DNA from: a virus
Length of the DNA: 39,512 nucleotides
Direction: 5' to 3' (one strand)
Virus record (IMG/VR): IMGVR_UViG_3300028025_003712
Location: 1 to 39,512 of that record
Positions 1 to 39,512 of this stretch are shown here, in pieces. The translations under genes were made by a program, and so were the position numbers. A model generated the notes under the pieces. That model did not search any database, was not told the origin of the DNA, and saw only the letters and a program-made list of their open reading frames with translations. Numbering within the stretch: the stretch's first letter is position 1; every line of letters starts with the position of its first letter.

Positions 1-182
1 ACCCTGACTTTGGTCCTCGGGCAAAGATGTCAATCACGCTGAATAAGTTTTACGCATGGCTCGATGCATTTGGGATATACTCCACAGGTGTGCCGGCAAG
101 TAGTGGCCGAGATGGAAGGGGGAGATGGATAGAATTTACATTAGTTGAAAAAGAATTTAAACAAGAAGAATTTGATTTTTAA
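1..182 (+). CDS. 3' end of an unidentified phage protein (partial)
   Basis: An open frame runs from base 3 to a TAA at 180-182, giving about 59 C-terminal residues; the start lies outside the window. The segment is basic and aromatic and has a short acidic tail ending in EEFDF. The compact mix of basic and hydrophobic residues resembles the C-terminal DNA-binding part of some phage primase/helicase proteins, but no catalytic motif is visible, so the function is not assigned. It is on the same strand as the next gene and ends 3 nt before it, so it is probably part of the same operon. Confidence 0.6.
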   Translation, partial: PDFGPRAKMSITLNKFYAWLDAFGIYSTGVPASSGRDGRGRWIEFTLVEKEFKQEEFDF

Positions 183-185
183 GAT

Positions 186-587
186 ATGGATTTATTAGTA
201 ACGCATCCAGTGAAGAAACTGGACATAGGTTTTCACGGAAACCTTTTTGGAGGAAGATTACTTGAATGGCTAGATGCAGCGTTGGCTGCATACGCCATGG
301 AGAAGTGTCACAGTCAGAACATGGTGACGATCTCTTTAGATCAGTGTGTATTTAAAAAGCCTGCCAAAGAAAAGCAGTCGGTTAAGATATACGCAGAGAT
401 GATTGCGGTCGGCACCACATCAGCCACATTTAGAGTAGATGCCAGGGCTTACAATGTATTTAGCCGAGAGGAGACTACGATACTACAGACATGCATGACG
501 TTTGTAAGGATCGATGATTATGGAGAGCCAATACCAATTTCAAAACAAGTTAAACAAAGTTTTAAAACACCAGAATCAAAATTATGA
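186..587 (+). CDS. Acyl-CoA thioesterase-like hotdog-fold protein
   Basis: The 133-residue length is typical of a single hotdog domain of the YciA/acyl-CoA hydrolase type. The N-terminal half has the family signature NLFGG (residues 19-23) followed by Asp30 on the long helix, matching the N-x-x-GG-x6-D pattern that holds the catalytic Asp. The C-terminal half alternates beta strands, as expected. Family members hydrolyse acyl-CoA thioesters to free acid and CoA and act in the cytosol as oligomers. It begins 3 nt after the preceding gene and overlaps the next by 4 nt (ATGA), so it belongs to the early operon. A host-type lipid enzyme is unusual in a phage replication cluster and could be an auxiliary metabolic gene. 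The substrate cannot be deduced. Confidence 0.8.
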   Translation: MDLLVTHPVKKLDIGFHGNLFGGRLLEWLDAALAAYAMEKCHSQNMVTISLDQCVFKKPAKEKQSVKIYAEMIAVGTTSATFRVDARAYNVFSREETTILQTCMTFVRIDDYGEPIPISKQVKQSFKTPESKL

Positions 588-787
588 ACGAAACAGCAGT
601 AGAAAAATTATTTCATCAGTTATGGGATATCCCAAAGGATAAATTCACTTGGTACGCCTTGCTTAAACAAGCCAAAGAAATGGAAAGGGAGCAACATAAA
701 CAAACTTACTCAAAAGGATATATGGATTGTGACGATTATTATGATTTTGAAACATTTTTTATTGAAACATACGGAGGTAACAAATGA
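584..787 (+). CDS. Small acidic phage protein of unknown function
   Basis: This is a 67-residue protein rich in aromatic and charged residues (EKLFHQLW near the N-terminus, a DCDDYYDFE cluster near residue 50). It overlaps the thioesterase by 4 nt and the next gene by 4 nt, so translation is probably coupled. Helical N-terminus with an acidic, tyrosine-rich end; no signal peptide, membrane segment or enzymatic motif is visible. From memory, proteins of similar composition occur in Flavobacteriia phages and prophages without a known role. The coding call is sound because of the tight overlaps on both sides; the function is unknown. Confidence 0.7.
   Translation: MNETAVEKLFHQLWDIPKDKFTWYALLKQAKEMEREQHKQTYSKGYMDCDDYYDFETFFIETYGGNK
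773..777 (+). promoter_or_regulatory. Strong Shine-Dalgarno site
   Basis: GGAGG lies 6 nt before the ATG at 784. Bacteroidetes genes usually lack such sites, so a consensus Shine-Dalgarno here is notable. It fixes the start of the downstream gene and lies inside the end of the preceding gene. Confidence 0.7.
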
Positions 788-1005
788 AACTATACACAGA
801 AGAACAGGTAAAAGCAATGATTGAAAAAAGCCAGTATACAGGATTGACTGCTGACTTTTTAATACTAGCAGCTCCTTCAGTTGAACTACCAAGTGATGAG
901 GAGATTTGGGAAGCAGGAAATAACGAAGGATTGAATTCAAAACAATACTCATTTGTGCGTGGTGCAAAATGGATGCTTTATGAAATCAAAGGAGGTAAAA
1001 AATGA
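784..1005 (+). CDS. Small phage protein of unknown function
   Basis: This 73-residue protein starts at an ATG supported by a GGAGG site 6 nt upstream. It has an N-terminal helix (YTEEQVKAMIEKS), a short hydrophobic stretch and a C-terminal part with the pattern LPSDEEIWEAG followed by FVRGAKWM. That C-terminal pattern is, as I recall, frequent in small hypothetical proteins of Flavobacteriia phages. No catalytic or metal-binding motif is visible. It overlaps both neighbours by 4 nt and is part of the early operon. Function unknown. Confidence 0.7.
   Translation: MKLYTEEQVKAMIEKSQYTGLTADFLILAAPSVELPSDEEIWEAGNNEGLNSKQYSFVRGAKWMLYEIKGGKK
988..996 (+). promoter_or_regulatory. Strong Shine-Dalgarno site
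   Basis: AAAGGAGGT ends 5 nt before the ATG at 1002. It is the second consensus Shine-Dalgarno in this gene pair, while most other genes in the window have only A-rich leaders. Confidence 0.7.
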
Positions 1006-1217
1006 GAGCATCGTACATGTGTCCGCACTGCAAAAAGATTAGCAATTGCATGTGCGATGGGTGTAAGGCCTTGGCGAAACCAGAAGAAATTAACGCTGAA
1101 TCTACGGAGGATGGAGAGGCCTTGATATGTGGTCATTGTCTTAAAGTGTTTTCATATGACGAATCACTAAGCGCATACTATGATACAACTAAGAGACTAC
1201 CAAAAGACAATAGCTGA
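1002..1217 (+). CDS. Small Cys-rich, probable zinc-binding protein
   Basis: This is a 71-residue protein with three CxxC-type pairs: CPHC near residues 7-10, CMCDGC near 17-22 and CGHC near 43-46. Together they can form one or two zinc-ribbon knuckles. The start is fixed by a strong Shine-Dalgarno site. The 3' end overlaps the helicase start by 38 nt, longer than the usual 4-nt overlaps here, which suggests coupled translation. Small zinc proteins of this kind may bind nucleic acid or modulate a partner; the position before a helicase makes a DNA-related role plausible, but this is inference. Confidence 0.65.
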   Translation: MRASYMCPHCKKISNCMCDGCKALAKPEEINAESTEDGEALICGHCLKVFSYDESLSAYYDTTKRLPKDNS

Positions 1218-2424
1218 TCAGGCCACCTCAATACTTAAGTCAAGTAAGTTTGTATATTTGGCACTAGAGGTTCGAACAGGTAAAACACTCACATCTCTAC
1301 AGATAGCGTCGCAATGCGGAGTAGATAGCGTTCTATTCGTCACTAAGAAGAAGGCTATAGGATCTATAACGGATGACTATAATAAGTTGTCACCACCATA
1401 TAGATTAGGTGTTACAAACTATGAGAGCCTACATAAGATTATTGCGTCAAGATTTGATATTGTAATACTTGATGAGGCTCATTGCTTTGGGGCCTTTCCT
1501 AAGCCAAGTAAAAGAGCCAAGGACGTGAGGGATTTGATTGACAGAAACAACTGCAAGGTTGTGTTCCTGTCAGGCACCCCATCTCCTGAGTCATATTCGC
1601 AGATGTACCATCAAATGTGGGTGCTCGGAGCTCATTCACCATTCTCAATCCACGTAAACTTTTATAAGTGGGCAAAAGACTTTGTTAATATTAAGCAAAG
1701 GAAGATTGGGGGCATGCTAATTAATGACTATTCACGAGGTAATAGCGACATGATAAGTGTTGCACTCAAGCCTTTTACTATAAGCTTCACGCAGCAGCAG
1801 GCAGGATTTGAGTCAAATGTTGAGGAGGAGATTATATGGGTAGGCATGCCTGACGTAATAACAAAGCTATCAAATGAGCTCATTAGAGATAAGGTCATTG
1901 AGGGATCAACAGAGGTTATATTGGCCGACACCGGCGCTAAGATGATGCAGAAGCTACATCAGATTAACTCAGGCACAATAATATTTGAGTCAAAAAACTC
2001 TATGATATTATCCAAATTCAAGGCTGATGTAATTAAAGATAGATTTGCTGGAAAAAGAATAGCAATATTTTATAAGTTCAAGGCAGAGCTTGACGCTATA
2101 GTATCAGTGTTTGGCGATGATGTGACGACGGACCTTGCTACATTTCAGAATGGATCATGTAAAAACTTTGCGGTTCAAATTGTGTCAGGTAGAGAGGGTA
2201 TCAACCTTAGTGCAGCTGATCACATTGTGTTCTACAACATTGACTTCAGTGCGACAAGCTACTGGCAAGCAAGGGATAGAATGACAACAAAGGGCAGGGC
2301 ATTTAATAAAATATATTGGGTGTTCTCTGTTGGCGGCATAGAAGAAAAGATATACAAGGTCGTGAATAAGAAAAAGAATTACACATTGTCACACTTTAAA
2401 AAGGAGTACATTGTTGATAAGTAA
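1180..2424 (+). CDS. Superfamily 2 DNA helicase/ATPase (SNF2/DEAH-like)
   Basis: This 414-residue protein has the SF2 helicase motifs in order: a Q-like motif LRDYQ (residues 4-8), Walker A RTGKT (32-36), DEAH box (98-101), motif III SGTP (131-134) and motif VI QARDR (363-367). The two RecA-like lobes therefore span roughly 1-200 and 240-400. Proteins of this type use ATP to translocate on or unwind duplex DNA, and in phages they serve in replication, recombination or repair. The Walker A has RTGKT rather than GxGKT, common in SNF2-type phage helicases. It overlaps the zinc protein upstream. A VRR-NUC nuclease follows behind a separate promoter, and such helicase-nuclease pairs are frequent in phage genomes. 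Confidence 0.88.
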   Translation: MIQLRDYQKTIADQATSILKSSKFVYLALEVRTGKTLTSLQIASQCGVDSVLFVTKKKAIGSITDDYNKLSPPYRLGVTNYESLHKIIASRFDIVILDEAHCFGAFPKPSKRAKDVRDLIDRNNCKVVFLSGTPSPESYSQMYHQMWVLGAHSPFSIHVNFYKWAKDFVNIKQRKIGGMLINDYSRGNSDMISVALKPFTISFTQQQAGFESNVEEEIIWVGMPDVITKLSNELIRDKVIEGSTEVILADTGAKMMQKLHQINSGTIIFESKNSMILSKFKADVIKDRFAGKRIAIFYKFKAELDAIVSVFGDDVTTDLATFQNGSCKNFAVQIVSGREGINLSAADHIVFYNIDFSATSYWQARDRMTTKGRAFNKIYWVFSVGGIEEKIYKVVNKKKNYTLSHFKKEYIVDK

Positions 2425-2425
2425 A

Positions 2426-2458
2426 TTTGGAAAAATTCATGCACTTTTTATAACTTTG
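2426..2458 (+). promoter_or_regulatory. Bacteroidetes-type promoter
   Basis: TAACTTTG at 2451-2458 matches the TAnnTTTG -7 element, and TTTG at 2426-2429 lies 21 nt upstream as a -33 element. The ATG at 2466 begins 7 nt after the -7 box, so the transcript would be nearly leaderless. The promoter starts just after the helicase stop codon. Confidence 0.75.
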
Positions 2459-2465
2459 TAGACCC

Positions 2466-2717
2466 ATGTTAACCGAACAAAAGGTACAAACAAAGAGGAT
2501 CAAAGAGTTAGAGGCCGAGGGATATTACGTATTGAAGTTAATCAAGACAAACAAAAACGGAATCCCGGATTTACTAGCGCTGCATCCTGAAAAAGGCATA
2601 CTCTTCTGCGAGGTTAAAAGAGCAGACGGTAAGTTATCACCGCTTCAAGAATACAGAATAAAAGAATTAAAAGAAAAAGGATTTAAAACAGAAGTACACT
2701 ATGGAAAAAATGATTAG
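2466..2717 (+). CDS. VRR-NUC domain nuclease
   Basis: This 83-residue protein is the size of a stand-alone phage VRR-NUC domain, a member of the PD-(D/E)XK nuclease fold. The key residues are visible: GIPDLLAL holds the metal-binding Asp, EVKRADGKLS holds the E-x-K pair, and a following Q (LQEY) matches the family pattern. Stand-alone VRR-NUC proteins cleave structured DNA such as branched or Holliday-type junctions. It starts right after a strong promoter and overlaps the MazG gene by 17 nt. A role in recombination or in resolving replication intermediates with the upstream helicase is likely, but this is inference. Confidence 0.88.
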   Translation: MLTEQKVQTKRIKELEAEGYYVLKLIKTNKNGIPDLLALHPEKGILFCEVKRADGKLSPLQEYRIKELKEKGFKTEVHYGKND

Positions 2718-3099
2718 AGAAGCCCACGAGATGGCTAGAGACAAAGGTTTTTGGGATGACCCAAGAAACAAACCAGAATTATTAATGCTTATTGTTAGCG
2801 AATTAGCTGAGGCCTTGGAGGCTCTTAGAAAAGATCACTTCGCAAACGAGAAAGTTGCTGACACACTCTTAAAAGACTTGCACCTAGATGAGATTGACGA
2901 AGAGTTCTTCTTACTTGAGGGAGCTTGGAAGGATGGCTTCGAGAAGTACGTTAAGTCTTCTTTTGAAGATGAGATTGCTGACGTCGCAATTAGATTGTTT
3001 GATTTGTGTGGAGGTTTAAATGTAGACCTAGAGAAGCATATCAAGTTGAAAATGAAGTACAACAGCATGAGGGGTTACAAGCATGGCAAAAAGTTCTAA
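2701..3099 (+). CDS. MazG-like nucleotide pyrophosphohydrolase
   Basis: This 132-residue all-helical protein has the MazG metal-binding pattern in two parts: SELAEALEAL near residues 37-46, and EDEIADVAIRLFDL near residues 88-101, giving the ExxE and ExxD pairs that bind Mg ions. MazG-family enzymes hydrolyse NTPs or dNTPs to monophosphates and pyrophosphate. Phage versions may clean the dNTP pool, remove dUTP-like nucleotides or alter (p)ppGpp signalling. An insertion of about 25 residues separates the two motifs. It overlaps VRR-NUC by 17 nt and the reductase gene by 17 nt, supporting a joint role in nucleotide supply. Confidence 0.85.
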   Translation: MEKMIREAHEMARDKGFWDDPRNKPELLMLIVSELAEALEALRKDHFANEKVADTLLKDLHLDEIDEEFFLLEGAWKDGFEKYVKSSFEDEIADVAIRLFDLCGGLNVDLEKHIKLKMKYNSMRGYKHGKKF

Positions 3100-4951
3100 T
3101 ATATCAAGCGAAATACTTTCAGACATTATTGTCTGGAGCAAGTATGCAAAGTATTTGCCAGAACTAAATAGACGCGAGACTTGGCGTGAGCTTGTGGACA
3201 GAAACAAGGCGATGCACATCAAGAAGTTTCCTCACATTGAGGACATGATCAGCGAAGCCTATGAGTATGTGTACGACAAGAAGGTATTGCCTTCTATGAG
3301 GTCTTTGCAGTTTGGCGGACTAGCTATTGAGGTGAACCCTGTTAGATTGTTCAACTGCTCATACTTGCCAATTGATCACTACAAAGCGTTCAGCGAGACA
3401 ATGTTCCTATTGCTTGCTGGCACAGGCGTGGGGTACTCGGTTCAGGGACACGACATCGAGAAGTTACCAGCAATTAAAAAGGTTGACAAAAAGAAAAAGT
3501 ATTTAGTATCTGACAACATCGAAGGGTGGGCTGACGCTGTTAAGGCATTGATGAAGAGTTACTTAGGCTTGAGTAGTTGGAAGCCGTCATTTGACTTCAG
3601 GTCTATCAGAGCTAAAGGAGAGAGACTTATCACTAGTGGTGGCGTAGCTCCTGGGCCTGAGCCATTGAAGATTTGCTTAACCCACATTGAGGCCATCTTA
3701 GATCGCAAACAAGACGGAGACAAGCTCACATCTTTGGAGTGCCACGACATTCTTTGTCACATTGCTAATGCGGTGTTGAGTGGGGGCATTCGTAGATCAG
3801 CGATGATTTCTTTATTCGATCTACATGATGAAGACATGCTTACTTGCAAGTTTGGGGACTGGTGGGAATTAAACCCTCAACGTGGCCGAGCAAATAATAG
3901 CGCAGTCATTGATAGAAGCTCTATTAAGAAGGATGACTTCTTGAACTTGTGGAAGAAGGTTGAGCTTTCAAATAGTGGAGAGCCTGGCGTTTACTTTACA
4001 AACAACGTAAATCTAGGTACAAATCCATGTTGTGAAATTAGCTTAAATCCATTTCAGTTCTGTAACTTAGTGGAGATCAATGCATCAGACATTGAGAGCC
4101 AGGACGATTTGATGGCTAGAGCATCTGCCGCTGCGTTTATCGGAACACTTCAGGCATCTTACACTGACTTCCATTACTTAAGATCAGAATGGAAAAAGAC
4201 AACCGAGAAAGAAGCATTGCTTGGTATTGGTATGACTGGTATCGCAAGCGGAGCTGTCGAGAGCTTAGATCTTGAGGCCGCAGCAGAGCAAGCTATAAAT
4301 GTTAATGCAGTTGTTTCTAGTCTGTTAGATATAAATAGAGCAGCGAGAGTGACATGCGTTAAGCCATCTGGCACAACATCATTAGTTGTTGGAACGTCAT
4401 CAGGCATCCATGCATGGCACGATAAGTATTACGTTAGAAGAGTTAGGGTTGGCAAGAACGAGGCGATGTATACATACCTATCTATTATGCATCCAGAGCT
4501 CCTTGAGGACGACATCTTAAACTCAGCTGGGCAATCAGTCATCTCTATCCCTCAAATGGCTCCAGAGGGCGCTATTACAAGAAACTCTGAGAATGCTATT
4601 GACTTCTTGGATAGGATTAAGAACTTCCACGGCAAATGGATCAAGCCGGGCCATATCACTGGTGACAATACGCACAACGTTAGTGCGACAGTTACTGTGA
4701 AGAATGGCGAGTGGGAGTCAGTTGGCGAGTGGATGTGGCAGAACAAGGACAGCTTTAATGGATTGTCATTTATGCCAGAGGACTTAGGGTCATACCAACA
4801 AACACCTTTTGAGACAATCACTGAAGAAGAATATCACAGACTGTACAAGAGCCTACAAAGAATAAATGTTGCAGATATTGTTGAGATGAACGACAATACC
4901 AACATGTCTGACAACTTAGCATGTAGTGGAGGTAACTGTGAAATTATTTAA
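3083..4951 (+). CDS. nrdJ: Class II (adenosylcobalamin-dependent) ribonucleotide reductase
   Basis: This 622-residue protein reduces ribonucleotides to deoxyribonucleotides. The active-site loop is NPCCE (314-318), giving the radical Cys316 and Glu318, and the redox pair appears to be Cys92 (FNCSY) and Cys327 (FCNL). The 11-residue spacing of Cys316 and Cys327 equals that of Cys408/Cys419 in the Lactobacillus leichmannii B12-dependent triphosphate reductase. The C-terminus CSGGNC (614-619) matches the shuttle pair CEGGAC of that enzyme. A PSGTTS phosphate-binding loop lies near residue 430. It is shorter than that 739-residue enzyme, so part of the allosteric insertion is probably missing. 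No small subunit gene is nearby, which fits class II. The host or environment must provide cobalamin. Confidence 0.88.
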   Translation: MAKSSNISSEILSDIIVWSKYAKYLPELNRRETWRELVDRNKAMHIKKFPHIEDMISEAYEYVYDKKVLPSMRSLQFGGLAIEVNPVRLFNCSYLPIDHYKAFSETMFLLLAGTGVGYSVQGHDIEKLPAIKKVDKKKKYLVSDNIEGWADAVKALMKSYLGLSSWKPSFDFRSIRAKGERLITSGGVAPGPEPLKICLTHIEAILDRKQDGDKLTSLECHDILCHIANAVLSGGIRRSAMISLFDLHDEDMLTCKFGDWWELNPQRGRANNSAVIDRSSIKKDDFLNLWKKVELSNSGEPGVYFTNNVNLGTNPCCEISLNPFQFCNLVEINASDIESQDDLMARASAAAFIGTLQASYTDFHYLRSEWKKTTEKEALLGIGMTGIASGAVESLDLEAAAEQAINVNAVVSSLLDINRAARVTCVKPSGTTSLVVGTSSGIHAWHDKYYVRRVRVGKNEAMYTYLSIMHPELLEDDILNSAGQSVISIPQMAPEGAITRNSENAIDFLDRIKNFHGKWIKPGHITGDNTHNVSATVTVKNGEWESVGEWMWQNKDSFNGLSFMPEDLGSYQQTPFETITEEEYHRLYKSLQRINVADIVEMNDNTNMSDNLACSGGNCEII

Positions 4952-4958
4952 TATTACA

Positions 4959-5318
4959 ATGAGAAAAAAGAAAACAACAGAAGCTCCTGTGTTAGAGGAA
5001 TCTAACATGGTTGAGGAAGTATCAATTGAACAAACTGTGGAGTTTGAGGTGGGCCAAGAGTCGCCGGTTGATTTAGATGAATTTTGTGCCCCTGAGATCA
5101 AATTGTCAAACATTCAAAAGCAATGCGGTTTAACATTGGAAGATATTTCATCTATGGAATACTCTCCTTCGGTTGAATTGAAGCTTATGTTTGCGGATAT
5201 TATGGATACAATGCATAACTACCATATGTCATGCGAAAGTAAAAATCAATCAAGATATAATGATATTATGAATCACATCTTGACTTCTTGCCAATTAGTT
5301 AATACCTTTGTGAGGTAA
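4959..5318 (+). CDS. Acidic phage protein of unknown function
   Basis: The ATG at 4959, 8 nt after the reductase stop, gives 119 residues beginning MRKKKTTEAP. In-frame GTG codons at 4926 or 4938 would extend it into the reductase gene, and a GGAGGT at 4928-4933 could serve GTG 4938, but that stretch also encodes the conserved end of the reductase. The N-terminal third is acidic and probably disordered; the C-terminal part (from about residue 55) is helical with Met, His and Cys residues. No known domain is recognised. Its position in the nucleotide metabolism operon is the only clue to function. Confidence 0.6.
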   Translation: MRKKKTTEAPVLEESNMVEEVSIEQTVEFEVGQESPVDLDEFCAPEIKLSNIQKQCGLTLEDISSMEYSPSVELKLMFADIMDTMHNYHMSCESKNQSRYNDIMNHILTSCQLVNTFVR

Positions 5319-5323
5319 AATAA

Positions 5324-5518
5324 ATGTTAGAGTTCAAAAAACCAATACCGGTAGTCGTTGAAGGAGATAAAGATGGTTATGCAATATACGTCAGCGACTC
5401 CGGCATGTTTGAGAACGATGTGTGGTGTGTGGTGTTATGTGATAGTGGAATAGTAAGGCATTACGCTACTGACCAAATTCGCATACACCACAACGCTACA
5501 TTTGAAATAATAAAATAA
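5324..5518 (+). CDS. Small beta-rich phage protein of unknown function
   Basis: This is a 64-residue protein composed mostly of alternating hydrophobic and polar residues, suggesting a small beta barrel (SH3-like). The pattern GYAIYVSDSGMFENDVWCVV and a following IVRHYATDQIRIHHN are typical of short phage hypotheticals that I cannot name. TACCTTTG at 5303-5310 fits the TAnnTTTG promoter element and lies 13 nt before the ATG, but it falls inside the previous gene and has no clear -33 box, so it may be chance. Confidence 0.65.
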   Translation: MLEFKKPIPVVVEGDKDGYAIYVSDSGMFENDVWCVVLCDSGIVRHYATDQIRIHHNATFEIIK

Positions 5519-5521
5519 AAT

Positions 5522-5893
5522 ATGGGAAATACAACAATGGAAAAAACGGACAGCTATATTGTGATTGGTATAGCTAAAATTTGTCATCAAGCAAATAAAG
5601 CATGGTGTGAAGAAAATAATGATTTTACTCAAAAAGATTGGATTGAAGCAGAACAATGGCAACAAGATTCAGCAATTATGGGAGTTAAATTTCGCCTACA
5701 AAATTCAGATGCTAAAGAAGATTCTCAGCACAACGCTTGGATGGAGGGGAAAATTAAAGATGGTTGGATTTATGGAGAAGTAAAGGATGCAGAAAAGAAA
5801 ACACATCCTTGCTTAGTGCCGTTTGAAGAATTGCCTCTATTTCAGCAAAAGAAAGACAAATTATTTTGTGCAATAGTTGATGCATTAAAGTAA
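5522..5893 (+). CDS. RyR domain-containing protein
   Basis: This 123-residue protein matches the RyR repeat domain (named after ryanodine receptors) found in many phage proteins. Diagnostic pieces are IAKICHQANKAWC (residues 18-30), W-x-x-A-x-x-WQ-x-x-SAIMGVKF (about 41-58), HNAWMEGKIKDGWIYGEVKDAEKKTHPCLVPFEELP (72-107, with the HPCLVP signature), and KDKLFCAIV at the end. The domain is the whole protein. The biochemical role of phage RyR domains is not established; ligand binding and modified-nucleotide sensing have been suggested for related versions. A second in-frame Met at codon 6 is an alternative start. TACATTTG at 5497-5504 is a possible promoter. The gene ends directly before the large structured RNA. 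Confidence 0.88.
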   Translation: MGNTTMEKTDSYIVIGIAKICHQANKAWCEENNDFTQKDWIEAEQWQQDSAIMGVKFRLQNSDAKEDSQHNAWMEGKIKDGWIYGEVKDAEKKTHPCLVPFEELPLFQQKKDKLFCAIVDALK

Positions 5894-5894
5894 T

Positions 5895-6430
5895 AAACAC
5901 ATTAGCCCCGTTGGCCAGGGGATCGTAAAACGCAGATCGGCCTCTTAACAATGCCCAAGACATCTGCTCTCATCGTATAGGAGATAGAGTTAGCCTTCTC
6001 GACGTCGTTCAAAAAGGCATTTATAGTCAGGTGGCGGAAAAGTATAGACGCTATTGCATGGTAACAAGAGTTTGGTACGACCTATCACATTAGTTGAAAT
6101 GTACTAAGGGGTATAGGCAACGTAAACGAATCCAAACATACAGGTTCACAATCCTGTCCTGACTACGGAGAAATAGTAATCTTCCTATATGGCATCTGGT
6201 CCAATTAAACCAGAGAACTTACTTGACTGCTGGAAAGACAGCAAATAATAATCTACTGAGGACGGATAAGCACCGTTGAAAGACTATCTTTGGCTTCCAG
6301 GACTAGCTACCCAAAGGAAGAACGAATGGCCCAAAGTGTACAGTGAGAGACCCTGCTCTACCAGTGCGCACAAAGTATCAGGTGAACAGTAAACCATGTT
6401 CAGTAAAATCTCAGACAAAGATTATTATTA
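5895..6430 (+). ncRNA. Candidate large structured RNA upstream of a tRNA
   Basis: About 535 nt contain no gene on either strand but many perfect helices. They are: CCCC 5906-5909/GGGG 5918-5921; GCAGAT 5932-5937/ATCTGC 5962-5967; GCCTT 5993-5997/AAGGC 6014-6018; an 8-bp closing helix 6024-6031/6158-6165; TCTGGT 6195-6200/ACCAGA 6209-6214; TGCTG 6228-6232/CAGCA 6239-6243; ACGG 6262-6265/CCGT 6273-6276; a pseudoknot at 6288-6320; and TGAACA 6383-6388/TGTTCA 6397-6402. The region is less AT-rich than other intergenic DNA here. Size, ornate structure and position next to a phage tRNA resemble GOLLD and ROOL RNAs, but I cannot confirm the family. Strand is inferred from neighbouring genes. Boundaries are approximate. 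Confidence 0.6.
6024..6165 (+). ncRNA. tRNA-like fold with a long insertion inside the structured RNA
   Basis: TAGTCAGG 6024-6031 pairs perfectly with CCTGACTA 6158-6165 as an acceptor-like stem. A T-arm-like hairpin, ACAGG 6140-6144/CCTGT 6153-6157, abuts it; its loop starts TTCA but has 8 nt instead of 7. A D-arm-like hairpin, GCG 6034-6036/CGC 6049-6051, has a Leu-tRNA-like flank (GGTGGCGGAA). A short anticodon-like arm follows (6052-6056/6065-6069, one mismatch). In place of a variable loop is a 70-nt branched helix: GTTTGG 6070-6075/CCAAAC 6132-6137, TACG 6076-6079/CGTA 6121-6124, CCTAT 6081-6085/ATAGG 6113-6117. CGG follows instead of CCA, so it is not a normal tRNA. Confidence 0.55.
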
Positions 6431-6431
6431 C

Positions 6432-6508
6432 GGATCCTTAGCTCAGTTGGTTAGAGCAGCGCACTCATAATGCGAAGGTCACAGGTTCAAGTCCTGTAGG
6501 ATCCACCA
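6432..6508 (+). tRNA. tRNA with CAT anticodon (Ile2 or Met)
   Basis: A complete 77-nt cloverleaf. The acceptor stem is GGATCCT 6432-6438 with AGGATCC 6498-6504; the D-arm is GCTC/GAGC; the anticodon loop CTCATAA has CAT at 6466-6468; the T-arm is ACAGG/CCTGT with loop TTCAAGT. The 3' CCA is encoded (6506-6508). The loop CTCATAA and the body are like bacterial tRNA-Ile2, whose C34 becomes lysidine, but elongator tRNA-Met shares the same loop. I cannot choose between them from sequence alone. The anticodon stem has a G·A at its outer pair. The gene ends 1 nt before the next coding start. Confidence 0.95.
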
Positions 6509-6509
6509 G

Positions 6510-6884
6510 ATGAATATAAGAATAAGAATAGATAATATTGAATGTCGCTTAACGGGTTCACAGTATGAGATTGTTAAGTGGCTTCCTAATACGTACTATG
6601 GTTCCGAGGCCCGACTAGAAGCGGAAGGGTACGAAAGAATAGATGCTACTTATAGTGGATTTGCATACAGAAAGGGCAACCACACAATCAATGGTTCTTG
6701 CTTTCAAAATGAAGAGAGTTGTTATGTAATTGCTCTTGTTGATGATGACTCAGAAGAGGGTTTAGAAATAAGACCGATTGGACCCAGGCTGCTTAATTTG
6801 AGCAAAGAGGAAAGGGATATCTTTTTTGACATCTATAAATACATAAACGACAAGGCTTTGAATGACAAGGGAATTACTGAATAG
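6510..6884 (+). CDS. Phage protein of unknown function
   Basis: A 124-residue acidic protein whose ATG is 1 nt after the tRNA CCA end, so tRNA processing would release a leaderless mRNA. The N-terminal half is beta-rich (alternating INIRIRID-like strands, aromatic YYGSEARLEAEGYERI), followed by an acidic turn (VDDDSEEG near residue 80) and a C-terminal helix. No known motif, signal peptide or membrane segment is visible. The function is unknown. The tight junction to the tRNA implies a shared transcript with the structured RNA upstream. Confidence 0.65.
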   Translation: MNIRIRIDNIECRLTGSQYEIVKWLPNTYYGSEARLEAEGYERIDATYSGFAYRKGNHTINGSCFQNEESCYVIALVDDDSEEGLEIRPIGPRLLNLSKEERDIFFDIYKYINDKALNDKGITE

Positions 6885-6954
6885 GGATGGGTCTCCGATG
6901 AGGGAATACCATTCACCACTAATAAAAGAATTACTTAACGAAACAAAAAACAAA

Positions 6955-7179
6955 ATGAAAGCAACATTAGAATTCAATCTACCAGAGGATCAAATGGAAT
7001 TTGATCTTGCTACAAATGGTAGTAAGTGGTCACTCTGTATGTGGGAGCTAGACCAACACCTTCGGTCTCAGACTAAGTACGCATCAGACACAATATCAGC
7101 AGATACTTATCAGGCACTAATAGACACGAGAGATAAACTCCATGAGATAATGAATGAAAATGGTCTTAAGTTTGATTGA
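6955..7179 (+). CDS. Small phage protein of unknown function
   Basis: I place the start at ATG 6955 (74 residues, MKATLEFNLPEDQ) because it follows an A-rich leader, the usual start context here, and because the family I recall begins this way. In-frame ATGs at 6862 and 6898 would extend it by 31 or 19 residues. The first of these overlaps the previous gene. The protein is a short strand followed by helices, with the pattern EFDLATNGSKWSLCMWELDQ near residues 15-34 and LRSQTKYA after it. Similar small proteins are common in phage replication regions; their function is not known to me. Confidence 0.7.
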   Translation: MKATLEFNLPEDQMEFDLATNGSKWSLCMWELDQHLRSQTKYASDTISADTYQALIDTRDKLHEIMNENGLKFD

Positions 7180-7317
7180 TGTGATTTTTTCACAATAAAG
7201 TGCCATATAAGGAACAAATATATACTATTAAGTCACTTTTAAGGGATATTAGGCTCCAAGCTTATATTGAGCAATTATAAGTCAGTAAACTAATAGGTAC
7301 TCAATAAACCTATTGAG

Positions 7318-7402
7318 TTTATTACCGATAGGGTATAAATGTGGAATATATCCAACATTAACTCGGTTTTTTACCGATAAGGAGTATTATATTCAACATT
7401 AT
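7318..7402 (+). repeat. Imperfect direct repeat around TTACCGATA
   Basis: Copy one spans about 7318-7360 and copy two about 7367-7402. Both have a T-rich start, ACCGATA, a G-rich turn (GGG or AAGG), an AT-rich middle and CAACATT at the end. Copy two covers the place where the -33 element of the 7405-7412 promoter should be, so it may bind a regulator. Confidence 0.6.
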
Positions 7403-7404
7403 AG

Positions 7405-7412
7405 TATCTTTG
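7405..7412 (+). promoter_or_regulatory. Promoter -7 element
   Basis: TATCTTTG matches TAnnTTTG and ends 7 nt before the ATG at 7420. No TTG-type -33 box is present at the right distance; the direct repeat occupies that site. Confidence 0.7.
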
Positions 7413-7419
7413 TATCATT

Positions 7420-7761
7420 ATGACACCTAACAAGTTTATCGGAACACTATTCCAGTCTAGAGACATCATTCACCTATCTCACCTAGACACAACATCATTC
7501 GCAGAACACATGGCATTGGGAGAATACTATGATGGATTACTCGGGCACATTGACTCTTTCGTAGAGAAATACTTCGGAGCTAATGGCAGAATTCCCCTTG
7601 ACATTCCAGCATCAAAGAAAGAGCCAGCTAGAGATCATTTAAAAGGCATCGCCAAGATGATCGAAGCGGAGATGGACAACTACTCACCAGACTTACAAAA
7701 CATCCTACAGGACCTACTTGGACTTGTTAATGAAACACTATATAAGCTCACGCTTATGTAA
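7420..7761 (+). CDS. Helical phage protein, DUF5856-like
   Basis: A 113-residue, almost wholly helical protein. The N-terminal part has HLSHLDTTSFAEHMALGEYYDGL (residues about 18-40, with conserved-looking His, Glu and Tyr) and ends in two more helices. This His/Glu-rich helix pattern resembles the small four-helix phage family DUF5856, which looks like Dps or ferritin-like bundles; I am moderately sure of that link. Any metal binding is unproven. It is transcribed from its own near-leaderless promoter behind the direct repeat and is followed by another promoter and a terminator, so it seems to be a single-gene unit. Confidence 0.65.
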   Translation: MTPNKFIGTLFQSRDIIHLSHLDTTSFAEHMALGEYYDGLLGHIDSFVEKYFGANGRIPLDIPASKKEPARDHLKGIAKMIEAEMDNYSPDLQNILQDLLGLVNETLYKLTLM

Positions 7762-7799
7762 TGTGGATAAGTTTATTTCACAATACACATATGCTTCAC

Positions 7800-7807
7800 T
7801 ATATTTG
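7800..7807 (+). promoter_or_regulatory. Possible promoter -7 element
   Basis: TATATTTG fits TAnnTTTG. It lies 70 nt before the ATG at 7878, far more than at other promoters here, with a terminator hairpin in between. There is no clear -33 TTG. Confidence 0.5.
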
Positions 7808-7851
7808 TACTGCATATCTGTGTTGATTCATGGTGTAATTTTGGGTTAATG

Positions 7852-7877
7852 GGGCTAGGCGACTAGCCCTTTTATTT
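7852..7877 (+). terminator. Rho-independent terminator with GCGA tetraloop
   Basis: GGGCTAG 7852-7858 pairs with CTAGCCC 7863-7869 around a GNRA-type loop GCGA, followed by TTTTATTT to 7877. It ends directly at the ATG of the next gene. It can end the 7420 transcript or act as a leader attenuator for the downstream genes. Confidence 0.85.
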
Positions 7878-8060
7878 ATGAGAGAAAACAAACATACGGA
7901 CTACGTAAACGAGGAAATAGATCAGTTGAACAATTCAATTACTGAATTATACGAGTCCATGATGGATATTGAGTACGACGAGGTCGTGTCAATATGCAGC
8001 AGATTAATGCAACAATTAAAAGAAATCCAATCCAATTATACAAATGAGACCTTATTATGA
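7878..8060 (+). CDS. Small helical acidic protein of unknown function
   Basis: A 60-residue acidic protein predicted to be two helices (EEIDQLNNSITELYESM, then VVSICSRLMQQLKEIQ). The ATG follows directly on the terminator T-tract, so its transcription must come through that terminator or from a start inside it. It overlaps the metallophosphoesterase gene by 17 nt, so the two are probably translationally coupled and it may be an accessory factor. No domain is recognised. Confidence 0.6.
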   Translation: MRENKHTDYVNEEIDQLNNSITELYESMMDIEYDEVVSICSRLMQQLKEIQSNYTNETLL

Positions 8061-9162
8061 AAGAGCCACTGAATTATTTAACCAGGGGATCAGAAGTGCG
8101 ACACAGATCGCAAGAAAGCTAATCGAAGAGGGCGTAACACAAGAGCCCTTCAGTAGAGTAAGAAGAAATGTATCCTACAGAGTTGTAGAAAAAGACAACT
8201 TGCTTTCCAAGGAATGCGAGACACTAGGTATTCCAATTGAAAACGTAAAACATTACTGGCATAAGGGTAAACACTTCTCTATTAATGTAGGCAAGAATGA
8301 TTCATTGTCATACGATGACCTGAAAGAGTCAATCATTGAGGACATGAGAAATCACTCGCCATCGTACCCTGTGATTGAAAGGGTTGACCATGGCGATGCC
8401 GGATACCTTCTTGTTGTGGACCCGGCTGACGTACACATTGGTAAGCTCGCTAGTTCATTTGAGACGGGCGAAGAATACAATAGTCAGATTGCTGTTGCTA
8501 GAGTTAAGGAAGGCGTCAAGGGTATTGTAAATAAATGCTCAGGATTTAAGATCGACAAGATTCTATTCATTGGCGGCAATGACATTTTACACATTGATAC
8601 GCCAAAAAGAACAACAACATCAGGCACACCCCAGGACACTGATGGGATGTGGTATGATAACTTCTTGATAGCTAAGCAATTATACATTGACATCATTGAG
8701 ATGCTTGTCTCTATTGCTGACGTTCACTTTGTTTTCAATCCATCAAACCATGACTACACCAATGGGTTTTTCTTGGCAGATGTGATTCAAAGCTGGTTCA
8801 GAAATTGCGAGCACGTCACATTTGATTGCTCAATTGCTCACAGAAAATACTATAGATATTACAATAATTTAATTGGCACAACACATGGAGATGGCGCAAA
8901 GAATGCTGACCTACCATTGTTGATGGCCCACGAATATCCTCAAGGTTGGGCGATATGTAAACATAGATACATATACACTCACCACGTTCACCACAAGACA
9001 TCAAAGGATTACATTGGCGTCACTGTGGAGAGCTTAAGATCCCCATCTGGCACTGATAGCTGGCACAGTAGAAACGGCTACACCGGATCGCCTAAAGCGA
9101 TTGAGGGATTCTTGCACTGCAAACAGAATGGGCAGGTTGCCCGGATTACTCACTTATTTTAA
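8044..9162 (+). CDS. Metallophosphoesterase with N-terminal helix-turn-helix-like region
   Basis: A 372-residue protein. Residues 1-60 look like a helix-turn-helix (SATQIARKLIEEG). The rest has the calcineurin-like metal motifs in order: D129-x-H131, GGND (177-180), NHD (235-237), THGD (280-283) and HHVHH (313-317). These bind two metal ions and would hydrolyse phosphodiester or phosphomonoester bonds; nuclease activity like SbcD/Mre11 is the closest parallel, but the substrate is unknown. The HTH suggests DNA binding. It is the last gene of the + strand arm, overlaps the previous gene by 17 nt, and its last codons form half of the convergent terminator hairpin. Confidence 0.85.
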   Translation: MRPYYERATELFNQGIRSATQIARKLIEEGVTQEPFSRVRRNVSYRVVEKDNLLSKECETLGIPIENVKHYWHKGKHFSINVGKNDSLSYDDLKESIIEDMRNHSPSYPVIERVDHGDAGYLLVVDPADVHIGKLASSFETGEEYNSQIAVARVKEGVKGIVNKCSGFKIDKILFIGGNDILHIDTPKRTTTSGTPQDTDGMWYDNFLIAKQLYIDIIEMLVSIADVHFVFNPSNHDYTNGFFLADVIQSWFRNCEHVTFDCSIAHRKYYRYYNNLIGTTHGDGAKNADLPLLMAHEYPQGWAICKHRYIYTHHVHHKTSKDYIGVTVESLRSPSGTDSWHSRNGYTGSPKAIEGFLHCKQNGQVARITHLF

Positions 9163-9175
9163 GTAATCCGGCAAC
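9136..9175. terminator. Bidirectional terminator hairpin within two convergent genes
   Basis: GTTGC-C-CGGATTACT (9136-9150) pairs with AGTAATCCGGCAAC (9162-9175), about 14 bp with one bulged C, around an 11-nt AT-rich loop. It carries the last codons of the metallophosphoesterase (+) and of the polyvalent protein (-), whose ends overlap by 9 nt. There is no good T-tract on either side. Confidence 0.7.
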
Positions 9176-12100
9176 TGTATACCTCTTTCTTTATAGTACT
9201 TAGCCTCTAGGTGATCTTCCTCTCTTCTCGCCCTTTTCTTAGCTATCTTGGTAGCTGACCTAACTATTGTCGTAGCTTCCGAAGGCAATAGTCCAAGATT
9301 CGCACCTATTTGAACAAAGCTTAGACCAGATAGTGTCTTCTTGTCCTCGTCTCTTAGGTACTTTGTCGTTGGCTTTCCTTTCACAAATTCCTGCTCAAAC
9401 TCACCGGTGTATGCCATCTTCATGAGATCAATCATCTCCAGGTATCTTGCCCCTGTTATGCCGGCAGCTCCCCATTTTTCAAATTCGGACGACTCTTTCT
9501 TTTCGAATAATCTAAATCTATCTGTCTTTTCTTCATCATCAGCATCCTTCTCTGTAGCTTTATAGTATTGATCAAGAGCTGTATTTAGCGCATAAACAAC
9601 AGCGACATCTGTAAATGGCAATGGAGACAAGAAGTCTTTAGATATATTTGTCGCAACTGTCTCGTACCTAGATTTTCTTCTTTTAGCCCTTTGTTCCTCA
9701 TCTTCATCAACCCCCATGATTGATAAAACAGCTGAGTTTATCATTTCGGATATAAACCCTCCTACTAAAGAGAATGTGGCCATCTCTGACGACAAGGCGG
9801 CCAGCGACCATGCTGCCTTTCTCTTGTCCTCCTTTGTGGATTGCTTGGAGCTCAGAATGATGATATCGGAGTACATTCTGGTTTTTTGATTCATTACAAA
9901 AGACATAAATGTAAATACCGTCTTCTTTATTATTTGCCTTAATGGATCTTTTGATGTCATCAGATTACCCATTAACGCAGCGTCAGACACATTTTGCTGC
10001 TCATCAACCATATCCTGCGCGTATTGAGCTGCCGATTTATTCATCTTGTGCGTAGACCAATCTATGCCATTTACATCAACCCCTCTTTTCTTTAATTCTT
10101 TTTTGTAGTAAGATATGAAAGATGCTCTTGCAACAAATACGTCTGGTCTCTTTAGGAATGTGTCTAGGTATTTATCACCTGCATTTTTTACAAGATCAAA
10201 AACCTTACTTCCCTTGCTATTGGATGCTTCCTCTAGGTATCTATCAGCTGTTTTAATTGATGCCGTAGACTCTAGGCCTCTATTTGCTATGGGTAGCCCA
10301 GAGTTGTCGATAAATTTATTTATTTCATTATTGAATCCGCTAAACAAATCAAAATAGAATCCATTGTTTATCAATGTATTTATTATTACTGGAATTGTTT
10401 GCTTAAATGGTTGGGTTGCTCCACCCAAGGCCATCGAAGCACCTATTGAACTAATTTTGTCTATTTTTTTATTTGCATCATCTAGGGATGATTTTGGTAC
10501 AAAGTTTTTACCCCTAATTTCTCCTATATATCTATTTATCCTGCCCTTTATTTCTTTAACGTCATCAGAATTTCCTAGCTTAGAGAAATTTTTTGAATTT
10601 ATAAATCCATCAATCATTCTAATCGGAGCGGCTGTCTCAATGTCAATCAGTGCAGCTTCATAAGCTCTTGCATTATTGGTATCAAAATCAAAGCTAACGA
10701 CTCTATTTGTCCCAAGCCTTGATGGTTTTTTAGCCTCCATTAATACACCCGTCTTTTTCTTTACAGTGTAGTCATTAATAGACATCATGAATGCAGATTT
10801 ACCTAGATCGGACTCTTCGCTTTCCTCTTCTATTTTGCCATAGACATCCGGAGTATAGTCTTTATCTTTTCCGAGATCCGTGTTGTAAATGTTAAGAGAT
10901 ACATCTTTAAGGCGATCATAATCACTATTCCAATTATTAATCCACCAATTAACAGCGTCTCTGTTTTCTTTTTTAGCAGCATCGAAAACATCCTGAGTCG
11001 TCTTTGCATTCTTGCCAATTCTTTCATATACTTCTTTTATTATTTTAGCCTTAGCAACTTCTTGCTCATTGCCTTCCATCATCTTTTCAATGCTTTGCTC
11101 TATTAGGCCTTTTCTTCTTTCTAGCTCGTCAGAAGATTCATTTGTTCTAACCAAGAAAGCAAGAACGCCTCTTTCAATATTGTTTTCAGCTGTAAAGAAA
11201 TCCTTGACGTCCTTAAACTTATTGTAATATTGATCCAGCTTAACAGATGCAATCTTTCTAGCATTCGCGTTACCGTTAACAATATCATCGAATCCGCTAA
11301 GGGTTCTAAAAACAGAAGACCTTTCCTGTCCAGTGAGGGCTATTTTCAATAGAATATTTAAGTTTGTTAACTCTTGTAGAATAACCTTTCCTGCTGTTTT
11401 AGAGAAGAATAATTTAAGATCTCTAAACTTAGCCCCGGTCTTAATGAATGTCTTTAAGTTTTCTGATCCAGAGTAAGTTTCTACTATGCCAGCCATACCG
11501 TCTGTGATGCCGTTTGTGATAAAGTTAGACAGATATTCTAGAGCCAGCTTCGCATCCTTGATAGACATGTTTTCGATGTCCATATTCAAGAACTTCTTAA
11601 GTACAGCTTTCTGATCGTCAGATAAATCGACTGGCAATCCAGTAACTGGGTCTTCGCCTTTAGACAAGATTTCCTTACCAATAGATGATAGTGAGTTAAA
11701 CATTTTAACAATGTATTGTCTCACGTCTTCGCCCTTATCTAAAACATCTTGCGCAGCGTTATCTTCAATAGAGTCAATGATTTCAACAATCTCATCATAG
11801 CTCATTGAGTCATCAATTACGCCTGCGTCAACAAGATACTGGTACTCAGAAAGTAAATCATCCTTTACCTTTTTAGCCTGCTCTTTTGCGGCTGCATTAA
11901 TATAGTCATTAATCTTTGCAACATCAGCAGCGACCCTCATCTTCACTCCGGCAGGGGTAGATGTAGGCATGACAGCCTGCAAAACCTCTGTCGAGATAGC
12001 CAAGTACTCGTCAATATTTGACAGTTTCTTAGGGTCAATTGTCAAGAAGTTCTTAGCCATTAAGTTAACAGTTGCCTGCACGTCTTTGCCTTTGTAGAAT

Positions 12101-15100
12101 CTCTTTATCTTTTTAATGTTCTCATTCGCCTTTCTTACCTTCTCAGAGTAGTCAGCGTCATTGAACACCTTGGTCATGTAGTCAACAAAACCATCAACAA
12201 CTGATGGGTTGCTTAGATTGACAGAGCCAATTCTTTTAATAATTGTTGCAGCTTGCTTTGTGGTGATCTTGCCAGACTTCGCAAGTTCAGACACCTCTAA
12301 TGATAATGCCTTTCTTAGGTCATTAACTTCTTTAGCTGCTGCCTTAGCTGCTTTGCCCTCTAACTTTATTTGTTCTTTAAGTAGCGTAGATTCTTTTGCC
12401 GTAATGTTGGCAATATCTTTTATAGCTCCAAGTATTCTGCCTACAGATACGTTTCTCTTTTCTTTAAGACCCATAGCTGATCTAAGCTCTCTTACGAGCG
12501 CTTCTCTTTCTGAGTCGTCAGCGTCTTGGTAGTATTTGCTTTTCTGTAAATAGTTTAATGCATTTTCGTATGCTTTTTCCTTTGTTGCGCCCCTGTTTGT
12601 AGACTTTTCAATGATGCCGGCAACTTCTTTTTGAAGTCTAGCTTTTTGTGGCTTAGACGATAACTTATAGATAGGTCCAAACTTGCCAAATTTCATCGCA
12701 TTCTCCAATGGTATCTTTCCAGATACGCCTGAACCCTCGTAAGAGTAAACGCCATTGTCGTCAACATCGGTCAATACAACTTCTCTACCCATGAAGAATA
12801 TCTTATCTCCTACGGATATTTTATTGTCCTCAATTTGCTTTAAAGGAATTACCTCCGCCTCTGGCTTAAGAGTCTTTTTTGTTTGAGCTCTAAAGTCATA
12901 GTCATTTCTCCATTTAGCAATGACCATATCAAATCCTTTCTCTGTAGCTACCTTGGTGATCCAAGCAACTTGATAGTTAGGATTAAATGCATAATTAACT
13001 CTCTTGTTGTTATTTCTATTCATGTGGTCCAAGAATTGTTCCTTAGCCTCATCGTAGAAATTCAAAACATCTTTATTCATGTAGTAGACCTTAGATGGGT
13101 CAACAACTACAGTGTTAGGGATATTTCCAACGTGTGATTCTTTCTGCCCGATCTGAGTGTAGTACATCGCAAGACCACCCACGCTTGATAACGCCTGTTG
13201 TTCTTCCTTGCTTGTAATAAGACTACCGGAGCCAGTTGAAGGCCTAACTTCATCTATCTCTTTCCAAGAATAGTGATTGAATACTATATTGCCATCCTTG
13301 TCGGTGGTTAGCTTTTCAAATACTTCTTTTGGTATATATGGATGAGCCTTCTGGGCTTTTGTTGTCTTGCCACTCGATTTACCTTCTCCGCCTTTAAAGT
13401 ACCCACTGATATCCTCGCCTCTAGACAATGAGTCAGAGATGCTCGTCATAAAGTCCAAGATATTCTCAGGTGTGGCGTCTTCTAGAAACACTTCTTGACC
13501 CGTGATTGCTTTGGTAAACTTATTGATGATATCTTTTAATTGATTTAATAAGTTCTTTTGATTTGCGTTCATCTTAGATGGGTTGATTCTGGCAGACGCC
13601 AACATTCCTCCAAACTGAACCAACCACTCACTAGCCATTGTGTCCGACTCAATGTACTCAGGGTTGATAGCAAACGCGTCTAGTTCATCAGCAATGTCTT
13701 CGTAGCCATTGTCCCTAAGCGCCTTGTCGATTGACTTTCTGAAGCTATCAAATAGAGTCTCGTTCTCTCCGAACGCTTTAGACAGGATACCGTGCCAGAT
13801 CTCATGAGGCATTGTTGTCTCGTCTGATAACTCTTGATTCACAAGAACCTCAACGATCTTCCCTTTATCAAAAATAGCTCTGGCAGCATCATCCTCCGCA
13901 AAGTTTTCGGCAAACTCTTGACCATACTTCTTAGCCACGTAGTCCTTCATTTCTTTTGTGTTCTTAAATTCAGATACGCTAAGATCAGGGAATACTTTAG
14001 CTATTGCTTTTTTAATGTTTTTTCCGAGTTTAGTTTTAGTGGTTGCCGGTGCCCCTTGTTCTTTGGCCACTGTGGCTTCTTTGTTTTTTCTTGCTTGATC
14101 AACAAAGGAGTTTCTGTATGCCATTGCTTCATCGTAGTCATTAAATGTTTTTTCCTCAATGTTCAACTTATTATCCGGATCGTAAACCATGGCTACGACA
14201 TCAGGTGTTCCGTGTTTTTCTTTATTCCAGCCATCGGGTGCGTACTCCTCGTTGAAAGGGAGTCTAGATACCACTCTAAATCCTGCTTTTTTGTATATAG
14301 GACTTAGGTAATTATCAAAGTTATCAAGCTTAATCCCTCCGGCATCTACCGCTTTATTCAATAATCTTTGAGCCACGCCTTTTGCTTTAGATGTAGCTTT
14401 TTTGAATAACCCCTTTATGTCTCCGTCTTTGGACACTAAAGCGCCACCATCTGTATCAGATATAACAGTTCCGTCCTTGGCTGCTTCTTCGGATACGGGG
14501 TCTACTGACCAATATTGCTCTGGGTCTGAATTCTTAGTTTCCTGCAAATCAGCAACATATGATTCTGGTGTTACTTTTTCTTCTTGACCTTGTTCGGTAG
14601 TGCCTTGAGGTTCTGATTCGGGAACTCTTTGCTCCACTTTTTCGCTAGTTCCGGTTTCTGGCTGTACAGGTACTTTGCCTGAGCCTTGCTCTTGAATGGC
14701 ATTTGCTTTATTAATTATATCTTGTCTTCTTTGTACTAATTCGTCATATCTGGCATTCAATGGGGCCATTACAGATTTCTTTTCAGCATCTGTCAAGTTT
14801 TTGTCTCCCTTGATTACTAGGAATTGACTTTTTACTTTTTGTATTTCTTCATAATTAGCAACACCTTCTCTTATTTCTTCAGGGGTTAATTTACTAATTA
14901 CATCAATACCACCATTGATGATGGCTTCGTTTTCTTTTTTTGTTTTATTTATAGATTCATTAATGATATCTTTAGATTCTTGGCTTGTTACCTTTTCTAA
15001 TGATTCTGTTAACTGCTTGATTCTATTATTATTGGCTCTTATTATTCCGTCTGGATCCTGAATAAATGGAGATATAATTTTAGATGCAATTATAGGGGAT

Positions 15101-17223
15101 GCTGTAATAGCTCCACCCACTATCGCTCCTGTTAAATACGCATCTTCTACTCCGTCGAGTAATCCTACTTTTTTGTTATTTAATACATATTTATCGACCA
15201 TGTTGCCGCCGACCTGAGCTATAACCTCAGACACACCTTCTTGGTTTGCATTTAATGTAACCGATCCAATCTTGTCAATTGTAGATTTAACGCCCCCCTT
15301 GATACCTGATTTTAATTCGGCCTTCATTGCGTCTAACTCTAGGCGGGTTGCGCCATTGGCTGCCGCAGCAGCAACCCTTGCTGATGGAAGAGCTCTTTTT
15401 ATTACGTTAGATTCTATTTTTTCAGATATAACCTCAAATAAACCAACTCCAATAGATGCTAATATTTTTTGAGATTGAGTGTAATCTTCTTCGTTCTTTA
15501 TTTCTGCATACTTACTTCCAGCTGCTGATACACCCATAGCAGACAAGCCAAATGCAGAACCACCGGTTAAATATGTAACAACTAGCTGTGGCGCTTGTTG
15601 AGCCAAAACCTGACCAGATATGCGAAAAAATGATTTTGCATCCTTAATGTCAGATATCGACTTTTCTCTCTCTATGTAGTCTTGTTGAGATTTTGTTAAC
15701 TCTCCTAGTAGATTAGCTGTATTGATAGTCTCTACATCGCTAGCATCCATCTTGAGGCCAAGGGAGCTTTTTGCGCCTAACACTACGGCGCTTTTAGCCT
15801 CTAAGAATCCCTTGGCGGCACTAGTTGTAGCTGACCCAAGTCCAGCTGCCAATTTAACAACCGTAGAGTAGTTTCTTTTAAAAAGATCTAGCTCGTTTTG
15901 AAAGTCAGATAAATTTCTTAAGTCATTGTCTATGTATTTATAGTTTTCATTAAGATCGACCATCATTTTATTGCCGGTGATTGTTAACTCATTTAATCTT
16001 TTGGCATTCTCAGGATTTATTCCTTCAGCTCTTATTTTCTCTATCTCAGACACAATAGACTTTACGTCCATTGCTTTCTTTTTGAACTCTATTTCTTTTG
16101 TGTTTATTTTACCAATAACGGATCCAAGGGTATTTGCTATGCCTTGCTTCTGTGCATCGTTTCCTCCATTTCTGGCCCAATCCTCGATTAATTCTTCTCT
16201 TGATTTTTTATTCAAATCTTCAAGCATCATTTGCTTTGCTCTCTCTAAAATCTCATCCTCAGTTGCCGATCCATCTGGTTTTTCTTCTGCAAATTTTTGA
16301 GCTGATTTTATTAAGTATGACTTAGCATCGCTAGTCATGCCTACGTTTGCAGTAGGAAAATATAAAGACGCATTCGCTGAAGTAAGAAATTTGTTATATA
16401 ATTTTTTAGTAGAGTTCCAAAGACCATCATTATCAGAGAACGCTTCGTCTACCGAAATTTCGTTTTCAGACTCCTTCGCTTGGCCCTCGGCACTTGTGCC
16501 TAGCTGCACGTTATCATTAATGAACATATACTTCAAGTCGTCTTCTGTAAGATCTATGCTTGACCCAAGTGATTCTTCAAATTTCTTGAGATCGTTTTCT
16601 TGAGCAGCTCTTTCCTTTGTGGGAATTGGAGCTGTAGTCTTCGGCATAGGAACAAGTGTTTCTTGCTTTTTGATTGGAGCCATACTGTATGACGCAACGT
16701 CAATCTCTGGCATATACCTACTCACAATTCTTTGAGTGACAGCGACGTCCTCACTGAGGTTCTTGTCGCCCTCCATCGCTGAACCATACCTACTTCTTAG
16801 GTCCTTTAATTCTTTGGACGCAGCAAGTACAGCCGCAGAGTCCTTCTTATTTGCGGCATTCTGGATCTTCCTTGTTATCTCTTGGTGTTTAGCCCAATCA
16901 GAAGATTCAATATTTTTATTGTAAGCGGAAGGCTTATTAATTTTTGTAGCTGAAGATACCGAAGGCCCAGTTGGCGCCACTTCTGCTGAAACCGATGAAG
17001 AGCTTTTTGCCTGAGACATTGAAGGTTGCACCCCAGTGTCTTTTTTTTTTACTAATAAATAGAAATCATTCTCCTCTCCTAATACATCTCTTCCAAAGTT
17101 ATTGTAGAAGTTTTTAGCGTAATTAGGATCTCTAGTAATTAGATTTTTGAAGTCTTCGTATTTTCCAAAAACGCTCTCTCCGCCTAATTGGCTGTGCAGC
17201 GACTGTAAGTATTTCTCGTCCAT
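9154..17223 (-). CDS. Giant polyvalent internal virion (ejection) protein
   Basis: A 2689-residue protein of the multi-domain type packed in the capsid and ejected with DNA. Visible parts are: a short N-terminal domain (1-60); a long helical, Ser/Lys-rich region; hydrophobic segments near 528-575, 691-720 and 2464-2502 that could insert in membranes; a GNAT-like domain at about 902-1017; a metalloprotease-type HEIWH at 1140-1144; and a domain at about 1292-1457 resembling the ADP-ribosyltransferase or EndoU-like parts of large polyvalent proteins. A very long helical C-terminal half follows. It ends the virion operon and starts at the stop of the 511-residue protein. T7 gp16-like channel proteins are the functional parallel. 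The domain names are from pattern memory. Confidence 0.75.
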   Translation of the reverse strand: MDEKYLQSLHSQLGGESVFGKYEDFKNLITRDPNYAKNFYNNFGRDVLGEENDFYLLVKKKDTGVQPSMSQAKSSSSVSAEVAPTGPSVSSATKINKPSAYNKNIESSDWAKHQEITRKIQNAANKKDSAAVLAASKELKDLRSRYGSAMEGDKNLSEDVAVTQRIVSRYMPEIDVASYSMAPIKKQETLVPMPKTTAPIPTKERAAQENDLKKFEESLGSSIDLTEDDLKYMFINDNVQLGTSAEGQAKESENEISVDEAFSDNDGLWNSTKKLYNKFLTSANASLYFPTANVGMTSDAKSYLIKSAQKFAEEKPDGSATEDEILERAKQMMLEDLNKKSREELIEDWARNGGNDAQKQGIANTLGSVIGKINTKEIEFKKKAMDVKSIVSEIEKIRAEGINPENAKRLNELTITGNKMMVDLNENYKYIDNDLRNLSDFQNELDLFKRNYSTVVKLAAGLGSATTSAAKGFLEAKSAVVLGAKSSLGLKMDASDVETINTANLLGELTKSQQDYIEREKSISDIKDAKSFFRISGQVLAQQAPQLVVTYLTGGSAFGLSAMGVSAAGSKYAEIKNEEDYTQSQKILASIGVGLFEVISEKIESNVIKRALPSARVAAAAANGATRLELDAMKAELKSGIKGGVKSTIDKIGSVTLNANQEGVSEVIAQVGGNMVDKYVLNNKKVGLLDGVEDAYLTGAIVGGAITASPIIASKIISPFIQDPDGIIRANNNRIKQLTESLEKVTSQESKDIINESINKTKKENEAIINGGIDVISKLTPEEIREGVANYEEIQKVKSQFLVIKGDKNLTDAEKKSVMAPLNARYDELVQRRQDIINKANAIQEQGSGKVPVQPETGTSEKVEQRVPESEPQGTTEQGQEEKVTPESYVADLQETKNSDPEQYWSVDPVSEEAAKDGTVISDTDGGALVSKDGDIKGLFKKATSKAKGVAQRLLNKAVDAGGIKLDNFDNYLSPIYKKAGFRVVSRLPFNEEYAPDGWNKEKHGTPDVVAMVYDPDNKLNIEEKTFNDYDEAMAYRNSFVDQARKNKEATVAKEQGAPATTKTKLGKNIKKAIAKVFPDLSVSEFKNTKEMKDYVAKKYGQEFAENFAEDDAARAIFDKGKIVEVLVNQELSDETTMPHEIWHGILSKAFGENETLFDSFRKSIDKALRDNGYEDIADELDAFAINPEYIESDTMASEWLVQFGGMLASARINPSKMNANQKNLLNQLKDIINKFTKAITGQEVFLEDATPENILDFMTSISDSLSRGEDISGYFKGGEGKSSGKTTKAQKAHPYIPKEVFEKLTTDKDGNIVFNHYSWKEIDEVRPSTGSGSLITSKEEQQALSSVGGLAMYYTQIGQKESHVGNIPNTVVVDPSKVYYMNKDVLNFYDEAKEQFLDHMNRNNNKRVNYAFNPNYQVAWITKVATEKGFDMVIAKWRNDYDFRAQTKKTLKPEAEVIPLKQIEDNKISVGDKIFFMGREVVLTDVDDNGVYSYEGSGVSGKIPLENAMKFGKFGPIYKLSSKPQKARLQKEVAGIIEKSTNRGATKEKAYENALNYLQKSKYYQDADDSEREALVRELRSAMGLKEKRNVSVGRILGAIKDIANITAKESTLLKEQIKLEGKAAKAAAKEVNDLRKALSLEVSELAKSGKITTKQAATIIKRIGSVNLSNPSVVDGFVDYMTKVFNDADYSEKVRKANENIKKIKRFYKGKDVQATVNLMAKNFLTIDPKKLSNIDEYLAISTEVLQAVMPTSTPAGVKMRVAADVAKINDYINAAAKEQAKKVKDDLLSEYQYLVDAGVIDDSMSYDEIVEIIDSIEDNAAQDVLDKGEDVRQYIVKMFNSLSSIGKEILSKGEDPVTGLPVDLSDDQKAVLKKFLNMDIENMSIKDAKLALEYLSNFITNGITDGMAGIVETYSGSENLKTFIKTGAKFRDLKLFFSKTAGKVILQELTNLNILLKIALTGQERSSVFRTLSGFDDIVNGNANARKIASVKLDQYYNKFKDVKDFFTAENNIERGVLAFLVRTNESSDELERRKGLIEQSIEKMMEGNEQEVAKAKIIKEVYERIGKNAKTTQDVFDAAKKENRDAVNWWINNWNSDYDRLKDVSLNIYNTDLGKDKDYTPDVYGKIEEESEESDLGKSAFMMSINDYTVKKKTGVLMEAKKPSRLGTNRVVSFDFDTNNARAYEAALIDIETAAPIRMIDGFINSKNFSKLGNSDDVKEIKGRINRYIGEIRGKNFVPKSSLDDANKKIDKISSIGASMALGGATQPFKQTIPVIINTLINNGFYFDLFSGFNNEINKFIDNSGLPIANRGLESTASIKTADRYLEEASNSKGSKVFDLVKNAGDKYLDTFLKRPDVFVARASFISYYKKELKKRGVDVNGIDWSTHKMNKSAAQYAQDMVDEQQNVSDAALMGNLMTSKDPLRQIIKKTVFTFMSFVMNQKTRMYSDIIILSSKQSTKEDKRKAAWSLAALSSEMATFSLVGGFISEMINSAVLSIMGVDEDEEQRAKRRKSRYETVATNISKDFLSPLPFTDVAVVYALNTALDQYYKATEKDADDEEKTDRFRLFEKKESSEFEKWGAAGITGARYLEMIDLMKMAYTGEFEQEFVKGKPTTKYLRDEDKKTLSGLSFVQIGANLGLLPSEATTIVRSATKIAKKRARREEDHLEAKYYKERGIQLPDYLK

Positions 17224-18758
17224 TATTTATTCTTATTTAAAATTGCAGTTGCATTCAAACCTATATTACCGGTAGGCGCAGCAGCCAACTCTGGGCTAAT
17301 GTCATGCCATGCGTACCCTGTTCCTCTCTTTTGATTCAAGAATGAGTTCACGGCATTGTTTACATCCTCCCCAGGATTCTTAACTACAACATGATAATCA
17401 TATTCCCTATCTCCGTTTTTCTTTCTTAGAGGTTTTCCAGCTTTATCAAACAAAGGCTTTCTTAAGTCGAATATATATTTACCATTATTGTAGTTAAAGT
17501 TAGTAACCACATACCCCTTAAACTCAGGGAATGTATTGTCTGCTAACTGGTTTATTATGTCACTCTTTAGCGAAGGTTTTGCAGACGGGTTTGTAATTGC
17601 CTTAACCTCCCGAACCCTTTTATTTGCCTTTTCTGCTTCTTTAGCGTCCTTTTGCATGTCCCTAGATTCGGAGTAACTCATGCCGCCTACGCTCTCTGGC
17701 TTCTCGGTGATGTAATCTAATTGAGATTTAACGATATCGCCAATAACGCCTTCCGCTTTGCCTTTTTGATACTCAGAAAGAACAGGTGTATATATGTAGT
17801 TTTCATCTCTTTCTAGAAATATAGTATGCTTAAGTTCGTTATCTATCCTATTTATTTCAGACTGTATTTCTTTCTTTTTCTTTTCGTCGGTGGTTTCTTT
17901 TTTTAATTTTGATAATGCCTCTATGTTTTCTTCTCTAGATGTAAAGAATAATTTATCATCTTCAAATGTATAATCTTCTTCTGAGTTATCCTTAAGTACG
18001 CTAGCCGCCTTGTTTGGGTCGCTCATTATTGATGCTATGATTTTTGGTTTAGCTTTTGACTCAAAACCCCTTCTTATCTCCTGAGAAGCAACATACCTAC
18101 CATTAACCATTCTAGCTTCTTTACCTAGGGTCTTGGTGTATTTTTCCACCTCTGTAGATAATATTAATTTATCTATATCCTGATTAAGGCCAGCGTTAAA
18201 TGTTTGTATGTCTATCAAATTTGAATCGCTATTTACGCCACCATCTTTATTTGTTTCAGCAATAAATATTCTCGAATCATTGGGAGATATAAATATTTCC
18301 TTTCCCTTAAGATTCAACATTTCAGATTTCTTCTGTCTCAAGTATATTTCTTGACCACTAGCCGTTCCATCATTTACCCTTTTCATGCCACGCTCAAATT
18401 CCTGATCGTTTGTTTTAGCTGAATCCGCCAACCTAGACCACCCATCAGATATAGTTGAAACTCGAGAACTGTATTCACTAGGTGTTATCATGCCTTGTTT
18501 TAGTAATCGATTTTGCTCATACAGGTGATTTCTTAATTTGTCTACAGATTTCATTATAAACTGATTAAACGTAGGAGCTCTTGAACCTTGAAATGAGTCA
18601 ATTTTTTTCACTACATCAGTGTATTCTTTATCTAGAGCAACTCTTTTATCTTCCCTTTCTTTCTCGGTCTTGTCTAATTTACTTACAATATCTCCGGTGA
18701 TCTTACCCCAATCAATAGGCGCAAAGTCAGGCGCTACAAATTTTGAATATTCGGCCAT
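17223..18758 (-). CDS. Internal virion protein candidate
   Basis: A 511-residue charged, mostly helical protein with no signal peptide. Helical regions rich in Lys and Glu (about residues 25-130 and 270-400) are followed by a beta-rich part (about 420-470, GYVVTNFNYNNGKYIFDLRK) and a Gly/Asn tail. Its stop overlaps the start of the giant protein by 1 nt and it starts 5 nt after the Ala/Gln-rich protein. The order small, middle and giant internal proteins parallels T7 gp14-gp15-gp16, so a gp15-like ejection role is inferred from position, not sequence. Confidence 0.6.
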   Translation of the reverse strand: MAEYSKFVAPDFAPIDWGKITGDIVSKLDKTEKEREDKRVALDKEYTDVVKKIDSFQGSRAPTFNQFIMKSVDKLRNHLYEQNRLLKQGMITPSEYSSRVSTISDGWSRLADSAKTNDQEFERGMKRVNDGTASGQEIYLRQKKSEMLNLKGKEIFISPNDSRIFIAETNKDGGVNSDSNLIDIQTFNAGLNQDIDKLILSTEVEKYTKTLGKEARMVNGRYVASQEIRRGFESKAKPKIIASIMSDPNKAASVLKDNSEEDYTFEDDKLFFTSREENIEALSKLKKETTDEKKKKEIQSEINRIDNELKHTIFLERDENYIYTPVLSEYQKGKAEGVIGDIVKSQLDYITEKPESVGGMSYSESRDMQKDAKEAEKANKRVREVKAITNPSAKPSLKSDIINQLADNTFPEFKGYVVTNFNYNNGKYIFDLRKPLFDKAGKPLRKKNGDREYDYHVVVKNPGEDVNNAVNSFLNQKRGTGYAWHDISPELAAAPTGNIGLNATAILNKNK

Positions 18759-18763
18759 AATTA

Positions 18764-19510
18764 TTATTTTCTAGATGGGAAGTTAAATGAATTTAATTGA
18801 TTGCCATATCCATATAGATCGCTTCCAAATCCAGACCTTGGGTTTTCAGGTATATCATTTAAATCGGTTGCCGGATTGGATGTGCCTGATAAATTTTGAC
18901 CAGCTGTCAAAACGGAGTTGCTGTCGTTGACTGTAGGAACGCTTATAGTGTCTGGCTTTTTCTTGTACAAAGCCCTGCTTTGCATATATTCGTTTGCTGC
19001 GGTACCTGCGCTACTTAGCATTCCGGCATACCCTGCCTGCTCAGTCATCTGACCCATAGCTCTTGCGTTTTGCGCACCAGCCATCTCATTGTTAAGCATA
19101 TCGCTTTGTTGCTGAATTCTTCTTGCCTCAGCCGCTTGCTCTTGCGCTGCAACAAATTGATCTCTCTCAGCTTTTTGTGCGTCTAAAGATGCGGCCAACT
19201 GCAAGTCCTCAGCTGTAGCTGCTTGATTCAAAGCTGGCACACCACCAAGAACACCTGCAACACCAGCGCCCTGTAGAGCCTGTAGTTGAGATGCACTTCT
19301 TTGCGCTTGGGCTTGTTGAGCTAACTCATAACCCAATTGAGGTACCTGAACCCCAGAAACTTTATTTGACTCCGCAAGCATTCTTTGCTTTGCAGCAATG
19401 TCTGCCGCAGCTTTGTTTGCGTCTTCTTGTTGTTGAGCCCCTTGGTATGCCTGATATGCACTAAGTGCAACTCCAGCTCCAGCGACAATTGTTGATGTTA
19501 ATGCTGCCAT
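18764..19510 (-). CDS. Ala/Gln-rich internal virion protein (gp14-like)
   Basis: A 248-residue protein very rich in Ala and Gln. The N-terminal 20 residues (LTSTIVAGAGVALSAYQAYQG) form a Gly/Ala hydrophobic segment that could insert in a membrane, followed by long coiled-coil helices to about residue 180 and a Pro/Asn/Gly-rich tail. This is the usual look of the small ejection proteins (T7 gp14 type) that form the outer-membrane pore for DNA entry. It lies directly before the two larger internal proteins and 1 nt after the GNAT-like gene, which supports that role. Confidence 0.65.
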   Translation of the reverse strand: MAALTSTIVAGAGVALSAYQAYQGAQQQEDANKAAADIAAKQRMLAESNKVSGVQVPQLGYELAQQAQAQRSASQLQALQGAGVAGVLGGVPALNQAATAEDLQLAASLDAQKAERDQFVAAQEQAAEARRIQQQSDMLNNEMAGAQNARAMGQMTEQAGYAGMLSSAGTAANEYMQSRALYKKKPDTISVPTVNDSNSVLTAGQNLSGTSNPATDLNDIPENPRSGFGSDLYGYGNQLNSFNFPSRK

Positions 19511-19511
19511 T

Positions 19512-19922
19512 TTACTTATTTATAAATATTAATTCCGTACACCCAGTTGAACCCTCTAGGAATCCGAATTCTTTCATGTTTTTAATTAGCGACTGATTCC
19601 TTATTGACGTGTATATGTACTTCTTCTTATCTATTGCAGACAAAACCTTAAGTACCTCAACCATGTAGCTCAGCGCTTCCTTTCTCAATGGCTTGTCCTT
19701 TACTTCAAAGTTGGTAACGATAAACTCTAGCCAAGAGATGCTTGAATTTGTGTTGTACAGGAATCCGGCACAGATATCTACACCGTCCTTAGAAACGATA
19801 ATCCCATCTAAATTAGTAGGCAAGAAATCCCTAGATGGCGCTTCCCATCTCCAGTCTTTCCACCACTTCTTTAATATGTTCTCGTAATCGCTCTCGGAGA
19901 TTGTCCTTGTATCAAAATTCAT
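19512..19922 (-). CDS. GNAT-like acetyltransferase-fold protein
   Basis: A 136-residue protein with the strand-helix order of GNAT proteins: an N-terminal beta-alpha unit, a central strand pair (GIIVSKDGVDICAGFLY), a following helix with LRKEALSYMVEVLKVL, and the late GNAT feature IRNQSLIKNMKEFGFLEGST. The acetyl-CoA loop (R/Q-x-x-G-x-G/A) is replaced by KPLRKEA, so it may not be an active enzyme. Similar small GNAT-like proteins sit in the tail clusters of podovirus-like phages. It has its own promoter only 7 nt before the ATG and is followed 1 nt later by the ejection-protein gene. Confidence 0.6.
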   Translation of the reverse strand: MNFDTRTISESDYENILKKWWKDWRWEAPSRDFLPTNLDGIIVSKDGVDICAGFLYNTNSSISWLEFIVTNFEVKDKPLRKEALSYMVEVLKVLSAIDKKKYIYTSIRNQSLIKNMKEFGFLEGSTGCTELIFINK

Positions 19923-19929
19923 ATTAATG

Positions 19930-19937
19930 CAAAGATA
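19930..19937 (-). promoter_or_regulatory. Promoter -7 element for the ejection-protein operon
   Basis: On the - strand this reads TATCTTTG, then 7 nt, then the ATG at 19922. It lies in the short gap before the tail gene that ends at 19943, and so can drive genes 19922 down to 9154 as one unit. Confidence 0.7.
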
Positions 19938-19942
19938 CTAAA

Positions 19943-20737
19943 TTAAGGGTAACTTTTAAATACTTCTGAAGAAACTTGGAAAACTTCCACCTGACTTGTA
20001 CTTGTATTGTCTAGTTGCACCTCCATGTAGTATCCTCTAAGTCCAAAAGACTCAGACATAGAATTCTTCACGGATAAAATAAAGTCCTCAACCAATGGCG
20101 TAATTAACGATCCTCCGGGAGGCGCTATGATTCTTATGGTTGTTCTATCTAACGCAGGATCATAAGACCTCGTAGATACCATGCCTATCTTTTGCTTTGA
20201 AGATAATGAGTTATTTATCCTGTATATGATGTCTCCGCTGTCTCTTCCTGGGATATTTGCATTCACATTGGACCCAACATTGCCGTTAAATCTCATGTCT
20301 ACATAGCCAGTTCCGGTTGCAATTGACAGTATGGCACCAACGCCTTGAGCCGATAAGTACATCGTATTCGAATCATTATCCTCTCTTCTGATGTAGGCAA
20401 ACCAGTTTCCCTCCTTTTGAATGAAGTTGTTTTCGGTCACATTGCCAGAGCCTAAGTTAGATAAAACCTGGGCTCCCCAGCTATCGTCCGCCTCTAGCTG
20501 CAATGTCTTGAACATTTTTTGCTCGTCAGCCGCATCGTTAAAAATTGTTCTTACAGATGAGTTATATTGTACACCATAAAAGTTGTTGTGCAAAGGATTT
20601 GAGTTATGCTTCCATATCTCTCCATTATAGAATGTATAGAAGCTGTTATTCATATTCACCATCCAGTCGGGGAAATACGAATGAAACGACGTCCATCCAG
20701 ACATCAGAGTTGAATATGTTAATGTATAATTCGCCAT
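19943..20737 (-). CDS. Tail protein related to nozzle/stabilization proteins
   Basis: I choose the ATG at 20737 (MANYTLTYS, 264 residues); a longer frame from 20800 would overlap the upstream gene, and TAAATTTG lies just before this ATG. The N-terminal 60 residues (GWTSFHSYFPDWM, FYTFYNGEIWKHN, NFYG) match the last beta-propeller repeat of podovirus nozzle or crAss-like tail stabilization proteins, as I recall them. The rest is beta-rich and ends in a small domain. It would belong to the tail tip, with the giant tail protein upstream of the glycosyltransferase gene. The product is confident as structural, less so for exact position. Confidence 0.65.
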   Translation of the reverse strand: MANYTLTYSTLMSGWTSFHSYFPDWMVNMNNSFYTFYNGEIWKHNSNPLHNNFYGVQYNSSVRTIFNDAADEQKMFKTLQLEADDSWGAQVLSNLGSGNVTENNFIQKEGNWFAYIRREDNDSNTMYLSAQGVGAILSIATGTGYVDMRFNGNVGSNVNANIPGRDSGDIIYRINNSLSSKQKIGMVSTRSYDPALDRTTIRIIAPPGGSLITPLVEDFILSVKNSMSESFGLRGYYMEVQLDNTSTSQVEVFQVSSEVFKSYP

Positions 20738-20739
20738 TG

Positions 20740-21660
20740 CTACAAATTTAACCTTTTTTTGGCGGAGTTTGTAACCCACTTCCAGTACAAGTAAGAACAC
20801 CTATTTGGATCTAACCCCTTTATATCCATGCTTATTGGGTCTGAGTTCATGTACTTGCCCTTTACAAACATGCCTGTACTGTCGTCAACTGCTCCAGCGT
20901 TGTGGTAAAAATTCACTTGGTCCCACCTAGGAGCTGCACACGTGGCCCACGCAAAGTCAAACTCTGGCACAACCATGGTCTCTATGTCTCGCTTCCATAG
21001 GCACCACAGCTCGGCCCACATACTAGCGCACCATATCTGCACGCCATAAGGGTCGCCATCCTTCTTCTTGTCTTTTAGCTCCCCAAGGCCAAAGTATATT
21101 GCGTTGCTAACGTCTTCAACCTCTTGCCAGTAATCAGCATCAACGCCCTTAAGTAGCTTCTGCGCTCCGCCGCTGATCATTTCGTTGGCTTCAACAATAT
21201 GATGGTCAATACCGGCTAGCTCACACATCTTCAAGAATACATCCTCTCCCTTACTCTTAATGTATTTAGCGCCAATGTAACTTATAGTGTCGGATAAATA
21301 GCAGATCTTATCGTATCTATACGTATCAAAGCTCATGGGCCTCGTGAATAAGAAGTCACAGTCGTGATAGAATATGTCACAATTCTCTGGAAATTTGTGA
21401 CACACTTTCTTAATTATGTGTGGCTGTATTGATGGAGCGTAGCCCTTATTGATTCTGGTGTCCTCTACGTAAATGAAATTTACATTTGGATATAAGTTCT
21501 CACACCTTCTCCATGAGTTCGGCAAATCGCCATTTAGGGCCCCAAGGACGTATATGTCTTCCTCGGGTATGCCCATGGTCGTGAAGTTATTTAAGTAAAC
21601 CTCAACCTGCCAGGCATAATAGTCCGTGGCAGGTTGGGCAGAAAGATATATTAAACTCAT
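20740..21660 (-). CDS. Glycosyltransferase-like protein (GT-A type)
   Basis: A 306-residue protein. The N-terminal 100 residues alternate strands and helices, as in a nucleotide-sugar-binding Rossmann half (LIYLSAQ, EDIYVLGALNGD, VNFIYVED), and then comes IFYHDCDFLFTRP near residues 95-107, whose D-x-D is the metal and sugar-nucleotide site of GT-A enzymes. Downstream segments are rich in Trp, Asp and Gly. There is no signal peptide or membrane anchor. The gene overlaps the giant tail gene by 4 nt (ATGA), so the two are translationally coupled. Glycosylation of the virion is a natural inference, particularly the Thr tracts of that tail protein. The sugar and specificity are unknown. Confidence 0.65.
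   Translation of the reverse strand: MSLIYLSAQPATDYYAWQVEVYLNNFTTMGIPEEDIYVLGALNGDLPNSWRRCENLYPNVNFIYVEDTRINKGYAPSIQPHIIKKVCHKFPENCDIFYHDCDFLFTRPMSFDTYRYDKICYLSDTISYIGAKYIKSKGEDVFLKMCELAGIDHHIVEANEMISGGAQKLLKGVDADYWQEVEDVSNAIYFGLGELKDKKKDGDPYGVQIWCASMWAELWCLWKRDIETMVVPEFDFAWATCAAPRWDQVNFYHNAGAVDDSTGMFVKGKYMNSDPISMDIKGLDPNRCSYLYWKWVTNSAKKRLNL
20743..20750 (-). promoter_or_regulatory. Possible promoter -7 element
   Basis: The - strand reads TAAATTTG, 5 nt before the ATG at 20737, at the end of the upstream glycosyltransferase gene. There is no clear -33 box. Confidence 0.5.
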
Positions 21661-24600
21661 CCAGCGCAGTCAACCATGCCTAACCATTGAGTTCCATCCC
21701 ACTCGAAGCTAATGTACACTCCGCCAATAAACCTCTTGTACCAGCCCGCTGGAGCTAATGTAGTTCCGCCAGCGTCAGTATACAAAGATCCGCTAACCCC
21801 AAACGATCCTGTGTAGTAGTAGGTGTTGAAGGCTCCAGATCCACAAGAAGATCCACTAGTTAAGCCATACGCTAAGCTAACAGATGTTGTTGGTGGAGGC
21901 GTTGTAGTTGTTGTCGTTGTACTTGTAGTTGTTGTCGTTGTACTTGTAGTTGTCGTAGTTGTAGTTGTAGTAGTTGTCGTGGTTGTTGAGCAATCGTACT
22001 TAACCAATACTTGCCCTGTTATTGATATCTGTAGCGCATATGTAGTCGCTCCGGCATCAACAAAATACCACTTATTGGATCCATTGAACAATGTAACACC
22101 AGCGTCAGTATACACGAAGTCACCAACATCTGGCAACGCACTCGATCCGTCATGATAGAATACAGTGTCATCTACCCCTGAAGAGCAAGACAAGTATTGT
22201 GTATCGTATCCAGTGTTGTCCATGTCGTATGGCGTGTAAGCTGGAGCTGTTGTAGTAGTGGTTGTTGTAGTTGTAGTCGTTGTGGTTCCCGTACAGCTTA
22301 CGCAGTTTACATAAGATGTTGCTGGATTTTGAAGGGTATAACTACTAGGTTGAGCAGTTGCTGAAGAGTTAATAGTCCAGCAATTTCCGTCAGTTGTTTT
22401 TCTTATAGATCCAATAGTTATCACTTGAGACGCTGGATCTACTAATACAGCGGTGTGGGTTGTTCCACAAAGCGTAGCGTTGTAGTAGTTGCCAGGAGAC
22501 AATGTGGTGGTTGTAGTAGTTGTTCCGCAATTGTATACATCAAGTACCACACCATTGTTGTCAACCTTTATTGACTGTCCATTGTTCATTAGGTACCATT
22601 GGCTTCCACCAACCAAAGGAGTAGCTCCGTTCTCGTCTTCGTAAACAATGTCATCTAGTACCGGGAACACAGTGTATCCATTAGAGTACATGTTGATGAA
22701 TGAAGGCACAGCGATAGAGCATGCCGAAGTGGCAGATGCTTGAGGGTGAGCCTTGTCTACTTGAATCTTAATGTATGTAACTGGTTGATTGTTAACAGTT
22801 ATTGTAAATTGTTTAGCGATACTTGTGCCAACGCAGTTTGTAGCTTTCACGACAATAGAGTATTGGCCTGGCGCTTGGACGGTTCCAGATAATGTACCAG
22901 ACGTAGTATCTATACTAAGATTGCCAGGAAGTAGTCCATCTTGACAAGGGCCTGCGCTAGATATTGATACGCCAGATCCAGTTACCACAGAAGCAGTGCC
23001 AGTGATGAAGCAGTAGCTCTTGGACTCTCCCGTAGATACAGTAACATTTTTATATGTCATTGTGTCACAGTCTTGACCAGTAACAACTCCACCTGTGGTT
23101 CCACCATTAATAGTGTAACTAGTGCAACTTGTGTATACCTCATATGACGTAGGGTTATTTGTAGCCGCTATGTTTACGGTAACCTCATCTCCTATTGTGT
23201 AAGACAAGTCTCCTTGCAAAACAACAGGCACAGCCAATTCATTACATCCGCAAGGAGTCACAGTCAATACCGATCCTTCGCTAGATATTTGAATAGCGTC
23301 TGATCCAGACTTGTAATACAAGCTGCCACCATTGAATAATGTGGCCCCAGATGCATCGCTGTATATAATATCGCCCACAGAAGGCTTTGTCTCTGTTCCG
23401 CTATAGTACACAGTTGTAGATGGCGTGCCTGCACAAGCTAGGCTGCTAGAGATGTAGCCACTAGGCGTTACCGTTGTAGACCTTAAGGTAGGATTGTAGG
23501 ATTGGAAAGACCAAACAGAGCTCAATATAGGAGACGTTACATGTAGATATGTGTCGCCAGCTGCCAATCTCATTTGATACAAGTACCCAACTCCATTGTT
23601 AACGGTGCCATCATAAGGAGCCACTAAATTAATATCGTCAGGAGATACCCCAAGTGCAATCAATTCGTTGTAGTTAGCAGAGCTGTTTAATCCAACGTAG
23701 CCACTATCATCAACTAAGTTGTCGTTTAAGTCGTATAGTTGAAATCTTGTTGCACCCACTCCGGCATTGTATTTGACCTTAGTGTAGCCAACTGAGGTTC
23801 CATAGTTAATTGTAACTATGTCTTTATTTAGACTGCCCTTAGACGCAGAAGACCCTGTGCTAGCTGGCGCTACAATGTTTCTATAGTCCCAAATAAGATA
23901 GAAATTAGATCCAGAGGCATTGTATGCAAAATTTGCATTGTACTTCGTTCCGTCAAATACCGGGAAAACCTCGGTAGCTGCTGCGATAAGTGTGTTAATG
24001 TTTGCTGGATCATATGTCGTATTTGTGTCTAACTTGTATAGCTTATTCCCTAGAGTAGGGTTGAACGCTTGAATATTTACTTGACTAGGGTCAGCTGGCT
24101 GACCAGTTGCTGTTAGGGATACAGTATCTCCAACCGCAGGAATTGGTCCCTGGCCAACTACGCCTGTAGATTGCGAGAATAATGACGCTCCCACTGGCTG
24201 CAAGTTTACGTTATTGTATACAGCTCCAGTAGATCCAGAGGACGTCCAGTTGGTGCTTTGCTGTGTCTGAGCTCCGCCAGATGTTGCTGACCCACCAACC
24301 ACTACCACATATTTAGACACTAAGGCCTTGTATGATTGCTGTAGATCTACGTCAATGTCCGTTCCGCATCCAGATAGTCTTATCTTTAAGCTTCTAGGAG
24401 CACCTGCGCCAACGTTCGATGTTAATGTAACCTTTACGAGTGCATCACCCGAGCCAGAGGCTTGAGACAGTGTCGCCCAACCAGTGCCGCTACCTGTATC
24501 TATTAATTGTAGGGCCCATGCTTGAGACGCCTTAATTATAAATGTATCATAGGTACCTGCGCTTCCAGATAGGAAAAATTGATTTCTGTTTACAGACACA

Positions 24601-27600
24601 GAGCAAGGGTTGACCGTTTTTGTGTTGCTAGATATTACATAGACAGCATCATAAGGATCGTATGCTCCTATCTTCTGAGTTTCAGGATCAGCTGAAAACA
24701 AGTCCCTGAACCAGTCTCTCATTCCCTGAGAAGATATCTCCATCATTCCAGATGAATCTAGCTTTATAGCTACGCCTCTTCTAGCGTCAGTGAAGAACAT
24801 ATCATCGCCCCATTTAGCAAAGCTCTCTGGGTTTAGGCTTATTCCGTATTCACCAACAAAAGGAACTGGCATGCCTAGTACCTCTGGTATAGAAGTTATC
24901 GATCCCCCACCAACAGCATCGCTGAGTAAATTCTTTTCGTAAAGAACCCTAAATACCTTGTTCTCCTGGAACGATATTAAGTCAGTATCCCTAGAGTATA
25001 GCTTTTGAATTGAGCCATATGCTTTATCTAAAAACTTGAAGTTTGCCTTAGATAAGTTAAACTCATTTAATCTATTTGTTGTTGTCTCTGATTGGTATAT
25101 CTGAGAGTATGTTATGCCGGCAATTGCCTTGTTCTGCGCATAGTTCTCAACATAAGAGCTAGCCCTAGGCGTTTGTCCAATTGTTGGCTGATTAAAGTCG
25201 TCCCTTATTCTTGCGCTCTCAAGACCATTTCCAAATGTAAACGCATTGAAACCTCTTAATGTAATTTCAGCACCCGAGTTTGTAACCTGAGCTATATCTC
25301 CAGAAGATGGTATTACTCCATGAAGTTTATTCGATCCACTTGTGGTAATCGGGTATGTTCCAGGTAATTCATAAAATATATCAGAGTCTGTATCCTTGCC
25401 TATTGTTTCAAGTATTGTTGGATTGTCTTGTTGCGATAACTTAAATAGAGCTACCATTTTATTTCTAGGCTTATTGTCTGTAAGCTCCCATTCAAAAAAT
25501 GTGGTATTCTCTTTACTATAAATATCGTAGCCCTTTATAAGCATTTGCACTCCACCAGAAATTCCGTCTTGACTTTGTGATCCATTAGAATCTATCTTCC
25601 TGAAGAAAACATTTTCAGATCCATGGTTCTTGCCGTCTTCTGAGTACTGCTTAAATGAACTGTATATCTGCTCCTCATAAAACCATTCCTCTATGTTTTG
25701 ATATCTCCCAGAAGATGTAAACATTTGTTCCGGTTGATCGGCTGCCCCCTGGCTTTCTGATAGATCTATCTTTATTAATGCTCCTGGATTTATAGGTAAT
25801 TCAACTAATAAGTTAGAGCTGTTTCTGTAATAAGGAATTGCAGCAAAACCACCGTCAATATCTGAATTATATGTAAAGCCCGTTGGTCCACCAAACGTAT
25901 TCCTGCCTGACTTGGATCTGCAATTAACCCTCCATGAATCCCCAGGAGTGTAGGATATGCCGGAGCCAAACATGATAAATGCAACCTTATTTCCGCTAGA
26001 ATCCTTTAACCAGTTTCCCTTCTTGGTTCCAACAAACTCAGCGTTCATAGATACCTTTGATTGTATATATCCAGAATTTGGAAACATTCTGTAACTAAAC
26101 CTATTCCCCAAGTCTACTATTACAGAGAACCTCATATCGTTAGCCCCATTGAACTGGTTCAGCGCGGATAATGTGGAGTTCCCTACTCCATAAAATATTG
26201 GTTTTTCTACAATAGCTATTCTAGACGAGTATGGCTGAGAAGCATTTGAAGTCTTATCATTGTTACTAGCGTACCCAAATCCCTCATATTCATATTCGAA
26301 AGTTCCAGATTTAGATGAAAAATACCCCTCTTCTATCTTTAGCTTTATATAAAAGCCCTCCGGCTGTTCATTGGGTGCGTTGTTTAAGAAATTCTTTACC
26401 TTATTCTCTGCCTCAAGTATCTTGTATATTGAATTAGACTCAGTTGCGCCAAGTGGTGTTGATTTTATTGTTATATATGAATCCTTCTGAACCTTGTCAA
26501 TATCCGCCCTCTGTATTAGAAAATACGTATACAAGCCATATTGAAAGTATTGCGTAGGAAATACGTTATAATACTCCGTCTTGCTTTGCTTTATAAAGAA
26601 TCTATACTTCGTCGCAAAACATGGGGCGTAGTTATTTACGGTTACCTTTATGTCATTTTTATCCTTTGCCTTAGATAGGGGTATATTTACGGTATTCTTG
26701 TCAGACGTTAATACAGTAGTCATTCTACCGTAGTCATCTAAATACGCAATTCCAACCTCGTAGTCTCTGCCGCTCTTCCATGTTTTCTTTGGAATGTTCT
26801 TGTCTTTAGCTGTAGATATTGTCGGAGACAATCCAGCTCTCAGGCTAATTGAAATGGGAACATCTTGACAGTTAGAAATATTATAAAACTGCGTATAGTT
26901 TCCATAAGCTAATCTATTGCCGATATACTCCTGAGCCTTAGCTTTAAGGGGAACGTTGTCAAATAATCTAGTAACTTGATCGTCCGGCAACACGGCGTAT
27001 GCCTTGTTGTTCTTAAATGTAAACTTATTTGTAAAACCCGCATCCTTAACAATGTTCTCAACTATGTTGCAGTTAAGAGATTGGCTATCTTTAAATATTA
27101 ACTGGACCTCTTTTACGTTCGAGCTACCAGCATCAAATGTTATTTCTACAGAGTTATTTGCATTGACCATTGACTTGTTACTGCCTGTTCCGTAGTCATA
27201 TGCATATGTAGACGGAAAGAACGCAACCTCAGAAAATGGCGATAGCGCACTATATTCATTGTCTAGATATTTATATCTATACGCAAATCTTATAAATCTA
27301 TCCTTAATGTTATTACTATCGGTTCCATCGTTAGACAAAACAATTGTAGGTGGATTTAACGGAGGAGCAACAATCACCGATATGTCAGCTTCCGTAAATG
27401 CATTTAGCTTGTATGTTCTAGTTACATTAATCTTTCTTGGGGGGTTTAAATTATCCGTCCAGAATAATAAGTTGTCAACTAGGTTTACGCCCGTGATTAG
27501 GTAGCTGGTGTTGAATTTTAAAATCTCCCCAACTCTACCCTTTAATTCAGCAAGCAATATGAAAGTCTCTCCAGTACCGTCACCATTGTCATGATACTTA

Positions 27601-27893
27601 GCGATCATGTTGTAATTGCCAGTGATGAACCAGTATATATTGTTGTTTGCAACGTCCACGTATGATCCTATTGTCGTGCAATAGTCCGGCAAAGAGAACC
27701 CCATATTCGCCGCAGCTGTTCTTAAAGAGGATGCTTGAGTGTTCCCCATAACATTCTGAACAGAACCAACATTCGTTCCGTCAGATGTTCCGACTCTAAT
27801 GTTTCTAGCATCCCTATACTGCCCATTAGGCAATACCCTCTCATCGAGGTCTTTGTTCATTACTCCCGAAGAAAAATTTCTTTTTAATTCCAT
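21657..27893 (-). CDS. Giant modular tail protein with BACON-like domain and Thr-rich tracts
   Basis: A 2078-residue protein. The N-terminus (NKDLDERVLPNGQYRDARN) matches the start of T7 gp12-like nozzle or crAss-like tail stabilization proteins; a long beta-rich propeller part follows to about residue 1090. Residues about 1095-1190 look like a BACON domain, a putative carbohydrate or mucin binder known in crAss-like tails. The C-terminal third is modular: an Ig/He_PIG-like segment near 1660-1700, and four copies of an about 80-residue module (about 1474-1548, 1703-1786, 1882-1966, 2003-2078). These share the core VGD-x-x-Y-x-D, LFNGG, WY and C-terminal C. Poly-Thr linkers lie near 1788-1799, 1868-1880 and 1968-2004. 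It probably binds host glycans. The modules suggest duplication and exchange. Confidence 0.75.
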   Translation of the reverse strand: MELKRNFSSGVMNKDLDERVLPNGQYRDARNIRVGTSDGTNVGSVQNVMGNTQASSLRTAAANMGFSLPDYCTTIGSYVDVANNNIYWFITGNYNMIAKYHDNGDGTGETFILLAELKGRVGEILKFNTSYLITGVNLVDNLLFWTDNLNPPRKINVTRTYKLNAFTEADISVIVAPPLNPPTIVLSNDGTDSNNIKDRFIRFAYRYKYLDNEYSALSPFSEVAFFPSTYAYDYGTGSNKSMVNANNSVEITFDAGSSNVKEVQLIFKDSQSLNCNIVENIVKDAGFTNKFTFKNNKAYAVLPDDQVTRLFDNVPLKAKAQEYIGNRLAYGNYTQFYNISNCQDVPISISLRAGLSPTISTAKDKNIPKKTWKSGRDYEVGIAYLDDYGRMTTVLTSDKNTVNIPLSKAKDKNDIKVTVNNYAPCFATKYRFFIKQSKTEYYNVFPTQYFQYGLYTYFLIQRADIDKVQKDSYITIKSTPLGATESNSIYKILEAENKVKNFLNNAPNEQPEGFYIKLKIEEGYFSSKSGTFEYEYEGFGYASNNDKTSNASQPYSSRIAIVEKPIFYGVGNSTLSALNQFNGANDMRFSVIVDLGNRFSYRMFPNSGYIQSKVSMNAEFVGTKKGNWLKDSSGNKVAFIMFGSGISYTPGDSWRVNCRSKSGRNTFGGPTGFTYNSDIDGGFAAIPYYRNSSNLLVELPINPGALIKIDLSESQGAADQPEQMFTSSGRYQNIEEWFYEEQIYSSFKQYSEDGKNHGSENVFFRKIDSNGSQSQDGISGGVQMLIKGYDIYSKENTTFFEWELTDNKPRNKMVALFKLSQQDNPTILETIGKDTDSDIFYELPGTYPITTSGSNKLHGVIPSSGDIAQVTNSGAEITLRGFNAFTFGNGLESARIRDDFNQPTIGQTPRASSYVENYAQNKAIAGITYSQIYQSETTTNRLNEFNLSKANFKFLDKAYGSIQKLYSRDTDLISFQENKVFRVLYEKNLLSDAVGGGSITSIPEVLGMPVPFVGEYGISLNPESFAKWGDDMFFTDARRGVAIKLDSSGMMEISSQGMRDWFRDLFSADPETQKIGAYDPYDAVYVISSNTKTVNPCSVSVNRNQFFLSGSAGTYDTFIIKASQAWALQLIDTGSGTGWATLSQASGSGDALVKVTLTSNVGAGAPRSLKIRLSGCGTDIDVDLQQSYKALVSKYVVVVGGSATSGGAQTQQSTNWTSSGSTGAVYNNVNLQPVGASLFSQSTGVVGQGPIPAVGDTVSLTATGQPADPSQVNIQAFNPTLGNKLYKLDTNTTYDPANINTLIAAATEVFPVFDGTKYNANFAYNASGSNFYLIWDYRNIVAPASTGSSASKGSLNKDIVTINYGTSVGYTKVKYNAGVGATRFQLYDLNDNLVDDSGYVGLNSSANYNELIALGVSPDDINLVAPYDGTVNNGVGYLYQMRLAAGDTYLHVTSPILSSVWSFQSYNPTLRSTTVTPSGYISSSLACAGTPSTTVYYSGTETKPSVGDIIYSDASGATLFNGGSLYYKSGSDAIQISSEGSVLTVTPCGCNELAVPVVLQGDLSYTIGDEVTVNIAATNNPTSYEVYTSCTSYTINGGTTGGVVTGQDCDTMTYKNVTVSTGESKSYCFITGTASVVTGSGVSISSAGPCQDGLLPGNLSIDTTSGTLSGTVQAPGQYSIVVKATNCVGTSIAKQFTITVNNQPVTYIKIQVDKAHPQASATSACSIAVPSFINMYSNGYTVFPVLDDIVYEDENGATPLVGGSQWYLMNNGQSIKVDNNGVVLDVYNCGTTTTTTTLSPGNYYNATLCGTTHTAVLVDPASQVITIGSIRKTTDGNCWTINSSATAQPSSYTLQNPATSYVNCVSCTGTTTTTTTTTTTTTAPAYTPYDMDNTGYDTQYLSCSSGVDDTVFYHDGSSALPDVGDFVYTDAGVTLFNGSNKWYFVDAGATTYALQISITGQVLVKYDCSTTTTTTTTTTTTTTSTTTTTTSTTTTTTTPPPTTSVSLAYGLTSGSSCGSGAFNTYYYTGSFGVSGSLYTDAGGTTLAPAGWYKRFIGGVYISFEWDGTQWLGMVDCAG
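21880..21990 (-). repeat. Low-complexity Thr-codon tract (linker)
   Basis: The + strand shows runs of GTT, GTA, GTC and GTG (about 110 nt) that encode Thr almost without break, with rare Ser and Pro, near residues 1968-2004. Codons are mixed, so selection for Thr rather than a DNA repeat is likely. Confidence 0.8.
22250..22290 (-). repeat. Second Thr-codon tract
   Basis: About 13 successive Thr codons near residues 1868-1880, between the second and third modules. A third and shorter run lies near 22500-22530. Confidence 0.75.
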
Positions 27894-27895
27894 AA

Positions 27896-28789
27896 TTATT
27901 TAATCCACTTATCCCTACCTCGAAGAGCCATTAATAATCTTCCAGGCTTCAAGTTACTTAATCTTATCTTAGCATTTCTCCACAATGCTGTCTTCTCTTC
28001 TCTAGCTCTTCTTACAACGTATTCTTGCACACCTATTCTATTGTTCAGCATGCACCATTTGATGTATGCATAAATAAAGCTCTCGGCAAACTTGTGCACC
28101 TTGACTTCAGAAGGATCTGCGCTCTCAAGGCCGTCAGAGATGTACTCTAGAACAAGAAGCCTATCCTGCATGCCAGAAGACAAGTTGATCACTCCAGACG
28201 CTTTGTCTATCGTGAATTTAGGATTGACGTTTGCTTCTGAGGTATCTAATCCAAATCTACCGCCAATGCCGTATCTAAAGTACCAGTATCCATCATAAAA
28301 CCAACCGTCTCTTCCATAGTACCAACCATCTAGCAAGTACTTGCTTGTTGGGCTATTTGTTATTCTTTGGATGTCCAATTCAGATGTTCCGGTAATCACG
28401 TTGCCATTGCTGTCGTATAAGAACTCTTTATTGCTGTCTTGTAGGTATGTCTTTGCGTAATTAACCGTTGAGTTCTCGGTCAACTTGAACAACGCACCAT
28501 TTGACTCCATGGAAATTCTCACGTAGTCAACATAGTCTGGAGGAAGAATAAATTTAAGGTCGTCTCCAACGCTAAGCTCAAGAACCTTTACACTCTTCAT
28601 TGCGTCGTAGTTCAACTCTTGCACGCCTTTCTTTGCGTGAAACAATACATTGTATCTCTGTGCGTTATCAATTAGTTTGTCTGGCCCAACATACATAAGC
28701 ATGAAGTTATTTACAACATCAGCTAGTGTTATGTATTGGCCTGATCCCCAAAGATCGCTATCGCTATAGTATTCTAAATCTGTTGACAT
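27896..28789 (-). CDS. Head-tail connector or adaptor protein candidate
   Basis: A 297-residue soluble protein, mixed alpha/beta. The N-terminal helix region (YITLADVVNNFMLMYVGPDKL, LFHAKKGVQELNYDAMKS) and a short beta stretch (LKFILPPDYVDYVRI) are the usual look of adaptor proteins that dock on the portal; the C-terminal helix block is basic and Arg-rich. The gene overlaps the preceding one by 1 nt and ends 3 nt before the giant tail gene. Between portal/capsid and tail genes, an adaptor or connector role is the best guess. I do not recognise a named family. Confidence 0.6.
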   Translation of the reverse strand: MSTDLEYYSDSDLWGSGQYITLADVVNNFMLMYVGPDKLIDNAQRYNVLFHAKKGVQELNYDAMKSVKVLELSVGDDLKFILPPDYVDYVRISMESNGALFKLTENSTVNYAKTYLQDSNKEFLYDSNGNVITGTSELDIQRITNSPTSKYLLDGWYYGRDGWFYDGYWYFRYGIGGRFGLDTSEANVNPKFTIDKASGVINLSSGMQDRLLVLEYISDGLESADPSEVKVHKFAESFIYAYIKWCMLNNRIGVQEYVVRRAREEKTALWRNAKIRLSNLKPGRLLMALRGRDKWIK

Positions 28790-29478
28790 TATTGTTGAGC
28801 GTTTTTATTTGCCTCCTCGTTGGACGCTACCTGAACAATCTCTTGCTCTCTGATAGATACGCCAGCATACTTAAGGATTTTTATAATTAAATCATTTTGA
28901 CACACCTCTGGCAACTCAAAGTCGCTATAGTCCGGTGCGGTCTGGTCAAACAATGGAGCCTGTGTAACTGGATCGGTGTAGTATGTCCACTTCGGATCTA
29001 CAGGGTATCTATTATAAACCATCGATACATTTGTCTGTATAGACGATGGGTATATTGTTATTTTGGTACCAGACTGAGAATACGCAGGATAGTATACACT
29101 CGGAGCTGTGTGATTTGAAAACAATAAATAAGGTAATTTGTTTTTATCAACTCTCTCAACGTCCTTGCTATTGTATAGTATGTTGGTTACGCTGTATACA
29201 TTTGTAGGCAACTGGTATTCGCCAGCAGAGTATGTTAAATTCAATGGTGTAGAGAACTTGTCTATGATCTCAGATAATAATTTTGGTATGTCTGCGCTTC
29301 CGCTATATGATGCTCCCGTGTTTCTCTTTGCAAGCCACTTGTTGTAGTTATAAAACAATTCTTCAAATAATTCTAATTGAGCTTGTCTGGCAAATGCATT
29401 AAATTCATCAGGAGTAAGATATCCGTTGTTATCCTTATTTAGGATGAACATCACAGTATTTCTTACGTTGTTAATCAT
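28789..29478 (-). CDS. Connector-type protein with EF-hand-like loop
   Basis: A 229-residue protein. The N-terminal 45 residues carry a loop NKDNNGYLTPDE (residues 14-25) that fits the 12-residue EF-hand pattern, apart from Asn for Asp at position 1, followed by a long helix (FNAFARQAQLELFEELF). The rest is beta-rich with aromatic strands, like T7 gp11-type gatekeeper proteins. Whether the loop binds calcium is unproven. Its own promoter lies 7 nt before the ATG, directly below a terminator, so this gene and the tail genes form a separate transcription unit. The stop overlaps the next gene by 1 nt. Confidence 0.65.
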   Translation of the reverse strand: MINNVRNTVMFILNKDNNGYLTPDEFNAFARQAQLELFEELFYNYNKWLAKRNTGASYSGSADIPKLLSEIIDKFSTPLNLTYSAGEYQLPTNVYSVTNILYNSKDVERVDKNKLPYLLFSNHTAPSVYYPAYSQSGTKITIYPSSIQTNVSMVYNRYPVDPKWTYYTDPVTQAPLFDQTAPDYSDFELPEVCQNDLIIKILKYAGVSIREQEIVQVASNEEANKNAQQ

Positions 29479-29485
29479 GTCAACG

Positions 29486-29493
29486 CAAAGATA
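29486..29493 (-). promoter_or_regulatory. Promoter -7 element for the connector/tail operon
   Basis: The - strand reads TATCTTTG, exactly 7 nt before the ATG at 29478. It abuts the T-tract of the terminator at 29495-29525. Confidence 0.75.
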
Positions 29494-29494
29494 A

Positions 29495-29525
29495 TAAAAA
29501 AATAGCAGGGACTGTGCCCTGCTAT
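29495..29525 (-). terminator. Rho-independent terminator
   Basis: On the - strand, ATAGCAGGG pairs with CCCTGCTAT (+ strand arms 29517-29525 and 29502-29510) around a 6-nt loop, followed by T7. It ends the head-protein unit directly before the next promoter. Confidence 0.9.
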
Positions 29526-29548
29526 CTTAAATTTTGTGCCTAAATTAA

Positions 29549-29842
29549 TTAAGCAATAGCAACCGCTGAAATAGTAATGCCTGAAGGTAATACAGGAACT
29601 ACGAATTGATTTGGAGCGTTGTCAGCTCTGTTAGCTGTAACGATTGCATCAATGATTGCTTGAACTGTTGAAAAAGTTGCATTACTTGTGTGAGTAATAG
29701 TCAAAATATCAGCAGATGCAGTTGCAGATGCATAGGTAATTGTAACGGTAGTATCAGAAGCTTTAGCTACTAAACCGATGTTGTCTAGGCCTATCAAAAC
29801 CGTTCCGGTAGTTGAAGCCTCAATTTTTAAAAATTTTCCCAT
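29549..29842 (-). CDS. Small Thr/Ala-rich head or decoration protein candidate
   Basis: A 97-residue protein rich in Thr, Ala, Val and Ile, with few charges, predicted to be mainly beta strand (TTVTITYASATASADILTI) with one helix (TVQAIIDAIVTAN). Composition and position, two genes downstream of the capsid gene and behind its own promoter, suggest a capsid decoration or minor structural protein. It is the last gene before a strong terminator, so a high copy number is plausible. No named family is recognised. Confidence 0.6.
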   Translation of the reverse strand: MGKFLKIEASTTGTVLIGLDNIGLVAKASDTTVTITYASATASADILTITHTSNATFSTVQAIIDAIVTANRADNAPNQFVVPVLPSGITISAVAIA

Positions 29843-29851
29843 AATTGGTTA

Positions 29852-29859
29852 CAAATATA
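29852..29859 (-). promoter_or_regulatory. Promoter -7 element
   Basis: The - strand reads TATATTTG, 9 nt before the ATG at 29842. It sits just before the end of the previous gene (29865). Confidence 0.65.
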
Positions 29860-29864
29860 ATATT

Positions 29865-30608
29865 TTATTGCAACAATTTTTCTAGAGACTGTTCTATCTC
29901 GATGCCCTCATCAGTCTTTAAGAATGCTGATAAAGCCGATAGTGGATCCTCCCCCATAGGTACGCTCATCATTTTCTTCTTGTTGTTTGGAAGATTGAAG
30001 AACACATCCCTTCTGTTGTTTCTAAACTGCAATAGACCAGCCTCGATAAATTTAGCTGACTTGTTTCTTAAGTGCAAGTCACTATCGTCTAGCATCTCCA
30101 AGAACTCTTCAGGGTTGTTTTTAGCGTAGACCATAATGTCTCGTCTAATTTCATTTGACGTCATTCTATCAACTCTTCCACCAACCATTACGCGCAATAC
30201 AGCTTCAGCAGCTTCAATTGACATGTCTCTAGCTGCTAATTGAGCGTCAAGTCTAAAGTTCAAATCCTCAACTCTTTCGGATGCGTCTTTTTCTGGATCA
30301 AACTCACTAAATATATCTCCGTTTCCCGGGTGTAGCTCCATGAATCTCTGTAATACTGGGTTGTTTTTTGGTACAGTTAGTACACCATCCTCAAACACAA
30401 TTGGTTCTAAAATAAAGTTTCCATCCTGCTCGTCCTCAAAAGGGGACTTCTGGTTTCTGGCATACCTAAGCGATCTATTACTGCCAGTGGTCTCGTCAAA
30501 ATAGTGAAGTGGGTAACGGGCTGTGTTCCTTGAAGGCAACATAAAGCACAATGGTGCGCTTTCGTCTCTGAGTAAAAATACTCTGTCTTTAAATTCTTTC
30601 TTTTTCAT
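29865..30608 (-). CDS. Conserved head-region protein of unknown function
   Basis: A 247-residue protein. The N-terminal third holds aromatic and Arg-rich strands (VFLLRDESAPLCFMLP, LHYFDE, SLRYARNQ), residues about 60-110 are acidic, and the C-terminal half is helical (MSIEAAEAVLRVMVGG, then NPEEFLEMLDDSDLHL) ending in an Arg/Asn-rich stretch and a helix. It lies directly downstream of the capsid gene, behind a terminator and its own promoter with a 19-nt leader. A role in head maturation or stabilisation is plausible from position; I cannot name the family. Confidence 0.6.
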   Translation of the reverse strand: MKKKEFKDRVFLLRDESAPLCFMLPSRNTARYPLHYFDETTGSNRSLRYARNQKSPFEDEQDGNFILEPIVFEDGVLTVPKNNPVLQRFMELHPGNGDIFSEFDPEKDASERVEDLNFRLDAQLAARDMSIEAAEAVLRVMVGGRVDRMTSNEIRRDIMVYAKNNPEEFLEMLDDSDLHLRNKSAKFIEAGLLQFRNNRRDVFFNLPNNKKKMMSVPMGEDPLSALSAFLKTDEGIEIEQSLEKLLQ

Positions 30609-30627
30609 TTGATTAAAATTAACATTG

Positions 30628-30635
30628 CAAATATA
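30628..30635 (-). promoter_or_regulatory. Promoter -7 element
   Basis: The - strand reads TATATTTG, 19 nt before the ATG at 30608, directly below the capsid gene terminator. Confidence 0.65.
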
Positions 30636-30640
30636 GTAAT

Positions 30641-30672
30641 AAAAAAAATAGTGGGGCTTTTGACCCCACTAT
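30641..30672 (-). terminator. Rho-independent terminator after the capsid gene
   Basis: On the - strand, ATAGTGGGG pairs with CCCCACTAT (+ strand arms 30664-30672 and 30648-30656) around a 7-nt loop, followed by T8. It lies 21 nt after the capsid stop codon. Confidence 0.9.
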
Positions 30673-30693
30673 TGTTAAGTTATTGATTACTTC

Positions 30694-32109
30694 TTAGTTT
30701 TTGAACAAGAAGAAGTTGTTAGCACCTAAAGTACACAACGCTCTCTCTGATAAGAAGTGAACTTGCATAGCATCCAAGTCGCTTGTAGTTGCACCACCAG
30801 CAGAACCAGTGATCCAAGTTTTGTAACGACGATCTTCAGTTTCGCTAGCTCTATAACGAACGTGCAAGAATGGACGTTTAGCGTTCTTGCCTAAAACTTG
30901 GTCATAAACAGTAGTAGAACCAGCTGGTACTAATACGCCATTTACAACACCACCGTTAATTCCACCACGCAAAGTAGCGTCGTTAAGGTATTTCCAGTCT
31001 GTTTTGTAGAACTCATATCCACGCTTGAATCCTTTGAAGCCTAAGTTCAATGCCATGTTCTCGTCGTTGTCAAACAAACCGTAGCTTGTTCCACCAGAAC
31101 CGTAGCTGTTTTGAGCAGCCAACATGTCATCAATGTCAAAAGAGAACTGACGATTAACAAACAATGCATTCTCTTGGATAGCACCTTGCTTGTCAAGGCG
31201 TTGGATGATTGCATCAAAGTCAGCTAAGCTAGTTGGGTTTCCACCGCCCCAAACGTTACCACGACTGTTGATTACGTAGAACATACCTTCAGATCCTTTG
31301 TTTCCTACATCTCCAGTTACAGCAATTGCTCCAGATCCAGATTCAGCAGGAACTGCTTCAACCATAGACATTTCTAAGTAGTCGTCAAAACGCAAACGAG
31401 TTTCGTGTTCTGATTTAATGTACCACAAATATCCTGTAGCGCCATTTTCAGTAGTAACTTCTACCCATCCAATTTGAGCCATGTCAGAACCAGATACTTC
31501 GTATTTATCTTTGATGATAATTGGGCTATTAGAGAAAATGTCATCCTGACCCTCTAAAGAACCAACCATTCCGTTAGAACCTTTTTTGAATTCAGAACCA
31601 TAAACGAAAGCAGTAATATCGTCAAGGCCAGTATCAGGAATAGTTCCACCATTTTGAGCATAGTAAGCTACTTTAAATGTCAATGGAGCAGATCCACCAA
31701 CGTTTACCTCTGTGATGATTGCTTTGTCTGAGTTAGATGTGGTATTGTGAGACAAGAACACAGTTTGACCAACTCTGAAGTTACAAGCAGTAATGGTTGG
31801 ATCAGCAACGGTTAGCGTAGCTGTATCGTTACCTACACCATAAGCGATAGAGCACGCTCTATACTTAGTGTGCAAACGACCTTGCTCTGCCCATTTGATT
31901 AAGTCGGAGTTACTTGGCATCTCTGCGCCGACCATACGCAAGAAAGATGCAATTGAACGATTACCATATCTTTCAAATTCCGCTTCGTATGTATCAGGTA
32001 AGTACTGATTTAAGAAGTTGAAATTGGTAATGTAGTTTGAAGGCAATGTAGCCTTTACGGATGAGGGGGTTATTGCGAAACCCGGACTCGCTTGAACTGA
32101 ACCAGCCAT
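30694..32109 (-). CDS. Major capsid protein
   Basis: A 471-residue protein with balanced alpha/beta content, the length of HK97-fold capsid proteins of podovirus-like and crAss-like phages. The N-terminal arm (about 30 residues) is followed by a helix with LNQYLPDTYEAEFERYGN, then a beta insertion rich in Thr and Val (about 90-170). A long central region carries the acidic helix RFDDYLEMSMVEAVP, and the C-terminal domain has KRPFLHVRYRASET. It follows a scaffold-like gene and precedes a strong terminator, and its A-rich leader suits strong translation; codon choice differs from its neighbours (more CGT/CGC Arg). The identity is inferred from order, size and composition. Confidence 0.8.
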   Translation of the reverse strand: MAGSVQASPGFAITPSSVKATLPSNYITNFNFLNQYLPDTYEAEFERYGNRSIASFLRMVGAEMPSNSDLIKWAEQGRLHTKYRACSIAYGVGNDTATLTVADPTITACNFRVGQTVFLSHNTTSNSDKAIITEVNVGGSAPLTFKVAYYAQNGGTIPDTGLDDITAFVYGSEFKKGSNGMVGSLEGQDDIFSNSPIIIKDKYEVSGSDMAQIGWVEVTTENGATGYLWYIKSEHETRLRFDDYLEMSMVEAVPAESGSGAIAVTGDVGNKGSEGMFYVINSRGNVWGGGNPTSLADFDAIIQRLDKQGAIQENALFVNRQFSFDIDDMLAAQNSYGSGGTSYGLFDNDENMALNLGFKGFKRGYEFYKTDWKYLNDATLRGGINGGVVNGVLVPAGSTTVYDQVLGKNAKRPFLHVRYRASETEDRRYKTWITGSAGGATTSDLDAMQVHFLSERALCTLGANNFFLFKN

Positions 32110-32127
32110 GTTTTTCTTTTTTTGTTT

Positions 32128-33216
32128 TTATTTTTTGCTTTTTATAATCAATCTATTGCCATGACTACTGTCCAATGCGGTTATCTTCATTCCTCCCTTA
32201 GATAAGTTCTCTGGCATAACCCTGGCGTTCATATCTATGTTCTTCGTTTCCCTTGCTAGTGAATCTACCGCCTCAGATTTTCCCTGATCGTAGAAGTATT
32301 TTGCAAAGGACTCTGGATTTCTTGCAACCGCAATCGCCCTATGATAAGCAGCTGGATCTTTAATAAAACCTCTGTCATCTAAAAATGTCTTGATGAACTC
32401 GGTCAAATTAGACTGATCCTTCTTAAGTGCGTCAGCTTCTCCTGGCTTGTAAACAAATTCACTGTCTCCAACCTTGAATCCAAAACCTTTGAATTCGCTA
32501 GAGAATAGTTCGTTAGTTTTTTGCTCGAAGTACTTAGCTCTCTCGATTTGTGCTTGTTCAGCGTCTTTGGCACTCTGGGCATATTGCTTAAAGGCGTTAT
32601 ATGCTTCTTTTTCGTCATCCGGAATATTAACAACTCTTGACTCAAGAGGTGTCTTATACTTTTCCTTCATCTCATTAAAGTAGCTTTTAGCCTTTGTAAG
32701 CTCTTGCTTGTGCGCTATTCTTTTCTTCTTAATATCCCTTTCGTCGTCGATGTCTTCATCATACTTGAATCTTGTTTCTAATTCAAATGAGATTTCCTCG
32801 TCGTCAAGTTCAGGGTTATTTTGCTTGTAGTACTCGAATAGCAATCTATTTGGATCTTCGCTATCAAAGTCTCTGTTAACCTTAACAAAGTCATCGATAC
32901 CTCGACCCGTTTCCTTCTTGAATTTCAAAAATAAAGATACATCCTCTGGAAGCTCTTCAGACTCTTGTCTTGCCTGAAACAAGTCCTCCACGGTGTTGAT
33001 CTCTTTATTATATCTATTCTTAATAAAGGACAGAACGTCATTTTCTTCAATCTCCCTTTCTACAACCTTACTTTCCTGAAGGTCTATAATTGGGGTTTCT
33101 TCGTTAGCAATTTCTTGCTTTGTTTCTTGCTCGTGTTTATCCAGTAATTCCTGTTCGATTTGTTGAACAGATTTTTCTTCACCGAATTCTACAGCCTTAA
33201 CTTGTTTGAATTCCAT
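32128..33216 (-). CDS. Scaffolding protein candidate
   Basis: A 362-residue, highly charged protein with Glu, Lys and Asp making up much of residues 10-240. It is almost entirely helical with coiled-coil patterns (EQELLDKHEQETKQEIANEE, AYNAFKQYAQSAKDAEQAQ), and has a basic C-terminal tail that could bind the capsid protein. This is the usual profile of a phage scaffold protein, and it lies directly between portal and capsid genes. A protease domain is not evident. Its promoter has both elements (33237-33244 and TTTG at the -33 site). Confidence 0.65.
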   Translation of the reverse strand: MEFKQVKAVEFGEEKSVQQIEQELLDKHEQETKQEIANEETPIIDLQESKVVEREIEENDVLSFIKNRYNKEINTVEDLFQARQESEELPEDVSLFLKFKKETGRGIDDFVKVNRDFDSEDPNRLLFEYYKQNNPELDDEEISFELETRFKYDEDIDDERDIKKKRIAHKQELTKAKSYFNEMKEKYKTPLESRVVNIPDDEKEAYNAFKQYAQSAKDAEQAQIERAKYFEQKTNELFSSEFKGFGFKVGDSEFVYKPGEADALKKDQSNLTEFIKTFLDDRGFIKDPAAYHRAIAVARNPESFAKYFYDQGKSEAVDSLARETKNIDMNARVMPENLSKGGMKITALDSSHGNRLIIKSKK

Positions 33217-33236
33217 ATTTTATTTAATTTTCGATA

Positions 33237-33268
33237 CAAAAATAGTGATTTTTTTATTGTGGCTCAAA
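33237..33268 (-). promoter_or_regulatory. Bacteroidetes-type promoter for scaffold and capsid genes
   Basis: The - strand reads TTTG (33268-33265), 20 nt, then TATTTTTG (33244-33237), and 20 nt later the ATG at 33216. The -33 box lies within the last codons of the portal gene. Confidence 0.7.
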
Positions 33269-35689
33269 CTGCCCCAAATCAAAACCGTCTAGAGAATCTT
33301 CGTTTGATTCAAAATCAATTGGAGGGGTGTCCTTCTTTCTCTGATCAATCATCTTAGATTGATAGGTACTTTGCATTTTAACCCTCTTATCCTTTGCCTC
33401 CTCCTTCTTATTCTCAACTTGTTGTATTGCGCCAACCTTCGCTGTCTCTAATTGCATTTGTAGATCAAACTCCATCTGCATCAAGTTCATCTTAAGTTGA
33501 GCCTCTTGCTTCATTTTCTCGATTTCAAACGCAGACTCAGCTTGCTTCAATTGCGCCTTGCCTTGGTACTCAGCCTGTAGCTGTTCCATCTTAGACTGCG
33601 CAGCCGCTTGAGAAGACTGAATATTTGATTGAGTTTGCATTTCCATTTTTTGCTGCTCAATCTCCATGTCTTGCTTTTGCTTCTTCTTACGCTTCAGTTT
33701 AAGCAATTCGTTTGCTATCTTAATGTTTTTAATCTCACGAATATCAATCGCATCCTCCAATGAGATTTGATCTCTCTGTAGTGATGCCTGAATATTAGCT
33801 TCTAGTTGAGCTTTTTCCTCTTCGTCAGGAGATACCTCAATGAAGATACCAAAATCATGTAGGTATAGATCCTTGATGTCCTCAAGTATACTAACATTGA
33901 TTCTGCCTATTTGATTAATAAGTTCATCCTTAAAATCGGAATATTCAAGAACATCAGATATACGACAAGACAACGCCTCTGCGAGTCTCTTAGTAATAAA
34001 TAACGTACCATCTAAAATATGTCTTGTTGCTGTATTTGAATTTAATGCAGCTAGTTTTTGAACACCAACCAAAGATCTAGGATCTGGCATAGAGCCGTCC
34101 CTAGCCTCATTTAATCCTGTCACGTCACGGATCATACTCAAGTAGTGATTATAAGAGTCGATCAACGCTGTGATCTTTCCTTGGCCACTGTTTGAGTTCA
34201 ACTCCTGAATAGGAACCTTACCCTGATTGTATTCACCGTCTTGGTTGTATGAACGACCAATTACACTACCAGTCTGGAAGTATAACTTAAGCGCGTCCTC
34301 TGGATTGTATGCTGCGCCATTTCCAAGGTCAACCTCATTTACACCGTCAGCATCAATATACACACCATCCGGCACAACTTTAGCAATAACTTGTTGCAGC
34401 TTTAAGTGAGTGATCTGAATTAGATCCGCAAATGTGATCATTCGTCTTGTTAACGACTCAATGACACCCTTGTACATTCTAGGCGCCATCGCAACATAGT
34501 TTGGAAGAGCATACTGCGTCGCTGACTTAGGTCTCACCATGTTCTTGCTCAACTCCCACTTAAGTAGGTAGCTAGAGCCCAACACCATAATACCTTCGTA
34601 CCACACGTCAATTCTCTTCTCTATTCTTTCGAATCTTTCTTCAACTCCCTGTGGAGGATTGAACGTGTCGTCTTTTCTAATTACCCTTGTTCCACCGTTG
34701 TCTAAGAATTTCTTTTTGAAAACAAAGCTCTTGTCGGTTTTATAATTAAAGTATAGAAGAGTAACGATGTCACGATCAAATAAAGTATTTCTGTAAGGTC
34801 TAATAACATTGTACTGAGTGAACCAGATGCTACTTAGCTTTGATATCTTGTCAAGATCTTCCTTGGTAATATTTGGGTCAATCTTAATCAACTCAGAGAT
34901 ATGCACCTGCTTAATCTCTCCAAAGTAGAAGCAATCCTCAAATGTTGGAGACTCAGTGTAAGAATAAACAACAGACGCAGGGTCAACGTATTCAACTTTG
35001 ATGCCGGCGCCTGGTAAGAAGTTGTGCTTCACCATGCCCACACCAAGAACAGTCATGTCATAATCTACCCTTCTTTTTATCTCAATGTATCTGTTTTGCT
35101 CAAGAATTGTGTTGATCGCTTCTTCTTCCGCGATCTCAATGCCTGGCTTATATTCGATTTGCATGTGCAAGTCAAGCTCTTTATCTGTCTCTGGTAAAGA
35201 CTGTGGATCTACGTTAAATGCATTGATGCCAAATTGCTCTTGCGTTTGATTCAGAATATCCTTAGCGACCATGTCTTTCTCAATCGTCTCCTTAAAAGAA
35301 GATCTCTTGTCGGTTGCTAATTGATCCTGCGCGAATGCCTTGATAGAGAATAATCTATCTGACATACCGTTTACAACAATATCAACAAACTTAGGGATAA
35401 TAGGTACTGGCTCCCAGTTTAGATTCAAGTACGACAAGTCGCCATCAATCGCCAACTCGTCCTTGTACTTTTGAACAGGCTGCTCCCCTCTAGCGTATAA
35501 TCTTAACTTATGAAATTCAATCCATTGGTTATAGAACCTACAGCTATTTGTGTCTCTCCTGAACCACTCATATGAAATTGCTCTACCTACCCTAAGTCCA
35601 TAATCAGCGGATGCTTTTTCTGCATCTGTCGCTAGCTGACTTGGGAATGTGGTTGGGCTTATTAAGTCCGATGCTGTTTTGTCTATCAT
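33254..35689 (-). CDS. Portal protein
   Basis: An 811-residue protein. The N-terminal 600 residues are mixed alpha/beta with the clustered aromatic and basic segments of portal proteins; the C-terminal part (about 640-770) is a long Gln/Lys/Glu-rich helix (QKQDMEIEQQKMEMQTQ) that would form the barrel or crown. The last 20 residues are acidic. The length is similar to crAss-like portals, as I recall. It forms the ring through which DNA enters and leaves. Its start overlaps the terminase stop by 4 nt (ATGA), and the order terminase, portal, scaffold, capsid is standard for tailed phages. Confidence 0.82.
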   Translation of the reverse strand: MIDKTASDLISPTTFPSQLATDAEKASADYGLRVGRAISYEWFRRDTNSCRFYNQWIEFHKLRLYARGEQPVQKYKDELAIDGDLSYLNLNWEPVPIIPKFVDIVVNGMSDRLFSIKAFAQDQLATDKRSSFKETIEKDMVAKDILNQTQEQFGINAFNVDPQSLPETDKELDLHMQIEYKPGIEIAEEEAINTILEQNRYIEIKRRVDYDMTVLGVGMVKHNFLPGAGIKVEYVDPASVVYSYTESPTFEDCFYFGEIKQVHISELIKIDPNITKEDLDKISKLSSIWFTQYNVIRPYRNTLFDRDIVTLLYFNYKTDKSFVFKKKFLDNGGTRVIRKDDTFNPPQGVEERFERIEKRIDVWYEGIMVLGSSYLLKWELSKNMVRPKSATQYALPNYVAMAPRMYKGVIESLTRRMITFADLIQITHLKLQQVIAKVVPDGVYIDADGVNEVDLGNGAAYNPEDALKLYFQTGSVIGRSYNQDGEYNQGKVPIQELNSNSGQGKITALIDSYNHYLSMIRDVTGLNEARDGSMPDPRSLVGVQKLAALNSNTATRHILDGTLFITKRLAEALSCRISDVLEYSDFKDELINQIGRINVSILEDIKDLYLHDFGIFIEVSPDEEEKAQLEANIQASLQRDQISLEDAIDIREIKNIKIANELLKLKRKKKQKQDMEIEQQKMEMQTQSNIQSSQAAAQSKMEQLQAEYQGKAQLKQAESAFEIEKMKQEAQLKMNLMQMEFDLQMQLETAKVGAIQQVENKKEEAKDKRVKMQSTYQSKMIDQRKKDTPPIDFESNEDSLDGFDLGQFEPQ

Positions 35690-37899
35690 TTGTCGATTAT
35701 TCTACTATTATACCCCTCATTCTGGTATCTCGCAAATTTAATGCTTATTTTTGATTCTTTTTTTTCTGGAACGTACAAATGCTTTTGATTTGCCATGATT
35801 GCCAGTCCGCTACTGATTGTTGCGTCAAATTTTGTCCTGTTGTTAATATCAAACCTCGCCCAGTCCTCAAGTGTCCTAGTAAAATACATTGAACCCATCT
35901 CATCAGAATCTCTATACGTTCCCTCCATATCCATGCCCACGTGTTTCTCAACGTAGGTCTCAATAGCGGACGCGTGAGACTGTTTTACGTCCTCAGATGA
36001 GTTAGGTATACCCCCGAGCTCTTTCTCTGTCTTAGAGAGCTTGCTGATGTGTTTGTCGGGTCTATTCATACAAAACGCACGATAGCCCCTGTTCTTAAAG
36101 TGATAAAGTAGCCTTGGTTTGTTATTCTCCACAAGCACGGGCATACCATAAAAGAAGCAAGCCATCAACACCTCCTCAAAGAATATCTCTGCCGTTTGTG
36201 GCCTGGCAACATACTCCAGGAAGAATTCATTACTCGGAGCCTCTTCCATGTTGAACTTCGTCATGCCGTGCAAGGACCCGTTAGATCCGCCACCGCCTAC
36301 AACTCCTGAGATGTCATATGGGTCACAGCCAAATGCGCCTAGGTGTTCATTGCCAGGGGCGAATGTGGACCCTCTTCTTACGACCCTATTTCTAAGGTTC
36401 ACATTGGGCACCCACGAGATTAAGAACCTACCCTTTCTGTCGGGTGTCCAAATAACCTCTGAGTCCTTTATGCCGTCCCTCCAGTGAAAATACCCACGAG
36501 TTAACACTCGGTCCTTTATTAAAGACTCATTGTAGTCAATCTGTTGGTAGATCTTGGTTAAGTTAAATAGTGACGCCTTACTCTCGTCCCTGAACGCATG
36601 CGACTCTGTGCGTGGGTACTGTCTGTAAAATTCATTTAAGTCGTCTGGATCAGACTTCTTTGCTGCTACCTCATTGTTCCAGTACTCAATGACACCTATC
36701 TTGATCCATCCACCATCAATACCCTTAATTGGTTTGCTTGGTGTTGTCAGTACAGGATGCCCATACTCGTCAATGTAGCCCTCAAAGTTCCATTCCATAG
36801 GAATGAATAGAGAATATAGTCCACTCTTTGTTTGGCCATTCTCATTTCTTTTGTTTGGATCAGAGTCCTCATATAGTTTTTTAAAATTAGATCCACCTTT
36901 ATCTAGCGCATTTGATGTAGAACCCATCATGCACTTGCCGACAATCCTACTACCAAGCCTCAAACATGTCTTTGTGACACGCCAGTTATTTTGTATGTTA
37001 TTAGGAGCCAACCACTTACCGCTCTCATCCTGGATGAGCATCCTAAGCTTTTCACCGTCATAGCTATTGTCTCCTGTGTTCTTCCAGTCAATTGTGGTGT
37101 TAAGTCCCTCTAGGCTATCCTCGTCAACTTTAGCAATACTCTTTCTGGTGAACTTAGACGCAGGCACCCTGTAGGCTAGCTCCGTCTTTGGCTTGTCCAT
37201 ACCGTCTTGGATTGGCTTGAAGAAGAACGGGTAGTTGATCGATATGTTTACCACCTTGTCCGTGAACATCTTCTTTGCGTCGTCTCCCGTCTTAGATAGT
37301 ATACCGAACCTGGCATCTTTAGTGATTGTTGCCTGATTGACCATCTCTGCGCTACTCATAAATGAGAAACCAGATCGACGATTCTTTAAGTAGCACATAC
37401 CAAAGCACCTATCGTCGGCCCTACACGCCTCCCAGTATATAAAGAACACGCGGTTACTCTCACGAAAGTCAGGTAGACCCACGTCAATCTTTGACCACTG
37501 TAGGTACATGTAGTGCGTGCCCGTGATATACGTTGGCACCTTATTGTTCATAAACCAAAGGCCATTATCCCTCCGGTTAAACTCTTCATCAATATAACTG
37601 TCCCAGGTGGCCTTAAAATTATTGTCGGTCCTATCCCAGTCAAATATTGTCTTGATCCTTTGGAGCTCTTTTGGGTATGGCTTAGCCTCCCATCTGTTGT
37701 CGGTATTGACAACCTCCCCAGACAACTTGGGTAGGCCTATCTTGACGCCATTGATATTATATATATCGCCAAGGGTTCCATCTTTAGATATAATGACAAT
37801 ATCGAATTCTTCATTGTATCCATAGTCCCATTTTCTTGAGTCGTTTGCCTTCTCAAGTCTTTTCTTGTTAACAATATCTTTCTCAATTGTATATAGCAT
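35686..37899 (-). CDS. terL: Terminase large subunit
   Basis: A 737-residue packaging motor. An atypical Walker A (LKNRRSGFSF, about residues 165-175) is followed by Walker B LIQDES near 283-290, so the ATPase domain covers about 100-330. A nuclease-type segment begins with GCDPYD near 520-526, where the first Asp would bind metal, and ends with acidic residues near 630-660. Length and motif spacing fit large terminases of podovirus-like and crAss-like phages. It would translocate DNA into the prohead and cut concatemers. It overlaps the portal gene by 4 nt and begins at the stop of the small candidate subunit. Confidence 0.85.
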   Translation of the reverse strand: MLYTIEKDIVNKKRLEKANDSRKWDYGYNEEFDIVIISKDGTLGDIYNINGVKIGLPKLSGEVVNTDNRWEAKPYPKELQRIKTIFDWDRTDNNFKATWDSYIDEEFNRRDNGLWFMNNKVPTYITGTHYMYLQWSKIDVGLPDFRESNRVFFIYWEACRADDRCFGMCYLKNRRSGFSFMSSAEMVNQATITKDARFGILSKTGDDAKKMFTDKVVNISINYPFFFKPIQDGMDKPKTELAYRVPASKFTRKSIAKVDEDSLEGLNTTIDWKNTGDNSYDGEKLRMLIQDESGKWLAPNNIQNNWRVTKTCLRLGSRIVGKCMMGSTSNALDKGGSNFKKLYEDSDPNKRNENGQTKSGLYSLFIPMEWNFEGYIDEYGHPVLTTPSKPIKGIDGGWIKIGVIEYWNNEVAAKKSDPDDLNEFYRQYPRTESHAFRDESKASLFNLTKIYQQIDYNESLIKDRVLTRGYFHWRDGIKDSEVIWTPDRKGRFLISWVPNVNLRNRVVRRGSTFAPGNEHLGAFGCDPYDISGVVGGGGSNGSLHGMTKFNMEEAPSNEFFLEYVARPQTAEIFFEEVLMACFFYGMPVLVENNKPRLLYHFKNRGYRAFCMNRPDKHISKLSKTEKELGGIPNSSEDVKQSHASAIETYVEKHVGMDMEGTYRDSDEMGSMYFTRTLEDWARFDINNRTKFDATISSGLAIMANQKHLYVPEKKESKISIKFARYQNEGYNSRIIDK

Positions 37900-38168
37900 T
37901 ATTTGCCTCTTCTCTCTGCAAATCCGCCTTTCTTCTCGGCGATTTGCACATTACCTGTGATTATGTTGCGCTCTTCCTCAATTCTATTTAGAATCTCAAA
38001 CGCATCAAATATGGCTAGCTTCTTAGTTGCCGCGGCGTTCTTTAGTTTGTCTGCCGACAATGCATCCTCGTCCTTTATTGGAATGTCTTCTTTCGCAACA
38101 CGAATGAGCTCTTTGATGGCCTTCTCTCCGGCCTCTATTATTGCTAGTTTTGTTTCTTCAGCTGTCAT
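37899..38168 (-). CDS. Candidate small terminase subunit
   Basis: An 89-residue all-helical protein with a basic end (KKGGFAERRGK). It lies directly upstream of the large terminase, overlapping it by 1 nt, the standard place for a DNA-recognising small subunit. Helix-turn-helix signs are not clear: the main helices are IIEAGEKAIKELIRVAKEDI and ATKKLAIFDAFEILNRIEEE, which would suit an oligomerising bundle. Size is at the low end for small terminases. The call rests on position. Confidence 0.55.
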   Translation of the reverse strand: MTAEETKLAIIEAGEKAIKELIRVAKEDIPIKDEDALSADKLKNAAATKKLAIFDAFEILNRIEEERNIITGNVQIAEKKGGFAERRGK

Positions 38169-38707
38169 AATAGTATGCAGATATTTTTGTCAAACATTCG
38201 ATATAACTTCTCACCATCAACCTTAAACTCGTACTCAGAGTCTGGCTGAAATGATACGAGCGTCTTCTTGTCAAAAGAGTTTGAGTAGGCGATCTCTCCA
38301 ACGAGATCCTCCTCTATTCCTAGTTCTTTTAGCTCTGATATTTGCTCTTTCTTCAAGGGCCTAACGAAGCAGTATGGAGGGTTTGCCTGCCACTCTCCGC
38401 CATCACTCTTGAATAGATAGAACTGATCCATCTCTAGATAGTATGTATTGTTGATGATATAAGAGAAGCTCTTCTTCTCTCTGCCCTTCATGTCAAAATA
38501 GGATCTGAACACATTGTGATGCACAACGACAGTATCTCCTATCTTTACTGGACCATTGTAGCCCATGGGCACATTAATAACGATTGCAAACCTATTGGTA
38601 GCTTTATGATCCTCCTTCGAGGAACTTACAATAAGGCCATTATCCCTTACATTGTCATAACTCTTGCCGCCAACAGGTTCTACAATAAAGTAGAACGGCG
38701 ATATCAT
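38165..38707 (-). CDS. GroES-like co-chaperonin candidate
   Basis: A 180-residue beta-rich protein. Residues about 1-100 follow the GroES order: FYFIVEPV, then GLIVSSSKEDHK (mobile-loop position), FAIVINVP, VKIGDTVVVHHNV (matching KVGDIVIF of GroES) and a final FYLF. The C-terminal 70 residues are an extra alpha/beta part. Phage GroES analogues such as T4 gp31 let the host chaperonin fold large capsid proteins; placement in the head gene cluster fits. The similarity is by eye, so an unrelated beta barrel is possible. The start overlaps no neighbour; the stop overlaps the candidate small terminase by 4 nt. Confidence 0.5.
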   Translation of the reverse strand: MISPFYFIVEPVGGKSYDNVRDNGLIVSSSKEDHKATNRFAIVINVPMGYNGPVKIGDTVVVHHNVFRSYFDMKGREKKSFSYIINNTYYLEMDQFYLFKSDGGEWQANPPYCFVRPLKKEQISELKELGIEEDLVGEIAYSNSFDKKTLVSFQPDSEYEFKVDGEKLYRMFDKNICILL

Positions 38708-38708
38708 A

Positions 38709-38930
38709 TTAAATAAATTCTATATTAAATTCTACAGAGACAGGCATATTGCTGGAGAACTTCTTCCATGTCACAATTTCCTTCTCTCTCTCAATGTACA
38801 CAACAAATGATCCATCATCATTTCCTGAAATATGATGAATCACGTAGCTGCCGTTAAGCACAGTCTGGCCCACAATGTAATTCATCGCGGACTTGTAGTC
38901 TGTGCCTACGGATATCTTTCTTATAATCAT
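38709..38930 (-). CDS. Small phage protein of unknown function
   Basis: A 73-residue beta-rich protein (VLNGSYVIHHISG, GSFVVYIEREKEIVTWKKF). No motif is recognised. It starts 4 nt inside the preceding gene's stop and ends 1 nt before the GroES-like gene, so it is part of the virion operon. Composition suggests a small soluble beta barrel; the role is unknown. Confidence 0.6.
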   Translation of the reverse strand: MIIRKISVGTDYKSAMNYIVGQTVLNGSYVIHHISGNDDGSFVVYIEREKEIVTWKKFSSNMPVSVEFNIEFI

Positions 38931-39184
38931 ATAATTACAACCCAGCCGGATGTTTTCTTTAGGTACAATACCTCAGTGTCTGCCTGAAATACTTGAGCAC
39001 CAGGACTAACTGTCAACGCAAGTCTCGCAGCTTGGTTCGCCACTGTGTATGCGTTTTTGTGTGTATAGTCCTTTAATGCGCTAACTAAAATGTTCACAGT
39101 CTCGTTTGTTGTAGCTTGTGAAGCTAAAAGTTTTTCAAGACCTGTAATGTCTGTATCTAGTGCGTATGTTTCAATCTTAGCCAT
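38927..39184 (-). CDS. Small structural protein with tail-fibre-like C-terminus
   Basis: An 85-residue protein. The first 45 residues are helical; the last 40 (ANQAARLALTVSPGAQVFQ, then ADTEVLYLKKTSGWVVI) match a short beta repeat often seen at the ends of phage fibre and tail proteins, of the form AARxALTxxxGxQVxxxDTxxLYxxxxxxWV. It probably forms part of a trimeric fibre or head appendage. The gene overlaps the coiled-coil gene by 8 nt and the next by 4 nt. Confidence 0.6.
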   Translation of the reverse strand: MAKIETYALDTDITGLEKLLASQATTNETVNILVSALKDYTHKNAYTVANQAARLALTVSPGAQVFQADTEVLYLKKTSGWVVII

Positions 39185-39440
39185 TTTTGTATTCTCCTGT
39201 TTGTAAGTTAATAGTTATGTCACCATATTCTTCAGATAACTCTTTCTGAAACTGGTTTAAATCTTTTGCTACCTCTTCTATTTTAGAGATAAATTCTTTC
39301 TTAGTGAATTCAGCGCTTTCTAACTGAGCTCTAGATCTAGAGATGTTAATCTCTACGTCTGCGATAGACTCCTTTAAGTATCTAAGCTCTCTATTTAGGA
39401 ATGCTAACTTCTCTAACTGGTCTTCTTTGATTTTATTCAT
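39177..39440 (-). CDS. Coiled-coil protein of unknown function
   Basis: I take the ATG at 39440 (87 residues, MNKIKEDQL); a longer frame from 39476 would begin inside the promoter element. The protein is a continuous coiled coil (LAFLNRELRYLKESIADVE, EVAKDLNQFQKELSEEY) with a short C-terminal tail. It may be a virion or assembly factor, as it heads the virion gene block, but no family is recognised. It overlaps the next gene by 8 nt. Confidence 0.65.
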   Translation of the reverse strand: MNKIKEDQLEKLAFLNRELRYLKESIADVEINISRSRAQLESAEFTKKEFISKIEEVAKDLNQFQKELSEEYGDITINLQTGEYKNG

Positions 39441-39465
39441 TTTTAAATACTTTGTATAATACGTA

Positions 39466-39473
39466 CAAAAGTA
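39466..39473 (-). promoter_or_regulatory. Promoter -7 element at the head of the virion gene block
   Basis: The - strand reads TACTTTTG, 25 nt before the ATG at 39440. It lies in AT-rich DNA at the window edge, so a -33 box cannot be judged well. Confidence 0.55.
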
Positions 39474-39512
39474 CAACTAAAATCAGAATATAAAAATACT
39501 TATTGTTTTTTA

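Follow-up and report, generated by a model that had tools for sequence, protein, structure and literature searches.

The stretch at positions 5895-6431 of the window (the whole 39,512-nt DNA that was analysed, IMG/VR virus record IMGVR_UViG_3300028025_003712) holds no plausible gene between the stop codon at 5893 and the tRNA at its end (Table 1), in agreement with a preliminary description made from the sequence alone, which had reported about 535 nt without a gene. The gene just upstream (5522-5893) encodes a small RyR-domain protein (Pfam PF02026), and a similar gene likewise lies ahead of the first module of the stretch, e1, in the syntenic contig L272. The GC content of the stretch is 0.429 compared with 0.14-0.35 for the remaining intergenic stretches of the window, which confirms the lower AT content also described there. 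At gathering score, the sole Rfam match within 5895-6508 is the tRNA itself. The models that the preliminary description had recommended (GOLLD, ROOL, HEARO, tmRNA and group I intron) were run and gave no match in the window at gathering score and none up to E 10 within 5800-6600, and ARAGORN gives no tmRNA in the window either. A sensitive Rfam search returned two sub-cut-off matches, one to freshwater-1 RNA (RF02979) at 6342-6408 and a partial one at 5939-5958 to abiF RNA (RF03085), the RNA that acts as antitoxin to the abortive-infection toxins AbiF/Abi_2.

The helices pointed out earlier are at chance level when taken alone. Folding of the whole stretch gives z = -1.27, a value equalled by 13 of 100 dinucleotide shuffles, so helix counts prove nothing. 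The evidence for structure comes from relatives, as compensatory changes in the freshwater-1 part and in e1 and as conserved frames with swappable cores. The preliminary description had held that homologues without covarying pairs would speak against its reading; strong covariation was found. By comparison with these relatives, the stretch is a structured non-coding RNA region of four modules, each of which turns up independently in other phages, and this anatomy of modules and structure is well supported.

Table 1. Features of the RNA-bearing stretch, with positions in the window
Feature	Position	Strand	Evidence
e1, AbiF-antitoxin-like RNA on conserved scaffold	5903-6018	+	48 other phage contigs, alignment A1, abiF model matches
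abiF-like hairpin of e1: outer stem GCAGAT/ATCTGC, inner stem GGC/GCC, 11-nt loop CTCTTAACAAT	5932-5967	+	RF03085 alignment
tRNA-Leu-like framed RNA	6025-6165	+	arms, A73, comparison with relatives, fold z -2.16
Acceptor stem of frame	6025-6031/6158-6164		
D stem of frame	6034-6036/6049-6051		
Exchangeable core, replacing anticodon and variable arms	6052-6139	+	unrelated in syntenic L272
T arm of frame, 8-nt loop	6140-6157		
A73 of frame	6165		
e3, small module with hairpin TGCT-GGAAAGAC-AGCA at its end	6167-6243	+	relatives
Extended freshwater-1 RNA, closing stem AATAATAATC/GATTATTATT	6244-6429	+	RF02979 match, 14-sequence covariation
tRNA, anticodon CAT, end of island	6432-6508	+	ARAGORN and Rfam

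The scaffold of e1 runs from a 5' hairpin through GATCGTAAAAC, the abiF-like hairpin and an ATCGTA hairpin to a 3' GCCTT/AAGGC stem. Relatives lie in L142, L073, L108, L126 and L028, and a pattern search gave 48 other phage contigs with e1; L142 is the nearest phage by RNR, and its e1 is 93% identical. Folding of e1 alone gives z = +0.95, and 10 of the 20 pairs in alignment A1 are altered on both sides. The inner stem of the abiF-like hairpin changes across relatives (A:T, G:C, T:A) around an unchanged loop. When six phage records were checked with the abiF model (RF03085), the top match fell within e1 in each. The e1 copies of L126 and L142 score 28 and 27 bits with all 37 model positions aligned, the match in the window is partial (19.9 bits, E 0.93, model positions 8-27), and all phage e1 scores are under the Rfam cut-off of 37 (best 28). 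As to abiF membership, the two-stem hairpin and the conserved 11-nt loop are present; a score at cut-off and an adjoining Abi_2 gene are absent. No Abi_2 gene was found in any of 42 e1-bearing phage records (6 + 36; many are fragments, several are 60-270 kb), and the same search detected Abi_2 in 7/7 host genomes with abiF RNA. One mark of a ToxI/Racr-type RNA mimic, a solitary copy of a defence RNA without the effector gene, is found in e1. The element 3' of the 49 e1 copies is a tRNA-like D arm at most 40 nt away in 21, the GTTGT..GAGAAAGGA family in 7, the ACCGTAAGAACTTCTGCG element in 4, a tRNA in 2, e3-like hairpins in 2 and other sequence in 13; copies in L073, L108, L233 and L250 stand ahead of genes without a tRNA frame. 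On the minus strand of L385 (around 5118) the scaffold is retained, but all that is left of the abiF loop is a simple hairpin, ACGGA-TTAAG-TCCGT.

Among 395 Bacteroidia-class genomes, 7 have abiF RNA above the cut-off, and in the loci inspected most of these host RNAs lie directly upstream of an Abi_2-type ORF (L387-L392, L394). Their loop, AAGCCTCTTAACAATGCTCAAAT, is nearly identical to that of phage e1, and a second host form, TGCCTCT..GCACACT, has phage counterparts in L237, L240, L028 and L274. A model made from phage e1 only, when run on the same 395 genomes, gave two matches (E-values from such home-made models being rough), the first of which is exactly the host abiF RNA of G326; the second, in G019, lies inside an ORF and was rejected as chance. 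The genomes of three loci with tRNA frames contained no abiF RNA.

Six phage loci have the same e1 scaffold with GCATACCGTAAGATCTGC or a near variant replacing the abiF loop (the type-B hairpin). The exact 18-mer GCATACCGTAAGATCTGC occurs in 4 of the 395 Bacteroidia genomes, always directly upstream of an Abi_2-type ORF, which is complete in L406, L409 and L410 and truncated in L405; L410 has abiF and type-B hairpins within one RNA. Because a degenerate type-B pattern gave 9 matches compared with 5 for its reversed control, only exact GCATACCGTAAGATCTGC matches were taken as evidence. At the site after RNR, type A is present in L142 and type B in L146, each followed by a different tRNA frame, and no island is found at this site in L143, L144, L145, L147 or L148. 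The tRNA frames at about 7990-8030 of L142 and 8170-8215 of L146 have other acceptor stems and an extra D-loop hairpin. Neither e1 nor e1-B has relatives among isolate phages, and no e1 was found in plasmids. The hairpin AGCATACCGTAAGATCTGCT near position 1504 of L406, L409 and L410, immediately ahead of the Abi_2-type genes, is a candidate second Abi_2 antitoxin motif, one that the abiF model does not reach over its cut-off.

These comparisons suggest that e1 is likely a mimic of the AbiF antitoxin. The top abiF matches fall in e1, host abiF RNAs with nearly the same loop stand before Abi_2, both host sub-forms are mirrored in phages, a model of e1 only retrieves a host abiF RNA, the exact type-B hairpin always precedes Abi_2 (truncated once), and no Abi_2 was found in the 42 phage records. 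Two points count against mimicry: the phage scores are sub-cut-off (28 vs 37), with a partial match of 19.9 bits in the window, and each e1 has one abiF hairpin compared with two in the studied C. difficile RNA. An alternative is that these are structural or regulatory phage RNAs, serving array processing or phage gene regulation, whose likeness to abiF reflects shared ancestry without an anti-defence function. This would fit the e1 copies that precede genes without a tRNA frame and the loss of the abiF loop from the L385 scaffold. However, the neighbours of e1 vary on both sides, and two distinct Abi_2-linked hairpins are swapped on one scaffold, as an active role of the hairpin would predict, so this alternative is considered unlikely. 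It is quite improbable that the phages have a toxin-antitoxin system of their own in which e1 serves as antitoxin and the toxin lies elsewhere or has been lost. Prophages of C. difficile do have abiF plus its RNA (PMC12373285), but the Abi_2 search that succeeded in every host was negative in every e1-bearing record, including those of 60-270 kb.

The second module bears out the tRNA-like fold noticed in the preliminary description. The acceptor, D and T arms and A73 are present, the anticodon arm is absent at the expected place, and the core is 88 nt long; the D and T loops depart from those of a normal tRNA, and relatives reach 32-42 bits against the tRNA model. When the window was compared with L272, the two matched at 5570-6052 (82%) and 6138-6166 (100%) with nothing between; on this alignment they differ in the frame core alone, with both flanks kept, and L272 has the same unusual D loop and 8-nt T loop. 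Several tRNA frames, each with a different core, are present in L004. Pattern scans of IMG/VR for such frames returned at least 120 stretches in each of two scans, and the fetched loci contained 913 tRNA frames, a sample picked by pattern, among which the cores of 267 unique long frames (at least 98 nt) form 192 clusters, including 149 singletons. Of the long frames, 1.1% show a 5-bp anticodon stem (shuffles 2.4%), as do 3.1% of short AGTCAGG frames and 70.7% of short frames whose acceptor is a different one; the shuffle level is 2-3%. In loci retrieved by other means than the frame pattern, 15 of 21 long frames still have the acceptor AGTCAGG. Frames whose 5' D strand departs from GCG carry the matching complement in 16 of 28 cases (permuted mean 6.8, maximum 14 in 2000). 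Both the missing anticodon arm and this D-stem complementarity speak for the framed reading. Across 192 clusters, the cores have a small folding advantage over shuffles (mean z -0.73, sem 0.08).

When one tRNA-framed core was searched against isolate phages only the T arms of tRNAs matched, and the GTTGT-frame family had no relatives there. H53 was rejected as a framed RNA, being an ordinary tRNA-Leu instead. A second framed family, GTGTTGTtCCCTTGAGAAAGGA..core..ACAACACAGAGG, has constant closing ends and a variable middle and follows e1 in 7 loci; it is seen in L248, L253, L259, L240 and L004 (about 862-965 and 5866-5942). In the cultured strain Chitinophaga eiseniae DSM 22224 (NZ_FUWZ01000003), a phage-like region includes about 1.4 kb that is nearly or wholly free of genes (L138:1850-3220), which holds a tRNA-framed RNA (acceptor GATCAGG) and at least one further tRNA-like element. 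At about 303-411 of L412, Leuconostoc phage phiLM33_01 (PV780767.1), a tRNA-Leu-like frame that is missing from the annotation (TGACAGG/CCTGTCA) encloses a non-anticodon core. As this is a cultured phage of a Gram-positive host, the framed kind may extend beyond Bacteroidota phages.

The frames could also be thought of as a decaying tRNA array of broken tRNA-Leu genes and leftover spacer, since they resemble tRNA-Leu, such decay is known for phage tRNA arrays and the window copy has an 8-nt T loop. This is highly improbable: unrelated cores sit inside frames that stay intact, the two sides of the D stem change in concert, the cores form recurring families and fold slightly better than shuffles, the freshwater-1 part covaries, and the odd loops are conserved in L272. 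Just as little probability is given to tRNA-Leu genes with small anticodon-loop introns, in which the core would be spliced out. The intron mode of ARAGORN can produce a tRNA with a 54-nt intron at this place, but it yields intron-containing tRNAs everywhere, coding sequence included, and was set aside as uninformative. The anticodon stem of the long frames stays below the shuffle frequency, enrichment of a stem immediately beneath the D arm is confined to a minority, this stem enclosing 9-87 nt, and group I or group II introns would not fit into cores of this size, with no such Rfam match.

A relative of e3 follows a different tRNA frame in L021/L057, and the e3 loop is found on other stems in L267, L272 and L273. 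The freshwater-1 match in the window (48.9 bits, E 5e-10) is under the family cut-off of 72, and eight relatives score 72.5-87.7 bits. A first, strict pattern gave no matches. With a conserved-core pattern, ten real relatives were found in IMG/VR, all ten in loci with tRNA genes, and the RNA was found between ordinary tRNAs in relatives. In the pattern searches as a whole, matches in L002 and L012 (coding) and in L244, L256 and L265 were discarded as chance. Homology extends about 100 nt upstream of the Rfam model. In alignment A2 of 14 sequences, with 35 pairs, 97.5% of cells pair compared with 81.2 when shuffled, 24 pairs are altered on both sides compared with 12.4, and the covariation score is 0.511 compared with 0.203; 0/500 shuffles reach the observed values, and each slid control is far lower. 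By its shared core and covarying structure, the fourth module is a distant, longer member of the freshwater-1 family. In L010 (about 7900-8020) the copy lacks the greater part of the 5' domain, which shows that the Rfam core can occur by itself. The freshwater-1 part has no relatives in isolate phages, and its model gave one marginal match (E 0.0098) and no reliable counterpart in the 395 Bacteroidia genomes. One contig of 14.7 kb, L004, has GOLLD, tmRNA, freshwater-1 RNA and several tRNA-framed RNAs (L004:11836-12243 and 13561-13958).

The preliminary description had proposed a single large ornate RNA spanning about 535 nt, either a new class or a divergent member of GOLLD or ROOL, and this is the least probable reading: the length, the adjoining tRNA, the many helices, the lack of a gene and a freshwater-1 relative on one contig with GOLLD favour it, but neither Rfam model matches, the four parts occur apart and in other orders and combinations, and the whole fold does not exceed shuffles. 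What stands of that proposal is a structured, largely undescribed phage RNA adjoining a tRNA, in the form of four separate elements.

The stretch is probably a phage anti-defence RNA island, in which e1 would be an AbiF-antitoxin mimic and tRNA frames would carry exchangeable, possibly decoy, cores. Exchange of modules is indicated by the swap of types A and B after RNR (L142, L146) and by the core-only difference from L272. In this model, the island would be transcribed through the array, and trimming and stabilisation of the framed RNA would fall to host RNase P, RNase Z and CCA addition; the 5' cut at the tRNA frame would free the 3' end of e1 and so release it. Made during infection, e1 would bind the host Abi_2 toxin and keep it inactive once the host antitoxin is depleted. 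The cores, which vary among phages, are probably ligands of other host proteins, perhaps other toxins or nucleases, and may act as decoys, and the freshwater-1 RNA and e3 would be further island modules. Such roles of the cores, e3 and the freshwater-1 RNA are suggested by association only. More tentatively, and with some doubt, the tRNA-like frames may be a natural display scaffold in which each core is a decoy or antitoxin for a different defence protein, forming beside the e1 mimics an arsenal exchanged by cassettes.

Among the closest known systems is abiF RNA, with which e1 shares the outer stem, the 3-bp inner stem, the 11-nt loop CUCUYAACRAU and the following CAAA. In C. difficile, the abiF RNA (RCd22) tightly binds and neutralises its toxin, also in trans, and the Abi_2 family has been linked to ancestral Cas13 proteins (PMC12373285). 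However, host copies lie directly before Abi_2, whereas phage e1 is without Abi_2, sits on a longer scaffold in tRNA arrays, scores below the cut-off and has a single hairpin. The pseudo-ToxI of phage PhiTE is a phage RNA mimic of ToxI (PMC3475682), and Racr are phage RNA anti-CRISPRs that mimic CRISPR repeats (PMC10651486). By analogy, e1 would be a solitary phage copy of a host RNA whose kind binds a defence protein; it differs in its putative target, Abi_2, and in its dedicated scaffold with exchangeable hairpins. The last module shares with freshwater-1 RNA (RF02979) the core GACCCTGCTCT..CAGG, both hairpins and the tRNA-array setting of the relatives, but at about 185 nt the window RNA is longer, having in addition a covarying 5' domain and a closing stem. 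The frames, with acceptor stem, D arm, T arm and A73, resemble tRNA-Leu, tmRNA and the engineered tRNA scaffold, in which other RNA stands where the anticodon arm was. The differences are the lack of an anticodon, the natural origin and the very variable cores, and no tmRNA match exists in the window. The tRNA-array setting of the window RNAs is common to GOLLD and ROOL (PMC12286853), though the window RNAs are much smaller and separate and show no sequence or model match to them. Ordinary phage tRNAs evade defence (PMC11555353), and the tRNA-array RNAs of the window may likewise counter host defence, although the framed RNAs have no anticodons. In the open PMC literature, neither phage AbiF-antitoxin mimics nor such tRNA-framed RNAs were found described, which does not in itself prove novelty.

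The freshwater-1 RNA gains from these data a fuller structure and a phage tRNA-array context. If the anti-defence reading is true, phages hold ready-made RNA antidotes to Abi_2 toxins inside tRNA arrays that are blank in annotations. The tRNA-framed RNAs would be a large unannotated class, a naturally occurring equivalent of the tRNA scaffold used in the laboratory, and a pointer to new defence targets.
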